Below are positions 1 to 64,000 of a stretch of 64,000 nucleotides of DNA, one piece after another; within the stretch, counting starts at the first letter, position 1, and each line of letters opens with the position of its first letter. A model generated the notes under the pieces. It was not told where the DNA came from, did no database searches, and saw only the letters and a program-made list of their open reading frames with translations. Origin of the DNA: Cupriavidus pauculus (GTDB lineage Bacteria > Pseudomonadota > Gammaproteobacteria > Burkholderiales > Burkholderiaceae); assembly GCF_003854935.1 (NCBI RefSeq), contig NZ_CP033969.1, positions 868,001-932,000 of the forward strand. Reading direction: 5' to 3'. The position numbers and the translations under genes are program-made.

Positions 1-2
1 AA

Positions 3-254
3 GATTCCGCCGGCGAAGACCGGCAAGCCGTCAAGTTGTCCATTACGGACAATGGTCCCGGATTCGCACCGCGCATCCTGAGTCGAGCGTTCGAACCGTA
101 TGTGACCACGAAAGCCAAGGGTACGGGTCTCGGGCTGGCGATGGTGAAGAAGATCATTGACGAACATGGCGCGCGCATCGAACTGCGCAATCGCATGAAC
201 GGTAGCGAGATCACGGGTGCCCAGATCTCGATCCTGTTCGTTAAGCTGGCTTAG
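3..254 (+). CDS. Sensor histidine kinase, C-terminal end only (NtrY-like)
   Basis: The frame is open from the window edge and ends at a TAG. It encodes the ATP-binding end of a histidine kinase: the G1 box appears as DNGPGFAP and the G2 box as GTGLGLAMVKKIIDEHG. The N-terminal sensor, HAMP and phospho-acceptor His lie outside the window. A response regulator gene follows after 57 bp on the same strand, so the two are most likely a cognate pair. The regulator's N-terminus resembles NtrX, which suggests an NtrY-type membrane kinase for nitrogen or redox sensing. That assignment is inference, because the diagnostic domains are missing here. Confidence 0.8.
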   Translation, partial: DSAGEDRQAVKLSITDNGPGFAPRILSRAFEPYVTTKAKGTGLGLAMVKKIIDEHGARIELRNRMNGSEITGAQISILFVKLA

Positions 255-311
255 TCAATCTAGCGCACCGGCGCCTCCGGTCTGCGCTGCGGTGGGGTTA
301 AGAGGGGAAGT

Positions 312-1028
312 ATGGCAACGATCCTCGTAGTCGATGACGAAATGGGAATCCGGGAACTGCTCTCGGAGATCCTCAGTGACGAAGGACATGTGGTCGAGCT
401 GGCGGAAAACGCCCAGAAGGCGCGCGAATTCCGCGCGCAGGCCACACCCGACCTGGTGCTGCTCGATATCTGGATGCCGGATACCGACGGCGTCACGCTG
501 CTCAAGGAGTGGTCGGCGCAAGGCTATCTGACGATGCCGGTGATCATGATGTCCGGCCACGCCACGATCGATACCGCCGTGGAAGCGACCAAGATCGGCG
601 CGCTGAACTTCCTGGAAAAGCCCATCGCGCTGCAGAAGCTGCTGTCGGCCGTGGAAGCCGGGCTGGCCCGCGGCGTCGAGCGCCCGCGCACCGCCCCCGT
701 GGCCGCCGCCCCGATGACGCCGTCCGGCACGCCCGAAGCGCCCGGCACCGTCGCCGCGCCGGCCGAGACGCCCGCCGAGACCGCCACCAACGGCAACCCG
801 TCGCGCGGCGTGCCCGAGGGCGAGATGCAGTTCTCGTTCGACATGCCGCTGCGCGAAGCACGCGACCTGTTCGAACGGGCCTACTTCGAATACCACCTGG
901 TGCGCGAACACGGCAGCATGACGCGCGTGGCCGAGAAAACGGGCCTGGAGCGCACGCACCTCTACCGCAAGCTCAAGCAGCTTGGCGTGGAACTGGGCCG
1001 CAACAAGCCCGAGCCAACCGAGCAGTAA
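312..1028 (+). CDS. Response regulator, REC plus Fis-type HTH, lacking the AAA+ domain (NtrX-like)
   Basis: The protein has 238 aa. Residues 1-120 form a receiver domain with the acidic pair D9/D10, phospho-acceptor D52 (LLDIWMPD), S81 and K103. Residues 121-180 are an Ala/Pro/Thr-rich linker. Residues 185-230 form a Fis-like helix-turn-helix (VAEKTGLERTHLYRKLKQLG). Canonical NtrX is near 450 aa because it carries a sigma-54 AAA+ ATPase between these parts; that module is absent. Such a protein should bind DNA in a phosphorylation-dependent way but cannot remodel sigma-54 polymerase. It follows its kinase by 57 bp, and the tRNA-Phe gene lies downstream. The start has an AGAGGGGAAG ribosome-binding site. 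Confidence 0.88.
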   Translation: MATILVVDDEMGIRELLSEILSDEGHVVELAENAQKAREFRAQATPDLVLLDIWMPDTDGVTLLKEWSAQGYLTMPVIMMSGHATIDTAVEATKIGALNFLEKPIALQKLLSAVEAGLARGVERPRTAPVAAAPMTPSGTPEAPGTVAAPAETPAETATNGNPSRGVPEGEMQFSFDMPLREARDLFERAYFEYHLVREHGSMTRVAEKTGLERTHLYRKLKQLGVELGRNKPEPTEQ

Positions 1029-1086
1029 GCGCCGCTCAGAAAACGCTTGACGCGTCCGGTCCCGCCCGTTATAGTTTCGCTTCTTT

Positions 1087-1162
1087 GGCCCGGTAGCTCA
1101 GTCGGTAGAGCAGAGGATTGAAAATCCTTGTGTCGGCGGTTCGATTCCGTCCCAGGCCACCA
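1087..1162 (+). tRNA. tRNA-Phe (anticodon GAA)
   Basis: The gene is a 76-nt cloverleaf including an encoded CCA. The D-arm is GCTC/GAGC, the anticodon loop is TTGAAAA (anticodon GAA) on a stem GAGGA/TCCTT, and the T-loop is TTCGATT. The acceptor stem pairs GGCC with GGCC and has one C-A mismatch at the fifth pair. A strong terminator follows 8 nt downstream. No duplicated 3' end that would mark an integrated element was found in the next kilobase. Confidence 0.97.
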
Positions 1163-1170
1163 GAATTCGC

Positions 1171-1200
1171 AAACGGACGCTTTGGCGTCCGTTTTTGTTT
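1171..1200 (+). terminator. Rho-independent terminator of tRNA-Phe
   Basis: A perfect 10-bp stem (AAACGGACGC / GCGTCCGTTT) closes a TTTG loop and runs into a T-rich tract (TTGTTTT). It sits 8 nt after the tRNA CCA end. The stretch from 1201 to about 1428 shows no convincing ORF and no other structure. Confidence 0.92.
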
Positions 1201-1428
1201 TGCGTCGCAGTTCCGTCGCGTGCTCTCGCCCGAGAGCCACCATCCACGCCACATCTCCTGGCATTCAGCTAGACCCATCCCGCTGCACGAAGCCGAAGTC
1301 TTCGGCTCATCGCTCGCACGCCAAAAATCCTGCTGCCGTCAGCTCTGCTGACGAGTGTCAACGAACGGACCTGCCAGCCAGTAGTACGGTTCGAACGCTG
1401 CACGTCGGCTGTGCCTGGCGCAAGCGGC

Positions 1429-1471
1429 AAAACTAATATTCGTGCTGAAAAACTAATAAAAAACGTATAAT
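1429..1471 (+). promoter_or_regulatory. Promoter and candidate operator of the toxin-antitoxin module
   Basis: A consensus -10 hexamer TATAAT lies at 1466-1471, only 9 bp before the toxin ATG. The decamer AAAACTAATA occurs twice, at 1429-1438 and 1449-1458, a spacing of 20 bp (two helical turns), overlapping where the -35 region should be. Toxin-antitoxin operons of this type usually repress themselves through the antitoxin HTH, so the repeats are the best operator candidate. The predicted transcription start falls within about 4 nt of the ATG, which would make the message nearly leaderless. Confidence 0.6.
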
Positions 1472-1480
1472 AGGGTCTCC

Positions 1481-1750
1481 ATGGAAAAGCCATTGGAAAA
1501 CACGATCCTCTGGTCGGTGAAGGCTGCCAAGGAGTTACGCAAGCTGGACCCTCAGCATCAGAGGCCGATACGCGATGGAGTGGACGCATTGAGGGGCATG
1601 CCGGACTGCGCCAACGTCAAGCAGCTTAAAGGCGAGACGTCCGGCTACAGGCTGCGGATTGGAAACTATCGCGTGATATTCGATTTCGATGGGAAGGTGA
1701 GGATCGTGTCGATACAGGAAGTGAAACTTCGAAACGAACAGACCTACTGA
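1481..1750 (+). CDS. Type II toxin, RelE/ParE superfamily (HigB-like)
   Basis: This is an 89-aa basic protein with the RelE/ParE fold pattern: an N-terminal helix (AAKELRKLDP), a central KQLKGETSGYRLRIGNYRVIF block and a closing beta strand (KVRIVSIQEV). Family members cleave mRNA on the ribosome or inhibit gyrase; sequence alone does not decide which. The gene precedes its antitoxin, as in higBA modules, with a 58-bp gap. The DNA is visibly less GC-rich than its neighbours and uses AT-ending codons, which suggests horizontal acquisition. No Shine-Dalgarno sequence is seen before the ATG. Confidence 0.85.
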   Translation: MEKPLENTILWSVKAAKELRKLDPQHQRPIRDGVDALRGMPDCANVKQLKGETSGYRLRIGNYRVIFDFDGKVRIVSIQEVKLRNEQTY

Positions 1751-1808
1751 CAGACGGCCCGGAGCAAACCGGCCCCACCGCACCCACGCATATCAACAGG
1801 GGCATCCC

Positions 1809-2147
1809 ATGAACGCACCCAACAACTTCCAGATCATCCACGGCCCGGACGGCAAGCCGGAGTATGTGGTGGTCCCTTACGCCCAGTACATGGCTGAACG
1901 GCGCGCCGAGCGGCAGCGCGATCCCAACTACGTGCCGCACGAAGTGGTCAGCCGCGCTGTCGATGGCGCAACGCCGGTGAAGGCGTGGCGCGAACATCTG
2001 GGCTTCACACAGGCCCAGGTGGCAGCGAAGCTGGGCATCACGCAGGGCGCCTACGCCCAGCAGGAAAGCAGCGACAAGCTGCGCAAGTCGAGCCGCGAGA
2101 AGATCGCCGCCGCACTGGGCATCGCGCCCCAGCAGCTCGACTGGTGA
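1809..2147 (+). CDS. XRE-family antitoxin of the RelE-type module
   Basis: The protein has 112 aa. The N-terminal half (1-55) is likely the toxin-neutralising segment. Residues 58-112 form a Cro/C1-type helix-turn-helix (WREHLGFTQAQVAAKLGITQ) that should bind the repeats upstream of the toxin. An AGGGG ribosome-binding site precedes the ATG. GC content is closer to the chromosome average than in the toxin gene. The following 44 bp hold an inverted repeat (GGCTGGC / GCCAGCC at 2161-2167 and 2178-2184) without a T-tract. Confidence 0.85.
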   Translation: MNAPNNFQIIHGPDGKPEYVVVPYAQYMAERRAERQRDPNYVPHEVVSRAVDGATPVKAWREHLGFTQAQVAAKLGITQGAYAQQESSDKLRKSSREKIAAALGIAPQQLDW

Positions 2148-2191
2148 CAGATTCCCGCCCGGCTGGCGCTTGATCGAGCCAGCCCTGACGG

Positions 2192-3415
2192 CTACATCCT
2201 CACCAATCCCACCCCCACCATCTTCCCCGCCCGCCGCACGCCGATCTCCGCGGTTTTCGGGTCTTCCAGCCGTGCCTCGATCTGCGCGCTGGTCAGCGTT
2301 GCCACGTCCGTCTTGTCGATCGTGACGATGACGTCGGCCTCGCGTGCGCCACTGCGACCGAGTCGGCCTTCCGGGGTCAGGGCTTGCACGCGGATGCCGG
2401 CGTCGGTGCGGGTCAGGGCCGCGCCGAGCGTGGAGACTTGGCTGTCGCGCGCGTCGGGGGTCATGTCGAAGCAGAAGCGGTAGTGGCGGAAGTCGAGCTC
2501 GAAGCGGTCCATCCGGGCCAGGACGCCCAGGCCGATCTGGGGGCTGATGTCGCGGCGTTCCACGGACAGCTTCGGCAGCCGCTGGCGGCCGATCTGCATG
2601 CCGGCCAGCAGGCCCTCGCGTGCGAACGCAGGCTCGCCGGACAGGCCGTGGCCCCAGGTCCAGCCCAGGCCGTCGAATTCGCGGGCGTCGGCCATGCGGT
2701 CGAAATCGTCAGTCGGAATCGTCAGTTCGCCGTTCGAGCCGGTGTCGATGCCCAGGAAGCCGCCGCGGTCCGGCGGCAGCGCGTAGGGGATTACCGGCAT
2801 GCGCTGCGACGTTTCCAGCGTCAGGAACGTGCACTGCTGCCAGTCGTGCGCGGGCGGGGTGTCAGCGTATGCGGTCAGGCGGCCTTCCACATGGTCGGCA
2901 CGCCACGTCAACTGGCGCATGGCCTCGATGCCCAGGATGCCGTCGATGGGCCGGTTCGCGCGGGCGTTGAAGCCGTCGAGGTCGGACACCATCGCGAGCT
3001 GCCCGGCCGGGATGGACCAGTGCTGGATGCGCAGCGCCGGCGCCAGGCCCAGCGGCATCCATGTCGATCCGGTCGGCGTCTCCACTTCCAGTCCCGACGC
3101 ATCGACGGGCCGCAGGATCGCTCCCTGCGCCAGCAGGCGGTCGCGGTCTGCCTGCGCGAGCGGCCGGGTGGCGACCGGGCCATCGGCATCGAACAGCGCG
3201 AACGTGGTGCCGGTGTCCAGCAGGATGCGCAGCGGCTGGCCGCTGGCGTCGGTGGCGTCGGCGATCCAGCGCTCGCCGCGTGCGATGGGCAGGGTCAACA
3301 CGGCCGCGGAGGCCGCGCGCGGGGTGGGTGCGGGAGCGGCGGCGGGCTGGATGCCGCAGCCTTGCAGGACGGCGATGCCGAGCGGCAGCGCCGCGACGAG
3401 ACGGAACGGTTTCAT
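2192..3415 (-). CDS. Aspartic-protease-like lipoprotein with C-terminal PDZ-like domain
   Basis: The 407-aa protein begins with a lipoprotein signal peptide (lipobox LQGC, Cys20) and a short Ala/Pro linker. Two retropepsin-like motifs are present: LLDTGTTFALF near D67 and GIDTGSNGEL near D224. This looks like a duplicated or pepsin-like two-lobe arrangement, with a hydrophobic DGILGIEAM-type segment following the first. Residues 325-405 resemble a PDZ fold (GRLGRSGAREADVIVTIDK). It is probably anchored in the periplasm or outer membrane, where it may process or bind peptides; the substrate is unknown. It is monocistronic in appearance. The family call is fairly sure and the catalytic activity is not. 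Confidence 0.7.
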   Translation of the reverse strand: MKPFRLVAALPLGIAVLQGCGIQPAAAPAPTPRAASAAVLTLPIARGERWIADATDASGQPLRILLDTGTTFALFDADGPVATRPLAQADRDRLLAQGAILRPVDASGLEVETPTGSTWMPLGLAPALRIQHWSIPAGQLAMVSDLDGFNARANRPIDGILGIEAMRQLTWRADHVEGRLTAYADTPPAHDWQQCTFLTLETSQRMPVIPYALPPDRGGFLGIDTGSNGELTIPTDDFDRMADAREFDGLGWTWGHGLSGEPAFAREGLLAGMQIGRQRLPKLSVERRDISPQIGLGVLARMDRFELDFRHYRFCFDMTPDARDSQVSTLGAALTRTDAGIRVQALTPEGRLGRSGAREADVIVTIDKTDVATLTSAQIEARLEDPKTAEIGVRRAGKMVGVGLVRM

Positions 3416-3538
3416 GGTCGAGGGGATACGCCAGGATGCTTTCTGGCGGCCACTCTAAGCACTCCCCGTCCCGTGGCCTAGCAATGCAACGGCGCTGTCA
3501 CGCTTTGCGTAAATCGACGAATTCCGGCCTCCGAAGGC

Positions 3539-5020
3539 TCAGCCGAACAGTTCCTCGGCCACGCTCGGATGCAGCGGCATCGTCGTCTTCAGATGCGACG
3601 CCTTGACGCCCAGCCGCAGCGCCAGCGCCATGGTCTGGACGATTTCCGGTGCCGCGCCGTCCATCAGATGCACGCCGAGCAGGCGGTCGTTGCGCGCGTT
3701 GAACACGAGCTTGAACACCGACGGCTGCGGCACGCCGCCGAAGCGGTTTTCCAGCGACACGAAGCGCCGGATCTCCGTACGCACGCGGTCGGCCTTGCCG
3801 CCGGCTTCCTCGATGGCCTGCGCCTCGGTCAGCCCCACGGCGCCGATGGCCGGCTCGCAGAACACGGCCGTCGGCACGAAATCGAAGTCGACACGGTCGC
3901 CGCGCTTGCCGTACAGCCGGTCGGCAAGCCACCGGCCCTGCGCCACGGCCACCGGCGTCAGGTGCACGTTGTCGGCCATGCAGTCGCCGATGGCGTGGAT
4001 GGCGCGCACGCTGCTGCGGAACTGCCGGTCGACGACGATGCCACCCTTGCGGTCGAGCTTCACGCCGAGCGCTTCCAGCCCCAGCTCCGACACGTTCGGC
4101 TTGCGCCCGATGGCCGCCAGCGCCGCCTGCGCGCGCACCGTCTGCTGGCGGCCGGGGTTGTCGGCCTGCGTGTAGCACACCTCGAAGGCACCGTTGGACT
4201 GCGACACCATCGACACCTCCGCGCGAAAGTGGACGCGGATACCCTTGGCGACCAGCGCCTCGGCCAGCGCGGCGGCGATGTCGTGGTCGAACTTCGGCAG
4301 CAGCCTGTCCTCGCGCACCAGCAGGTCCACCTTGACGCCATAGCGCGACAGAATCGACGCCATTTCCACCGCGATATACCCGCCGCCGATCACCACGATC
4401 GATGCCGGCACCGTCTGCCACGTGAACAGGTCGTCCGACGAGCTGACCAGCTCGCCGCCCGGCACGGGCAAGTCGATGGGGCTGGCGCCCGTGGCGATCA
4501 GCACCTTGCCGGCGCGCACCACCTCGTTGCCGACCAGCACGTCGCCCTGGTCGTTGAACGTGGCCGCGCCGTGCCAGATCTCGACGCCGGCCTCGTTGAG
4601 CCGCTGCTTGTACGAGGCATTGAGCCGCGCCACCTCGGCGTTCACGCGCACGATGGCGTCGCGCCAGTCTTCCTTGCCGCCCGTGTGCGACAGGCATGTG
4701 GACAGGATCGACGCCCACCCGGCGCCGTACGACAGCATCTTCTTCGGCACGCAGCCGCGGTTGACGCAGGTGCCGCCGATGGCGTCGCGTTCCACCAGGA
4801 TCACGCGCGCGCCGAGCGATGCGGCGCGCCGCGCGGCGGCCACGCCGCCCGAGCCGGCGCCGATGACCACGAGGTCTGCCTGGCGGGCCTTCGGTTTCGC
4901 GTCGCGCCGGCGCGGCACGCGCTCCACCACCGGTTCGGCGCTGGCCTCGCTGGCACGGCGGCGCGGCTTGGTGGCCGGTGCCGGGGTTGGGGTTTCGGTT
5001 GATGCCTGACGTCTTGCCAT
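3539..5020 (-). CDS. gor: Glutathione-disulfide reductase
   Basis: This 493-aa cytosolic flavoprotein reduces oxidised glutathione with NADPH. The FAD dinucleotide motif is VVIGAGSGG (51-59), the redox-active disulfide is GGTCVNRGCVPKK (C85 and C90), the NAD(P) motif is VVIGGGYIAVEMA, and the dimerisation domain is C-terminal. Typical Gor proteins have about 450 aa. This one adds about 45 residues rich in Pro, Arg and Ala before the FAD fold. The chosen ATG has a strong AAGGAGG six bases upstream, and no other ATG lies before the FAD motif, so the extension looks genuine. Confidence 0.92.
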   Translation of the reverse strand: MARRQASTETPTPAPATKPRRRASEASAEPVVERVPRRRDAKPKARQADLVVIGAGSGGVAAARRAASLGARVILVERDAIGGTCVNRGCVPKKMLSYGAGWASILSTCLSHTGGKEDWRDAIVRVNAEVARLNASYKQRLNEAGVEIWHGAATFNDQGDVLVGNEVVRAGKVLIATGASPIDLPVPGGELVSSSDDLFTWQTVPASIVVIGGGYIAVEMASILSRYGVKVDLLVREDRLLPKFDHDIAAALAEALVAKGIRVHFRAEVSMVSQSNGAFEVCYTQADNPGRQQTVRAQAALAAIGRKPNVSELGLEALGVKLDRKGGIVVDRQFRSSVRAIHAIGDCMADNVHLTPVAVAQGRWLADRLYGKRGDRVDFDFVPTAVFCEPAIGAVGLTEAQAIEEAGGKADRVRTEIRRFVSLENRFGGVPQPSVFKLVFNARNDRLLGVHLMDGAAPEIVQTMALALRLGVKASHLKTTMPLHPSVAEELFG

Positions 5021-5112
5021 TCAATCCTCCTTGCCTGTCCGGCGTATCGCGCGAAAGGACGATACCGCCGCTTGCCAACCAATCGACCGGCGCCACCGGG
5101 GGCGCGTTCCCG

Positions 5113-6006
5113 CTATGTCGCCGGCAGCAGTTCCTTCTGGATGTCGGGCCACTCGCGCAGGAACGTCGCCGCGTCGCGCCGGCCCAGCTCGTAAGCGTGT
5201 GTCATGGCTTCGGGCCGCGTGTAGTCCCAGCTCGAAATCGGCACGCGCTGCGACGGCTGCAGGTACAGCCGCCGCTGGCCGCCGGTTTCGATGACGAAGC
5301 GGCGCGGGCGCGGATAGAGCCGCGTCACCAGCACCAGCACGTTGCCCGGCGCGGCGTCGAGCGCATCGACGGGTACGTTGTCGACCAGCCCGCCGTCCAG
5401 CACCGCGCGGCCGTTACGGCGCAGCACCGGCGTGAACGGCGGCGTCGATGCCGACTGCAGCAGCAGGTCCGCCAGCGCCTCGGGCGAGCGGCAATCCTGC
5501 GCCAGCACGAATTCGGGGTGGAATCCCAGCTTGCGGCCCAGCCGCGGATGCAGCGTCTTGAGCAGGTGCTTGTCGATGTTGTACGCCAGCAGCCCGGCCG
5601 CCACGGCCAGGCGCGGGCCGGTCCAGCGCGGGATATGCGCCACGCCGATGCGGATCTCGGGCGCCTGCTGCAGCCGCTGCAGCCGGTTGTCGCCGAACAG
5701 CGACAGCAGCGCGTTGCGATAGATGCCGTAGTGCGGGAACACGCGCTCGCGCCGCAGCAGGTTGCCCCAGTACGCGTTACGCGCGTTGTTGGCCAGCACG
5801 TCGCGGTAGTAGGCCATGGTCTGGTGCGAATCGTGCGCATAGACCATGCAGGCCGTGGCGGCCCCGGCCGAGATGCCGGCGATCACGCGCGGCCGCAGGC
5901 CCAGTTCCGGCGCCACCGTGTCCCACCATCCGGCCTGCCACCAGCAGCGGTTGCCGCCGCCGGCAAAGACGATCTGGTCGAAGGGCTGGTGCGCGGACGT
6001 GGACAT
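5113..6006 (-). CDS. Patatin-like phospholipase
   Basis: The 297-aa protein carries the catalytic dyad of the patatin family: a glycine-rich oxyanion motif FAGGGNRCWW (14-23), the nucleophile elbow GISAG with S46, and the Asp motif LDGGLVD (D204). Members are lipid acyl hydrolases. No signal peptide is seen, so it is probably cytosolic or membrane-associated. The ATG at 6006 was chosen because the upstream part of the open frame overlaps the thioesterase gene and has no family similarity. The thioesterase gene ends 8 bp upstream on the same strand, so the two are probably co-transcribed. Confidence 0.85.
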   Translation of the reverse strand: MSTSAHQPFDQIVFAGGGNRCWWQAGWWDTVAPELGLRPRVIAGISAGAATACMVYAHDSHQTMAYYRDVLANNARNAYWGNLLRRERVFPHYGIYRNALLSLFGDNRLQRLQQAPEIRIGVAHIPRWTGPRLAVAAGLLAYNIDKHLLKTLHPRLGRKLGFHPEFVLAQDCRSPEALADLLLQSASTPPFTPVLRRNGRAVLDGGLVDNVPVDALDAAPGNVLVLVTRLYPRPRRFVIETGGQRRLYLQPSQRVPISSWDYTRPEAMTHAYELGRRDAATFLREWPDIQKELLPAT

Positions 6007-6014
6007 CGCGGGAT

Positions 6015-6431
6015 TCAAAGCAGCGCGTAGGTGGTGGTGGCCTGCACGGCGAGCTTGCCGTCCTGGCCGGTCAGTTCGATCTCGCCGAACACGACCGTCT
6101 TGCCCAGGCGCAGCACGTTGGCCCGCACCTGCACGTCGCCGTCGATCACGGGACGCATGAAGTTGGTGGTCAGGCTGACCGTGGTCATCGGCCGGAACGC
6201 GCCGAGCGCGGCGGAAATGGCGACGATCATCGCCGTATCGGCCGCCGACATCAGCACCTGGCCGCACACCACGCCGCCGGCGTGGCGGAACGATTCCTGG
6301 AACGGCAGGCGCAGCGTCACGCCCTGCGCGTCCACGGCTTCGGCGCGCAGGCCAAGCTGGCGCACCCACGGGGCCAGCACGCGGTCGAGCGTGGCGTCGA
6401 TGTCGGCAAGGGTGAAGGTGTTGGCAGGCAC
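6015..6431 (-). CDS. Hotdog-fold thioesterase, PaaI/YbgC family
   Basis: The protein has 138 aa with a single hotdog domain. The SFRHAGGVVCGQVLMSAADTA segment and the strand MTTVSLTTNFMRPV are typical of PaaI-type acyl-CoA thioesterases. The GTG start is supported by a GAGGAG ribosome-binding site and by the length expected for the family. The longer open frame upstream only mirrors tctA on the same DNA. It is followed after 8 bp by the patatin gene, suggesting a small lipid or acyl-CoA turnover unit. The substrate is unknown. Confidence 0.82.
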   Translation of the reverse strand: MPANTFTLADIDATLDRVLAPWVRQLGLRAEAVDAQGVTLRLPFQESFRHAGGVVCGQVLMSAADTAMIVAISAALGAFRPMTTVSLTTNFMRPVIDGDVQVRANVLRLGKTVVFGEIELTGQDGKLAVQATTTYALL

Positions 6432-6493
6432 GTCCCGGTCTCCTCGGCGCGCGGATATGGTTTGCGCCAATGATACAGGGGCCGGACGCGCCC

Positions 6494-6529
6494 GCGCCCT
6501 CCGGGCGGCCATGCGGCCGGGGAGGGCGC
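6494..6529. other. GC-rich hairpin between tctA and the thioesterase gene
   Basis: A 9-bp inverted repeat (GCGCCCTCC / GGAGGGCGC) encloses a second small dyad GGCC-ATGC-GGCC. It lies in the gap after tctA. No T-tract follows on the minus strand, so it may be an mRNA-stabilising or insulating structure rather than a standard terminator. Confidence 0.5.
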
Positions 6530-6553
6530 CCGACGGGATCAGCCGGCGGCGGC

Positions 6554-8068
6554 CTACGCCGCGTTGTCGGCCGCGGCGCGCGCGGCCGTGCGACCGGCGT
6601 GCCAGCGCAGCAGGCGCGGGATCACGACCACGCCGACGGTCATCGCCAGGATGGTGGCCGAGATCGGCTGCTTGACGAACAGGCTCCAGTCGCCCTGGCC
6701 AATGGACAGCGCGTTGCGAAGCTGCTTCTCGGCAATCGGCCCCAGGATCAGGCCGACGATGACCGGCGCGGTGGGAAAGTCGAACCGGCGCATCGCCATG
6801 CCCAGCAGGCCGATCACGAACAGCAGCAGCAGGTCGAACCACGACTGGCGGATGCCGTACGCGCCCAGCCCCGCGAAGATCAGGATGCCGCCGTACAGCA
6901 GCGGCGTCGGCACGCGCAGCATGCGCACCCACAGGCCGATGGCCGGCAGGTTCAGCACCAGCAGCATCACGTTGCCGATGTACAGCGACGCCAGCAGGCC
7001 CCAGACCAGGTCGCCCGAGGTCTGGAACAGCATCGGCCCCGGCTGCAGGTTGTAGTTCTGGAACGCCGCCAGCAGGATGGCCGTGGTGTTCGACGTCGGG
7101 ATGCCCAGCGTCAGCAGCGGCGCCAGCGTGGCGGTCACCGCCGCGTTGTTGGCCGCCTCCGGCCCAGCCACGCCCTCGATGGCGCCGACCTTGCCGAATT
7201 CGTCCTTGTGGTCGGACAGCTTCTTCTCGGCCGCATAGGACAGGAAGGTCGGGATCTCCGCGCCGCCGGCCGGGATCAGCCCGAACGGAAAGCCGATGAA
7301 CGTGCCGCGGATCCACGCCGGGATCGACCGCTTCCAGTCGGACTTGTTCATGTGCACCGAACTGAGCCGGTTGAACGTGCCGTCCGGCTGCGGGAAGAAC
7401 GCGTTGAACAGCGCCTCGCCCACCGCGAACAGGCCCACGGCCACCACCACGATGTCCACGCCGTCGTACAGCTCCTGGATGTTCATCGAATAGCGCGTCT
7501 GGCCCGACAGCGAGTCCATGCCGATCAGCCCGATACCCAGGCCCAGGAACAGGCTGGTCATGCCGCGCAGCAGCGACGAGCCCAGCACGGCCGATACCGT
7601 CGTGAACGCCAGCAGCATGATCATGAAGTACTCGCCCGGACCGAACTGCAGCGCCACGTCGGCCGCCACCGGCGCGAACATCGACAGCAGCACCGTGGCG
7701 ATCGTGCCGGCCACGAACGACCCGATGGCGGCCGTGGCCAGCGCCGGGCCGGCGCGGCCGTTCTTGGCCATCAGGTTGCCTTCCATCGCCGTGACCATGG
7801 TCGACGACTCGCCCGGCGTGTTCATCAGGATCGACGTGGTCGAGCCGCCGTACATGGCGCCGTAGTAGATGCCGGCGAACATGATCAGCGCGGCGGTGGG
7901 TTCCACCTTGGCCGTGAGCGGCAGCAGCATGGCCACAGTCAGCGCCGGGCCGATGCCGGGCAGCACGCCGATGGCGGTGCCCAGGAAGCAGCCGACCAGC
8001 GCCCACATCAGGTTGATCGGCGTGATGGCCACGGCAAAGCCGTGCATGAGCTGGTTCAGGGTATCCAT
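6554..8068 (-). CDS. tctA: Tripartite tricarboxylate transporter, large permease TctA
   Basis: A 504-aa inner-membrane protein with about 11-12 hydrophobic segments and the TctA hallmarks, including [17 protein letters not shown] near the N-terminus and the repeated GxxxGxxPG-type loops ([27 protein letters not shown]). It forms the sodium- or proton-driven permease with TctB and receives carboxylates from TctC. It is the last gene of tctCBA, 28 bp after tctB, with a GGGAGGA ribosome-binding site. The actual substrate (citrate, tartrate, an aromatic acid or other) cannot be read from the sequence. Confidence 0.93.
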
Positions 8069-8096
8069 GTCAGGGTCCTCCCGTAGTTGCGGCGGC

Positions 8097-8570
8097 TCAG
8101 AAGCCGGCCACCGGCAGCAGCGGCAGGTTGATGCCGAGCAGGAAATCGAACAGCGCCCACATCGGCACCGTCAGCAGCAGGCCGATCAGCGCGTCGCGCA
8201 CGATGCGGCGGCTGCCGTAGCCGCGCGCCACGCAGACCATCATCAGCGTCGACGAGAACACGAAGCCCAGCGTGCCGATCAGCGCCATGTTGGCCACCAG
8301 GCCGGCCGCCACCCACAGCAGCCCCTTGAAGTTGTGCGGGGCCGACGGCAGCTCGGCGTCTTCCTCGGGCATGTTGCGGAAGCCGCCGCGCACGCCCTGC
8401 CACAGCAGCAGCGCGCCGCACACGGCCAGGCCGATGGCCACCAGCGTGGGCACGAAGCGCGGCGACAGGCCGGCGTAGCCCTCGTCGCCCGAGATGCCCG
8501 GGATGCCGGCGAAGAAGAACACGGACAGCGCCAGGACGGCGGCGCCGATGCAGACGTGGGATGGTTTCAT
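8097..8570 (-). CDS. tctB: Tripartite tricarboxylate transporter, small permease TctB
   Basis: A 157-aa protein with four predicted membrane helices (near residues 8-26, 35-55, 85-112 and 128-150), the usual TctB layout. It lies between tctC and tctA on the minus strand. A 135-bp very GC-rich spacer with hairpin potential separates it from tctC; in such operons this often lets the binding protein be made in excess over the permease. Confidence 0.88.
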
Positions 8571-8705
8571 GGTGGGACTCTTCAGGGCGCCCGTCGCCCG
8601 CGCGGGCCAGGCGGCGGCCGCGGGGCAGGGCGACAGGGTGATTCGGGCTTGGGGGGCGGCGGGCCGGCGCGGGCCGGCGGCGGGTCCCCCGGCCGGGCGC
8701 GATCG

Positions 8706-9674
8706 TTACTTGGCCACGCCCAGTTCGCGCAGCGTGGCGCCCAGGCGCGCGGACTCGGCGTCCACGAACTTGCCGAACTCGTCGCCGGTCAGCAGGAACG
8801 GCGTCCAGTCGTTCTTCTGCAGCGCGTCCTTCCAGACCTTGTTCTCGGTGCCCTTGACCACCGCGTCGATCAGGGCCTTGCGCTGGTCGGCGCTGATGCC
8901 GGGCGCGCCGTAGACGCCGCGCCAGTTGTAGATTTCCACGTTGACGCCCTGTTCCTTGAGCGTCGGGATGTCGGCGGTGCGGTCCTTCGACGTCACGGCC
9001 AGCGCGCGCATCTTGCCGGTCTTGATGAACGGCAGGAATTCGGACACGCCGGCGATGCCCACGGTCACGTGGCCGCCCAGGATCGACGCCGACGCCTCGC
9101 CGCCGCCCTGGAACGGCACGTAGTTGATCTTCTTCGGGTCCACGCCCACGTCCTTGGCGATCAGGCCGGCCAGGATGTGGTCGATCGAACCCTTCGAGCC
9201 GCCGCCCCAGCTCACGCTGCCCGGGTTGGCCTTGAGCTGCGTGGTCAGGTCCTTCATCGACTTGATCGGCGAGCTGGCCGGCACCGTGATGACCATCGTG
9301 TCGGCAAACAGGCGTGCGATGGGCGTGGCGTTCTTGAGCGTCACCGGCGGGCGGTTGGTCTCGATGGCGCCCACCATCACCGCGCCGGTCACGATCAGCG
9401 CGTTGGGGTTGCCCTTGTCGGTGTTGACGAACTGGGTCAGGCCGATGGTGCCGCCCGCTCCGCCCTTGTTGTCGTAGGACGCCGTCTTGGCCGTGCCGGC
9501 CGCCACCATGGCCGCGCCGATGGAGCGGCCGGTCTGGTCGTAGCCGCCGCCGGGGTTGGCGCCGATCATCACCTTGAGGTTGTCCACCGCGTAGGCCGGG
9601 GCGGCCGCCACGGCGGCGGCCAGCGCGGCCGATGCGGCGAGGGCGTGGGTCAAGCGGGCAAGCGTGCGGGGCAT
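8706..9674 (-). CDS. tctC: TctC/Bug-family periplasmic carboxylate-binding protein
   Basis: The 322-aa protein has a cleavable signal peptide (residues 1-29, ending AAAPAYA). It then shows Bug-family blocks: GANPGGGYDQTGRSIGAAM, the VDNKGGAGG-like YDNKGGAGGTIG motif, and a C-terminal LGATLRELG helix. Bug proteins bind carboxylates in a Venus-flytrap cleft and hand them to TctAB. The gene is first in tctCBA and has an AGGAG ribosome-binding site. Regulation may come from the TctDE-like system encoded at 23-25.6 kb, which is inference from family habit only. Confidence 0.92.
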   Translation of the reverse strand: MPRTLARLTHALAASAALAAAVAAAPAYAVDNLKVMIGANPGGGYDQTGRSIGAAMVAAGTAKTASYDNKGGAGGTIGLTQFVNTDKGNPNALIVTGAVMVGAIETNRPPVTLKNATPIARLFADTMVITVPASSPIKSMKDLTTQLKANPGSVSWGGGSKGSIDHILAGLIAKDVGVDPKKINYVPFQGGGEASASILGGHVTVGIAGVSEFLPFIKTGKMRALAVTSKDRTADIPTLKEQGVNVEIYNWRGVYGAPGISADQRKALIDAVVKGTENKVWKDALQKNDWTPFLLTGDEFGKFVDAESARLGATLRELGVAK

Positions 9675-10058
9675 CGCGGTCTCCTGTCTGTTCTTGGAAT
9701 GTTCGGTGGTTGCCGTGCGGACACAACGGCGGCCATGGCCCGGATTCTAGAAGCGCGAAACTGTCAAAACCCTGTCAAAACGGCCGTCCGGCGATCGGGG
9801 TTTACGTGGGGTAGCCGGCCGCCCTGTCGTTTTTTGGCATCGTCGCAGCGACCAAATCAGATCTGCACATCTTTGACTTGGCGCACGTCTGACATCTCAC
9901 TACGATTGGTTTCAGTTGCCTGCCGCACCGACTTGCCGGCCGGACAGTGCAACGCCATGACAAGGACCGGCGCACCACGAGGCGCTGGCCGTTTCGGGAC
10001 CTGCCGGGAGACCGGCTTTCGGGTGCAGTCAAGAAAAAGACGTTTCAGGGGTCATTCA
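9675..10058. promoter_or_regulatory. Divergent intergenic region between tctC and the 10059 gene
   Basis: This 384-bp stretch has no credible gene. It holds a tandem direct repeat CTGTCAAAAC at 9761-9770 and 9772-9781 (11-bp period), placed about 90-105 bp before the tctC start and so suited to bind its regulator. A GTTTAC site lies at 9800-9805. A possible -35 element TTGACT sits near 9873, but I could not pair it with a convincing -10. Confidence 0.45.
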
Positions 10059-10553
10059 ATGGATACCACCATCAAGCCCGCCGACGGCTGGCCGCCGGAG
10101 CTCGACGCCAACGCCGACCGCGGCCTGTGGAAGAGCACCATGGCCGCCGCCAGCCAGGCGCTGGAAGCCGCCAAGGGCATGCAGGCGGCCGTCGGGCAGA
10201 CGCTCAAGCTGCAGCACAAGATCATGGCGCTGCGCGACGAGCTGCACCGCGCCGAAGCCGAGCGCGATCTCTACCGCGACCTGCACGCGCGTACCGTCGA
10301 CGAACTCAACCACACGCTGGACCTGAGCCCCGCCGAATGGCAGCGCCTGCGCGCCGACAACGAGACGCTGCAGATCCGCCACCGTGCCTACAAGCTGCTG
10401 GTGCAGCATTACGCGCGCAGCGGCACGCCGATCGACCCGGCCACGTTTGCCGAGCAGCGCAGCCGCGTGCAGCAGCACATCCTGTTCCAGCGGCGCAAGG
10501 GCATTCCGGTGTCGGTCATCACGGCCGACGACATCGCGTTCCTGTTGCGTTGA
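10059..10553 (+). CDS. Hypothetical coiled-coil protein
   Basis: A 164-aa soluble protein that I do not recognise. It has no signal peptide or membrane segment. Residues 45-95 are rich in heptad-compatible Leu, Ala and Glu (LKLQHKIMALRDELHRAEAE), predicting a coiled coil, and the C-terminus (RRKGIPVSVITADDIAFLLR) is compact and charged. The ATG was chosen because an AGGGG lies about 9 bp before it and codon use becomes regular from there. It is convergent with the diguanylate cyclase gene, leaving 30 bp between stop codons. Confidence 0.65.
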   Translation: MDTTIKPADGWPPELDANADRGLWKSTMAAASQALEAAKGMQAAVGQTLKLQHKIMALRDELHRAEAERDLYRDLHARTVDELNHTLDLSPAEWQRLRADNETLQIRHRAYKLLVQHYARSGTPIDPATFAEQRSRVQQHILFQRRKGIPVSVITADDIAFLLR

Positions 10554-10583
10554 CCCCAGCCGAAGGAGTGGCCATGAACTGCC

Positions 10584-12338
10584 TCATCCCTGAACAGGCG
10601 GCACCGGTGCATTGCCGGCCGGCGCATCAGCCGCGCACACCCGGTTGCGGCCCGCTTGCTTGGCGGCATATAGACGGCGGTCGGCCGTCGCCAGCATGGC
10701 ATCGAGTGTCGGGCACGCGTCGGTCCCGGCTTCTGCGACGCCTATCGACACAGTAAAGCGGATGCGGCCGTCACCGTCCGCCTGCGGCGGCGCGTCGGCG
10801 GCCGGTGCGACCACCGTGGCCTCCACCACGCGGCGCAGGCGCTCGGCCGTCTCGGTGGCCTGCGCCAGCGTGGTGTCGGGCAGCAGCACCGCGAATTCCT
10901 CGCCGCCCAGCCGCGCGGGCAGGTCCGGCTCGCGCAGGTTCGCGCGCAGCGCGCCGGCCAGCGCCACCAGCACCAGGTCGCCGCTGGCATGGCCCCAGCG
11001 GTCGTTCACGCGCTTGAAGAAGTCGATGTCCAGCATCAGCATGGCCAGCGGCGAGCCGTCGCGCCGCCGCCGCGCCGCGGCCTTGCCGTACTGCTCGCTG
11101 TAGTGCCGGCGGTTGGCAAGCTGGGTGAGCGGATCGGTCTCGGCCAGCCGCTGCATTTTCTCGCCGGCGGCCAGGTAGTGGTTGAACAGCAGCGTCACCA
11201 CGCGCAGCGTCACGAACATCAGCAGCGGCAGCGCCAGCCAGATCGCCAGCAGCGGCACGCTGATCCGCTGCATGACGGCGCGCGCGAGGTCGGTGTCGCT
11301 CAACGTTTCCAGCAGCATCCAGTTGCCCTGGTCGCCCACGGGCTGGTAGAGCAGGTACGCGTCGTCCGCGTGCCGCCGGCCGGCGCCCTTGTCGAACAGG
11401 TCCTGCGGCGGCACGCGGCGCCAGGCGGGGTCCACGTCTTCGGGCCAGCGCATGTCGACGCGCATGCTGTGCTGGCTGGCCGCGATGATCGCGCCGCGCC
11501 GGTCCATCAGCAGGCGCGACACCTGCGCCTCTTCGGGCGTGCCGATCAGCGCGCGCAGGCGGGGCAGCTTGACATCCACCGCCACCACGCCGCGAAAACG
11601 GCCGGACACATAGACCGGGATGCTCAGCGTGGTGCGCAGCTCGGTGCTTTCGAACTGGGTGTACAGGCGCGTCCAGCGCAGGTCCTGCGAGGCATCGTGC
11701 GCGGGCAGCAGTTCGCGGTAGTAGGCGATGTTGCTGAAACGCTGGAACAGCGCGGGCGCCTTGTCGGGGCCGCGCGGCGGGTAGGTGACGTAGAGCCCGT
11801 TGCTGGAGATGAAGGTGACCGTGCCGTCGCGGTCCTCGGTGCTGTGCAGGCTCAGGCCCAGCACGTGGCTGAGCTGGCGGGCCGCGTAGAGGTCGGCGCG
11901 CAGGTCCGCGTCGCGGCGCTCGAAGCCTTCCAGCGGTTCCAGCAGCGCCGGCGCGACGCCCACCACCGGCGCGTCGCCCAGCGGCACGTCCATCTGCCAG
12001 ACCGGCGTGTTGCGCGCGGCAAAGGCGCGCTCCACGGCGGGGTCGGGTTCGGCCAGGCCGGCCTCGTGGATCGAGATCAGTTGCTGCGCGTAATCGCGCA
12101 CGAACGTCAGCTTGGACCGCTCGGCCGCGAACACGGCCTCCACGCCCAGCGCGCGCAGGGTCAGCTCGTGCTGGCGCAGCGACAGCACGCGTTCGCGCAA
12201 CTGGTACAGGTCGCGCGCGCCGACGATCAACATCATCAGCATCGCCAGCCCGAAGCCCACCACCACCACGCGCTGCGGATGCATCAGCGCCGCACGCGGC
12301 AGCCAGCGCGGCCGCGGCAGCATTTTGCGCCACGTCAT
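10584..12338 (-). CDS. Membrane diguanylate cyclase with Cache-type sensor and GGDEF domain
   Basis: The 584-aa protein has a transmembrane helix at about 23-42, a periplasmic double-Cache-like sensor to about residue 330, a second helix (LLAIWLALPLLMFVTLRVV), and a cytoplasmic GGDEF domain. The active-site loop reads GGEEF (near residue 477). The inhibitory I-site RxxD is intact as REPD exactly five residues earlier, so it should make cyclic di-GMP with feedback control. The ATG at 12338 was preferred over one 78 bp upstream because it has a GGGGAGA ribosome-binding site and is followed directly by the membrane anchor. The ligand is unknown. Confidence 0.9.
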   Translation of the reverse strand: MTWRKMLPRPRWLPRAALMHPQRVVVVGFGLAMLMMLIVGARDLYQLRERVLSLRQHELTLRALGVEAVFAAERSKLTFVRDYAQQLISIHEAGLAEPDPAVERAFAARNTPVWQMDVPLGDAPVVGVAPALLEPLEGFERRDADLRADLYAARQLSHVLGLSLHSTEDRDGTVTFISSNGLYVTYPPRGPDKAPALFQRFSNIAYYRELLPAHDASQDLRWTRLYTQFESTELRTTLSIPVYVSGRFRGVVAVDVKLPRLRALIGTPEEAQVSRLLMDRRGAIIAASQHSMRVDMRWPEDVDPAWRRVPPQDLFDKGAGRRHADDAYLLYQPVGDQGNWMLLETLSDTDLARAVMQRISVPLLAIWLALPLLMFVTLRVVTLLFNHYLAAGEKMQRLAETDPLTQLANRRHYSEQYGKAAARRRRDGSPLAMLMLDIDFFKRVNDRWGHASGDLVLVALAGALRANLREPDLPARLGGEEFAVLLPDTTLAQATETAERLRRVVEATVVAPAADAPPQADGDGRIRFTVSIGVAEAGTDACPTLDAMLATADRRLYAAKQAGRNRVCAADAPAGNAPVPPVQG

Positions 12339-12522
12339 CGAACGTCTCCCCGGCAAGGCCCGCCGCCGGTGGCGGGCTATGGCACGACGACTGCTGCTCG
12401 GAACTTCAGCGGCCAAGTGTAGTGCAGCCGATGCGCGCGTGCCATCGCCGGCACCTGCCGGCGATCAAGCCGGCATCACGGCGCGGCGTGGCGGTGCAGG
12501 GAGACGTAGTAAGCCGACGACT

Positions 12523-13713
12523 TCAGCGCGGCTCGGTGCGGAAGTAGACCAGCGCCAGCGCGGGCAGGGCAAAGCCGATCCAGCTTGCCAGCGGCCAGCC
12601 GGCACGCGCATAGGCCCAGGCGCCGACCGACGACCCGATGGCGCCGCCCACGAAGAAGATCGCCATGTACAGGCCGTTGAGCCGGCTGCGGTGCTCGGCC
12701 GACAGAGAGAATATCGCGCGCTGGCCGATCACGAGGTTGGTCGACACGGCGAAGTCCAGCAAGACCGCTGCCACGGTCAGAGACAGCAGCGACAGCATCG
12801 ACCCCTCGGCGCCCACGCGGCTGAGCAGGAACGATCCGGCGCCCAGCGCCAGGGCCAGCGCGGTCATCTGGCGGCCGTGGCCGCGGTCCGCATAGCGGCC
12901 GGCCATCGGCGCGGCAATCGCCCCGGCCACGCCTACCAGCGCGAAGATCGCGATGCCGGTCTGCGACAGGTGGAAGGCCGGCCCGGCCAGGTACAGCGGC
13001 GTGGTGGTCCAGAACAGGCTGAACACGCCGAACATGCTGGCCTGGTACGCGGCCCGGCGGCGCAGCACCGGCTGGGTACGCAGCAGGTGGGCCATCGAGC
13101 CGAGCGTCTGCAGGTAGTTCGGGCCCGGCGCGGGCTGCCGCCGGGGCAGCTTGCGCGCCAGCACGACGCCCAGCAGCACCATCGCCACGGCCGACGCCGC
13201 AAAGATCGCGTGCCAGCCGAACACGTCGGACACCAGGCTCGACACCGGGCGCGCCAGCATGATGCCCATCAGCAGGCCGCTGGTGACATTGCCGACGGCG
13301 CGCCCGCGCGCGTGCTCGGGCGCCAGGTGGGCGGCAAACGGCACCAGCACCTGCACGGCCACCGAGCACAGCCCGATCATGCAGCCGGCGATCAGGAACA
13401 CGCCCGCGTGCGTGGCCAGCGCGGCGGCCACCAGTGCCACGGCGCAGCCGGCCACCAGCACCAGCACGAGGCGGCGGTTCTCGACGATGTCGCCCAGTGG
13501 CACCAGCAGCAGCAGGCCAGCGCAGTAGCCGATCTGGATCAGCGTGACGATCAGCCCGGCGATTTCCGGCGACAGGTGCAGCGCCTGCGCGATGGGCCCG
13601 ACCAGCGGCTGGGCGTAGTAGAGGTTGGCGACGATCATCCCGCAGGCCACGGCCAGCAAGGGGGTGATCCAGGCGGCGGGGGCGGCGGGGCGCGCGGCAG
13701 TGGTGGAGGTCAT
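12523..13713 (-). CDS. MFS transporter (12 transmembrane segments)
   Basis: A 396-aa integral membrane protein with twelve hydrophobic segments and a central basic loop ([13 protein letters not shown]). The N-terminal pattern [14 protein letters not shown], together with the G-x-L-x-x-x-P-L-G-D loop [14 protein letters not shown], matches the drug/solute MFS exporters of the YtfL/NreB-like group. Substrate unknown. It stands alone on the minus strand, between dinB and the diguanylate cyclase. Confidence 0.85.
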
Positions 13714-13803
13714 GGGGGCGGCTCGGGATGATGCCCCGGCATCGGGCCGGGAGCGCCGCCGATTCTACCGGGAGATAGATAGATGTGCTGGCGGCGGGGT
13801 TTC

Positions 13804-14982
13804 TTACTCGTCCAGCTCGTCCTCATCGTCGAAGCGGAACGCCTCCTGCACCGGCGCGGGGTTGTCGCCCTGCTCGGCGGCCGGCATCAGCGCGCTGACG
13901 CGCACGCCCAGCAGCCGGATGCGCCGCTCCAGCGGGATGCGCTTCAGGCATTCGGTGGCGCCGCGCCGGATCTCGCCGCCATCGGCCGTGTGCGCGGTCA
14001 TCGTCAGGTCGCGCGTGACGGTGCGGAAATCGTCGAAGCGCAGCTTGATGCCCACCGTCCGGCCCACATAGCCCTTGCGGCGCAGGTCGTCGGCCACGCG
14101 CATGCACAGCTTGGTGAACTGCTCGGACAGCACGGGGCGGTCGCCGCGCGGATGCAGGTCGCGCTCGAACGTGGTCTCGCGGCTCATCGACTTCGGCTCG
14201 GAACTGACCACCACCGGCCGCTCGTCGCGCCCGTGGGCCACCTCGACCAGCCAGCTTGCGTAGTTGCGGCCGAAGTGGGCCTGCAGCAGCCCCAGGTCGG
14301 CTTCGGCCAGGTGCCCGACCGTCTCGATGCCGATGGCCTGGAGCTTTTCGGCCGCCTTGGGGCCGATGCCATTGACCTTGCGCGCCGGCAACGGCCAGAT
14401 CCGCAGCGGGATATCGGCCGGCGTCAGGATCGTCAGGCCGTTGGGCTTGTCGAGTTCCGAACCGATCTTGGCCAGCAGCTTGTTGGGCGCCACGCAGATC
14501 GAACACGTCAGGCCGGTGGCGTCGTGGACGGCCGCCTTGATGCGCGCCGCCACATCGCGTGCGTCGCCGTCGACATCAGTCAGATCGATATAGATCTCGT
14601 CGATGCCGCGGTCTTCTATTTGTCCGGTGAATGTCCGGACCGCCGCCTTGAACAGGCCAGAGTACCGGCGGTAGGCGTCGAAGTCGGTCGGCAGCAGGAT
14701 GGCGTCGGGCGCCAGCTTGGCGGCCTTCATCATGCCCATGGCCGAGAACACGCCCAGCGCCCGGGCCTCGTAGGTCGACGTGGTCACCACGCCCCGGCCC
14801 ACGTAGTTGCGCAGCCGCGCGTAGCGGCGCGAGCCGTCGGGCAGGGTCTCGGGAATGGCGTTGCGCCCGCCGCCGATCACCACCGCCTGGCCGCGCAGGT
14901 CCGGATAGCGCAGCAGTTCCACCGACGCATAGAACGCGTCCATGTCGAGATGGGCGATGCGCCGGGGCACGGTGGAAGACAT
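13804..14982 (-). CDS. dinB: DNA polymerase IV (Y-family, SOS-inducible)
   Basis: The 392-aa protein shows the Y-family catalytic residues: D13 and D15 in AHLDMDAFYASVE, and D128/E129 in the GIDEIYIDLTD motif. The little-finger region starts near residue 240 (SMSRETTFERDL). It performs translesion synthesis during the SOS response. The C-terminus is acidic (FDDEDELDE) where a beta-clamp-binding peptide would be expected; no clear QLxLF motif is visible. The start is supported by the LexA operator immediately upstream, which overlaps the promoter. Confidence 0.95.
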   Translation of the reverse strand: MSSTVPRRIAHLDMDAFYASVELLRYPDLRGQAVVIGGGRNAIPETLPDGSRRYARLRNYVGRGVVTTSTYEARALGVFSAMGMMKAAKLAPDAILLPTDFDAYRRYSGLFKAAVRTFTGQIEDRGIDEIYIDLTDVDGDARDVAARIKAAVHDATGLTCSICVAPNKLLAKIGSELDKPNGLTILTPADIPLRIWPLPARKVNGIGPKAAEKLQAIGIETVGHLAEADLGLLQAHFGRNYASWLVEVAHGRDERPVVVSSEPKSMSRETTFERDLHPRGDRPVLSEQFTKLCMRVADDLRRKGYVGRTVGIKLRFDDFRTVTRDLTMTAHTADGGEIRRGATECLKRIPLERRIRLLGVRVSALMPAAEQGDNPAPVQEAFRFDDEDELDE

Positions 14983-14998
14983 TGGGGGCGCGGCTATA

Positions 14999-15014
14999 CT
15001 GTATAAACGTACAG
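14999..15014 (-). promoter_or_regulatory. LexA (SOS) box in the dinB promoter
   Basis: The sequence CTGTATAAACGTACAG fits the LexA consensus CTGT-N8-ACAG exactly and lies 17-32 bp before the dinB ATG. It is the core of a longer palindrome (arms CTATACTGTA and TACAGTATAG, 14994-15019). On the minus strand a -10 element TATACT (15013-15018) overlaps the box, with TTCCTG (15036-15041) 17 bp upstream as a weak -35. LexA binding would occlude the promoter. Confidence 0.92.
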
Positions 15015-15093
15015 TATAGTGCGGCGGCCTGGTTTCAGGAATAGGGCGCGACGCGGGTGGATTATTCCCAGCATCAATGATTTTCGATCATCT

Positions 15094-15999
15094 TCATGCC
15101 ACTTCATTTTTTACATCGATGACCCGCTTGGGGCCGAAGCGGCTGACCAGCACGCCTTCCGTTGCGTAGATCGCCAGCGAAATCCAGATCAGCGCGTACC
15201 CGATCTGCTTCTGCGCCGGAAACGGCTCTTGGTAGAGCCAGATGCCGAGCCCGAGCTGGATGGTGGGCCCGGCGTACTGGAGCAGGCCGAGCAGCGACAG
15301 CGGAATGCGCCGCGCGCCGGCCGCGAACAGCAGCAGCGGCACCGCGGTGACCGGCCCGGCCAGCAGCAGCAGGACTTGCGTACCCGTGGCTGCGGCGCGC
15401 GTGGTGTCCTGCCCGGTCAGGAACAGGAACGCCAGTGCCGAGGCCGCCACCGGGAACAGGATCAACGTTTCCAGCGACAGCCCTTCCAGCGCCCCGAGCG
15501 CGCCGGTCTTGCGCAGCAGCCCGTAGCCGCCGAACGACGCCGCCAGCCCCAGCGCGATCCACGGCAGATGCCCGGCCGTCCACGTCAGCCAGAACACGCC
15601 GGCCGCCGCGATGGCGATCGACAGCCACTGCACCGGGCGCAGCCGCTCGTGCAGCAGCAGCACGCCCAGCAGCACGCTGAACAGCGGGTTGATGAAGTAG
15701 CCCAGGCTGGCGTCGACCACGCGGTCCGCGGACACGGCCCAGATGTACAGGAACCAGTTGGCGCACAGCAGCCCGGCGCTGGCCGCGAAGTTCAGGATCA
15801 GGCGCGGCCGGGCCGCCACCTCGCGCAGCCAGCCGAAATGGCGGCGCCAGAGCACGATCGCGCCCAGGAACACCAGCGACCAGACCATCCGGTGCAGCAG
15901 GATTTCCAGCGGCGCCACGCCGTGCAGGGACTTGATGTAGAGGGGCAGCAGGCCCCAGATGATGTACGCCAGCAGGGCGTAGAAAATGCCGAGTTGCAT
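15094..15999 (-). CDS. rarD: RarD, EamA/DMT-family permease
   Basis: A 301-aa protein with ten hydrophobic helices, starting MQLGIFYALLAYIIWGLLPLYIKSL. That opening, LLHRMVWS and the LLCANWFLYIWAVS block are characteristic of RarD. The family belongs to the drug/metabolite transporter superfamily; the E. coli member was named from a chloramphenicol-sensitivity observation and its substrate is unsettled. The gene is followed by dinB on the same strand but has its own long spacer. Confidence 0.88.
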   Translation of the reverse strand: MQLGIFYALLAYIIWGLLPLYIKSLHGVAPLEILLHRMVWSLVFLGAIVLWRRHFGWLREVAARPRLILNFAASAGLLCANWFLYIWAVSADRVVDASLGYFINPLFSVLLGVLLLHERLRPVQWLSIAIAAAGVFWLTWTAGHLPWIALGLAASFGGYGLLRKTGALGALEGLSLETLILFPVAASALAFLFLTGQDTTRAAATGTQVLLLLAGPVTAVPLLLFAAGARRIPLSLLGLLQYAGPTIQLGLGIWLYQEPFPAQKQIGYALIWISLAIYATEGVLVSRFGPKRVIDVKNEVA

Positions 16000-16083
16000 G
16001 AGGAGGATTCCCGGGTAGTGTCCCGTTGTGGGGCGGATTCTACCGGGGTGTGGCGCCAGGCGCCGGGCAGGGTCCTTGCCATG

Positions 16084-16106
16084 AAAAAACCCGGCCGGAG
16101 CCGGGT
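16084..16106 (-). terminator. Rho-independent terminator of the TRAP binding-protein gene
   Basis: Read on the minus strand, the stem ACCCGGC / GCCGGGT with a TCCG loop is followed by six T residues. It lies 26 bp after the stop codon of the gene at 16132-17271. Confidence 0.9.
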
Positions 16107-16131
16107 CTTTCGGATGGCGGGCAGCCAGCGC

Positions 16132-17271
16132 TTACAGCTTGCGGGCGAAGCTGAACTGCGAGAACGCCTGCTCGGCCACGTTGAACCATGCGGCCTCGTT
16201 GTTGCGGAAGACGCGCCAGTCGTCGTAGATCTTCTTGAACGACGCGTTCTTGCCGCTTTCCTCGGCGTAGGCGTCCTGGGTGGCCTTGAAGCACGCCTCC
16301 ATGATCTCCTTCGAGAACGGGCGCAGCTTCACGCCGTTTTCCAGCAGCCGGGCCAGCGCCTGCGGGTTCACGGTGTCGTACTTGGCCATCATGTTCGTGT
16401 GGGCCTCGATCGTGGCCGTTTCCAGCGCGCGCTTGTACAGGGCCGGCAGCTTGTCGAATTCCGGCTGCGACGCGTAGAACGACAGCTGCGCGCTGCCTTC
16501 CCACCAGCCCGGGTAGTAGTAGTACGGCGCCACCTTGTAGAAGCCGAGCTTCTCGTCGTCGTACGGGCCCACCCACTCGGCCGCGTCGATCGTGCCTTTT
16601 TCCAGCGCCGGGTAGATGTCGCCGCCGGCAATCTGCTGCGGCACCACGCCCAGGCGCGACAGCACCACGCCGGCAAACCCGGCCACGCGGTACTTCAGGC
16701 CCTGCAGGTCGGCCACGGTCTTGATTTCCTTGCGGAACCAGCCGCCCATCTGGGCGCAGGTGTTGCCGCCCATGAAGTTGACGACGTTGTATTCCTTGAA
16801 GAACTCGCGCATCAGCTTCATGCCGTTGCCCTGCAGCATCCAGGCGTTCTGCTGGCGCGCGGTCAGGCCGAACGGGATGGTGGTGTCAAAGCACAGCGTG
16901 GGGTTCTTGCCGAAGTAGTAGTAGCCGGCCGTGTGGCCGATCTGCACGGTCTGGTTCTGCACGGCGTCCAGCACCTGCAGGCCCGGCACGATTTCGCCGG
17001 CCGCGAACACCTTGATGTTGAACTTGCCGTCGGTCAGTTCCTTCACGCGCTGGCTCAGGGTCTCGGCGCCGCCGTAGATCGTGTCGAGCGACTTCGGAAA
17101 GCTCGACGCCAGGCGCCATTCCACGGCGGGGTTGCTGCCGACGACGGCGGGCGCGGCCGGGGCACTGGCCGATGCGGCCGGCGCCGCGGGCTTGTCTTCC
17201 TTGCCACAGGCAGCCAGCGCACCCGTAGCGGCGACGGCCGAGGCCTTCAACAGGAAGGAACGACGTTCCAT
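16132..17271 (-). CDS. TRAP transporter substrate-binding protein (DctP family), Tat lipoprotein-like
   Basis: The 379-aa protein opens with MERRSFLLKASAVAATGALAAC, combining a twin-arginine motif and a lipobox (LAAC), then an Ala/Pro linker and the DctP fold (LASSFPKSLDTIYGGAE; YYYFGKNPTLCFDTTIPFG). It binds an organic acid in the periplasm for a TRAP permease, but no dctQ/dctM genes are nearby, so it is an orphan or works with a distant permease. Two ATGs lie six bases apart. The second (17271) is preferred because the GAGAGGAG ribosome-binding site abuts the first ATG and sits six bases from the second. Confidence 0.88.
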   Translation of the reverse strand: MERRSFLLKASAVAATGALAACGKEDKPAAPAASASAPAAPAVVGSNPAVEWRLASSFPKSLDTIYGGAETLSQRVKELTDGKFNIKVFAAGEIVPGLQVLDAVQNQTVQIGHTAGYYYFGKNPTLCFDTTIPFGLTARQQNAWMLQGNGMKLMREFFKEYNVVNFMGGNTCAQMGGWFRKEIKTVADLQGLKYRVAGFAGVVLSRLGVVPQQIAGGDIYPALEKGTIDAAEWVGPYDDEKLGFYKVAPYYYYPGWWEGSAQLSFYASQPEFDKLPALYKRALETATIEAHTNMMAKYDTVNPQALARLLENGVKLRPFSKEIMEACFKATQDAYAEESGKNASFKKIYDDWRVFRNNEAAWFNVAEQAFSQFSFARKL

Positions 17272-17642
17272 GGACATCTCCTCTCTTATATGTATGCGGA
17301 ACTGCCTGGGCGCCAATGTGTTGCCCAACCGACAGGTCGGACGATTATAGCGGTGGCCTTTTGGGCACGGCTTTCCTTCGGGATGGGGGTTTTCGCTAGG
17401 AATTCGGCACGGACACAACGGTTTGCACCCCGGGCCGCGCGATGCCCGCAAACGGTGCGCCGGCAGTTTCGCAATGTGGGATTTCCAACGCTTTTCCAAC
17501 GCTTTGTGACGACCTGGCGGGATTTTGTAACCCGGCTTGCGGTCAAAAAATTCGCCTGTTAAAACCGGAGCCCTCGTCCGGCTTTCGATCGCACCGCCAG
17601 ATCCTCCGTCCGATCGCGCCGACGCCGTTGACCGTTGTTTCG
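17272..17642. promoter_or_regulatory. Divergent region between the TRAP protein and porin genes
   Basis: A 371-bp non-coding stretch. It contains a tandem 11-bp direct repeat TTCCAACGCTT at 17483-17493 and 17494-17504, about 140-160 bp before the porin start, which is a plausible activator or repressor site. The region from 17520 to 17570 is AT-richer (GGGATTTTGTAACCC, GTCAAAAAATTCG) and probably holds the porin promoter, but I cannot assign clear -35 and -10 boxes. Confidence 0.45.
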
Positions 17643-19337
17643 ATGCTGGAATCCGTACTGCTTCCCGACCGCCTGCTGCCCCGCCGCCGCCTTGCGTCCG
17701 CCATCCTGGCCGCGTGGGGCGTGGCCGCGTGCGCGCAGACCGGCGGCCCGGCCACCACGGCCCTGACGCGGCCGCCGCTGATCTCGGCGGCGCCCGTGGT
17801 CAGCCCGGTGGCATCCGCCGTGGCGACGGCCGCCGTACCCACCGCTGCGCCGGCCGACCCGCTGGCCGACGTGATCCAGGCTGCGAGCGCAATCGATGCA
17901 GTCGATGCCGCCCCGGCCACGGTGGCCCAGGCAGCGCCGGAGACTGCGGCCGACGCCAATCCGGATTTCGTCGGCCCGCCCGACGCGCTGGCCCCGCCGC
18001 CGCCCCCTCCGCCGCCGCTGGTGCTGTTCCCGAACCGGCTCGGCGAATTCCCGGCCCAGCCGGAGCCCTTCGTGGCACGCCGGACCGACAGTGCGGACGC
18101 CACCGCGGCGGCAAGCGATCCCTCCGGTGCGTCCGATACGCCACCCGCCACGCCTTCCGACGCCCCACCAGTGCTGCGGTCCCAGTTGCCCGCCGACGAT
18201 CCGGCAGGCGACTCGGTCTGGCGCCTCGGCTACAGCGGCCGGGCCGCCGTGGAAGACCGGTCGGGCACCCAGCGCGCCTGCCCCGGCGGCGGCACGCCGT
18301 CGGCCAGCTTCGGCCAGGGCCTGGCGTGCACGAGTTCGGGCGAGGTCAAGATCCGCGAATCGGTGGCCGACATCGGCGGCGGCGCCCAGGTGCAGCTCGT
18401 GGCGCAGGCCAAGGGCACCAATGCGACATCGGTCAACGGCAACGCGGCCGCGGTCGACCCGTACGCGCTGGTGCCGAATTTCTACACGTCGGTCAGCGGG
18501 CTGTCCGGCCTGTCGGTGCTTGACGGCGCCAGCGTCTGGGCCGGCCGCCGCGACAGCAGCCCGTTCCTGATGTCGTCGGGCCTGCTGCCGCCCAATTCCT
18601 CGTCGATGCGATTCGGCATCGACAACGCCAGGCTCGGCGATTTCGGGCTCAGCTACCAGTACACCGCCCGCAACGACCTGAACGGCGCCAAGCTGCCGAG
18701 CTACCACTCGGTGCTGACCGCACCGATCGGCACCAACGATGACGGCTCGGTGCGGCTCGGTTTCACGCGCGTGGAGCCGCTGTCGCAGATCGAGGACACC
18801 GGCAGCGCGTGGTGGGCATCGGCCATGCACGAGCAGAAGGGCGTGCTCTACGGCACCAACCGGCTCGGCTTCCAGTACGGGCAGGGGTCGCGCACGGCCA
18901 TGACCGGCTATTCGGGCATGGGCAACGAGCTGTCGCGCGTGCGGGTGTCGGAATCGATGGAGTGGAAGGGCCGCTCGGGGCTGGCCGGATCGGTGGAATC
19001 GAGCCTGCAGCTCGACCGCTCGGGGATGGGCACGCTGCAATGGGCCGCCACGCGGGTACGGCCGGCCTTTGTCGCCAACGACCAGTTCAAGCTGACCTTC
19101 GAGGTGGCGCACGACCAGATCTCGTCGGGGTTTGGCGTCGGCGGGCAGCGCACCGCCTTTACCGTGGCGCCCACGCTGACGCTGGGCAAGTCCACCGGCA
19201 ACGCCAACCTGCGCGCGTTCTACACCTACAGCCGCGCCAACGACGTGGATGGCATCACGTTCGCCGCCCCGGCCGACGCCTGGGCCTCGCAGGCCACCGG
19301 GTCGATCTTCGGCGTGCAGCTCAATCGGCGCTGGTAA
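17643..19337 (+). CDS. LamB-like (maltoporin-type) carbohydrate porin with long Pro/Ala-rich N-terminus
   Basis: The 564-aa protein has three parts. Residues 1-30 are a signal sequence ending in a possible lipobox (VAAC, Cys30). Residues 31-190 are a low-complexity Ala/Pro/Asp region with an eight-proline run at 118-125. From 192 onward is a beta-barrel resembling maltoporin: RLGYSGRAAVEDRSG, a cysteine-bearing first loop, the GASVWAGRR strand, and a C-terminal aromatic residue (QLNRRW). Classical LamB is about 420 aa and lacks the long linker. The ATG was chosen over an upstream in-frame start because coding character begins there. The 3' end overlaps the convergent aquaporin gene by 17 bp. 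Confidence 0.8.
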   Translation: MLESVLLPDRLLPRRRLASAILAAWGVAACAQTGGPATTALTRPPLISAAPVVSPVASAVATAAVPTAAPADPLADVIQAASAIDAVDAAPATVAQAAPETAADANPDFVGPPDALAPPPPPPPPLVLFPNRLGEFPAQPEPFVARRTDSADATAAASDPSGASDTPPATPSDAPPVLRSQLPADDPAGDSVWRLGYSGRAAVEDRSGTQRACPGGGTPSASFGQGLACTSSGEVKIRESVADIGGGAQVQLVAQAKGTNATSVNGNAAAVDPYALVPNFYTSVSGLSGLSVLDGASVWAGRRDSSPFLMSSGLLPPNSSSMRFGIDNARLGDFGLSYQYTARNDLNGAKLPSYHSVLTAPIGTNDDGSVRLGFTRVEPLSQIEDTGSAWWASAMHEQKGVLYGTNRLGFQYGQGSRTAMTGYSGMGNELSRVRVSESMEWKGRSGLAGSVESSLQLDRSGMGTLQWAATRVRPAFVANDQFKLTFEVAHDQISSGFGVGGQRTAFTVAPTLTLGKSTGNANLRAFYTYSRANDVDGITFAAPADAWASQATGSIFGVQLNRRW

Positions 19338-20103
19338 CGCCGGCACGGCGGCGCCACGCCCGCGCGGGCGCTGCCGGACGCTGCTTTTCCCGCGTCGCCG
19401 CCGGCCGGCACAGCCAGTGGAACAGCAGCGTGGCATTCATCGCACCAAATGTCTGGGCGCCGATGAATGCCGGAACATCCATCATACGAATACCTGCAAA
19501 GGAATCGGTTAGCGCGCAGGCCAGCGTCAGAGCCGGGTTGGCAAATGACGTGGACGATGTGAACCAGTAGCCGGCGGTGATATAGCCGGCCACCACGCCG
19601 GGCACGAGGCCGGGCCGGAAGCGCCCGGTGGCCATGGCCAGCCCGACCAGCCCGAACGACGCCAGGTATTCGCTCCACCACATCGGCATACCGGTCCGCG
19701 GCTGCGTGGACAACGCCAGCGGCGGCAGGCCGAACATCAGATGGGCGGCAATCACGCCCGCTACCGCGCCCGCCAGTTGCACGCACATGTAGCCGGCCGC
19801 CTCGCGCGCCGGCAGGCGGCCCTGCACCAGTTGCGACAGGCTCACGACCGGATTGAAGTGCCCGCCGGACACCGGCCCCAGCGACACCAGCAGCGCCACC
19901 AGTCCCGCGCCGGTGGCCAGTGCGTTGCAGAGCAGGGCCAGCGCCGTATCGCCGGCGGCCAGGCGCTCGGCCCGGATGCCGGACCCGACCACGATGGCGA
20001 CCAGCAGGGCCGTACCCAGCGCTTCGGCCACGAGCCGGCGCGGCAGGTTCGGTACATCGGGAAGGGGGTCGGGAGAAGCGGGCAGGGCGACAGCGGTGGA
20101 CAT
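19321..20103 (-). CDS. Aquaporin / MIP-family channel
   Basis: The 260-aa protein has six membrane helices and the two half-helix signature loops. The first reads GGHFNPVVS, with NPV replacing the usual NPA; the second is intact (SFANPALTLA). Variants in the first motif occur in aquaglyceroporin-like proteins that pass glycerol, arsenite or other small neutral solutes, so pure water specificity should not be assumed. The C-terminal tail is basic. The gene is convergent with the porin and overlaps its end by 17 bp. Confidence 0.87.
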   Translation of the reverse strand: MSTAVALPASPDPLPDVPNLPRRLVAEALGTALLVAIVVGSGIRAERLAAGDTALALLCNALATGAGLVALLVSLGPVSGGHFNPVVSLSQLVQGRLPAREAAGYMCVQLAGAVAGVIAAHLMFGLPPLALSTQPRTGMPMWWSEYLASFGLVGLAMATGRFRPGLVPGVVAGYITAGYWFTSSTSFANPALTLACALTDSFAGIRMMDVPAFIGAQTFGAMNATLLFHWLCRPAATREKQRPAAPARAWRRRAGVTSAD

Positions 20104-20210
20104 GCGGGAAATCGTCGAAAAGCGATCGCGCAGTGTTCCGTGGCGGGCAACCCCCCGTCAATGCAGCGGGACGATGTTGAGAAGCGACCGCCGGTACCGA
20201 ATCGGCCCGG

Positions 20211-21194
20211 CTATTGCAGGTCGTTGCGCAGGATCAGCAGCCACGGCATGTGCGAATTCGTGAAGCCGTCGAGCTGGCCCGCGTCGTTGAGGTCGATCAC
20301 GTCCATCGACACCGACTGCTGCACATTGCCGCCAATCGCCTTGACCACGTTGGCGGCCCGGTCGACCTCGACGACGATGTCGCAATGCATCGGCGTGGTG
20401 CCGAAGCCGATCTCGGACGGATCCGACAGGTATTTGTCGCGCCCGCGGCCGGCGCAGATCATGTCGCCGGGACGCGGCAGCCCGGGCACCGGTTCGACGT
20501 GGAACGCCGGGCGCGGCAAAATGCCGTCGCGCGCGTCCACCACGTACATCGAATGGGACTGGCCGGTCAGGAACTGGTCGTTGTCGAGCCCCGCCTTGCG
20601 CATGATCCAAGAGATGAACACGGCCGACCAGGCCCACGCGCCCTGCGTGACCTGCCGGCAGTCGGGCGCCTCGCCGACGATGCCCCAGTAGCGCTGGGCC
20701 ATGCGGCAGCCCTGAGGCGTGGCTTCCATGCCGGTGCCATCGGGAAATCGCAGGCATTCCGCGTCGCCATCGTTTTCCATGTCGACGTCGGCCGACGGCT
20801 GCGCGCCCGCGCCAATGCCCAGGCCATTGGCCGCCACGGCGGGCGCCGGAGCCGGCAGCGGGCTGTGCGTGACGCAGGCCGAATCGTCGCGGCCGATATG
20901 GACCACCTGGCTGCCCCATTTGCGCCACTCCTGCAGCGCGATATCGACGATCCGCTCGCGCGGCGTTGCGCCGGCGGGCGTGACCACGCGCTCGGGGTCG
21001 GGCAGGGCCGGGGCCTGCGGCCGCGCGGTACGTGGCGGCGCCGTGGTGCAACCGCACAGCACGGCCAGGGCAACCGCGGCCGTCAGCGTCTGCCAGCGAC
21101 GCTTCGGCGCCTGTGGAGAATGCTGTGGAAGCTTGTGTGAAAAGCGCTGTGAATAAGGCTGTGGAAATCTGCGCGCGAGCAATCGGTGCAACAT
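20211..21194 (-). CDS. DUF2272-family lipoprotein
   Basis: A 327-aa protein with a hydrophobic stretch ending in a lipobox (AVLCGC). The DUF2272 domain follows: RERIVDIALQEWRKWG, then WAWSAVFISWIMRKAG and PRPGDMICAGRG. The Cys/His-containing architecture resembles NlpC/P60-like papain folds (catalytic-looking Trp-Ser-Ala-Val-Phe and Pro-Gly-Asp blocks), but catalysis is unproven. The basic segment before the signal helix is unusually long (about 35 aa), and the DNA encoding it contains several DnaA-box-like sequences. A second ATG 30 bp upstream (21224) is possible. Confidence 0.75.
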   Translation of the reverse strand: MLHRLLARRFPQPYSQRFSHKLPQHSPQAPKRRWQTLTAAVALAVLCGCTTAPPRTARPQAPALPDPERVVTPAGATPRERIVDIALQEWRKWGSQVVHIGRDDSACVTHSPLPAPAPAVAANGLGIGAGAQPSADVDMENDGDAECLRFPDGTGMEATPQGCRMAQRYWGIVGEAPDCRQVTQGAWAWSAVFISWIMRKAGLDNDQFLTGQSHSMYVVDARDGILPRPAFHVEPVPGLPRPGDMICAGRGRDKYLSDPSEIGFGTTPMHCDIVVEVDRAANVVKAIGGNVQQSVSMDVIDLNDAGQLDGFTNSHMPWLLILRNDLQ

Positions 21195-21331
21195 GTCAGG
21201 CCCGTGAATCCTGATCTGGCGCAAGGCCTTGAGTAGCCAAGCGTGAACGACATTCTCGCGCGGTGGCCGGGATCGTGCAGCGTGGCGTTGCCGGCTGTGC
21301 GATTCCGCGCGCGGAGCTGGGCGGGAAATCG

Positions 21332-21340
21332 TGTGGATAA
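21332..21340 (-). promoter_or_regulatory. Perfect DnaA box upstream of the DUF2272 gene
   Basis: TGTGGATAA on the plus strand is the exact complement of the R1-type box TTATCCACA. It lies between hupB and the DUF2272 gene. Near-matches follow inside that gene's first codons: TGTGGAGAA at 21112-21120 and TGTGAATAA at 21148-21156, each one base off. Confidence 0.6.
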
Positions 21341-21437
21341 CGTCCCCGCGCGCTGCGCACCTGCGCCGCTTCAGGGCCCGGGCGGCGGCACGGCGGGGTC
21401 ATGCGAGGCGGGCGCGTAGGCGTGCCCGTCGTCGCCA

Positions 21438-21716
21438 TTACTGGTTCACAGCGTCCTTGAACTTCTGGCCTGCCTTGAACTTCACGGTCTTCGCAGCTTC
21501 CACCTTGATTTCTTCGCCGGTGCGCGGGTTGCGGGCCATGCGCTCGCCACGTTCGCCCTTGCTGAAGGTACCAAAGCCGATCAGGCTCAGGGTCTCGCCC
21601 TTGGCCACGGCATCCATGATGGCGTTCAGGGTCACGTTCAGGGCCTGTTCGGCCTTGGCCTTGGTCAGACCGTCCACACCGGCTGCGATCGCGTCGATCA
21701 GTTCGGTTTTCGTCAT
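21438..21716 (-). CDS. hupB: DNA-binding protein HU (beta type)
   Basis: The 92-aa nucleoid protein matches HU along its length: MTKTELIDAIA start, the dimer helices, GFGTFSKGERGERMARNPRTG (the beta arm with the DNA-kinking Pro) and KFKAGQKFKDAVN at the end. It bends DNA non-specifically, compacts the nucleoid and assists DnaA at origins. It faces away from the large regulatory block at 21.8-22.6 kb, which therefore includes its promoter. Confidence 0.95.
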   Translation of the reverse strand: MTKTELIDAIAAGVDGLTKAKAEQALNVTLNAIMDAVAKGETLSLIGFGTFSKGERGERMARNPRTGEEIKVEAAKTVKFKAGQKFKDAVNQ

Positions 21717-21980
21717 GCTTCACTCCGTCTCGAGTTGAAAAAACACTGACGTCCTGCCCGGGCGCTCCCGCTGGAAGCCGCCCCGGCAAAGACGCCGCGG
21801 GCCACATCATACCGTGTCGGACACGCCGCACCGGGAACAGTTTGTTACGGGTACGCGCCGCGAACCCGCTTCAGCGCTGGCTTGGCGGGCATCGGCACGG
21901 TCTGCGAGGGGGCGGCGCCAGCCATTCGGCCGGGTCCGTCGGCAGGGTGGGGGAGATGCCCCGGCATCACCGGGACGCCC

Positions 21981-22536
21981 GTATACGCCCGCAGAGGGCC
22001 CCTGGCGCGCTTGAGGGCTTGCGACAGCCCGGAGGGTGTCCTGCGACGTATACGCCCCTGGAGGGCCCGCAGAAGGCGCGTATACCGCTGCGCAGGGAGC
22101 CGGGCGGGGTATACCGCCGACAACCGGGCAGCCACGTTCCGGCCTGCCCAAATTTTCATCGCGATCGATTTGCGCCAGATCCACCGGCGGGCCTGGCAGG
22201 TTGGCGTATACCGGGCCGGCTGCCTTCCTCCTCCGTATGGTTTACATCTTTCTTTTATGTATACGAATAGTAGTAACAGGTAAGCCACGCCCGTTTCTGT
22301 GGATAACCGCGTATACGCCAACGCAATCAAGCGTTTACGTATACCAAAACCCCGGGGACGGATTGTTGGCGGCGCGGGATGACTCATCCTTCCGGACGGG
22401 TTGAGGCACGTATACCGGTCGACTTGTTCGTATACGTTCCCCACGCCAGCCCCAGGCAACCCACACCAAACCCGCGCGCTTATCCACAAAAATCGCCCCG
22501 GTTATCCACATCGGTATACGTGCCCGATGCGTATAC
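21981..22536. repeat. Array of twelve GTATAC palindromes
   Basis: GTATAC begins at 21981, 22048, 22080, 22109, 22206, 22259, 22311, 22339, 22410, 22430, 22514 and 22531. Eleven of twelve have G or C on both sides, giving an 8-bp consensus SGTATACS, most often CGTATACG or CGTATACC. At about two-thirds GC I estimate one such hexamer per roughly 10 kb by chance. Several spacings are near 28-32 or 17-20 bp (about three or two helical turns), but the array is not strictly periodic. The hexamer is a subset of GTWWAC, an adenine-methylation motif I recall from Ralstonia and Burkholderia methylome work. Confidence 0.9.
22298..22510. promoter_or_regulatory. Three perfect DnaA boxes inside the GTATAC array
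   Basis: TTATCCACA occurs at 22480-22488 and 22502-22510 (same strand, 22 bp apart) and its complement TGTGGATAA at 22298-22306. All three match the nine-base consensus exactly. They flank or interleave with GTATAC sites, and the AT-rich island lies just to the left. DnaA may bind here either as a transcription factor for the SET gene or to be titrated. Confidence 0.75.
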
Positions 22537-22610
22537 CTGCCACGGCCGCGCGGGTATCATCCGGTTCGCGCCGGACTGGGCCGGCGCGCATCAACCGCAC
22601 ACGGGAACCT

Positions 22611-23111
22611 ATGTCGGACAAGGCCACGGACGCCAAGAAGGGGAAGAAGACCGCCAGCGATCGCATCGAGGTGCGCCAGTCGGGCGTGCATGGCAAGGGC
22701 GTCTACGCGATCGGCGCGATTGCCGAAGGCGAGCGCGTGATCGAATACAAGGGCGAGCACATTTCCTGGAAAGAGGCGCTCAAGCGCCATCCGCACGATC
22801 CGGCCGACCCGAACCACACGTTCTATTTCAGCCTGGACGACGGCAACGTGATCGACGCCAAGTACGGCGGCAACCGCGCGCGCTGGATCAACCATGCGTG
22901 CGACCCGAACTGCGAGGCACGCGAGAAGAAGGGCCGCGTCTTCATCCACGCGCTGCGCGACATCGCGCCGGGCGAGGAGCTTTTCTATGACTACGGCCTG
23001 GTCATTGACGCGCGCTATACCAAGAAGCTGAAGAAGGAATACGAATGCCGCTGCGGCAGCCCCAAGTGCCGGGGCACGATGCTGGCGCCCAAGGACAAGC
23101 AGGGCAAGTAG
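22611..23111 (+). CDS. SET-domain protein-lysine methyltransferase
   Basis: The 166-aa protein is almost entirely a SET domain: a GVHGKGVYAIGAIAEGERVIEY start, the pseudoknot motif RWINHACDPNCE (91-102), the catalytic ELFYDYG (123-129) and a post-SET cysteine cluster ECRCGSPKC (145-153). Together with one upstream cysteine these could hold zinc. It should transfer methyl groups from S-adenosylmethionine to lysine on a protein; bacterial substrates are poorly known, and the neighbouring HU protein is a tempting candidate. The N-terminal 18 residues are Lys-rich. The ATG was chosen because similarity starts right after it. It is convergent with the tctE-like gene, 7 bp away. Confidence 0.88.
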   Translation: MSDKATDAKKGKKTASDRIEVRQSGVHGKGVYAIGAIAEGERVIEYKGEHISWKEALKRHPHDPADPNHTFYFSLDDGNVIDAKYGGNRARWINHACDPNCEAREKKGRVFIHALRDIAPGEELFYDYGLVIDARYTKKLKKEYECRCGSPKCRGTMLAPKDKQGK

Positions 23112-23118
23112 GCGGGGC

Positions 23119-24837
23119 CTAGCCGGCGGCGGCGCCCGGCGCCTCGCAGGGTATCCGGATCACGAAGCGCATGGAGGGCCGCCGGGCCAGCGCCTCGGGC
23201 GCCGAGGGCTCGTCGGTGCCGCCGGCCATGGCCAGCGGCGCGGTCGTCGACGAGGTGGCCGACGAGGTGGGGGAAGCGGTGGCCGCGGGCACGTCCTCGA
23301 TCCGGATCGTGCCCTGGTGCAGCGTCACGATCTCGTGCACGATGGCCAGCCCCAGGCCGGCGCCGCCCGGCGCGGCCTGCAGCGTCGGGGCGCCCGGCGT
23401 GTGATCGCCCCGGAAGAAGCGCTTGAACACTTCCTCGCGGCGCGCGGGCGGAATGCCCGGCCCGTTGTCCTCGATCATCACGACGGCCATGCCGCGGTGG
23501 CCCATCGTCTCGCCGCCGGCGCGCACGGTGATGCGTCCGCCGGCCGGCACGTACTTCACCGCGTTGTCGATCAGGTTCGACAGCGCCTCGCGCATCAACA
23601 GCCGGTTGCCGCGCACCATGGCCGGCGCGCCGCCCGTGAAGGTGGGGCCCGGCAACACCTCGAACCCCAGGTCCACGCGCCGCGCCAGCGCCTGCGGCAC
23701 CCATTCCGCGCCGGTCTCGAACGCCAGCTCGGCCAGGTCGAAGTGCTCGACCGGCCCGAGCCGTTCCAGCGACAGCCCCGGCTCCGCGCGCGCCAGCGAC
23801 AGCAACTGGTTCGACAGCCGCACGGCGCGGTCGGCCGCGGTCTGTACCTCGCGCAGCGCGTGGCGGGCCACGTCGAGCGAATCGGCCTCGACCGCGCGGT
23901 CGGCATGGAGCTTGACGGCCGTGAGCGGCGTGCGAAGCTGGTGCGCCGCGTCGGCGATGAATTTGCGTTGCGCGTCCAGCGCGTCGCGCAGCCGCGACAG
24001 CAGCGCATTGAGCGCCCGGATCAGCGGCTCCACCTCGGCCGGCACCTGGGTTTCGTCCAGCGCCGCCAGCGACCGCGCGGTCTGGCGGTTCAGCTTGTCG
24101 GTCAGGATCTGCAGCGGCACCAGCTCTTCCTTGAGCACGTGCGACAGGATCAGGCTGCCCACCAGCAGCAGCAGGATCAGCGGCACCGAGACCGACAGCA
24201 GGATCTCGTTGGCCGCCGTCTCGCGCCGGTCCAGCAGCTCGGCCACCTCGACCACGATCGGCCCGCGCGGCACCTGCACCTCGGCCCCCGTCGTCCCCAA
24301 TTCATCGGCGGCCGCGCTCGGCAGGCTCACCGGCAGCCGCACCGCGCGCACCTGGCGGCCGCTGAACCACGCGTAGAACAGCCGCGCGTCGTGCAGCGAC
24401 GTCTGGCCCGTGCCGTAGCCCAGCCACGTGTCCATGCCGCCGATCAGCCCGTCCGGGCCGTGGATGCGCCAGTAGATGCGGTCCGATCCCTCCGCTTCCA
24501 CCAGGGTCTGGGCGATGACGGGGATGTCCTGCTCAAGCCGGGGGCCGGCAATGCGGATCTGCTGGGCGATGTTGTTGGCCACGCCATAGAGCGCGCGGTC
24601 GAACACCTGCGTCGTGTAGTGCGCCGCCAGCCAGTACGACAGCGAGCCGCTGGTCAGCACCAGCGCGAACAGCGGCGTGGCCAGCGCGCGCAGCAGGTGG
24701 ATGCGCAGGCTCGGGTTCGACGTCCCGCGCTGGGTGGCGGCGCGCTGGCGCCCGCGGCCCAGGCCGCCGCGCAGGCGCCGGCCCGGCGCGCTCGCGTCGC
24801 CAGGCGGGGCGGAAGAGGATTGCGAACGCGGCCACAT
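23119..24837 (-). CDS. tctE: Sensor histidine kinase, TctE-like
   Basis: The 572-aa membrane kinase has a basic, disordered N-terminus (1-45), TM1 near 50-70, a periplasmic domain of about 140 aa, TM2 near 212-233, a linker, the dimerisation box FIADAAHQLRTPLTAVK (H299), and an ATPase domain with DNGPGIPP and GGAGLGLAIVHEI. The HQLRTPL signature is typical of the TctE/QseC group. Its partner regulator lies 58 bp upstream on the same strand. By family, it may sense tricarboxylates and control a tct transporter; the tctCBA genes at 6.5-9.7 kb are a possible target. The C-terminus is Ala/Ser/Thr-rich and variable. Confidence 0.85.
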   Translation of the reverse strand: MWPRSQSSSAPPGDASAPGRRLRGGLGRGRQRAATQRGTSNPSLRIHLLRALATPLFALVLTSGSLSYWLAAHYTTQVFDRALYGVANNIAQQIRIAGPRLEQDIPVIAQTLVEAEGSDRIYWRIHGPDGLIGGMDTWLGYGTGQTSLHDARLFYAWFSGRQVRAVRLPVSLPSAAADELGTTGAEVQVPRGPIVVEVAELLDRRETAANEILLSVSVPLILLLLVGSLILSHVLKEELVPLQILTDKLNRQTARSLAALDETQVPAEVEPLIRALNALLSRLRDALDAQRKFIADAAHQLRTPLTAVKLHADRAVEADSLDVARHALREVQTAADRAVRLSNQLLSLARAEPGLSLERLGPVEHFDLAELAFETGAEWVPQALARRVDLGFEVLPGPTFTGGAPAMVRGNRLLMREALSNLIDNAVKYVPAGGRITVRAGGETMGHRGMAVVMIEDNGPGIPPARREEVFKRFFRGDHTPGAPTLQAAPGGAGLGLAIVHEIVTLHQGTIRIEDVPAATASPTSSATSSTTAPLAMAGGTDEPSAPEALARRPSMRFVIRIPCEAPGAAAG

Positions 24838-24895
24838 GGCGATTCAGGGCGTCATCGAAAGGCGGCCCGGCAGGCGCCGGCCGCGGGGTGCCGGC

Positions 24896-25600
24896 TCAGT
24901 GGCCGGCCCGGATCTGCAACAGGTAGCCAAAGCCGCGCACGGTGACGATCTCGACGTCGGCGTCCTCCAGCTTCTTGCGCACGCGGTGCACGTAGACCTC
25001 GATGGCGGTATCGCCGACCGTGTCGCCGCCTTCGCCGGCCGGATGGGCAAACGTGGCCAGGTGGTCCTGCAGCTGCGCCTTGCTGACCACGCGGCCCTGG
25101 CGCTGCAGCAGCAGCTCCAGCACGGCGAATTCGCGCGGCGACAGCTCCAGCGGCCGGCCATCGACGAACATGCGGCGGTCGTTGCCGGACAGGCGCAGCC
25201 GGCCCAACCGCACGTCGCGCTCGGGCGCGGCCTCGCCATGCTGGCTGCGGCGCAGCAGCACGCGCACGCGCGCTTCCAGCTCGGGCAGTGCAAAGGGCTT
25301 GACCAGGTAGTCGTCGGCGCCGGCGTTCAGGCCCGACAGCTTGTCTTCGAGTTCGTCGCGCGCGGTGAGGATCAGGACGGGCGTGGTGCGGTTGCGGGCG
25401 CGGTAGCGGGCCAGCAGCGTCATGCCGTCGATGCCGGGCAGGCCCAGGTCCAGGATGACCAGGTCGTGCTGCTCCTTGAGCAGGTGGTCGGTGGCATAGA
25501 CGCCGTCATGCACCACGCGCACCTGGTGGCCGGCGCGGGACAGCCCGGCCTCCACGCCGCTGGCGATTTGACGGTCGTCCTCGATCAGCAGGATACGCAT
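24896..25600 (-). CDS. tctD: OmpR/PhoB-type response regulator, TctD-like
   Basis: The 234-aa regulator has a receiver domain (residues 1-118; acidic pair D8/D9 in LLIEDDRQ, phospho-acceptor D51 in LVILDLGLPG) and a winged-helix DNA-binding domain (LELSPREFAVLELLLQRQGR, then VYVHRVRKKLEDADVEIVTVRGFGYLL). It precedes its kinase by 58 bp and is likely co-transcribed. Targets are unknown; a tct promoter is the family expectation. Confidence 0.88.
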   Translation of the reverse strand: MRILLIEDDRQIASGVEAGLSRAGHQVRVVHDGVYATDHLLKEQHDLVILDLGLPGIDGMTLLARYRARNRTTPVLILTARDELEDKLSGLNAGADDYLVKPFALPELEARVRVLLRRSQHGEAAPERDVRLGRLRLSGNDRRMFVDGRPLELSPREFAVLELLLQRQGRVVSKAQLQDHLATFAHPAGEGGDTVGDTAIEVYVHRVRKKLEDADVEIVTVRGFGYLLQIRAGH

Positions 25601-25704
25601 GGTGATACCGGTGACATGGAAACGGAAACAATGTCGCCGATTGTACAGGCCGGGCCCGCGGCCTGCCTTTCAGTTGGCCTACAGCGCGGGCCGCGCCGGC
25701 GGCG

Positions 25705-26004
25705 TCAGCGGGCCAGCCCGGCGGCGGCCTGCTCGATGAACGTCGCCAGGTCGATATCGCGCTGCGTCAGGCCGTTGGCGTCGTGCGTGGACAGCGTGAT
25801 GTCCACGCGGTTGTACACGTTGAACCACTCGGGATGGTGATCCACCTTGTCCGCGTGCAGCGCCACGCGCGTCATGAAGCCGAACGCGGCGTTGAAGTCG
25901 GCGAACCGGAACGATTTGTGGATCGCGTCGCGGTCCTGGACGGGCGTCCAGCCGGGCAGCGCGGCCAGCAGGGGCTTGCGGGCGTCTTGCGAGAGAGGGG
26001 TCAT
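25705..26004 (-). CDS. phhB: Pterin-4-alpha-carbinolamine dehydratase
   Basis: A 99-aa enzyme with the family signature [20 protein letters not shown] (56-75), whose histidines dehydrate 4a-hydroxytetrahydrobiopterin. It regenerates the pterin cofactor used by phenylalanine hydroxylase, whose gene lies 127 bp upstream on the same strand. The ATG at 26004 gives the normal family length; the longer open frame upstream has no similarity. The ribosome-binding site is weak, so translation may depend on phhA read-through. Confidence 0.93.
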
Positions 26005-26131
26005 GATTGGGCTCGATCTGAAGGGTTGTCTGCGGGAGCGCAACAAAAGCCGGCCCGCCCCGGGCCACGGCGGGGCCGCGGGGCATGGCAGGCATTGTTT
26101 CACAAAGCGGGATGGCGGGGCGGGTGGCGGC

Positions 26132-27073
26132 TCAGATGTCGTCGCTGTCGCCCCAACCCTCGCGGGTGCCGGCGTGGATGACCCGGTCGCCCTCGGCGAT
26201 GTCGCCCGCGCCCAGCGTCGGCAGCGCGCGCAGCGTCGGGTACAGGTCGGTGAAGTCCGGGCGCGTGGCGTCAAACAGTTGTTCGAAGCTGTCGATCACG
26301 AAGTACGTCTTCTGGAACGTGTCGATCCGGTAGCGCGTGCGCATGATACGGCGCAAATCGAAGCCGATCCGGTTCGGGCTGGCCGAATCAAGGCTGTAGA
26401 TCGATTCGCCCTGGCTGGAGACGATGCCGGCGCCGAAGATCCGCAGCCCCTGCGGCGTGCGGATCAGGCCGAATTCCACGGTGTACCAGTACAGCCGCGC
26501 CAGCATGTCCAGCGCGCCCAGCCGCGCGGCCTTCAGGCCACCCTTGCCGTACGCCTCCATGTAGTCGGCAAAGACCGGGTTGATCAGCAGCGGCACGTGG
26601 CCGAACACGTCGTGGAAGCAGTCGGGCTCCTGCAGGTAGTCGATCTGCTCGGGCTTGCGCATCCACCAGCTTGCCGGAAAGCGCCGGTTGGCCAGGTGCT
26701 CGAAGAACACCTCGTCCGGTACCAGCCCCGGCACCGCCACCACCTGCCAGCCCGTGGCGCGCATCAGCATCTCGTTGAGCTGGTCGAAATCGGGCACGCG
26801 GTCGCGCGCCATGCCCAGCGTGGCCAGCCCCTGCAGGAATTCGTCGCAGACGCGGCCTTCCAGCATCGCCGCCTGGCGGTCGTAGAGCTTGCGCCACGTT
26901 GCGTGGTCGGTGTCGGTGTAGCGGTGCACCGGCTGGGCGATGGTGAAGTCCGAACGCAGCTCCTGGCCGGACAGCAGTCCTTCCTCGAACTGTTCCTTGA
27001 GCTTGGCGGTCAGCGTGCCGGCAAAGTTGCCCGCAGGCTGGTCGGCGCGGGGCGTGGTGGCCGAGGGGGTCAT
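26132..27073 (-). CDS. phhA: Phenylalanine-4-hydroxylase
   Basis: The 313-aa non-heme iron enzyme converts phenylalanine to tyrosine with tetrahydropterin and O2. The iron ligands are visible as H154 and H159 in [13 protein letters not shown] and E200 in WYTVEFGLI. The catalytic core is complete, and the C-terminus ([12 protein letters not shown]) is that of bacterial monomeric PAHs with no ACT regulatory domain. An ACGGAGAC ribosome-binding site supports the start. The gene is divergent from an Lrp-type regulator, which likely controls it. Confidence 0.96.
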
Positions 27074-27181
27074 GCGGCGTCTCCGTTTGATTTGTCGATC
27101 CGTTGCGGATTTCCTGCATAGTCTAGCCAGCCAATCGCGCAGAATGCGCGCAAAGTTGGGGGCTTGGCGCCATGCCGTGCA

Positions 27182-27187
27182 TATAAT
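27182..27187 (+). promoter_or_regulatory. Consensus -10 element before the Lrp-type gene
   Basis: TATAAT lies 40 bp before the regulator start, in the 153-bp divergent region shared with phhA. No matching -35 hexamer sits at 17 bp, which suggests an activator-dependent promoter, possibly autoregulated by the Lrp protein. Confidence 0.5.
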
Positions 27188-27226
27188 CCGCGTACCGTCA
27201 TCCACCCATGCAGGATTCTTGCAACC

Positions 27227-27706
27227 ATGCCTACTGCCCTTCTCGATCCCTACGACCTGGCCCTGCTGGCCGCGCTGCAGGCCGATGGCCGTTCCACCCA
27301 CCAGCAACTGGCCGAGCGGGTGCACCTGTCGCCCAGCCAGGTCGGGCGCCGGCTGGCCCGCCTGGAGACCGACGGGGTGATAACCGGCTACCGGGTCAAC
27401 CTGTCGCTGCCCGCGCTGGGGCTGGGTGTGATGGTGTTCATCAGCGTCAAGCTGGCCCACCACGGCGACACGATCATCGAGCGCTTTGGCGAGGAAATCA
27501 TGCTGCTGGAGGAGGTGCAGGAGTGCTACGCCGTGGCCGGCGAGGCCGACTACCTGATCCGCGTGGTCGTGCAGGACCTGCCGATGCTGGCCGATTTCAC
27601 GATGAAGCGGCTGATGCGGGTGCCGGGCGTGGAGAGCATTCGGTCCAACATCGTGCTTACCCCGCTCAAGAAGGAGGGACCGCTGCCGCTGGCCCATTTG
27701 CGCTAG
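27227..27706 (+). CDS. Lrp/AsnC-family transcriptional regulator, probably of phenylalanine hydroxylation
   Basis: The 159-aa protein has an N-terminal winged helix (LDPYDLALLAALQADGRSTHQQLAERVHLSPSQVGRRL) and a C-terminal RAM effector-binding domain ending near PGVESIRSNIVLTPLKK. Lrp proteins bind amino acids and assemble as octamers on divergent promoters. Placement back-to-back with phhA-phhB makes phenylalanine or tyrosine the likely effector, which is inference. The ATG at 27227 was chosen as the family start; the open frame extends 21 codons upstream without similarity and across the -10 element. Confidence 0.88.
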   Translation: MPTALLDPYDLALLAALQADGRSTHQQLAERVHLSPSQVGRRLARLETDGVITGYRVNLSLPALGLGVMVFISVKLAHHGDTIIERFGEEIMLLEEVQECYAVAGEADYLIRVVVQDLPMLADFTMKRLMRVPGVESIRSNIVLTPLKKEGPLPLAHLR

Positions 27707-27798
27707 AACGGCGGTTCGTTCTGCCGAAATGTGCAGAGGCTTGCGCTTGCCACGGGCGCATGTCACCCTCGCGCGGAGCCAATTCGGGAGAAGGCAGC

Positions 27799-30700
27799 AT
27801 GATCGGGAGGATCGCCACGGTAGCCGCGGCCGCCGCAGCAGGTCTCGTTTTCAGCGCACTGACATGGGCGCCGGCCGCCACGGCCGCGCAGATCACGCGC
27901 TTTTCGCCCGAGGGGGTGAATCCGCAGGTCCGCCAGGTGGCCATCCGCTTCGACGAACCGATGGTGCCGATGGGCGACCTCAAGGCCCAGGCGCCGGCCA
28001 CGGTGTCCTGCACCGGCGGCGCGGTGGGCGGCAGCGGCCGCTGGGTCAACGCCAGCAACTGGGTCTACGACTTCGAGCGCGACTTGCCGCCCGGCGTGCG
28101 CTGCGCCGTGCAGGTGGTGCCCGGGCTCAAGAGCGTGGCCGGCAAGGCGTACGCGGGCAAGGGCGAGTACCGGTTCGAAACCGGCGGCCCGGTCGTGATC
28201 TCGGCGCGGCCGTCGGGCGGCGAGATCGAGGAAGACCAGGTGTTTGCGCTGCGTTTCAATGGCGCCGCCACGGCCGGATCGATCCGCAGCCACGCCTGGT
28301 GCCAGGCCGAGGGCCTGGGCGAGCGCATCCCCGTGCGGCTGCTGACCGGCAAGGAGCGCGACGGCGTGATCGAGGCGCTGCACTGGAAGGAAGTGGTCAA
28401 GCGCGACGCCGACGCCGTGCACCTGCTGACCTGCCAGCAGCGCCTGCCAGCCGGCGCGCGGATGCAGCTCGTGCTGGACGCCGGCATCGCCACACCTTCC
28501 GGCCTGGCCACCACGGCGGCGCGCCGCTTCGATTTTCAGGTGCGGGAGCCGTTCACCGCCGGCTTCACCTGCGAGCGCGAGCGGGCCGAGGCCCCCTGCA
28601 CCCCGCTGCGGCCGATGACCGTCACGTTCACGGCGCCCATCGCACGCAAGGCCGCCGCGCAGATCGTGCTCAAGACGCCAGCCGGCAGCCAGGCGCCCGC
28701 CTTCGATCCCGACGACGCCCCGGACGCACCCGTTTCCAGCGTGACGTTCAAGGGTCCGTTTCCCGAGAAGGCCAGCCTGACCATCGAGGCGCCGCGCGAT
28801 CTCAAGGACGAGAGCGGCCGCGCGCTGGCCAATGCCGACCTGTTTCCGATCAAGCTGACCACGGCCGCGCTGCCGCCGCTGGCCAAGTTCGCCGCCGCGC
28901 CGTTCGGCGTGGTCGAGCGCTTTGCGGACCTGCCGCGCGGCAAGTCGCCGAACGACTATCCACCGCTGCTGCCCGTGACGCTGCGCAATGTCGAAGCCGA
29001 CCTGCCGGCGCTGGCCGTGCGCGCGCAGCCGGGCACCGTGGCGCGGCTCAAGGTGGATGACGACGGCGCCATCCTGCGCTGGTTCGGCATGGTCAAGCGC
29101 ATGCACGAGAACACCTGGACGCGCGAGCAGCTTGCGGCCATCCGCGCCGGACAGCCGCCGTACAAGGTACGCGTGCCGCGCAACGCGCCGGCCATCGAGA
29201 CGCGCTCGGTGTCGCTGCTCGAAGGCGTGCCCGGCGCCGGCAAGCTGGCCATCCCGAAATCGACGGACACCACGCCGCGCCCGTTCGAGGTGGTCGGCAT
29301 CCCGCTGCCCGAACCGGGCTTCCACGTCGTGGAAATCGCCTCGCCGATGCTGGGCGCGGCGCTGCTCGGCAAGCCGGTGCCGATGTACGTGCGCACCGCC
29401 GCGCTGGTCACCAATCTGGGCGTCCACTTCAAGCTGGCGCGCGGCGAGGGCGACGGCGACATGAGCGGCCTGGCCTGGGTGACGGGGCTGGACGACGGCA
29501 AGCCCGTTGCCAACGCCCGCGTGGCCGTGCGCAGCTGCGACGGCACGCTGCTGGGCCAGGGCACCACCGACGCCACCGGCGTCGCGCGCTTTGCGAAGCT
29601 GCCGGACCGCCGCTACGAAGACTGCGACAACGGCATGGAGGGCTACTTCGTGTCGGCCCGCATCGGCGCCGATCATCCGCAGGCGCGCGGCAAGGCCGAC
29701 ATGGCGTTCGTCATGTCGAACTGGAACCGCGGCATCGAGACGTGGCGCTTCAACGTGCCCACCGACCTGAGCCCGCAGCAGACCGTGCGCGCCCATACCG
29801 TGTTCGACCGTACGCTGCTGCGCGCGGGCGAGACCGTGTCGATGAAGCACCTGATCCGCAACGAGACCTCGCAGGGCTTTGCGCTGCCGCAGGCCATGCC
29901 GACGCAGCTCGTGATCACGCACGAGGGCACCGGCCAGACGTACGAGATGCCGCTGGCGTGGCGCACCACGGCCACGGGCGGACGCAGTGCCGAGAACGCG
30001 TTCCAGGTGCCGGCATCGGCCAAGCTCGGCGTCTACGACGTGGCGCTGGTCTACGGCGACGGCCGCACGCTCTCAAGCGGCGGCTTCCGCGTGGAGGCGT
30101 TCCGCCTGCCGGTGCTGGCCGGCACGCTGTCGGTGGCCAAGGACCCGAAGGCGAAAGGCAACGCGCTGGTCGCCCCGGCCGAGGTGCCGGTGGGCGTGGA
30201 GATCCACTACCTGAACGGCGGCGGCGCGGCCGGGCTGCCGGTGCGGCTGTCGGCGCTGATGCGCAACAAGTCGGTGAACTTTGCCGACTACGACGAGTTC
30301 TCGTTCGACGTCCCGCGCGCGGCGCAGCAGAGCAGCAGCGGCGACGAGGAAGAGGACGAGGCGTCGTCGCCCGACGCATCCGAAAAGCTGGTGGCCGACA
30401 AGCTGCCGCTGACGCTGGACAAGGACGGCAACGGCAAGCTGACGGTCAAGGACCTGCCGAAGGTGGACGCGCCGCGCGACCTCGTGCTGGAGGCCGGCTT
30501 TGCCGATCCGAACGGCGAGATCCAGACGCTGCGGCAGACCGTGCCGCTGTGGCCGTCGGCCGTGGTGGTGGGCATCCGCGCGGCCAACTGGGTATCGGTC
30601 AGCCAGAAGCTGGCCGTGCAGGCCGTGGTGCTGGACACGCAGGGCAAGCCCGTGGCCGAGTCGCCGGTGCAGATCAAGGCCCGCGCGCGCATCACCACGT

Positions 30701-33700
30701 CGGCGCGCAAGCGCGTGGTCGGGGGCTTCTACCGCTACGACAACCGCAGCGAGACCAAGGACCTGGGCGTGGTGTGCGATGCGCGCACCGACGCGCAGGG
30801 CCGGGCGCGCTGCGACGTGGCGCTGTCGCAGGCTGGCGAGGTGGAGCTGGTGGCCAGCGCGCGCGACAGCGACGGCCGCGCGGCGCAGGCCGCCACCACG
30901 GTGTGGGTCACCCGCCAGGGTGAACTCTGGTTCGGCGGCGAGAACCACGACCGTATGGACGTGCTGCCCGAGAAGAAGTCGTACGCGCCCGGCGACACCG
31001 CCGTGTTCCAGGTGCGCATGCCGTTCCGCCGCGCCACGGCGCTGGTGGCGGTGGAGCGCGAAGGCATCCTCGACACGCAGGTCGTCGAACTGAACGGCAG
31101 CGATCCGACGATCAAGCTCAAGGTCAAGCCCGAGTGGGGGCCGAACGTCTACGTGTCGGTGCTGAGCCTGCGCGGCCGCCTGCGCGAGGTGCCGTGGTAC
31201 TCGTTCTTCCAGTGGGGCTGGCGCCAGCCGATGGACTGGTGGCGCGCGTTCCGCAGCGAAGGGCGCGAGTACGTGGCGCCGTCGCCGCTGGTGGACCTGT
31301 CCAAGCCCGCGTTCCGCCTGGGGCTGGCGCAGATCCGCGTCGGCAGCGACGCCTACCGGCTGGACGTCTCGGTGACGCCGGACAAGGCCAGCTATCCGGT
31401 GCGCGGCCGCGCCCGCGTGACGGTGCAGGTCAAGCTGCCCGACGGCAAGCCGGCCGCCAATGGCGAAGTGGCGCTGGCCGCCGTCGACCAGGCGCTGCTG
31501 GAGCTGATGCCGAACGCGAGCTGGAACCTGCTCGACGCGATGGTCCGGCCGCGCAGCTACGGCGTGGAGACGTCGACGGCCCAGATGGAAATCATCGGGC
31601 GCCGCCACTATGGCCGCAAGGCCGTGCCGGCCGGCGGCGGTGGCGGCAAGAGCCCCACGCGCGAACTGTTCGACACGCTGCTGCTGTGGAACCCGCGCGT
31701 GCAGCTCGACGCCGAGGGCAAGGCCGCGCTGGAGGTGCCGCTCAACGACTCGCTGACGAGTTTCCGCATCGTGGCCGTGGCCGACCTGGGCGTGAACCGC
31801 TTTGGCAGCGGCAGCGCGACGATCGCCGCGACGCAGGACCTGCAGATGATCTCGGGCCTGCCGCCCCTGGTGCGCGAGGACGACCGCTATCGCGCGATGT
31901 TCACGCTGCGCAACACCACCCAGCGCGCGATGACCGTGGAAGCCATCGCGCGCGCCACGCTGGTCGACGCCCAGGCGCTGCCAGCCCAGACCGTGCAGAT
32001 TCCGGCCGGCGAGGCGCGCGAGATTGGCTGGGACGTCACCGCGCCCGCGCTGCTGGCGTTCAGCCGCGCCGGGACCGTGATGTGGGAGGTAGCCGCGGCC
32101 GAGAAGGGCACGGGCGGCGCCAGCGACAAGCTCAAGATCGCGCAGCAGATCGTGCCGGCCGTGCCCGTGACCGTGCAGCAGGCCACGCTGGCGCAACTGA
32201 CGCCGAACCTGTCGGTGCCGGTGCAGGCGCCGGCCGGCGCGCTGGCCGATCCGTCGGGCCGGCTGCGCGGCGGCATGCAGGTGTCGGTGCAGTCGTCGCT
32301 GGCCGGCGGCATGCCGGGCGTGCGCGAATGGTTCCGCGTCTATCCGTACAGTTGCCTGGAGCAGCGCTCGTCGAAATCGCTCGGCATGGGCGACGCGGCC
32401 GCGTGGGATGCGCTGATGGCGCAGCTGCCGTCGTACCTGGACACCGACGGGCTGGCCGCGTACTACCCGCTGGCGAGCGACAGCGCACGCGGCAGCGAGG
32501 TGCTGACGGCCTACCTGCTGGCCATCTCCGACGAGGCGTCGCGCGCGGGCCTGCCGATGCGGATTCCGGACGCGCAGCGCGCGCAGATGGAGCGCGGCCT
32601 GGCCGCCTTTGTCGAGGGCCGCATCGCGCCGCCGCGCTGGGCGCCGGCGTCGGCGTCGATGGACCTCGACGTGCGCAAGCTGGCCGCCATCGAGGCGCTG
32701 TCGCGGACCGGCAAGGCCCAGGCGCGCATGCTCGGGTCGATCCAGATCCTGCCCGAGCAGTGGCCCACGTCGGCGCTGATCGACTGGCTCGGCATCCTGT
32801 CGCGCGTGCAGGACATCCCCGAGCGCGACAAGCGCATGGCCGATGCCACGCAGTTGCTGCGCAGCCGCCTCACCGTGCAGGGCACGCGGCTGGTGTTCTC
32901 GACCGAGCGCAGCGACAACTGGTGGTGGCTGATGTCTGGCGGCGACGTCAATGCGGCGAAGCTGCTGGCGCTGGCGTCGCAGCTCCCGGCCTGGAAGGAC
33001 GATGTGCCGCAGCTGGTGACCGGCCTGCTGGGCCGCCAGACGCGCGGCGCGTGGATGACGACCACGGCCAACGCCTGGGGCGTGATGGCGATCCGCCGCT
33101 ACGCGCAGGTCTACGAGAAGACGCCGGTGGCCGGCACGGTGCACGCCACGCTTGGCGATGCCTCGCGCACGTTCGACTGGGCGAAGGCCGCGCGGCAGGA
33201 CGGCGTGGCCAGCGGCATGGTCGACCTGCCCTGGCCGGCGGCTGCTTCCGGTACGCCCGGTGCGCCGGCCCCGCTGCAGGTGGATCAGCAGGGCGCGGGC
33301 CGGCCGTGGGCCACGGTTCGCGCGCTGGCCGCCGTGCCGCTGCGCGAACCGGTGGCGGCCGGGTATCGCATCCGCCGCACCGTGACGCCGGTGGAGCAGG
33401 CGGTGGCGGGCAAGTGGTCGCGCGGCGACACGTACCGCGTGCGGCTCGACATCGACGCGCAGGCCGACATGACGATGGTGGTGGTCAGCGACCCGGTGCC
33501 GACCGGCGCGACGATCCTGGGCAGCGGGCTTGGCCGCGATTCGGTCATCGCCACGCGCGACCAGAAGTCGGCATGGTCGGACTTCGTCGAACGCACGCCG
33601 GAAGCCTATCGCGAGTACTTCGGCTTTGTGCCGAAGGGGACGCTGGCCGTGGAGTACACGGTGCGGCTCAACAATGCCGGCGAGTTCGCGCTGCCGCCGA

Positions 33701-33780
33701 GCCGCGTGGAGGCGATGTATGCGCCCGACGTGTTCGGCGAGACGCCCAACGCCAGGCTGACCGTGGGGGCCGCCAAGTGA
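27799..33780 (+). CDS. Alpha-2-macroglobulin family protein (YfhM/YfaS-like)
   Basis: The 1993-aa envelope protein starts with a signal peptide (1-31, AATAA) lacking a lipobox Cys, so it is probably soluble in the periplasm. It continues with many beta-sandwich macroglobulin domains, the MG-type stretch DLSPQQTVRAHTVFDRTLLRAGETVSMKHL, an acidic insert near residue 850 (SSGDEEEDEASS), and the thioester motif CLEQ (Cys1519 to Gln1522). A2Ms trap proteases through a bait region and a thioester. The partner PbpC gene lies in the same unit, as in E. coli yfhM-pbpC. The start is supported by GGGAGAAGG; the longer open frame upstream overlaps the lrp gene. Confidence 0.93.
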   Translation: MIGRIATVAAAAAAGLVFSALTWAPAATAAQITRFSPEGVNPQVRQVAIRFDEPMVPMGDLKAQAPATVSCTGGAVGGSGRWVNASNWVYDFERDLPPGVRCAVQVVPGLKSVAGKAYAGKGEYRFETGGPVVISARPSGGEIEEDQVFALRFNGAATAGSIRSHAWCQAEGLGERIPVRLLTGKERDGVIEALHWKEVVKRDADAVHLLTCQQRLPAGARMQLVLDAGIATPSGLATTAARRFDFQVREPFTAGFTCERERAEAPCTPLRPMTVTFTAPIARKAAAQIVLKTPAGSQAPAFDPDDAPDAPVSSVTFKGPFPEKASLTIEAPRDLKDESGRALANADLFPIKLTTAALPPLAKFAAAPFGVVERFADLPRGKSPNDYPPLLPVTLRNVEADLPALAVRAQPGTVARLKVDDDGAILRWFGMVKRMHENTWTREQLAAIRAGQPPYKVRVPRNAPAIETRSVSLLEGVPGAGKLAIPKSTDTTPRPFEVVGIPLPEPGFHVVEIASPMLGAALLGKPVPMYVRTAALVTNLGVHFKLARGEGDGDMSGLAWVTGLDDGKPVANARVAVRSCDGTLLGQGTTDATGVARFAKLPDRRYEDCDNGMEGYFVSARIGADHPQARGKADMAFVMSNWNRGIETWRFNVPTDLSPQQTVRAHTVFDRTLLRAGETVSMKHLIRNETSQGFALPQAMPTQLVITHEGTGQTYEMPLAWRTTATGGRSAENAFQVPASAKLGVYDVALVYGDGRTLSSGGFRVEAFRLPVLAGTLSVAKDPKAKGNALVAPAEVPVGVEIHYLNGGGAAGLPVRLSALMRNKSVNFADYDEFSFDVPRAAQQSSSGDEEEDEASSPDASEKLVADKLPLTLDKDGNGKLTVKDLPKVDAPRDLVLEAGFADPNGEIQTLRQTVPLWPSAVVVGIRAANWVSVSQKLAVQAVVLDTQGKPVAESPVQIKARARITTSARKRVVGGFYRYDNRSETKDLGVVCDARTDAQGRARCDVALSQAGEVELVASARDSDGRAAQAATTVWVTRQGELWFGGENHDRMDVLPEKKSYAPGDTAVFQVRMPFRRATALVAVEREGILDTQVVELNGSDPTIKLKVKPEWGPNVYVSVLSLRGRLREVPWYSFFQWGWRQPMDWWRAFRSEGREYVAPSPLVDLSKPAFRLGLAQIRVGSDAYRLDVSVTPDKASYPVRGRARVTVQVKLPDGKPAANGEVALAAVDQALLELMPNASWNLLDAMVRPRSYGVETSTAQMEIIGRRHYGRKAVPAGGGGGKSPTRELFDTLLLWNPRVQLDAEGKAALEVPLNDSLTSFRIVAVADLGVNRFGSGSATIAATQDLQMISGLPPLVREDDRYRAMFTLRNTTQRAMTVEAIARATLVDAQALPAQTVQIPAGEAREIGWDVTAPALLAFSRAGTVMWEVAAAEKGTGGASDKLKIAQQIVPAVPVTVQQATLAQLTPNLSVPVQAPAGALADPSGRLRGGMQVSVQSSLAGGMPGVREWFRVYPYSCLEQRSSKSLGMGDAAAWDALMAQLPSYLDTDGLAAYYPLASDSARGSEVLTAYLLAISDEASRAGLPMRIPDAQRAQMERGLAAFVEGRIAPPRWAPASASMDLDVRKLAAIEALSRTGKAQARMLGSIQILPEQWPTSALIDWLGILSRVQDIPERDKRMADATQLLRSRLTVQGTRLVFSTERSDNWWWLMSGGDVNAAKLLALASQLPAWKDDVPQLVTGLLGRQTRGAWMTTTANAWGVMAIRRYAQVYEKTPVAGTVHATLGDASRTFDWAKAARQDGVASGMVDLPWPAAASGTPGAPAPLQVDQQGAGRPWATVRALAAVPLREPVAAGYRIRRTVTPVEQAVAGKWSRGDTYRVRLDIDAQADMTMVVVSDPVPTGATILGSGLGRDSVIATRDQKSAWSDFVERTPEAYREYFGFVPKGTLAVEYTVRLNNAGEFALPPSRVEAMYAPDVFGETPNARLTVGAAK

Positions 33781-34478
33781 ACTGGATCGCCATGCGGATG
33801 CCCCCGCGCGTGCGCGAATGGTGGTTCGCCGGTGTGCTGGCCGGCGTGACCTACGGCGTGCTGCTGTTCCAGGTGTCGCTCGAACTGCCGGCCGGCACGC
33901 CGCTGACCGGCCAGATTGCCTACCAGCCGGTGTGGAAGACGGCGATGGCGCTGCTCCTGGCGCGCGCGGCGTGGTTCCACCGGCCCCGGCCCGAGCGGCG
34001 CTGGCTGGTGACCGCGCTGGTGTTCTCGGGCCTGGGCGACTTCCTGCTGGCGATGCCGGGCCTGAAGATCTCGTTCATCGGCGGGCTGGGCGCCTTCCTG
34101 ATGGCGCACCTGGCCTACCTGCGGCTGTTCGTGCCGCTCGGGGCCGACCTGCGGCCGCACCGGCTGGTTGGCTGCGGGCTGGTGATCGGCGCGGCGGGTG
34201 CGCTGCTGGGCCGCTTCTGGCCGAACCTGGGCCCGCTGACGTGGCCCGTGGTGGCCTACATCGGCGTGCTGGCGGCCATGGCCTGCGCGGCGCTGCTGGC
34301 GCGGCTGCCCACGCCGCTGGCGGCCATCGGGGCGCTGTGCTTCGTGATGTCCGATGCGCTGATCGGCACGGCGCGCTTCCTGTCGCCGTTCGACACGTAC
34401 CAGCTTGGCATCTGGTGGACCTATGCCATCGCGCAGGTGCTGCTGGTGGCGGGCGTGGTGGCGGGGCGCGGCGAGTGA
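33777..34478 (+). CDS. YhhN-family membrane protein (lysoplasmalogenase-like)
   Basis: A 233-aa protein with about eight hydrophobic helices and the YhhN pattern VFSGLGDFLLAMPG ... FVMSDALIGTARF, whose conserved aspartates match the lysoplasmalogenase/TMEM86 family that cleaves vinyl-ether lysolipids. The GTG start overlaps the A2M stop (GTGA), indicating translational coupling; an in-frame ATG at 33792 is an alternative. Placement between A2M and pbpC is unusual and may point to envelope lipid upkeep. Confidence 0.78.
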   Translation: MNWIAMRMPPRVREWWFAGVLAGVTYGVLLFQVSLELPAGTPLTGQIAYQPVWKTAMALLLARAAWFHRPRPERRWLVTALVFSGLGDFLLAMPGLKISFIGGLGAFLMAHLAYLRLFVPLGADLRPHRLVGCGLVIGAAGALLGRFWPNLGPLTWPVVAYIGVLAAMACAALLARLPTPLAAIGALCFVMSDALIGTARFLSPFDTYQLGIWWTYAIAQVLLVAGVVAGRGE

Positions 34479-34487
34479 GGGTGTGAC

Positions 34488-36725
34488 ATGAAGCGAGGCA
34501 CCTGGGCACTGGCGGGCGTGCTGCTGCTGTGGGCGGCGGTGGCCCAGGCCGTGCCCACGTTCCGCGAGGTGCGCGGCAACTGGCGCAGCGCGGACATCGT
34601 CGTGACCGACCGGCACGGGCAGCCCGTGGCACGCGTGCGCGACGACTTCCAGGCACGGCGCGGCGACTGGGTGACGCTGGCCGATACATCGCCCGCGCTG
34701 CGCACCGCCATCGTGCTGTCCGAGGACCGGCGCTTCTACGCGCACAGCGGCGTGGACTGGCAGGGCGTGGCCGCTGCGGCGTGGGCCAACCTCTGGAACA
34801 CGCGCACGCGCGGCGCGTCGACGCTGACGATGCAGTTGGCCGGGCTGCTCGACGACGACCTGCGCGCCCGTGGCGGGCGCAGCTTCGGGCAGAAGGTGGG
34901 GCAGGCCATCAGTGCGTCGTCGCTGGAACGCGGCTGGAGCAAGGACCAGATCCTCGAAGCCTATCTGAACCTCGTGCCGTACCGCGGCGAACTGGTGGGG
35001 CTGTCGGCGATGTCGCAGACGCTGTTCGGCAAGGTGCCGAGCGGTCTCGATGCCCGCGAGTCGGCGGTGGCCGTGGCGCTGGTGCGCAGTCCGAATGCGT
35101 CGGCGCAGCAGGTGGCCCGCCGGGCATGCGGCATCCTGCGCGAGATGCGGCAGCCGCGCGAGTGCGACGGGCTCGACGGCTTCACCGCGCTGGTGCTGGC
35201 GAAGTCGACCCGGGCGGGCGCCGACAGCATGCACGCGCGCCGCGACGCCAACCTTGCGCCGCATCTGGCACGGCTGCTGGTGACGCGCGCCCGGGCGGCC
35301 GCGCCGGCTGGCACGGCCCCGCCGGCGCGCATCGTGTCGACGTTGGACGCGGCCATGCAGCGCGTGGCCGCCGACAGCCTGGCGCGCCACCTGCGCGAAC
35401 TGGCCGGGCGCAATGTCGAGGACGGCGCCGTGGTGGTCATCGACAACGCCAGTGGCGACGTGGTGGCCTATGTCGGCTCGTCGGGCGCGCTGTCGGCGGC
35501 GGCGGAAGTGGACCACGCGGCGGCACTGCGGCAGGCCGGATCGACGCTGAAACCGTTTCTCTACGAGCAGGCGATTGAGGAGCGGCGGCTGACGGCGGCG
35601 TCGCTGCTGGACGACCGGCCGGTGAACCTGCCCACCGGCGGCGGCCTCTACATTCCGCAGAACTACGATCATCGCTACGCGGGCTGGGTCAGCCTGCGCG
35701 CGGCGTTGGGGTCGTCGCTGAACGTGCCGGCCGTGCGCACGCTCGTGATGGTCACGCCGCACCGCTTTCATCGGCGGCTGGTGTCGCTGGGCCTGCCGCT
35801 GACGCAGTCGGGCGACTACTACGGCTACAGCCTCGCGCTGGGCAGCGCCGATGTGTCGCTGCTGTCGCTGACCAACGCTTATCGCAGTTTCGCCAATGCG
35901 GGCACTTATGCACCGCCGCGCATGGCGATGGATGCGCCGCGGCCGGCGTCGCGCGCGGTGATGTCGCCGGCGGCGGCGTACGTAATTGGCGACGTGCTGG
36001 CCGATCGCCATGCCCGGGCGCGGACGTTCGGGCTCGACAGTCCGCTGACCACGCGCTTCTGGACCGCCGTGAAGACCGGCACCAGCAAGGACATGCGCGA
36101 CAACTGGTGCGTCGGCTGGTCGCAGCGGTACACGGTAGGCGTGTGGGTCGGCAACGCCAGCGGCGCGGCCATGCACGACGTGTCGGGCGTCTCTGGCGCG
36201 GCGCCGGTGTGGCACGAGGTCATGGAGGCGCTGCATCGCGGCACGCCGAGCCGGGCGCCGGCCATGCCCGGTGGCGTGGAGCGCATCACGCTGCAGTTCG
36301 AGGACGGCCTGGAGCCGGCGCGCGAGGAAGTGTTCCTGGCCGGCACGACGATGCAGCGCGTGGGCGTGGGCAAGCCCGGCAAGTCGCAGGGCACGCCAGC
36401 CATCGCCAGCCCCGCCGACGGGACGATCTTCGCGCTTGATCCCGACATTCCGCCGGCGGCGCAGCGCGTGTGGTTCCACGCCGACGGGCTGACCGGCCAG
36501 ACCGCCGACGCCGTGAGCTGGCGCCTGAACGGCCAGCCGCTGGGCAAGGGCGGGCAGGTGGCGTGGCTGCCGTGGCCTGGGCGCCATCGCGTGGCGCTGG
36601 TGGACGCGCGCGGGCAGGTGGTGCACGAGATCGGCATCGAGGTGCGCGGCGCCACGGTGCGCGACGGGGTGGCGCCGAAGGCGGCCGTGCAGAAGGTGTC
36701 GGCGCCGCGCGCGCCGGTGCGCTGA
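34488..36725 (+). CDS. pbpC: Penicillin-binding protein 1C
   Basis: The 745-aa bifunctional peptidoglycan synthase has an N-terminal membrane anchor (1-21). Its glycosyltransferase domain has catalytic E79 in LSEDRRFYAHSGVD and a second motif GASTLTMQLAGLL. The transpeptidase domain carries S352 in STLK, SLN (SSLNVPAVRT) and K529-T-G. The C-terminus is a BiPBP_C domain (about 650-735). It follows the YhhN gene after 9 bp and is probably co-transcribed with the A2M gene. The pairing suggests repair of cell wall at sites of protease attack. Confidence 0.93.
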   Translation: MKRGTWALAGVLLLWAAVAQAVPTFREVRGNWRSADIVVTDRHGQPVARVRDDFQARRGDWVTLADTSPALRTAIVLSEDRRFYAHSGVDWQGVAAAAWANLWNTRTRGASTLTMQLAGLLDDDLRARGGRSFGQKVGQAISASSLERGWSKDQILEAYLNLVPYRGELVGLSAMSQTLFGKVPSGLDARESAVAVALVRSPNASAQQVARRACGILREMRQPRECDGLDGFTALVLAKSTRAGADSMHARRDANLAPHLARLLVTRARAAAPAGTAPPARIVSTLDAAMQRVAADSLARHLRELAGRNVEDGAVVVIDNASGDVVAYVGSSGALSAAAEVDHAAALRQAGSTLKPFLYEQAIEERRLTAASLLDDRPVNLPTGGGLYIPQNYDHRYAGWVSLRAALGSSLNVPAVRTLVMVTPHRFHRRLVSLGLPLTQSGDYYGYSLALGSADVSLLSLTNAYRSFANAGTYAPPRMAMDAPRPASRAVMSPAAAYVIGDVLADRHARARTFGLDSPLTTRFWTAVKTGTSKDMRDNWCVGWSQRYTVGVWVGNASGAAMHDVSGVSGAAPVWHEVMEALHRGTPSRAPAMPGGVERITLQFEDGLEPAREEVFLAGTTMQRVGVGKPGKSQGTPAIASPADGTIFALDPDIPPAAQRVWFHADGLTGQTADAVSWRLNGQPLGKGGQVAWLPWPGRHRVALVDARGQVVHEIGIEVRGATVRDGVAPKAAVQKVSAPRAPVR

Positions 36726-36770
36726 GCGGTGCGCGACAATGGCGCTTCCAATCGCTCACGTCCGACGCCC

Positions 36771-37730
36771 ATGACTGCCCAGTTGCCAACCCTCGATGCC
36801 GCCTCCACGGCGGCCCGCCTGCCGTATCCCGAACTGGCTCTGGCCATTGCGTCGATGCTCGGCGAACTGCGCGACGGCACGGCCATGGCGCCGCCGCGCA
36901 TCGCACTGCCGGTGGGCGACGCCGCGCAGGGGCAGGGCACGCTGCTGGTGATGCCGGCCTGCAACCGCGACATCGTGATGACCAAGAACATCACGGTCCA
37001 TCCGGACAACCCGTCGCGTGGCCTGCCCAACATCCTGGGCGAAGTGCTGGTGGCCGACGCCCATACCGGCCAGCGCGTGGCGATGCTGGACGGCCCGACC
37101 GTCACGGGCCGGCGCACCGCCGCCGTGTCGCTGCTGGCCGCGCAGTCGTTCGCGCCGGATCCCGCCGGCGAACTGCTGATCGTCGGCGCCGGCGTGCAGG
37201 CGCAAACCCATCTGGAAGCGTTCATCGCCGGGCTGCCGGTGCGCAAGGTCTGGCTGCAATCGCGCACGCGCGACAAGGCCGAGGCGCTGGCCGCGCAGGC
37301 CCGGCTGCTGGGCGTGGCTGCCGAGGTCGTGGACGGTGTGGCCGCCGTGCTGCCGCGTGTGTCGATGGTCGTCACGGTGACGTCGAGCCGGTCGCCGGTG
37401 CTGCCGGACCTCGATAGCGGGTTGTGGAGCGATCGGCACTTCGTGGCCGCCGTGGGCGCGTTCCGGCCCGACATGTGCGAGCTGCCGCCGCAGTTGTGTC
37501 GCACCGCTTCGGCCGCCGGCCGGCTGCTTGCGGACACGCTGTTCGGCATCGAGGACGAGGCGGGCGACCTGCTGCAGGCCGGCATCGACTGGCAGACCGT
37601 GCAGCCGTTCGAGACCGCCATCCTGCAGGCCGACGCGCTGCGGGCGCGCGCCGGCAGTCCGCTGGTGTTCAAGAGCGTCGGCTATGCGCTCTGGGACCTC
37701 GCCGCCTGCATCCTCGCCAGCGGCAGGTGA
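36771..37730 (+). CDS. Ornithine cyclodeaminase / mu-crystallin family reductase (delta1-pyrroline/piperideine-2-carboxylate reductase type)
   Basis: The 319-aa protein has the OCD-type Rossmann fold: the nucleotide-binding loop LLIVGAGVQAQTHLEAF (142-158) and the SRTRDKAEALA stretch after it, plus the MTKNITVHPDNPSRGLPNILG substrate block. Close families reduce cyclic imino acids in lysine or hydroxyproline degradation, or act as ketimine reductases; the exact substrate is not readable. The ATG at 36771 fits family length, although no good ribosome-binding site is seen and an upstream GTG (36729) is possible. A terminator follows at 37791. Confidence 0.78.
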   Translation: MTAQLPTLDAASTAARLPYPELALAIASMLGELRDGTAMAPPRIALPVGDAAQGQGTLLVMPACNRDIVMTKNITVHPDNPSRGLPNILGEVLVADAHTGQRVAMLDGPTVTGRRTAAVSLLAAQSFAPDPAGELLIVGAGVQAQTHLEAFIAGLPVRKVWLQSRTRDKAEALAAQARLLGVAAEVVDGVAAVLPRVSMVVTVTSSRSPVLPDLDSGLWSDRHFVAAVGAFRPDMCELPPQLCRTASAAGRLLADTLFGIEDEAGDLLQAGIDWQTVQPFETAILQADALRARAGSPLVFKSVGYALWDLAACILASGR

Positions 37731-37790
37731 CGCCCAACCGGCTTTCGGACCATTCCGAACGGGTGTTTCAGCGCCGGCTATCCGGCAACA

Positions 37791-37815
37791 AAACCACTCC
37801 CGGCGAGTGGTTTTT
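37791..37815 (+). terminator. Rho-independent terminator after the reductase gene
   Basis: A 9-bp stem AAACCACTC / GAGTGGTTT with loop CCGGC runs into TTTTT. It lies 60 bp after the stop codon and separates this gene from ompW. Confidence 0.92.
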
Positions 37816-37865
37816 CATTTGTGAAACGCGACCGTTGCGCCGGCGCGTCGTTTTGCATGCAAATT

Positions 37866-37899
37866 GGCGAAATTCATTCGCCATCTTTTGGGTTAACCC
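37866..37899 (+). promoter_or_regulatory. Inverted repeats in the ompW upstream region
   Basis: Two dyads lie together: GGCGAA-ATTCA-TTCGCC (37866-37882) and the palindrome GGGTTAACCC (37890-37899), which includes a GTTAAC site. A possible -10 TATCAT lies at 37920-37925. They are candidate operator sites for ompW. The rest of the 288-bp gap shows nothing further. Confidence 0.35.
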
Positions 37900-38018
37900 T
37901 GCCTTTAGGGCATTTCTTCTATCATCGCGTCCCGTGTTTGAAACAGTCCGAGAGAGCCAGGCAGGATAATTGCCGCCTGCAGTGGTGGTATTCCAAAGAG
38001 GATGGAGTAAGAGGAACA

Positions 38019-38747
38019 ATGAAAAAGATCTATAAGAAGATGCTGATGGCGGGCGCCGCCATGGCACTGGCTGGCGCCGCACAGGCCCAGTCCGCGGGCA
38101 GCAACATCGTGAGCCTGGGGTGGATGCGGGTGATGCCCACCGGCGATTCGCAATTCCTGACGATCGACTCGATCGCGGGCCGCCCCACCGGCGGCGTGCA
38201 GCGTCCCAACACGGGCGCGTCGATCGACACGGCCGACACGGCCGGCCTGACGTTCGCGCATTTCTTCACCGACAACATCTCGGCCGAGTTCGTGCTGGGC
38301 ATTCCGCCGAAGCACGACGTGAGCGGCGACCGCGACTACGCCAAGTACGGCAAGCTGGGCGAAGTGCGTCAGTGGAGCCCGGCCATCGTCGCCAAGTGGC
38401 ATTTCTTCGACGCCAAGACCAAGTTCCGCCCGTACGTGGGCATCGGCGTGAACTACACGTGGTTCACGAGCGAAACCGTGACCAACCAGGGCTTTGTGAA
38501 CGCGGAATTCGCGCCGGGCGCACGGATGTCGGCCACGGCCAGCTCGTCGTGGAACCCGGTGTTCAACGTCGGCGCCAACTACGCCATCAACGAGAAGTGG
38601 TTCGTCGGTTTCTCGGTGTCGTACGTGCCGATCTCCAGCACGGCCCACTTCACGACCACGCTGCCGAACGGCGCCAAGGTCGAATCGCACACCAAGATCA
38701 AGATCGATCCGGTGGTCACGTTCCTGAACGTCGGCTACAAGTTCTGA
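38019..38747 (+). CDS. ompW: OmpW-family outer membrane protein
   Basis: The 242-aa protein has a signal peptide (1-24, ending AAQAQ), then an eight-stranded barrel with the OmpW features SNIVSLGWMRVMP, GLTFAHFFTDNISAEFVLGIPPKHD and a C-terminal Phe (VGYKF). OmpW forms a narrow hydrophobic channel. The AAGAGGAACA ribosome-binding site is strong, and a terminator follows 24 bp after the stop, so the gene is monocistronic. Confidence 0.94.
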   Translation: MKKIYKKMLMAGAAMALAGAAQAQSAGSNIVSLGWMRVMPTGDSQFLTIDSIAGRPTGGVQRPNTGASIDTADTAGLTFAHFFTDNISAEFVLGIPPKHDVSGDRDYAKYGKLGEVRQWSPAIVAKWHFFDAKTKFRPYVGIGVNYTWFTSETVTNQGFVNAEFAPGARMSATASSSWNPVFNVGANYAINEKWFVGFSVSYVPISSTAHFTTTLPNGAKVESHTKIKIDPVVTFLNVGYKF

Positions 38748-38770
38748 TCCCGGCCGGGACCAGAAACAGG

Positions 38771-38796
38771 AAGGGCACCCTCGGGTGCCCTTTTTT
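38771..38796 (+). terminator. Rho-independent terminator of ompW
   Basis: A 9-bp stem AAGGGCACC / GGTGCCCTT with loop CTCG is followed by T residues. It lies between ompW and the end of the opposite-strand copZ gene, whose stop it abuts. Confidence 0.92.
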
Positions 38797-38996
38797 CATG
38801 CCGCCGACTTGACCGGGTAGCCGGCTGTCTCGATGGCCTGTTGCAGCGCGTGGCGGTCGGCCGCCGATTCGACCTTGACCGACTGCGACGGCACGTCGGC
38901 CGAAACCTGTGCGGCCGGGTCCACCGCCTGCACCGCGCGCGTGATGGCGCCGACGCAGTGATTGCAGGACATGCCTTCGACCTGGAACTGGATCAT
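38796..38996 (-). CDS. copZ: Copper chaperone, HMA domain (CopZ-like)
   Basis: The 66-aa cytosolic protein is a single heavy-metal-associated domain with the Cu(I) motif GMSCNHC (C11, C14). It shuttles Cu(I) to the CopA ATPase encoded divergently. The ATG at 38996 has an AAGGAG ribosome-binding site. A MerR-type promoter with a 19-bp spacer lies upstream, so expression should be copper-induced through CueR. Confidence 0.93.
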   Translation of the reverse strand: MIQFQVEGMSCNHCVGAITRAVQAVDPAAQVSADVPSQSVKVESAADRHALQQAIETAGYPVKSAA

Positions 38997-39043
38997 CGTG
39001 TGACTCCTTGGTGACGTGGATAGGGAAGAAGGTAACGCAACGG

Positions 39044-39074
39044 AGTATGAACCTTCCCACCGTGGGAAGCGCAA
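39044..39074 (-). promoter_or_regulatory. CueR-type promoter of copZ
   Basis: On the minus strand, -35 TTGCGC (39069-39074) and -10 CATACT (39044-39049) are separated by exactly 19 bp, the stretched spacing typical of MerR-family promoters. The spacer holds the dyad CTTCCCAC-GGTGGGAAG, close to the CueR consensus. Copper-bound CueR would untwist this DNA to activate copZ. Confidence 0.8.
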
Positions 39075-39099
39075 GCCCGCCGTCGTCCCGCCGTGCACC

Positions 39100-39130
39100 T
39101 TGACCTTCCAATGATGGTAAGGTCCAGAGT
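39100..39130 (+). promoter_or_regulatory. CueR-type promoter of copA-cueR
   Basis: A -35 TTGACC (39100-39105) and a weak -10 CAGAGT (39125-39130) are 19 bp apart. The spacer carries ACCTTCC (39103-39109) and GTAAGGT (39117-39123), an inverted repeat with one mismatch. This is the classical CueR/MerR arrangement and lies 40 bp before copA. Confidence 0.8.
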
Positions 39131-39169
39131 GCATGCATCGCGCCCCGCGCCCTTGCCAAACCCGCTTCC

Positions 39170-41619
<2,450 letters not shown>

Positions 41620-41623
<4 letters not shown>

Positions 41624-42027
41624 ATATCGGCGAAGCGGCGGACGCCTCGGGCGTGTCCGCGAAGATGATCCGGCACTACGAATCGATCGGGCTGGTGGCG
41701 GCGCCGCCGCGCACCGAGGGCGGCTACCGGCGCTACGACGACCGGGCGGTGCACACCTTGCGCTTCGTGCGGCGCGCCCGTAATCTCGGCTTCTCGCTCG
41801 ACGAGATCCGCAACCTGCTGTCGCTCTGGCAGGACCGCGGCCGGGCCAGCGCGGACGTGAAGGCGCTGACGCTGCGGCACGTGGCGGACCTGGAAGTGAA
41901 GATTGCCGAACTGGCCGCGATGCGCGACACGCTGCGCGCGCTGGCCGAGGCGTGCAGCGGCGACGACCGGCCCGACTGCCCGATCCTGTCGGACATGGCG
42001 TCGGACTGTCCGTCCTGCCACCGCTAG
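41620..42027 (+). CDS. cueR: Copper-responsive MerR-family regulator CueR
   Basis: The 135-aa activator has the MerR helix-turn-helix ([25 protein letters not shown]), a dimerisation helix, and the metal loop with C112 and C120 ([13 protein letters not shown]) plus S77, the residues that mark Cu(I)/Ag(I)/Au(I)-sensing CueR rather than divalent sensors. The start overlaps the copA stop by 4 bp. It should control its own operon and the divergent copZ promoter. Confidence 0.95.
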
Positions 42028-42098
42028 GCCGCGCCAGCCCGCACCGGCACCTTGCCTTACCCCGCACCGCAAGCAGGGACCACGAGGAGACCCCCGGC

Positions 42099-43010
42099 AT
42101 GGATCAACCTGTGATGGCCACGCACCCGTCCGATACCGCCCCGGCCGCGCCCGCCGCCGTGGAGTCGCGCCAGCGCATGCGCGACGGCACCGAACTGCTG
42201 CTGCGCACCTGGCTGCCCGATCCGCAGCGCTATCCGGCGCCGCTCGGTACGGTGCTGCTGGTGCACGGACTGGCCGAGCACAGCGGGCGCTACGCCCACG
42301 TGGCGGCGGCGCTGCTGGCGCTGGGCCTGCGCGTGCGCGCCTACGACCATCGCGGCCATGGCGCCAGCGGCGGCCCGCGCATGGTGGTGCCGGGCCCGGA
42401 CAGCTATCTCGACGATCTGGCTGAAATCCACGACGCGGCGGTGCGGCAGTGGCACGAATTGCCGATCCTGCTGGGCCACAGCATGGGCGGGCTGGTGGCG
42501 GCACGCTTTGCCACGGCGCGCGTGCGGCCGATCCGGGCGCTGATCCTCTCGTCGCCGGCGCTGGCGCTGAAGATTTCCAATAGTATGCTCACGATGCATC
42601 GTGTTTTGCTGGCGTTGGCGCCAAATATTCGTGTGCCGAATCCCATCGACGCACGGCTGCTGTCGCACGACGTGGAAGTGGCGCGCGCCTATCGCACCGA
42701 CCCGGTCGTGCAGGGCACGATCAGCGCCTGCGTGCTGGAGTCGATGATCTGCGGCATGGCGCAGGCCCAGGCCGACGCGCCACGGCTGGAGGCGCCGATG
42801 CTGATGCTGGTGGGCGGCGCGGACCGCATCGTCGACCCGCAGGGCAGCCGCACCTTCTTTGCCAGCACGCCCGAGGACCTGCGCGAGATGGTCTGGTTCG
42901 ACACCGGCTACCACGAGATATTCAATGAGGCCGAGCCGCTGCGTGGTGAGGTGCTTGCGGCACTGACCGACTGGCTGCGGCGCCACCTGGAGGCTCCGGC
43001 AAAGCCCTGA
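42099..43010 (+). CDS. Alpha/beta hydrolase, monoacylglycerol-lipase-like
   Basis: The 303-aa protein has the Hydrolase_4 fold: LLVHGLAEHSGRYAHVA (oxyanion region), YDHRGHGAS, nucleophile elbow GHSMGG and LVGGADRIVDPQGSR with the acid residue; the catalytic His is in DTGYHEIFNE. This pattern is typical of monoacylglycerol lipases and lysophospholipases. The ATG at 42099 follows a GAGGAGA site. It stands 71 bp after cueR with no obvious link to copper. A short AT-richer patch near 42580-42640 does not disturb the frame. Confidence 0.87.
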   Translation: MDQPVMATHPSDTAPAAPAAVESRQRMRDGTELLLRTWLPDPQRYPAPLGTVLLVHGLAEHSGRYAHVAAALLALGLRVRAYDHRGHGASGGPRMVVPGPDSYLDDLAEIHDAAVRQWHELPILLGHSMGGLVAARFATARVRPIRALILSSPALALKISNSMLTMHRVLLALAPNIRVPNPIDARLLSHDVEVARAYRTDPVVQGTISACVLESMICGMAQAQADAPRLEAPMLMLVGGADRIVDPQGSRTFFASTPEDLREMVWFDTGYHEIFNEAEPLRGEVLAALTDWLRRHLEAPAKP

Positions 43011-43099
43011 CGACAGCGGCGCGCCAGACGTGCGATGATGCCCGGCATTCCAACAAGAAAAATCCGAGGCCCTCAGGGCCGGCAAAGGAAGCTAGGGAC

Positions 43100-44767
43100 A
43101 TGGAGACGTACGACTACATCATCGTGGGCGGAGGCTCGGCCGGCTGCGTGCTGGCCAACCGCCTGACGCAGGACGCCGATGTCAACGTGCTGCTGCTGGA
43201 AGCGGGCGGCAAGGACGACTACCACTGGATCCACATCCCGGTCGGCTATCTCTACTGCATTGGCAATCCGCGCACCGACTGGCTCTACCGCACGGTCGAG
43301 GAAGCGGGCCTGAACGGCCGCTCGCTGGGCTACCCGCGCGGGCGCGTGCTGGGCGGGTGCTCGTCGATCAACGGCATGATCTACATGCGCGGCCAGCGCG
43401 AGGACTACGACGACTGGGCGCGCATTGCCGGTGACGACGGCTGGCGCTGGGACAACGTGCTGCCGCTGTTCAAGCGCAGCGAGGACCACTACCGCGGCGC
43501 CAACGCGTACCACGGCGCGGGCGGCGAATGGCGCGTGGAGGCGCAGCGGCTGCGCTGGGACATCCTGGAGCGCTTCATCGACGCCGCCGAGCAGGCCGGC
43601 ATTCCGCGCACCGACGACTTCAACCGGGGCGACAACTTCGGCGTGGGCTATTTCGAGGTGAACCAGCGGCGCGGCATCCGCTGGAACACGGCCAAGGCGT
43701 TCCTGCGCAAGGCTGCCGAGCGGCCCAACCTGACCATCGTGACCGGCGCGCAGGTCAGCGGGCTGGTGTTCGACACGCCCGACGGCCGCCGCTGCACCGG
43801 CGTGCAGTACGTGGGCGGCGGCCAGCCGCTGGAGGCGCGCGCCACCGAGGAAGTCATCCTGGCGGCCGGCGCCATCAATTCGCCGCAGTTGCTGGAGCTG
43901 TCCGGCATCGGCCAGCCCGAGCGGCTGCAGGCGCTGGGCATCCGCGTGCGCCATGCGCTGCGCGGCGTCGGCGAGAACCTGCAGGACCACCTGCAGCTGC
44001 GCACCGTGGTCAAGGTGCAGGGCGTGCGGACGCTGAACACGCGCGCGTCGAAGTGGTGGGGCAAGCTCGGCATCGGGCTGCAGTACGCGTTCAACCAGAG
44101 CGGGCCGATGAGCATGGCGCCGTCGCAGCTTGGCGCGTTCGCGCGCAGCGACGAGGGCCAGGCGCGTCCCAATGTCGAATATCACGTGCAGCCGCTGTCG
44201 CTGGACAAGTTCGGCGATCCGCTGCACGCGTTCAACGCGTTCACGGCCAGCGTCTGCAACCTGCGGCCCACGTCGCGCGGCAGTGTCCATATCGACGATG
44301 CCGACTTCCGGCGCGCGCCACGCATCGCGCCGAACTACCTGTCCACGGACGCGGACCGCAAGGTCGCGGCCGACTCGATCCGGCTCACGCGGCGCATCGT
44401 CGCCTCGCCGGCGCTGGCGCCGTACCAGCCGTCCGAATGGCTGCCCGGCGCCGCGTTCCAGACCGACGAGCAGCTGGCCGAGGCGGCCGGCGCGATCGGC
44501 ACGACGATCTTCCACCCGGTGGGCACCTGCCGCATGGGGGCCGCCGATGACGCCGACGCAGTGGTCGACAGCCGCCTGCGCGTGCGCGGCATTGCCGGGC
44601 TGCGCGTGGTGGATGCGTCGGTCATGCCGCTGATCACGTCGGGCAATACCAACTCGCCCACGATCATGATCGCGGAGCGCGCCAGCGACATGATTCGCGC
44701 CGACCGCAAGGCGCGCGCGAGCGGTGCAGCAAATGCGCCCGAAATCGTCGCGCCGGTGTCGGCATAG
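43100..44767 (+). CDS. GMC-family FAD oxidoreductase (choline/alcohol dehydrogenase-like)
   Basis: The 555-aa flavoprotein shows the GMC features: FAD motif YDYIIVGGGSAGCVLANRL (4-22), signature 1 near GRVLGGCSSINGMIYMRGQ, signature 2 AGAINSPQLLELSGIG, and the C-terminal FHPVGTCRMG with catalytic His and a downstream Asn (GNTNSPTIMIAERASDMI). The substrate is an alcohol of unknown identity. A GGAAGC site precedes the ATG. It begins 89 bp after the hydrolase and could share its transcript. Confidence 0.9.
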   Translation: METYDYIIVGGGSAGCVLANRLTQDADVNVLLLEAGGKDDYHWIHIPVGYLYCIGNPRTDWLYRTVEEAGLNGRSLGYPRGRVLGGCSSINGMIYMRGQREDYDDWARIAGDDGWRWDNVLPLFKRSEDHYRGANAYHGAGGEWRVEAQRLRWDILERFIDAAEQAGIPRTDDFNRGDNFGVGYFEVNQRRGIRWNTAKAFLRKAAERPNLTIVTGAQVSGLVFDTPDGRRCTGVQYVGGGQPLEARATEEVILAAGAINSPQLLELSGIGQPERLQALGIRVRHALRGVGENLQDHLQLRTVVKVQGVRTLNTRASKWWGKLGIGLQYAFNQSGPMSMAPSQLGAFARSDEGQARPNVEYHVQPLSLDKFGDPLHAFNAFTASVCNLRPTSRGSVHIDDADFRRAPRIAPNYLSTDADRKVAADSIRLTRRIVASPALAPYQPSEWLPGAAFQTDEQLAEAAGAIGTTIFHPVGTCRMGAADDADAVVDSRLRVRGIAGLRVVDASVMPLITSGNTNSPTIMIAERASDMIRADRKARASGAANAPEIVAPVSA

Positions 44768-45076
44768 GGGTCTTCCACGATACCCGGCGCAAGGCAGCGC
44801 GGGGGGCGTCGGTGCGGCTCCGCACACCGGATTCGCGCGGCATCGGGAATGTATTAAGCCTAGTGCAAACCCCGATGTTTTGCGACGCAGCAGGCGCACA
44901 CAATAGTCGCCGGTATACGGTGCCGCCACCTTCACTTGGCGCACCGGCCGACACGGCAGCCGCACCGTTCCCACACACCTATAACGCGGCAACCATGGCG
45001 ACAAAGCGCCGGAGTTCGAACCATTGTCAGTAGCCGGGCACAACCCGGCATGCAGCAAGAGGGCGGGCAGGAGACT
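44768..45076 (+). promoter_or_regulatory. Intergenic region before the first HAAT operon
   Basis: A 309-bp stretch without a gene. It contains a hairpin GTGCGG-CT-CCGCAC (44812-44825) without a T-tract, and a GTATAC site at 44913-44918 set in near-dyad sequence (CCGGTATACGG). The promoter of the livG-led operon must lie here, but I could not assign it. Confidence 0.4.
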
Positions 45077-45850
45077 ATGACTCAGGAAATCATCCTGGAA
45101 ACGAAGAACCTCACGAAGGAATTCAAGGGGTTCACGGCGGTGAGCGACGTCAACCTGCGCGTGCGTCGCGGCTCGATCCATGCACTGATCGGGCCCAACG
45201 GCGCGGGCAAGACCACCTGCTTCAACCTGCTGACCAAATTCCTGGAGCCCACCACGGGCACCATCCTTTTCAACGGCGTCGACATCACGCGCGAGAAGCC
45301 CGCGCAGATTGCCCGGCGCGGCGTGATCCGCTCGTTCCAGATCTCCGCCGTGTTCCCGCACCTGACCGTGCGCGAGAACGTGCGCATCGGGCTGCAGCGC
45401 CAGCTGGGCACCGCGTTCCAGTTCTGGCGCAGCGAGCGGTCGCTGGACGTGCTCGACGCGCGCGCCATGGAGCTGCTGGACCAGGTGGGCCTGACCGAAT
45501 TCGCCGAGACCACCACCGTCAACCTGCCGTACGGCCGCAAGCGCGCGCTGGAGATTGCCACCACGCTGGCGATGGAGCCCGAGCTGATGCTGCTGGACGA
45601 GCCCACGCAGGGCATGGGCCACGAGGACGTGGACCGCGTGACGCAGCTCATCAAGAAGGTATCGGCCGGGCGCACCATCCTGATGGTCGAGCACAACATG
45701 AACGTGGTGTCGTCGATTGCCGACACCATCACGGTGCTCCAGCGCGGCGCCATCCTGGCAGAGGGGCCGTACGCCGACGTGTCGAAGGACCCGCGTGTGA
45801 TGGAAGCCTACATGGGCACCGTCGACGCCGAACTGCAGGGAGCGCACTGA
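45077..45850 (+). CDS. livG: HAAT-type ABC transporter ATPase LivG
   Basis: The 257-aa ATPase has Walker A GPNGAGKTT, Q-loop FQISAVFPHLT, a signature replaced by LPYGRKRALEIA as usual for LivG, Walker B LMLLDEPTQGM and the switch His in EHNM. It powers uptake of an amino acid or amide with the LivF, LivH, LivM and binding-protein products encoded next. A GGCAGGAG site precedes the ATG. Its stop overlaps the livF start (ATGA-type, 1 bp). Confidence 0.92.
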   Translation: MTQEIILETKNLTKEFKGFTAVSDVNLRVRRGSIHALIGPNGAGKTTCFNLLTKFLEPTTGTILFNGVDITREKPAQIARRGVIRSFQISAVFPHLTVRENVRIGLQRQLGTAFQFWRSERSLDVLDARAMELLDQVGLTEFAETTTVNLPYGRKRALEIATTLAMEPELMLLDEPTQGMGHEDVDRVTQLIKKVSAGRTILMVEHNMNVVSSIADTITVLQRGAILAEGPYADVSKDPRVMEAYMGTVDAELQGAH

Positions 45851-46578
45851 TGACGGCCAACACTCCCGCACTGGAAATCAAGGACCTGCACGCCTGGTAC
45901 GGCGAATCGCACATCCTGCACGGCGTGGACCTGACCGTGAACCGTGGCGAAGTGGTCACGCTGCTGGGCCGCAACGGCGCCGGGCGCACCACCACGCTGC
46001 GCGCGATCATGGGCCTGACCGGCACCCGCAAGGGATCGATCAAGGTCAACGGCCAGGAAACCATCGGCCTGCCCACGCACAAGATTGCCCACTACGGCAT
46101 TGGCTACTGCCCGGAAGAGCGCGCGATCTTCTCGTCGCTGTCGTGCGAGGAAAACCTGCTGCTGCCGCCGGTGCTCAAGGGGTCCGGCAACGGCGATACG
46201 CCGGGCATGAGCGAGGCCGAGATCTACGAGATGTTCCCGAACCTGCGCGAGCGCCGGCAGAGCCAGGGCACGCGGCTCTCAGGCGGCGAGCAGCAGATGC
46301 TGGCCGTGGGCCGCATCCTGCGCACGGGCGCGAACCTGCTACTGCTCGATGAGATATCCGAGGGGCTGGCGCCGGTGATCGTGCAGGCGCTGGCGCGGAT
46401 GATCCTGATGCTCAAGAAGAAGGGCTACACGGTGGTGATGGTGGAGCAGAACTTCCGCTTTGCCGCGCCGCTGGCCGACCGCTTCTACGTGATGGAGCAC
46501 GGCGCCATCGTCGAGCGCTTTGCCGCCAGCGAGCTGCAGGCCAAGATGCCTGTGCTCAATGAACTGCTAGGGGTCTGA
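45850..46578 (+). CDS. livF: HAAT-type ABC transporter ATPase LivF with variant Walker A
   Basis: The 242-aa ATPase has the LivF layout: signature LSGGEQQMLAVGR, Walker B LLLLDEISEGLAP, switch VEQN. The P-loop, however, reads GRNGAGRTT, so the normally invariant Walker A lysine is arginine; the codon is CGC (not a single-base sequencing slip from AAG). It presumably pairs with LivG, whose P-loop is canonical, giving one normal and one altered site per dimer. The start overlaps the livG stop. Confidence 0.9.
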   Translation: MTANTPALEIKDLHAWYGESHILHGVDLTVNRGEVVTLLGRNGAGRTTTLRAIMGLTGTRKGSIKVNGQETIGLPTHKIAHYGIGYCPEERAIFSSLSCEENLLLPPVLKGSGNGDTPGMSEAEIYEMFPNLRERRQSQGTRLSGGEQQMLAVGRILRTGANLLLLDEISEGLAPVIVQALARMILMLKKKGYTVVMVEQNFRFAAPLADRFYVMEHGAIVERFAASELQAKMPVLNELLGV

Positions 46579-46679
46579 CCCACTGCGCGCATCCCGCGCC
46601 AGGGTCGCACGATTTGTCGTCGTCAACGATTGGCAGGAACGGGTGGCGCAGCGCGCCGCCGCAACTCAGGAGACACAAC

Positions 46680-47888
46680 ATGAAGATGACTCGGCTGGCC
46701 GTCGCAGTGGCGGCAACTGTCCTTGGTGCATTCGCGGGCAGCGCTTCGGCGCAGGTAACCAACGATACGGTCAAGATCGGCTACATCACCGACCTGTCCG
46801 GCCTGTACGCCGACATCGACGGCCCGGGCGGCCTGGAAGCCATCAAGATGGCGATCGAGGACCACGGCGGCAAGGTGCTGGGCAAGCCGATCGAGCTGGT
46901 CTCGGCCGACCACCAGAACAAGGCCGACATCGCCGCGTCGAAGGCGCGCGAATGGATGGACCAGCAGGGCCTGGACGTGCTGATCGGCGGCACCAACTCG
47001 GCCACGGCGCTGGCCATGAACAAGGTGGCGCAGGAAAAGAAGCGCGTCTACATCAACATCGGCGCCGGCACGGCACGCCTGACCAACGAGGAATGCTCGC
47101 CGTACACGGTGCACTACGCGTATGACACGGTGGCGCTGGCCAAGGGCACCGGCAGCGCGGTGGTCAAGCAGGGCGGCAAGAAGTGGTTCTTCCTGACCGC
47201 CGACTACGCGTTCGGCCATTCGCTGGAAAGCGACACGGCGGCCGTGGTGAAGGCCAACGGCGGCACGGTGGTGGGCCAGGTGCGCCATCCGCTGTCGGCG
47301 TCTGATTTCTCGTCGTTCCTGCTGCAGGCGCAGTCGTCCAAGGCGGACATCCTGGGCCTGGCCAATGCCGGCGGCGACACGATCAACTCGATCAAGGCCG
47401 CCAAGGAATTCGGCATCACCAAGAACATGAAGATCGCCGGCCTGCTGATGTTCATCAACGACGTGCACAGCCTGGGCCTGAAGAACACCGAGGGCCTGCT
47501 GATGACCGACAGCTGGTACTGGGACATGAACGACGACACGCGCAAGTTTGCCAACCGGTTCTTCGGCAAGATGAAGAAGATGCCGAGCAGCCTGCAGGCC
47601 GCCGACTACTCGTCGGTCAGCAACTACCTGAAGGCCGTGGAAGCCGCCAAGACCGACGATCCGGACAAGGTCATGGCCGAGCTGAAGAAGATGAAGCTGA
47701 GCGACTTCTACAGCAAGGGCCAGATCCGCGCCGACGGCCGCTACGTGCACGACATGTACCTGATGCAGGTCAAGGCCCCGGCCGACTCCAAGAAGCCCTG
47801 GGACTACATGAAGGTCGTGACCACGATCCCGGGCGACCAGGCCTTCACCACCGTGGCCGAGTCGAAGTGCTCGGTGCTGAAGAAGTAA
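46680..47888 (+). CDS. Periplasmic binding protein of HAAT transporter 1
   Basis: The 402-aa protein has a signal peptide (1-24, ending SASAQ) and a type I periplasmic-binding fold: VKIGYITDLSGLYADIDGPGGLEAIKMA-type start, then DVLIGGTNSATALAM and YTVHYAYDTVALAKG. This subgroup binds amino acids, amides or aromatic acids; the ligand is unknown. It lies third in livG-livF-SBP-livH-livM. The ATG is the first of two near each other, with a CAGGAG site about 10 bases upstream. Confidence 0.9.
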   Translation: MKMTRLAVAVAATVLGAFAGSASAQVTNDTVKIGYITDLSGLYADIDGPGGLEAIKMAIEDHGGKVLGKPIELVSADHQNKADIAASKAREWMDQQGLDVLIGGTNSATALAMNKVAQEKKRVYINIGAGTARLTNEECSPYTVHYAYDTVALAKGTGSAVVKQGGKKWFFLTADYAFGHSLESDTAAVVKANGGTVVGQVRHPLSASDFSSFLLQAQSSKADILGLANAGGDTINSIKAAKEFGITKNMKIAGLLMFINDVHSLGLKNTEGLLMTDSWYWDMNDDTRKFANRFFGKMKKMPSSLQAADYSSVSNYLKAVEAAKTDDPDKVMAELKKMKLSDFYSKGQIRADGRYVHDMYLMQVKAPADSKKPWDYMKVVTTIPGDQAFTTVAESKCSVLKK

Positions 47889-47904
47889 GGCGTGAGGTGT
47901 GGCT

Positions 47905-48022
47905 CCCCTCTCCCGCCACGCGGAAGAGGGGCTGGGGATGAGGGCAGGGCGGTCTGGGTGCGACTTGTCGCCATTTGAGCCGCCGGCCCTCGCCCCCGAC
48001 CCCGCGCCCTCAGGGCGCGGGG
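47905..48022 (+). repeat. Two intergenic hairpins between the binding protein and livH
   Basis: The first hairpin (47905-47931) pairs CCCCTCT-CCCGC with GCGG-AGAGGGG with one mismatch; the second (48000-48022) is a perfect 10-bp stem CCCCGCGCCC / GGGCGCGGGG with a TCA loop. The first looks like the CTCTCCC/GGGAGAG intergenic repeats dispersed in many proteobacterial genomes. They may shield the binding-protein mRNA and lower livHM expression. Confidence 0.65.
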
Positions 48023-48047
48023 AGAAACAGACAGGCAATCGACGCCC

Positions 48048-48932
48048 ATGGACATTTTCGGAATTCCGCTACCCGCCATGCTGTCCCAGCTGCTGCTTGG
48101 GCTGGTCAATGGTGCTTTCTACGCGATGCTGAGCCTGGGGCTGGCCGTGATCTTCGGCCTGCTCAACGTGATCAACTTCGCGCACGGCGCGCTGTTCATG
48201 CTCGGGGCCGTGCTGGCCTGGGCGGGCATGGAATACGCCGGACTCAATTACTGGGTGATGCTGGCGCTGTCGCCCATCGTGGTGGGCGTGATTGGCGTGA
48301 TCATCGAGAAGACGATGCTGCGCTGGATCTACAAGCTCGACCACATCTACGGCCTGCTGCTGACGCTGGGCATCACGCTGGTCATCGAGGGCGTGCTGCG
48401 GTCGATCTACGGCGTGTCGGGGCTGCCCTATTCGCCGCCGGACGCGCTGCAGGGCGCCACGGACCTGGGCTTCATGATCCTGCCGAACTACCGCGCGTGG
48501 GTGGTGGCGGCGTCGGTGGTGGTGTGCCTGGCCACGTGGTTCGTGATCGAGAAGACCAAGCTGGGCGCGTACCTGCGCGCCGGCACCGAGAACCCCAAGA
48601 TGGTGGAGGCGTTCGGCGTCAACGTGCCGCTGATGGTGACGCTGACCTACGGCTTCGGCGTGGCGCTGGCCGCGTTTGCCGGCGTGCTGGCGGCGCCGGT
48701 GATCCAGGTGTCGCCGCTGATGGGCCAGAACCTGATCATCATCGTGTTCGCGGTGGTGGTGATCGGCGGCATGGGCTCGATCATGGGATCGATCATCACC
48801 GGCCTGGGGCTGGGCGTGGTCGAGGGGCTGACCAAGGTGTTTTATCCGGAGGCATCGTCGACCGTGGTGTTCTTCATCATGGTGATCGTGCTGATGCTGC
48901 GCCCGGCCGGGCTGTTCGGGAGGGAAAAGTGA
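48048..48932 (+). CDS. livH: HAAT-type permease LivH
   Basis: A 294-aa integral membrane protein with about eight helices and LivH motifs (LLLGLVNGAFYAMLSLGLAVIFGLLNVINFAHG; GTENPKMVEAFGVN; GGMGSIMGSIITGLGLG). It forms half of the transmembrane channel. Its stop codon overlaps the livM start by 1 bp. Confidence 0.93.
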   Translation: MDIFGIPLPAMLSQLLLGLVNGAFYAMLSLGLAVIFGLLNVINFAHGALFMLGAVLAWAGMEYAGLNYWVMLALSPIVVGVIGVIIEKTMLRWIYKLDHIYGLLLTLGITLVIEGVLRSIYGVSGLPYSPPDALQGATDLGFMILPNYRAWVVAASVVVCLATWFVIEKTKLGAYLRAGTENPKMVEAFGVNVPLMVTLTYGFGVALAAFAGVLAAPVIQVSPLMGQNLIIIVFAVVVIGGMGSIMGSIITGLGLGVVEGLTKVFYPEASSTVVFFIMVIVLMLRPAGLFGREK

Positions 48933-49975
48933 TGAGCGGGCAGACGGGACAGACTGCCGTGGCAGTCGAGGCCAAGGGCTTCAGGGAAGGGACGGGCGTG
49001 CAGAAGAAGGTGCTGTACGGCCTGCTGTTGCTGGGGCTGATCGTGGCGCCGCTGGCCGGGGCGTATCCGGTGTTCGTGTTGAAGGTGCTGTGCTTTGCGC
49101 TGTTCGCGTGCGCGTTCAACCTGCTGATCGGCTTTACCGGGCTGCTGTCGTTCGGCCACGCGGCATTCTTCGGCGGGGCGGGCTACGCGGCCGGCCACGC
49201 AATGAAGGTGTGGGGCGTGACGCCGGAGCTGGGCCTGCTGTTCGGCACGCTGGCCGGCGCGGTCATCGGGCTCGTGGTGGGCTGGCTGGCCATCCGCCGC
49301 CAGGGCATCTATTTCTCGATGATCACGCTCGCGCTGGCCCAGATGCTGTTCTTCGTCTGCCTCCAGGCGCCGTTCACCGGCGGCGAGGACGGGCTGCAGG
49401 GCGTCCCGCGCGGCAAGCTGTTCGGCGTGCTGCCGCTGTCTGACGACATGACGCTGTACTACGTTGCGCTGGTCATCATCGTGGCTGCGTTCGCGCTGAT
49501 CGTGCGCACCGTGCACTCGCCGTTCGGCCAGATCCTGAAGGCGATCCGCGAGAACGAGCCGCGCGCCATCTCGCTGGGCTACGACGTGGACCGCTTCAAG
49601 CTGCTGGCCTTCGTGATATCCGCCGCGCTGTCGGGCCTGGCCGGCGCGATTAAGGCGCTGGTGCTGGGCTTTGGCACGCTGACCGACGTGCACTGGTCGA
49701 TGTCGGGCTCGGTGATCCTGATGACGCTGGTGGGCGGCCTGGGCACGCTGTCGGGCCCGATCGTCGGCGCGTTCGTGATCGTGGCGCTGGAGAACAAGCT
49801 CGGCGACATCGGCGCCTTCCTGGCCAACCTGACTGGCGTGTCCTGGTTCAATTCGCTGGGCGAGTCCGTGACCATGGTGACCGGCATCATCTTCGTGATC
49901 TGCGTGCTGACGTTCCGGCGTGGCATCATGGGCGAGCTGATCGCCCTGACCAGCCGCAAGCCGGGCCACAAGTAG
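48932..49975 (+). CDS. livM: HAAT-type permease LivM
   Basis: The 347-aa membrane protein has about nine to ten helices and LivM blocks LLIGFTGLLSFGHAAFFGGAGY, RRQGIYFSMITLALAQM and RENEPRAISLGYDVDRFK. The ATG overlaps the livH stop. It closes the first HAAT operon; a promoter-terminator unit begins about 60 bp downstream. Confidence 0.93.
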   Translation: MSGQTGQTAVAVEAKGFREGTGVQKKVLYGLLLLGLIVAPLAGAYPVFVLKVLCFALFACAFNLLIGFTGLLSFGHAAFFGGAGYAAGHAMKVWGVTPELGLLFGTLAGAVIGLVVGWLAIRRQGIYFSMITLALAQMLFFVCLQAPFTGGEDGLQGVPRGKLFGVLPLSDDMTLYYVALVIIVAAFALIVRTVHSPFGQILKAIRENEPRAISLGYDVDRFKLLAFVISAALSGLAGAIKALVLGFGTLTDVHWSMSGSVILMTLVGGLGTLSGPIVGAFVIVALENKLGDIGAFLANLTGVSWFNSLGESVTMVTGIIFVICVLTFRRGIMGELIALTSRKPGHK

Positions 49976-50034
49976 CCGGCCGCGAGTGAAGATGGGGCGA
50001 CATGCCCGATTTTGGGGCTAGGGTTATTGCTGAC

Positions 50035-50192
50035 TTGTTTCATACGCACCGCTTCGTTACATTGCATATACGGTTTTCGCAGGTTAATTGGAGGCGGAAG
50101 CGAGGAGACGACAGGCGCGCACCCGGTGTCGGGTAGCAGCAGCCAATACGATAAAGAGGCGTTGCTGGGTGATCCCTGGCAACGCCTTTTTC
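50035..50192 (+). ncRNA. Candidate small RNA with its own promoter and terminator
   Basis: In the 332-bp gap after livM, a -35 TTGTTT (50035-50040) and -10 TACATT (50058-50063) are exactly 17 bp apart. The implied transcript of about 120 nt starts near 50070 and ends at the strong terminator 50157-50192. It has no convincing ORF and contains purine-rich stretches (GGAGGCGGAAGCGAGGAGA). I do not recognise a known RNA family. The alternative is that the terminator simply ends the liv operon and the promoter serves the next gene. Confidence 0.45.
50157..50192 (+). terminator. Rho-independent terminator
   Basis: A 9-bp stem AGGCGTTGC / GCAACGCCT with a 13-nt loop is followed by five T residues. 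It ends the candidate small RNA and possibly livM read-through. Confidence 0.88.
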
Positions 50193-50307
50193 ATTTCCGG
50201 CGCCCCGCATCGCCGCCCCTCCGGCGCATGTGCCGCCGATGCATCTTCGGCATGACCGGCCGCCAGCCCGCGTGCGACAATGCCCGGCTGCATCTTCCGG
50301 CCCGGCC

Positions 50308-50808
50308 ATGTCCACCCCATCCGACGTTTCCCCATCCCATCAAGTGCCGTATCGGGTACATCCCGCGACTGGCGCCGACGGTCCATTGCTGGACGCCTGG
50401 CTGCAGGCCCGCGCGCCGTTGCCGGTGCCCGAGGCGCGCGCCCGGCGGCTGTCGCTCGACGCCTTGCTGGCGCAGGGCGGGGAGGGGCTGTGCCTGGTGG
50501 GTCGCACCAGTTCCGGGCAGCCGGTCTGCCTGATGCCGGTCACGCTGGTCCACAGCCTGGCGCTGGGCGGGTGGGTGGCGATGGTGGCCGAATGGTGGCC
50601 GCCCGCCGATCCGGCGGAAGCCGCCGAAGCATGGCGCGACGCCTGCTGCGCCGAACTGGCCGACTGGTGCCGTGCCCATGGCATCCGCCATATCCGGCTG
50701 GCCCCGGCGCTGGTGGCCGACGCCGCGCAAGCACCCGACGGCTTTCGGCGCGATGCCGACGGCCTCTGGACCCGCAGCCTCCTGCCGACGCCGAAGCAGC
50801 TCGGCTGA
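50308..50808 (+). CDS. GNAT-like acyltransferase family protein, function unknown
   Basis: A 166-aa soluble protein with a GNAT-like course: YRVHPATGADGPLLDAWL at the start, a central hydrophobic strand (CLVGRTSSGQPVCLMPVTLVH), a WVAMVAEWWPP segment and a C-terminal helix-strand (LADWCRAHGIRHIRLAP). The acetyl-CoA pyrophosphate loop (Q/RxxGxG/A) is not evident, so catalytic function is uncertain. It precedes the TSUP permease gene by 77 bp on the same strand. Confidence 0.65.
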   Translation: MSTPSDVSPSHQVPYRVHPATGADGPLLDAWLQARAPLPVPEARARRLSLDALLAQGGEGLCLVGRTSSGQPVCLMPVTLVHSLALGGWVAMVAEWWPPADPAEAAEAWRDACCAELADWCRAHGIRHIRLAPALVADAAQAPDGFRRDADGLWTRSLLPTPKQLG

Positions 50809-50885
50809 CCGGGCCCGGCATCGTCATCGACCGTCCTGCTCCGGCCCATCCCCTTTGACCTTTCACCCCCTCGCACGGTAGATCC

Positions 50886-51644
50886 ATGGAGTTCGTTTTT
50901 CTGGCGGCGGCCGCCTTCCTGGCCGGCTTGATCGACGCGGTGGCCGGTGGCGGCGGCCTGGTGCAGGTGCCGGCGCTGTTCTCGACCTATCCGAACATGT
51001 CGCCGGCCACGCTGATCGGCACGACCAAGGTGGCGTCGCTGGCCGGCACGTCGAACGCGGCGCTGCGCTACGCGCGCAAGGTGCGGATCTACTGGGGCGC
51101 CACCGGGCCGGCCACGCTGGCGGCGTTCATCTTCTCGATGGCCGGCGCGTGGACGCTGACCATGATCCCGGCCGAGCCGCTGCGCAAGGCGCTGCCGTTC
51201 GTGCTGCTGGTGCTGCTGGCCTACACGGTGGCCAGGAAGGACCTGGGCACCGACCACGCGCCGGCGCTGTCGGGCGGCCGCGAACGGCTGGCCGCGCTGC
51301 TGGCCGGTGCCGCCATCGGCTTCTACGACGGCGTGTTCGGCCCCGGCACGGGCAGCTTCCTGATGATCGTCTTCGTGCGGGTGTTCGGGTACGACTTCCT
51401 GCATGCGTCGGCGTCGGCCAAGATCGTCAACCTGGCCACCAACCTGGCGGCGCTGCTGCTGCTGGCCGCCAAGGGCCACGTCTGGTGGCAGCTCGGCATC
51501 GTGATGGCCGTGGCCAACGTGGCCGGCAGCCAGGTGGGCAGCAAGCTGGCGCTGCGCCATGGCAGCCGCTTCGTGCGCAAGGTGTTCATCGCCGTGGTGA
51601 GCGCGCTGATCGTCAAGACGGCCTACGACGCGTTCCTGCGCTAG
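50886..51644 (+). CDS. TSUP-family (TauE/SafE) anion permease
   Basis: The 252-aa protein has eight hydrophobic helices in two repeats, with the family motif AGLIDAVAGGGGLVQVPAL near the N-terminus and its echo FYDGVFGPGTGSFLMI. TSUP proteins export or import small sulfur or organic anions such as sulfite, sulfoacetate or taurine products. No sulfur-metabolism gene is close, so the substrate is open. Confidence 0.85.
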   Translation: MEFVFLAAAAFLAGLIDAVAGGGGLVQVPALFSTYPNMSPATLIGTTKVASLAGTSNAALRYARKVRIYWGATGPATLAAFIFSMAGAWTLTMIPAEPLRKALPFVLLVLLAYTVARKDLGTDHAPALSGGRERLAALLAGAAIGFYDGVFGPGTGSFLMIVFVRVFGYDFLHASASAKIVNLATNLAALLLLAAKGHVWWQLGIVMAVANVAGSQVGSKLALRHGSRFVRKVFIAVVSALIVKTAYDAFLR

Positions 51645-51955
51645 CGCGCCGGGAAACCCTTGCCTGTTGCGCCCGTGCCGCTGCGGGTTAATCCCGCCTT
51701 TTCGTATCACATCGCTGTGTTAGACTCGATTCGCATTCCCGACCGAGCGGTCGGCGAATGAACTGCGCAATCCGGGGGTAACGGCGCAGGACGGGAAAAT
51801 AACGGGACGAACTTCGAGGTGCCCGACCAGATCGGATGCCAGCGCTGCATCCGCCAGAGAGCCTGCCAGAGCGGGCCGACAAACAAACTGAAGGCATCCG
51901 CCGGCCGGAAGCCGGCGGGTGCCTTTTTCCGTTTTGGAATCGAAGGAGACAAGTC
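51645..51955 (+). promoter_or_regulatory. Structured leader with candidate attenuator before the second HAAT binding protein
   Basis: This 311-bp gap contains no gene. From about 51727 the RNA could fold a stem CCGACCG/CGGTCGG (near 51739-51754). The segment CGGATGCC (51833-51840) can pair locally with GCATCCG (51847-51853), or with GGCATCCG (51893-51900), which is the 5' arm of the terminator at 51892-51929. The nonamer GCATCCGCC occurs twice (51847-51855, 51895-51903). Mutually exclusive pairings just before a ribosome-binding site (AAGGAGA) are typical of attenuators or riboswitches. Confidence 0.55.
51892..51929 (+). terminator. Terminator in the leader of the second HAAT binding protein
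   Basis: A 14-bp stem (arms 51892-51905 and 51911-51924, one T-G pair) with a CGGAA loop is followed by a T-tract. It ends 27 bp before the ATG. It may be the off-state of the leader switch or merely the end of the TSUP transcript. Confidence 0.92.
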
Positions 51956-53104
51956 ATGACGTTCAAGCGCGCCAGCTTGCTGGCGCTTGCCGCCGCCAGC
52001 CTGTTCGCGGGTGCGGCCAGCGCCCAGGTCAAGGTCGGGGTCACGGTTTCGGCCACCGGGCCGGCCGCGTCGCTCGGCATCCCCGAGAAGAACACGTTCA
52101 CGCTGCTGCCCAAGGAAATCGCCGGCAAGAAGATCGAGTACATCGTGCTCGACGACGCCACCGACACGACCACGGCGGTCAAGAACACGCGCAAGCTGAT
52201 CAGCGAGGACAAGGTGGACGTGGTGGTGGGCTCCACTGTCACGCCGAATTCGCTGGCGATGGTGGACGTGGCCGCCGAGAGCGAGACGCCGATGATCTCG
52301 ATGGCCGCCTCGGCCCGCATCATCGAGCCGATGGACGCCAAGCGCGCATGGGTCTACAAGACCCCGCAGAACGATTCGCACATGGCCACCGCGCTGGCCG
52401 AGCACATGACCAGCAACAACGTGAAGACGGTGGCGTTCATCGGCTTTGCGGATGCCTACGGCGATAGCTGGGCGCAGGAATTCGCCAAGGTGGCGGAAAT
52501 GCGCAAGATCAAGGTGGTGGCCAACGAGCGCTTTGCGCGCACCGACAACTCGGTGACCGGCCAGGTGCTCAAGATGATGGGCGCCAACGCCGACGCGGTG
52601 CTGATCGCCGGCTCGGGCACGCCCGCGGCGCTGCCGGTCAAGGCGCTCAAGGAGCGCGGCTACAAGGGCAAGATCTACCAGACGCACGGCGTGGCCAACC
52701 CGGACTTCCTGCGCGTGTGCGGCAAGGACTGCGAAGGCACGTTCCTGCCGGCCGGCCCGCTGCTGGTGGCCGAGCAACTGCCCGAGAGCAATCCGGTCAA
52801 GAAGCCGGCCATGACGTACAAGACGGCCTACGAAAAGGCGTTCGGCGGGCAGGTGTCCACCTTCGGCGGCCATGCCTGGGATGCCGGCCTGCTGCTGCAG
52901 AACGCGATTCCGGAGGCGCTCAAGAAGGCGCAGCCCGGCACGCGGGAATTCCGCAAGGCCCTGCGCGACGCGCTGGAGCAGACGCGGAACCTGCCGGTAT
53001 CGCACGGCATCATCAACATGAGCCCCACCGACCACCTCGGCATGGACCAGCGCGCGCGCGTGATGGTGCAGATCGTCGATGGCAAGTGGAAGCTGCAGAA
53101 GTAA
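51956..53104 (+). CDS. Periplasmic binding protein of HAAT transporter 2
   Basis: The 382-aa protein has a signal peptide (1-23, ending ASAQ) and a LivJ/LivK-type fold (VKVGVTVSATGPAASLGIPEKNTF; DVVVGSTVTPNSLAM; GFADAYGDSWAQEF). It delivers a ligand, probably an amino acid or related compound, to the LivH, LivMG and LivF proteins encoded downstream. The ATG follows AAGGAGA by six bases. It has its own terminator at 53161, so it is likely made in excess over the permease. Confidence 0.92.
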   Translation: MTFKRASLLALAAASLFAGAASAQVKVGVTVSATGPAASLGIPEKNTFTLLPKEIAGKKIEYIVLDDATDTTTAVKNTRKLISEDKVDVVVGSTVTPNSLAMVDVAAESETPMISMAASARIIEPMDAKRAWVYKTPQNDSHMATALAEHMTSNNVKTVAFIGFADAYGDSWAQEFAKVAEMRKIKVVANERFARTDNSVTGQVLKMMGANADAVLIAGSGTPAALPVKALKERGYKGKIYQTHGVANPDFLRVCGKDCEGTFLPAGPLLVAEQLPESNPVKKPAMTYKTAYEKAFGGQVSTFGGHAWDAGLLLQNAIPEALKKAQPGTREFRKALRDALEQTRNLPVSHGIINMSPTDHLGMDQRARVMVQIVDGKWKLQK

Positions 53105-53160
53105 GCCGGCGTTCATCACCGGCACGCGGGAGCCGCGCAGGGCAGACGCAGCACACGGAG

Positions 53161-53189
53161 GGCGCATGGACATCCATGCGCCTTTTTTT
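53161..53189 (+). terminator. Rho-independent terminator after HAAT binding protein 2
   Basis: A perfect inverted repeat GGCGCATGGA / TCCATGCGCC is followed by seven T residues, 57 bp after the stop codon. Confidence 0.93.
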
Positions 53190-53277
53190 CGCCTCCGCTG
53201 CCGCACGCCGTCCCTAGGCACCGTGCGGCGCAGCCGATAAGCTGGCACCGCGAATCCGCACATCACACGGGCAGACA

Positions 53278-54330
53278 ATGGACCTTTCGATTGCCGCCAT
53301 CCTGGCGCAGGACGGCATCACTTCCGGCGCGATCTACGCCTTGCTGGCACTGGCGCTGGTGCTGGTGTTCTCGGTCACGCGCGTCATCTTCATTCCCCAG
53401 GGCGAGTTCGTGGCCTATGGCGCGCTGACGCTGGCCGCGATGCAGGCCGGCCACGCGCCGCAGACCACGTGGCTGCTGCTGGCGATGGGCGTGCTGACCT
53501 TTCTCTACGACGGCGTGGCCGTGCTGCGCAGCCCCGAGCTGCGGCTGACCGCGCCGCGCCGGGTGCTGGTGCTGGCCGGCAAGTACCTGCTGTTCCCGGG
53601 CGCGGTGCACGTGCTGGTGCAGCAGTACGGCGGCCTGCCGCTGCCGATGGCGGCGCAGATCGCGCTGACGCTGCTGATCGTGATTCCGCTCGGGCCCATG
53701 CTCTACAGGCTGGCCTACCAGCCGCTGGCCGAGGCCAGCACGCTGGTGCTGCTGATCGTGTCCGTCGGCGTGCATTTCGCGCTGGTGGGGCTGGGGCTGG
53801 TGATGTTCGGCGCAGAAGGGTCGCGTACCAACCCGTTCTCGGACGCGCGCTTCGAGGTGGGCAGCCTGAGCGTGTCTGGCCAGAGCCTGTGGGTGGTGGC
53901 GGTGTCCGGGCTGCTGATTGCCGCGCTGTACTTCTACTTCGAGCGCACGCTGCAGGGCAAGGCGCTGCGCGCGACGGCCGTGAACCGGCTGGGCGCGCGG
54001 CTGGTGGGCATCGGCACCACGCAGGCCGGGCGGCTGTCGTTCACGCTGGCGGCGGCCATGGGCGCGCTGTGCGGCATTCTGATCGCGCCGCTGACCACGG
54101 TCTACTACGAGTCGGGCTTCCTGGTGGGGCTCAAGGGCTTCGTGGGCGCCATCGTCGGCGGCCTGGCCAGCTATCCGGTGGCGGCGCTGGGTGCGCTGCT
54201 GGTGGGGCTGCTGGAGTCGTATTCGTCCTTCTGGGCCAGCGCGTTCAAGGAGGTCATCGTCTTCACGCTGATCATTCCCGTGCTGTTGTGGCGGTCGCTG
54301 ACCAGCAAGCACGTCGAGGAAGAGGAGTAA
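53278..54330 (+). CDS. livH: HAAT-type permease LivH (system 2)
   Basis: The 350-aa membrane protein has about nine helices. The N-terminus ([37 protein letters not shown]) and [20 protein letters not shown] are LivH features. It is longer than LivH of system 1 because of extra loops near 60-120. It starts 89 bp after the terminator and runs into livMG with a 3-bp gap. Confidence 0.9.
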
Positions 54331-54333
54331 GCC

Positions 54334-56181
<1,848 letters not shown>

Positions 56182-56190
56182 GGAGCGGAG

Positions 56191-56934
56191 ATGAGTCTGA
56201 TTCTGGAGGTGGGCGACCTGCACGTCCGCTACGGCAAGGTCGAGGCGGTGCACGGCGCCAGCCTGAAGGTGGAGGCCGGCAAGATCGTCACCGTGATCGG
56301 GCCCAACGGCGCGGGCAAGTCGACGATGCTCAACGCGATCATGGGCGCGCTGCCCGTCAGTGGCTCGGCCAGCGGCACCGTGCGATACCTGGGGCACGAC
56401 ATGGCCGGCATTCCCGTGGAAGGGCGGGTGGCGCGCGGCATGTGCCTGGTGCCCGAGAAGCGCGAGCTGTTTGCGACGATGAGCGTCGAGGACAACCTGC
56501 AGCTTGGCGCCTTCCGCCGCAAGCGCGCCGGCGAGCGCAACTACCTGGACCAGCTGGAAGTGGTCTACGCGCTGTTCCCGCGCCTGAAGGAGCGGGCGCG
56601 GCAGGAAGCCGGCACGCTCTCCGGTGGCGAGCGCCAGATGCTGGCCGTCGGCCGCGCGCTGATGGCCAAGCCGCAACTGCTGATGCTGGACGAGCCCAGC
56701 CTGGGCCTGGCGCCGCTGATCGTGAAGGAAATCTTCCACATCATCAGCAACCTGCGCCAGACCGGCGTGGCGACGCTGCTGATCGAGCAGAACGCCCGGG
56801 CCGCGCTGCAGGTGGCGGACTACGGGTACGTGATCGAGACCGGCGACATGGCGATGGAAGGCGAGGCGTCCGCGCTGGCCAGCAACCCGAAGGTGATCGA
56901 AACGTACCTAGGGCTGGCGAAACGGGCCGCCTGA
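56191..56934 (+). CDS. livF: HAAT-type ABC ATPase LivF (system 2)
   Basis: The 247-aa ATPase has a canonical P-loop GPNGAGKST, signature LSGGERQMLAVGR, Walker B LLMLDEPSLGLAP and switch EQN. It follows livMG after 9 bp with an AGGAGCGGAG site. It completes the second HAAT system, which thus has only one separate ATPase gene. Confidence 0.93.
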   Translation: MSLILEVGDLHVRYGKVEAVHGASLKVEAGKIVTVIGPNGAGKSTMLNAIMGALPVSGSASGTVRYLGHDMAGIPVEGRVARGMCLVPEKRELFATMSVEDNLQLGAFRRKRAGERNYLDQLEVVYALFPRLKERARQEAGTLSGGERQMLAVGRALMAKPQLLMLDEPSLGLAPLIVKEIFHIISNLRQTGVATLLIEQNARAALQVADYGYVIETGDMAMEGEASALASNPKVIETYLGLAKRAA

Positions 56935-56962
56935 ACCGGCTACGTATACGTCATGAAAATAG

Positions 56963-56986
56963 CGGCGCCATCTTGGCGCCGTTTTC
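56963..56986 (+). terminator. Rho-independent terminator of the second HAAT operon
   Basis: An 8-bp stem CGGCGCCA / TGGCGCCG with a TCT loop is followed by TTTTC. A GTATAC site lies just before it (56944-56949). Confidence 0.9.
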
Positions 56987-57015
56987 TATTCATGCAGCCG
57001 ATCTTGTTCACACTT

Positions 57016-57034
57016 TTATCCACAGTGTGGATAA
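57016..57034. promoter_or_regulatory. Head-to-head pair of perfect DnaA boxes
   Basis: TTATCCACA (57016-57024) and TGTGGATAA (57026-57034) face each other with one base between, forming a 19-bp palindrome. It lies between the livF terminator and the end of the convergent LysR gene. It could bind DnaA or act as a bidirectional hairpin; no T-tract follows on the plus strand. Confidence 0.55.
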
Positions 57035-57037
57035 GCC

Positions 57038-57958
57038 TCAGCGCATCAGTGCGGCGATATCGGTGGCGGCAACTCCCAGCAGCCAGGAACGGAAGGCCGC
57101 CAGGGCCGGATGGTCACGCTTTTCGCGCGGCGCGCAGAGGAAATATCCCCGGCTCAGCGTGATGGGCAGGTCGAACGGCGCCACCACCTGACCGGCCTGC
57201 AACGCATCCCTGACAAGGCATCGCTGCAAAACGGCCACGCCCATATCGGCCTTCACGGCCTCCAGCAAAATCGACACCTGGTCGAAGCCGCGCGCCAGGG
57301 TGGGCGCAGCATCGGGTACGCCCGCGGCCTGCAGCCAGTGCTGCCAGTTCCTGGGGGCAGTTGTGTGGAAAAGTAGCGGTTCGGCCATCAGGTCGGCCGG
57401 AGTTTTCCACAGATGCGCGGCCTGCCGTGCGTGGGCGCGGGCGGGGTGGCAGATGGGCACCATTTCGCGGCCGATCACGTAATCCACCTGCCAGCCTGAC
57501 CACTGGCTGGCCTCGCCGGTCAGGATGGCGGCGTCCGGCCGGGCACCCGAAAAATCCTCCTCGCGGCGGTACGGGACGAAGTCCAGCTGGATGTCCGGAT
57601 GCTGGCGATGGAAGTCGGGCAGGCGGGGCACGAGCCATACGCTGGCCAGCGTCGGCACGGCGGAAAGCGTCAGATGGTGGCGCCGATCCTCGCCGAACAT
57701 GGCGGCGCTGGCGGTCTCCAAGGCGGCCAGCGGATCGGCGATGGCGTCCAGATAGGCGCGCCCCGCCTCGGTTAGCGTCAGGCGGTGGGCATTGCGATGG
57801 ACCAGCGGCTGGCCGAAATGGGCCTCCAGCCGGGCGATGGCGCGACTGATGGCGCCCTGGGTCACGCACAGCGTTTCAGCCGCCCGCGTGAAGCTGCCCA
57901 GCCGCGCGGCCGTTGCAAACGCGTGCAGTTCCGACATCGAAGGAGACCGTATACGCAT
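57038..57958 (-). CDS. LysR-family regulator (GcvA-like)
   Basis: The 306-aa regulator has the N-terminal winged helix (LHAFATAARLGSFTRAAETLCVTQGAISRAIARLE) and a two-lobe effector domain (LTLSAVPTLASVWLVPRLPDFHRQHPDIQLDFV). It is divergent from a tctC-hutG pair and probably controls it. The first ATG (57958) gives a normal GcvA-type start (MRIRSPSMSELHAF); a second in-frame ATG at 57937 is possible. Its codons 2-4 contain a GTATAC site (57949-57954). Confidence 0.9.
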   Translation of the reverse strand: MRIRSPSMSELHAFATAARLGSFTRAAETLCVTQGAISRAIARLEAHFGQPLVHRNAHRLTLTEAGRAYLDAIADPLAALETASAAMFGEDRRHHLTLSAVPTLASVWLVPRLPDFHRQHPDIQLDFVPYRREEDFSGARPDAAILTGEASQWSGWQVDYVIGREMVPICHPARAHARQAAHLWKTPADLMAEPLLFHTTAPRNWQHWLQAAGVPDAAPTLARGFDQVSILLEAVKADMGVAVLQRCLVRDALQAGQVVAPFDLPITLSRGYFLCAPREKRDHPALAAFRSWLLGVAATDIAALMR

Positions 57959-58007
57959 AGCCGCCGAGCATGATCTTTGGTAATGGAAGCGTGCAATATA
58001 GTCGTTT

Positions 58008-58034
58008 GTGTCGGACCGGTAAACTCTCCGACAC
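58008..58034. promoter_or_regulatory. Candidate LysR operator in the divergent tctC promoter
   Basis: GTGTCGGA (58008-58015) and TCCGACAC (58027-58034) form a perfect 8-8 inverted repeat with an 11-bp spacer, the geometry of LysR recognition sites. It lies 51 bp before tctC and 50 bp before the LysR start. The spacer contains GTAAAC (58019-58024), a GTWWAC-type site. Confidence 0.75.
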
Positions 58035-58084
58035 TCGCTGCTCGATACCCAGATTCGACAACGATAAATCGAGGAGTGTTTGCC

Positions 58085-59101
58085 ATGAAGCGAGCCCAGA
58101 ATTGCCGCGCGCAGCGTCGCCGGCTGGTGTTTTCCACAGTGTTGTCCACAGCCGTGATCGCCACGCTTGGCGGTGTGGCCCTGCCGGCTGCGGCGCAGGT
58201 TACCTACCCGACCAAGCCCATCCGCCTGATCGTGCCGTTTGCGGCCGGCGGCACCACCGACCTGTCGGCCCGCCTGGTGGCCGAGTACGCCGGGCGCGAG
58301 CTGGGCCAGACCATCGTGGTCGACAACAAGGGCGGGGCGGGCGGCTCCATCGGCATGGAGCAGGTGGCGCGCTCCGCGCCGGACGGCTACACCATCGGCA
58401 TGGCCACGGTCAGCACACACGGCTCGAACCCGGCCGTCTATCCGAAGCTCGGCTATGACCCGATCAAGGATTTCGCGCCGATCACCAACGTAGCGGCCAT
58501 CCCCAGCGTGTTCGCCGTGCATCCGAGCGTGCCGGCCAAGACGATGCAGGAATTCGTGGCGCTGGCCAAGGCCAACCCCGGCAAGTACACGTTTGCCTCG
58601 CCGGGCGCCGGATCGCTGGGCCACGCCAACATCGAGAACTTCATGATGCTGGCCAAGATCGACCTGCTGCACGTGCCGTACAAGGGCGCCGGCCTGGCGC
58701 TGAACGACGCGCTGGCAGGGCAGGTGACCGCGATCACCGACAACCTGTCGACCACGCTGCCCCACGTCAAGGCCGGCCGCCTGCGCGCGCTGGCCGTGCT
58801 GGGCGCGCAGCGGTCTCCGCAACTGCCCAACGTGCCGACCTACGCCGAGCTGGGCTACAAGGACATGGGCGACGGCGGCTGGTTCGGCATCGTCGCGCCG
58901 GCCGGCACGCCCCAGCCGGTGGTCGACAAGCTCAACGCCGCCATCCACAAGGCGATGCTGAACCCCGAGTTCAAGCGCAAGATCGAGGAATCGGGCGGCA
59001 CGCTGGTGCCGACCACGCCGGACCAGTTCAAGGCGCAGATCCAGCAGGCGATGGCCCGCTACGCCCGCGTGGCCAAGGCCGCCAATATCCGCCTGGACTG
59101 A
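58085..59101 (+). CDS. TctC/Bug-family periplasmic binding protein
   Basis: The 338-aa protein has a long basic signal peptide (1-37, ending PAAAQ) and Bug motifs: PTKPIRLIVPFAAGGTTDLSARL, VVDNKGGAGGSIGMEQVA, and VPYKGAGLALNDALAGQV. It binds a carboxylate, and no tctAB genes are adjacent, so it is an orphan or serves in sensing. It is transcribed with hutG (3-bp gap), hinting at an amino acid or formyl-glutamate-related ligand. The signal-peptide DNA contains two one-mismatch DnaA boxes (58130-58138, 58142-58150). Confidence 0.9.
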   Translation: MKRAQNCRAQRRRLVFSTVLSTAVIATLGGVALPAAAQVTYPTKPIRLIVPFAAGGTTDLSARLVAEYAGRELGQTIVVDNKGGAGGSIGMEQVARSAPDGYTIGMATVSTHGSNPAVYPKLGYDPIKDFAPITNVAAIPSVFAVHPSVPAKTMQEFVALAKANPGKYTFASPGAGSLGHANIENFMMLAKIDLLHVPYKGAGLALNDALAGQVTAITDNLSTTLPHVKAGRLRALAVLGAQRSPQLPNVPTYAELGYKDMGDGGWFGIVAPAGTPQPVVDKLNAAIHKAMLNPEFKRKIEESGGTLVPTTPDQFKAQIQQAMARYARVAKAANIRLD

Positions 59102-59104
59102 GCG

Positions 59105-59989
59105 ATGACGATGATCGAAGCCCAGGCGGTGCAGGGCGACGCCCCGGCCGGCCCGTTCACGCTGGCCCTGCCGCAAGCCGACGCGCTGCCGCTGGTATGC
59201 GACTCGCCGCACAGCGGCACCCACTATCCGCTGGATTTCGGCGCGGCCGTGCCGCTGGAGCGGCTGCGCGGCGGCGAGGATACCCATATCGACACGCTGT
59301 GGTCCGCCATCCCCCAGGTGGGTGGCACGCTGATCGGCGCCACCTTCCCGCGCGTCTACATCGACCCGAACCGGACGCTGGACGACCTGGACCCCGAGCT
59401 GCTGGTGTCGCCGTGGCCGACGCTGCTGTCGCCGGGCGAGAAGACGCGGCTGGGCTACGGCCTGATCTGGCGTCGGCTGGACGCGACCACGCCGATCTAC
59501 GACCGCCTGCTGACCGTAGCCGAGGTACAGCGCCGGATCGACGCCTACTACCGGCCGTACCACGCCGCGCTGTCCGAGGCGGTGGAGGCGGCGCACCGGC
59601 GCTTTGGCGCGGTCTGGCACCTGAACCTGCACTCGATGCCGAACAACGCCTACGCGCGGCTCAAGATCGACAGCCCGCATCCGCTGGCGGACTTCGTGCT
59701 GGGCGACCGGGACGGTACCACCTGCGAGCCGGGGCTGGTCGATGTGGTCGAGACCGGGCTGAAGGCCATGGGCTACACGGTGGCGCGCAACGACCCGTAC
59801 AAGGGTGTGCAACTGATTGCCCAGATGGGCCGTCCGGCCGAGCGGCGCAACAGCCTGCAGATCGAGATCCGCCGGCCGCTTTATATGGACGAGGCGACCA
59901 AGGTGCCGAATGCCGATTTCGCTGCGCTGCAGCGTGACCTGGCTACGCTTTCCGGCCAGCTCGCCGCCTATATCCGCGCGCAGCTTTAA
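59105..59989 (+). CDS. hutG: N-formylglutamate amidohydrolase family
   Basis: The 294-aa metal-dependent amidohydrolase has the FGase pattern: CDSPHSGTHYPLDF, RGGEDTHIDTLWS, ATFPRVYIDPNRTLDDLDPELL, HLNLHSMPN and ERRNSLQIEIRRPLYMDEAT. It would release formate from N-formylglutamate at the end of one histidine-degradation route, though no other hut genes are near; a related formyl- or acyl-amino acid may be the substrate. It shares a transcript with the Bug-type gene and is followed by a terminator at 60026. Confidence 0.88.
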   Translation: MTMIEAQAVQGDAPAGPFTLALPQADALPLVCDSPHSGTHYPLDFGAAVPLERLRGGEDTHIDTLWSAIPQVGGTLIGATFPRVYIDPNRTLDDLDPELLVSPWPTLLSPGEKTRLGYGLIWRRLDATTPIYDRLLTVAEVQRRIDAYYRPYHAALSEAVEAAHRRFGAVWHLNLHSMPNNAYARLKIDSPHPLADFVLGDRDGTTCEPGLVDVVETGLKAMGYTVARNDPYKGVQLIAQMGRPAERRNSLQIEIRRPLYMDEATKVPNADFAALQRDLATLSGQLAAYIRAQL

Positions 59990-59994
59990 CGAGA

Positions 59995-60010
59995 CGTTTC
60001 ACGTGAAACA
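59995..60010. promoter_or_regulatory. parS site 1 (one mismatch)
   Basis: CGTTTCACGTGAAACA matches the ParB-binding consensus TGTTTCACGTGAAACA at 15 of 16 positions. It lies 5 bp after the hutG stop codon. Confidence 0.9.
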
Positions 60011-60025
60011 TCGACGGTAGGGCAG

Positions 60026-60054
60026 GGCCCCGTGCAAACGGGGCCTTGTTGTTT
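60026..60054 (+). terminator. Rho-independent terminator of the tctC-hutG unit
   Basis: An 8-bp stem GGCCCCGT / ACGGGGCC with a GCAA loop is followed by a T-rich tract (TTGTTGTTT). It lies between parS sites 1 and 2. Confidence 0.9.
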
Positions 60055-60062
60055 CCGGATGG

Positions 60063-60078
60063 TGTTTCACGTGGAACA
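60063..60078. promoter_or_regulatory. parS site 2 (one-base variant)
   Basis: TGTTTCACGTGGAACA differs from the perfect palindrome at one base, a variant also accepted by ParB in other bacteria. Confidence 0.9.
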
Positions 60079-60110
60079 CGCTTTGTGCCGCCGGCATACC
60101 TTGGCGCCCA

Positions 60111-60126
60111 TGTTTCACGTGAAACA
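60111..60126. promoter_or_regulatory. parS site 3 (perfect)
   Basis: TGTTTCACGTGAAACA, a perfect 16-bp palindrome, lies 88 bp before the mnmG start. Binding of ParB here could influence the mnmG promoter, whose -10 candidate is at 60162. Confidence 0.97.
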
Positions 60127-60161
60127 CTTGCCACGGCCGACGATCCCAAATCGATTGCCGC

Positions 60162-60167
60162 TATAAT
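60162..60167 (+). promoter_or_regulatory. Candidate -10 element of mnmG
   Basis: TATAAT lies 47 bp before the mnmG ATG and 36 bp after parS site 3. No clear -35 sits at 17 bp. Confidence 0.55.
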
Positions 60168-60213
60168 TCGGCATCCCGTATTTTCCCGCCCAGCCTCCCG
60201 GAGGAGGTGTCCC

Positions 60214-62169
60214 ATGCTTTACCCGAAAGAATTCGACGTCATAGTCGTCGGCGGTGGTCACGCCGGCACCGAAGCCGCCCTGGCTGCCGCAAGGATGGGC
60301 TGCCAGACGCTGCTGCTCACGCACAACATCGAAACGTTGGGCCAGATGAGCTGCAATCCGTCGATTGGCGGCATCGGCAAGGGGCATCTGGTCAAGGAAG
60401 TGGACGCCATGGGCGGCGCGATGGCTGCCGCCACCGACGAGGCGGGCATCCAGTTCCGGATTCTGAATTCCAGCAAGGGGCCGGCCGTCCGCGCGACGCG
60501 CGCCCAGGCCGACCGGGTGCTGTATCGCAAGGCCATCCGCACGCGGCTGGAGAACCAGCCGAACCTGATGCTGTTTCAGCAGGCCGTGGATGACCTGATG
60601 GTCGAGGGCGACCGCGTGGTCGGCGCCCGTACCCAGGCTGGCATCGACTTCCGGGCCCGCGCCGTGGTGCTGACGGCCGGTACGTTCCTGGACGGCAAGA
60701 TCCACGTCGGGCTGGACAACTACACGGGCGGACGTGCCGGCGACCCGGCAGCCGTCTCGCTGTCCGCGCGGCTCAAGGAGCTGAAGCTGCCGCAAGGCCG
60801 CCTGAAGACCGGCACGCCGCCGCGCATCGACGGCCGCACCATCGACTTTTCGGTGATGGAAGAGCAGCCGGGCGATCTGGATCCGGTGCCGGTGTTCTCC
60901 TTCCTGGGCAACCCCGCCCAGCACCCGCAGCAACTGCCGTGCTGGATCACCCATACCAACAGCCGTACGCACGACATCATCCGGGGCGGCCTGGACCGTT
61001 CGCCGATGTACACGGGCGTGATCGAAGGGGTAGGGCCGCGGTACTGTCCTAGCATCGAGGACAAGATCCATCGCTTTTCGAGCAAGGAAAGCCACCAGAT
61101 CTTCCTGGAGCCGGAAGGGCTGACGACCAACGAGTTCTACCCGAATGGCATCTCGACGAGCCTGCCGTTTGACGTCCAGCTCGATCTCGTCCACTCGATC
61201 CGAGGCATGGAGAACGCGCACATCCTGCGCCCGGGCTACGCCATCGAGTACGACTACTTCGACCCGCGCGGGCTCAAGGCGTCGCTGGAAAGCAAGGCGA
61301 TCTCGGGCCTGTTCTTCGCCGGCCAGATCAACGGCACCACCGGCTACGAGGAAGCTGCCGCGCAGGGGCTGCTGGCCGGGATCAACGCTGGCTGCTACGT
61401 GCGCGAGCGCGATGCCTGGACACCGCGCCGCGACCAGGCATACCTGGGCGTGCTGGTCGACGACCTGATCACGCGCGGGGTGACCGAGCCGTACCGCATG
61501 TTCACGAGCCGGGCGGAATTCCGCCTGAGCCTGCGCGAAGACAACGCCGACATGCGCCTGACCGAAGTGGGCCGGGAGCTGGGCGTGGTGGACGACGTCC
61601 GGTGGGACGCCTTCAACCGCAAGCGCGACGCTGTTTCACGTGAAACAGAGCGGCTCAAGAGTACCTGGGTCAACCCGACGCTGCTGCCGGAAGCCGACGC
61701 CGTGCCGCTGCTGGGCAAGGCCATCGAGCGTGAATACTCGCTGGCCGATCTGCTGCGCCGCCCGGAAGTCCGCTATGAGGCGCTGGTCGCCATGCAGGAC
61801 GGCAAGTACGCCCCCGAGGCACCGCTGGCCGACGATGCCATGCTGGCCGAGCAGATCCGCGAGCAGATCGAGATCGGCATCAAGTATCACGGCTATATCG
61901 CGCGCCAGGCAGCCGAGGTGGACAAGCTGGAAGCCAACGAGGCCACCCGGCTGCCGCTGGACTTTGACTACACCGAGGTGCGCGGGCTGGGCTTCGAGGT
62001 CAGCCAGAAGCTGAACCAGCATCGGCCGGAAACGCTGGGCCAGGCCTCGCGCATCTCGGGCGTGACGCCGGCGGCGATCTCGCTGCTGCTGGTCCACCTG
62101 AAGAAGAAGGGCATGGGGCGCGCCGCGCCGGCGGCAGCAAAGTCCGGTGACGGTCAGGAGGCTGCCTGA
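60214..62169 (+). CDS. mnmG: tRNA uridine-5-carboxymethylaminomethyl modification enzyme MnmG (GidA)
   Basis: The 651-aa FAD enzyme, with MnmE, modifies U34 of several tRNAs. Visible motifs are the FAD site [52 protein letters not shown]-like [13 protein letters not shown], the [13 protein letters not shown] loop, and the C-terminal helical domain. The ATG at 60214 follows GGAGGAGGTG. A perfect parS lies inside the gene (61632-61647) and encodes residues around VSRET. The rsmG GTG follows the stop directly. Confidence 0.97.
61632..61647. promoter_or_regulatory. parS site 4, inside mnmG
   Basis: A perfect TGTTTCACGTGAAACA lies in the mnmG coding sequence around codons 473-478. The reading frame tolerates it as Val-Ser-Arg-Glu-Thr. 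Confidence 0.97.
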
Positions 62170-62877
62170 GTGGGTGGCTACCGTTACACCGTGACCGACG
62201 AGGCGGCGCAGCGCAAGCGTCTTGAAGCGGGGCTCGATGCGATCGGGCTGGCGCTGTCGCCAACCCAGGTCGACACGCTGTTCGCGTACCTGACGCTGCT
62301 GCGCAAATGGAACAGCGTCTACAACCTCACCGCCATCCGTCATCCTGACGAGATGCTGACCCACCACCTGCTGGACTCGCTGGCTGCCGTGCCGGCGCTG
62401 GCCGACGCCGCGCGCGTCGCATCCGTACCCGACGCTGCGCGGGGCAGGGTGCTGGACGTGGGCTCGGGCGGCGGCATGCCGGGCATGCCGCTGGCCATCG
62501 CGTGCCCGGACGTGTCGGTGTTGATGGTCGACATCGTCCAGAAAAAGACCGCTTTCCTGACCCAGTGTCGCGCCCAGTTGCGCCTGACCAATGCGGCTGC
62601 ACACTGGGGGCCTGTGGAGAAGATCGAGGATGCCGCCGGGTACGCCGTGATTACGTCGCGCGCGTTTGCCGAGCTGACCGACTTCGTGAACCTGTCCGGC
62701 CATCTGGTGGCACCGGGCGGCCGCTTGCTGGCGATGAAGGGTGTCTATCCGCAGGCCGAGATCGACCGCATGGCCGCGGCGGGGCTGATGGAAACGTGGC
62801 AGGTGGAAGCCGTGACCAAGCTCAACGTACCAGAGCTGGATGCGGAGCGGCACATCGTCGCCATATCACGACGTTGA
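62170..62877 (+). CDS. rsmG: 16S rRNA (guanine527-N7)-methyltransferase RsmG (GidB)
   Basis: The 235-aa SAM-dependent enzyme methylates G527 of 16S rRNA; loss can give low-level streptomycin resistance. Motifs include LRKWNSVYNLTAIRHPDEMLTHHLLDSL, the SAM loop VLDVGSGGGMPGMPLAIACP and VITSRAFAELTDFV. The GTG start abuts the mnmG stop, indicating translational coupling; an in-frame GTG a few codons later is possible. Confidence 0.95.
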   Translation: MGGYRYTVTDEAAQRKRLEAGLDAIGLALSPTQVDTLFAYLTLLRKWNSVYNLTAIRHPDEMLTHHLLDSLAAVPALADAARVASVPDAARGRVLDVGSGGGMPGMPLAIACPDVSVLMVDIVQKKTAFLTQCRAQLRLTNAAAHWGPVEKIEDAAGYAVITSRAFAELTDFVNLSGHLVAPGGRLLAMKGVYPQAEIDRMAAAGLMETWQVEAVTKLNVPELDAERHIVAISRR

Positions 62878-62963
62878 ATCGTCAAAGCTGTAAATTTGAA
62901 AATGTCATTCATCTGATGAATATGAGTGGCGAAAAACTGGGCAAACAGGAGCTGCTAGCGCTT

Positions 62964-63737
62964 ATGGCCAAGGTATTCGTGATCGCCAACCAGAAGGGTG
63001 GTGTGGGCAAGACCACCACGACGGTGAACCTGGCCGCCGGTCTGGCCGCGCAGGACCAGCGGGTGCTGCTGGTCGACCTGGATCCCCAGGGCAACGCATC
63101 GATGGGCTCGGGCATCGACAAGCAGTCGCTGGAACACAGCGTGTACCAGGTGCTGCTGGGGCTGGCGTCGGTGCCGCAGGCGCGCCAGCGGTCGGAAGCC
63201 GGACGCTACGACGTGCTGCCGGCCAACCGCGAACTGGCCGGCGCCGAAGTCGAACTGGTGGATCTGGACCAGCGCGAGCGCCGGCTCAAGCAGGCGCTGG
63301 CCGAGGTGGACGACCAGTACGACTTCGTGCTGATCGACTGCCCGCCGTCGCTGTCGCTGCTGACCCTGAACGGCCTGTGCGCGGCGCACGGCGTGATCGT
63401 GCCGATGCAGTGCGAGTACTTCGCGCTGGAGGGGCTATCCGACCTGGTCAACACGATCAAACAGGTGCACGCGAACCTGAACCGCGACCTGAAGGTGATT
63501 GGCCTGCTGCGCGTGATGTTCGATCCGCGCGTGACGCTGCAGCAGCAGGTGTCGGCCCAGCTTGAGGCGCATTTCGCGGAGAAGGTCTTCAAGACCGTGA
63601 TCCCGCGCAATGTGCGGCTGGCCGAGGCGCCGTCGTACGGCATGCCCGGCGTGGCATTCGATGCGTCCTCCAAGGGCGCCAAGGCGTATCTCGATTTCGG
63701 CGCGGAGATGATCGCGCGCGTCCGCCAGCTCGGTTGA
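62964..63737 (+). CDS. parA: Chromosome-partitioning ATPase ParA (Soj)
   Basis: The 257-aa deviant-Walker ATPase starts MAKVFVIANQKGGVGKTTTTVNLAAG, with the P-loop KGGVGKTT, Walker A' LLVDLDPQGNASMG and Walker B VLIDCPPSLS. It is of the short chromosomal type without an HTH extension. The ATG at 62964 matches family starts; CAGGAG lies 12 bases upstream. Earlier ATGs at 62916 and 62922 would add 14-16 residues. ParB follows after 32 bp. Confidence 0.95.
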   Translation: MAKVFVIANQKGGVGKTTTTVNLAAGLAAQDQRVLLVDLDPQGNASMGSGIDKQSLEHSVYQVLLGLASVPQARQRSEAGRYDVLPANRELAGAEVELVDLDQRERRLKQALAEVDDQYDFVLIDCPPSLSLLTLNGLCAAHGVIVPMQCEYFALEGLSDLVNTIKQVHANLNRDLKVIGLLRVMFDPRVTLQQQVSAQLEAHFAEKVFKTVIPRNVRLAEAPSYGMPGVAFDASSKGAKAYLDFGAEMIARVRQLG

Positions 63738-63769
63738 GCGGCACGAACTGACAGGGAAGGGTGGCGAGC

Positions 63770-64000
63770 ATGGTGACCGCTAAGAAGAAGGGGCTGGGCC
63801 GGGGACTGGAAGCACTGCTCGGCGGGCCGGCCGAGATCGTCGAGACGGCGCGGCAGGAAGGGCTGCCGTCGGTGCTCAACGTCAATCAGCTTCAGCCGGG
63901 CAAGTACCAGCCGCGCACGCGCATGGACGAGGGCGCACTGCAGGAGCTGGCCGCCAGCATCCGCGCGCAGGGCCTGATGCAGCCGATCCTGGTGCGCCGC
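63770..64000 (+). CDS. parB: Chromosome-partitioning protein ParB (Spo0J), N-terminal part
   Basis: The gene runs off the window after 77 codons. It begins MVTAKKKGLGRGLEALLGG, the ParA-stimulating N-terminal motif, and continues into the CTPase/ParB domain (LNVNQLQPGKYQPRTRMDEG, LAASIRAQGLMQPILVRR). It would load on the four parS sites to its left and spread. A GGGAAGGG site precedes the ATG. Confidence 0.95.
   Translation, partial: MVTAKKKGLGRGLEALLGGPAEIVETARQEGLPSVLNVNQLQPGKYQPRTRMDEGALQELAASIRAQGLMQPILVRR

Follow-up and report, generated by a model that had tools for sequence, protein, structure and literature searches.

What is the function of a short block between two genes in which one palindromic hexamer recurs a dozen times among perfect DnaA boxes, and could replication of the main chromosome of Cupriavidus pauculus start there? 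In this work we have examined such a block in a window of 64,000 nucleotides, by which we mean the whole stretch C2:868001-932000 of C2, the 3.63-Mb main chromosome in a four-contig assembly of a 6.18-Mb genome; positions given without a contig are those of the window. A preliminary description had reported twelve GTATAC, eleven of them with G or C on both sides, and three perfect DnaA boxes at 21981-22536, and our recount agrees on every figure, the site without such flanks being that at 22259. Together with two GTTTAC (at 22240 and 22333) the array holds 14 copies of the wider motif GTWWAC. It is flanked by an HU gene and a SET gene which are transcribed away from each other, and Pfam bears out the identity proposed for both neighbours. 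The block and its surroundings contain the following features:

21148..21156, minus strand: outlying DnaA box TTATTCACA, just beyond the array (motif search)
21332..21340, minus strand: outlying perfect DnaA box, just beyond the array (motif search)
21438..21716, minus strand: hupB-like HU gene, divergent neighbour (Pfam Bac_DNA_binding, 1.7e-29)
21981..22536: GTWWAC array, 12 GTATAC and 2 GTTTAC in 556 bp (motif count)
22225..22284: AT-richest 60 bp of the array interval, 65% AT (composition scan)
22298..22306, minus strand: perfect DnaA box TTATCCACA, belonging to the module described below (motif search)
22480..22488, plus strand: perfect DnaA box TTATCCACA (motif search)
22502..22510, plus strand: perfect DnaA box TTATCCACA (motif search)
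22611..23111, plus strand: SET-domain gene, divergent neighbour (Pfam SET, 3.6e-24)

The background of one GTATAC per 10 kb assumed at first was too high: the genome holds 103 in 6.18 Mb, i.e. one per 60 kb, an expectation of about 0.009 per 556 bp. The window as a whole contains 15, against a mean of 1.64 and a maximum of 4 in shuffled sequences, and within the surrounding 800 kb the array is the densest place for GTWWAC, the runner-up having 6 per equal length. The three perfect DnaA boxes lie within 213 bp (22298-22510). The AT-rich island of the preliminary description is real and rare, since 65% AT is reached by 0.04% of the 60-mers in the 800 kb, and it is the likely unwinding element. 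A known structured RNA was ruled out as the identity of the block, which has no Rfam match at gathering score. Three other places in the genome were recorded. At C2:1093587-1093609 (locus L028, whose first 10 kb have no Rfam match) three GTATAC fall within 23 bp before an apparent strong promoter. In the window at 56944-58024, back-to-back perfect DnaA boxes (57016, 57026) are accompanied by GTATAC at 56944 and 57949, GTAAAC at 58019 and a TctC-family gene, and a TctC gene is one of the five loci with multiple GTWWAC in Ralstonia solanacearum (PMC5390034). Finally, a plus-strand open frame of 2190 aa at 27208-33780, with a marginal NCBIfam match only, could represent a large protein of unfamiliar type or not be a gene at all.

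Does the block contain anything that looks like the core of an origin? Using 19 array-side copies, that of C. pauculus among them, we built R1, a model based on sequence alone, which describes a 90-bp module in which the minus strand reads, in order, DnaA box, spacer, trio run TTACTACTATTC, GTATAC, A-rich tract and GTAAACC:

22226..22315, minus strand: candidate core origin module (R1, 80.3 bits, the sole R1 match in the window)
22240..22245: GTAAAC, read on the minus strand, ending the A-rich tract (alignment)
22259..22264: GTATAC immediately past the trios, a position shared by most alignment rows (alignment)
22265..22276, minus strand: DnaA-trio run TTA-CTA-CTA-TTC (alignment)

This order resembles the basal unwinding system (PMC8287927, PMC6669920), in which a DnaA box is followed by a run of 3'-GAT-5' trios, and, by the strand convention published for it, at least three trio motifs of the form 3'-NAN-5' follow the box here (22265-22276). 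It differs from that system in the GTWWAC sites which bracket the trios and the A-rich tract and in its longer spacer, which measures 21 nt in C. pauculus and 18 in many genus copies and exceeds, at the module box, the 16 bp or less given in the passages of those sources; a degenerate DnaA box may lie nearer the trios.

The module is widespread. R1 matched all 56 genomes of the genus and 135 of 151 in the family (E 0.01 or better, some weak). We assigned the groups called Cupriavidus and Ralstonia here through named loci, by gene order and near sequence; the other group names are guesses. Among named-genome loci located via SET, of which we took the best 80 of more, R1 found a match in 54 and none in 26, the latter being, going by their titles, for the most part more distant relatives such as Rubrivivax, Roseateles and Piscinibacter. 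The module stands beside SET in all 13 Cupriavidus-type named loci (L274-L286); in other genera it lies between different genes than HU and SET. An inverted pair of modules some 3.0-3.5 kb apart occurs in 19 of the 80 loci, mostly Paraburkholderia, and a twentieth apparent pair, in L276, is a weak match within that locus's own array. In Paraburkholderia solitsugae (L335:3504-3583 and 6660-6742) the two inverted modules lie 3 kb apart around genes for an Na/H exchanger and a GCS2 glutamate-cysteine ligase.

We then asked which sequence is kept in the array. In 23 of 24 genus loci, 10-19 GTWWAC adjoin SET (0.5-1.3 expected); the exception is G147, where the array is 4.2 kb further from SET and still adjoins HU, as it does in all 24 loci examined, G177 and G147 included. 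Eight Ralstonia-like loci have 2-3 GTWWAC together with 3-5 DnaA boxes. Over 22 genus intervals (two of the 24 were left out) we counted 340 GTWWAC against 1-20 each for seven other WW palindromes, and all four W forms are present, with 217 GTATAC and 5 GTTAAC among them. The preliminary description had proposed, as a check, to look for conservation of the sites against turnover of the flanking sequence, and such conservation is seen: in a comparison with eight close relatives, the site is retained in 92 of 112 site-genome pairs, against 404 of 2984 background hexamers of the same span (13.5%), a contrast inflated by an aligner that is drawn to conserved motifs. GTATAC itself can be ruled out as the selected sequence, since relatives with 4-10 GTATAC still hold 10-19 GTWWAC, and the wider motif is therefore what is selected.

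A motif kept in this way suggests an enzyme that acts on it. GTWWAC had been named in the preliminary description as methylated in relatives, and the literature agrees: its methylation by a conserved orphan enzyme has been published for Ralstonia (PMC5390034) and Burkholderia cenocepacia, and in C. necator H16 the motif has been reported as methylated, with 95.3% of sites detected (PMC6742796). C. pauculus has an N6_N4_Mtase protein of 308 aa, placed between trpB and trpA by reading of the open frames. Strong matches to it occur in all 24 genus genomes examined, and matches, a few of them weak, in at least 170 of 201 family genomes. This protein is most likely the GTWWAC enzyme, its specificity being taken from the papers on relatives. 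The sites follow the enzyme: in the 601 bp around the module, ten enzyme-positive genomes from eight other genera have 52 GTWWAC (5.9 expected) and 22 enzyme-negative genomes from two genera have 13 (18.9 expected), a contrast favoured by the training of R1 on GTWWAC-bearing copies and by the choice of the ten positives from its better matches. The negative set comprised 24 genomes, of which G187 has no module and G169 was left out; for nine of the 22, negative means that no methyltransferase is among the matches listed, and as the set spans two genera the enzyme may have been lost just once or twice. Two or more trio units and a DnaA box with no more than one mismatch are nevertheless retained in the module of all 22. 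Since the sites are at chance without the enzyme while the module persists, it is probably methylation of the origin that is the target of selection.

In Escherichia coli, the sites of the orphan methyltransferase Dam (GATC) are crowded at oriC. The preliminary description had drawn this comparison and its idea stands, for here too methylation sites crowd at what reads best as an origin and an orphan adenine methyltransferase is present. The motif and the enzyme are different ones, however, and the part of the comparison that concerns SeqA fails: a search of the C. pauculus genome for a SeqA homologue (PF03925) found none and detected the E. coli control.

Could GTWWAC then be the binding site of a separate protein, a repressor or a helper of the initiator, with its methylation incidental? 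Such a protein would be compatible with an origin at this place or with none. The dominance of GTATAC (217 of 340) and the scarcity of GTTAAC would suit a binding site, as would the absence of SeqA, the reader known from E. coli; on the other hand, all four W forms are found, and the loss of the sites to chance level in genomes without the methyltransferase, although the module stays, is hard to reconcile with incidental methylation. We regard this explanation as possible but rather unlikely.

Our preferred reading, which we consider likely, is that the array block is the oriC of the 3.63-Mb main chromosome and is controlled by methylation through GTWWAC. Of the three functions first suggested for the block, origin is thus the best supported, the methylation switch survives as its likely layer of control, and DnaA titration becomes a rival to be weighed below. 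We hypothesize that DnaA would bind the boxes, load along the minus-strand trio repeats and open the A-rich tract that GTATAC and GTAAAC enclose. The orphan adenine methyltransferase, with the trpB-trpA protein as candidate, would methylate GTWWAC on both strands in C. pauculus as in its relatives. Most likely, the hemimethylated array would mark a freshly fired origin just after replication, and hemimethylation would delay or gate the next firing via a reader protein other than SeqA. It counts against such a role that a mutant of the GTWWAC enzyme in B. cenocepacia has been described with unchanged exponential growth, though with larger nucleoids.

Does the position of the array on the chromosome accord with an origin? 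The cumulative GC skew of C. pauculus, followed over 590-1390 kb of the 3.63-Mb C2 and hence local to the 800 kb covered, reaches its lowest value at 888-890 kb, where the array lies, and dnaA is found at 789 kb, 101 kb away. The following features lie 38 kb from the array, two of the four parS-like sites being perfect to the consensus used:

59995, 60063, 60111 and 61632 (to 61647), i.e. C2 927995, 928063, 928111 and 929632: four parS-like sites
60046..63737, plus strand: gidA (mnmG), gidB (rsmG) and parA

Four other genomes also have a local skew minimum no more than about 15 kb from the array or module: G177 (minimum in the 190-200 kb bins, array at 185.4 kb, dnaA at 339 kb), G147 (minimum at 180 kb, array at 177.9 kb, dnaA at 286 kb; local only, with the wrong skew sign over the contig's initial 42 kb), G065 (minimum in the 60-70 kb bins, array at 57 kb, in 100 kb read, dnaA lying outside) and the Burkholderia-like G105 (minimum in the 70 kb bin, module at 66.2 kb, dnaA at 303 kb, 236 kb away). 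In the Ralstonia-like G139 the skew drops to the module (3516 kb) and stays flat onward to dnaA; it bottoms out at 3570 kb, some 50 kb away from the module, and does not decide between module and dnaA. Strand-skewed 8-mers, selected from flanking parts of the same chromosome, change direction at the C. pauculus array (98:198 before, 340:67 after) but are near balance at 1020-1100 kb (206:196).

Is it possible that the true origin lies in the dnaA-rpmH interval and that the array is a DnaA-titration or control site of the datA type? A genome paper puts the origin of C. necator NH9 chromosome 1 with dnaA; upstream of C. pauculus dnaA there are three DnaA boxes, of which one is perfect and two have a single mismatch, together with 4 GTWWAC; and the G139 skew favours neither place over the other. 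The KOPS-like motif GGGNAGGG, an E. coli-based guess, also bears on this question. In none of the five genomes examined does its polarity switch at the module, across which the main polarity runs unchanged. The switch lies at 775-779 kb in C. pauculus, beside dnaA, with motifs 21:1 forward from dnaA to the array; it is near dnaA in G139 as well, at about 285-294 kb in G177, between array and dnaA, and at neither module nor dnaA in G105. This polarity counts against our reading and, for some of the genomes, favours an origin close to dnaA, and because it is unswitched at the module in all five, we have placed less confidence in an origin at the array and more in one at dnaA. At C2:779000-890000 the KOPS-like motifs are strongly opposite to the direction which GC skew predicts; they may record an older arrangement. 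The 8-mers disagree with the dnaA interval in that they turn at the array, and GC skew has no turn at dnaA in C. pauculus or in G105, where the sign is the same on both sides, while the turn seen there in G177 is of the wrong sense, a maximum. There is no R1 match at C. pauculus dnaA. In Polynucleobacter-like genomes (g11) the module lies about 1.6 kb into contigs apparently beginning at dnaA, before the apparent start of dnaN, both gene calls resting on position and a short peptide. Since it thus stands just behind the apparent dnaA, the element is constant and its distance from dnaA variable. Taken together, we hold an origin in the dnaA-rpmH interval to be unlikely.

GTWWAC sites upstream of dnaA were considered separately as a second mark common to the genus. 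Thirty such promoter loci were taken, and of the 26 that remained after three too short and L119 were left out, 10 have at least two GTWWAC, one has one and 15 have none, which rules the idea out. In G177, eight lie upstream of dnaA (C1:337467-337866, in L181).

The place of the array between HU and SET raises another question: might it be a methylation-controlled divergent promoter of these genes with no role in replication, as has been proposed for R. solanacearum? The R. solanacearum HU-SET cluster (Erill 2017, PMC5390034) shares with our block the gene pair, the motif and the methylation there of its sites, and its three conserved methylated GTWWAC lie over predicted -35 boxes in the interval; that HU adjoins the array throughout the genus loci would agree with such a role. 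The three sites are taken as promoter control in the passages of that study, which make no origin call, whereas the 14 sites of C. pauculus are accompanied by DnaA boxes and trios. A promoter would leave these boxes and trios, and the skew, unexplained; moreover, the G147 array is 4.2 kb away from SET, and in other genera the module lies between other genes, in the Polynucleobacter-like genomes before the apparent dnaN. We therefore find it improbable that the array is a promoter element and nothing else.

Could the chromosome have more than one module of this kind? R1 found exactly two copies in 53 of the 56 genomes of the genus, a single copy in each of G153 and G084, and three in G183, where the third is weak and lies inside the array. 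The second copy of C. pauculus lies 130 kb from the first, beside tag, the gene for 3-methyladenine glycosylase:

C2:1020404-1020621 (L024:10404-10621): second module, 6 GTWWAC, beside tag and inverted relative to the array (R1)

Second copies, which were left out of the training of R1, are present in 54 of 56 genus genomes and lie in all 54 within 7.6 kb of tag, on the strand opposite to it. Where both copies share a contig they are inverted in 33 of 33 cases and 130-220 kb apart in 32 of them; the G223 pair lies 3.93 Mb apart on its linearised contig. Twelve genus second copies have 6-12 GTWWAC per surrounding 1 kb (0.3-0.6 expected), and in these twelve the DnaA box ends in G (T in G065) and not in A. 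The corresponding distant copy of two Ralstonia-like genomes has 0-1 GTWWAC. Over the half of the interval nearest the second module there is no clear leading-strand skew in C. pauculus, G177 and G147, as would be seen under converging forks, but past the second module of G147 the skew has the wrong sign. It may be that the main chromosome of the genus carries two methylation-marked origin modules, opposed and 130-220 kb apart, the tag-side one, with its slightly weakened DnaA box, firing in some cells or setting the timing of the other; we offer this with considerable doubt.

Parts of this picture have been described before. On chromosome 1 of C. metallidurans CH34 the skew transition lies about 90 kb from dnaA, a stretch of 213 nt with three perfect DnaA boxes precedes it, and an additional cluster of boxes lies about 130 kb from it (Janssen 2010, PMC2864759). 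The boxes of C. pauculus at 22298-22510 span exactly 213 nt and the distance to its second module matches that of the CH34 cluster; the passages of PMC2864759 on CH34 differ in that they mention neither a GTATAC array nor trios, nor methylation or a second module. In B. cenocepacia, methylation of CACAG and GTWWAC at origins has been reported, and replication is bidirectional from the predicted region, the exact origin of c1 being uncertain (PMC7364216, PMC4948915); our array shares GTWWAC with these origins, but CACAG is the enriched motif there, and an array of such size is not described in the passages of those papers. Skew and boxes in C. metallidurans and a methylated HU/SET cluster in Ralstonia are thus already published. 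A search of the open-licence literature found no report joining array, origin and enzyme in Cupriavidus, nor one of the second module.

To our knowledge, control of replication by methylation is known in depth solely for Dam with GATC and CcrM with GANTC. If our reading is correct, the main chromosome of C. pauculus would have an origin crowded with the sites of an orphan methyltransferase other than these two, conserved over much of the family and down to chance frequency in genomes that lack the enzyme. A function would thereby be given to an enzyme which the Ralstonia paper treats chiefly as a regulator of promoters, and on many of these chromosomes the origin would lie far from dnaA. The conserved second module raises the testable question of whether there are one or two start sites, and if there are two, the pair of modules and the orphan GTWWAC methyltransferase would represent control of replication by methylation that has evolved independently.
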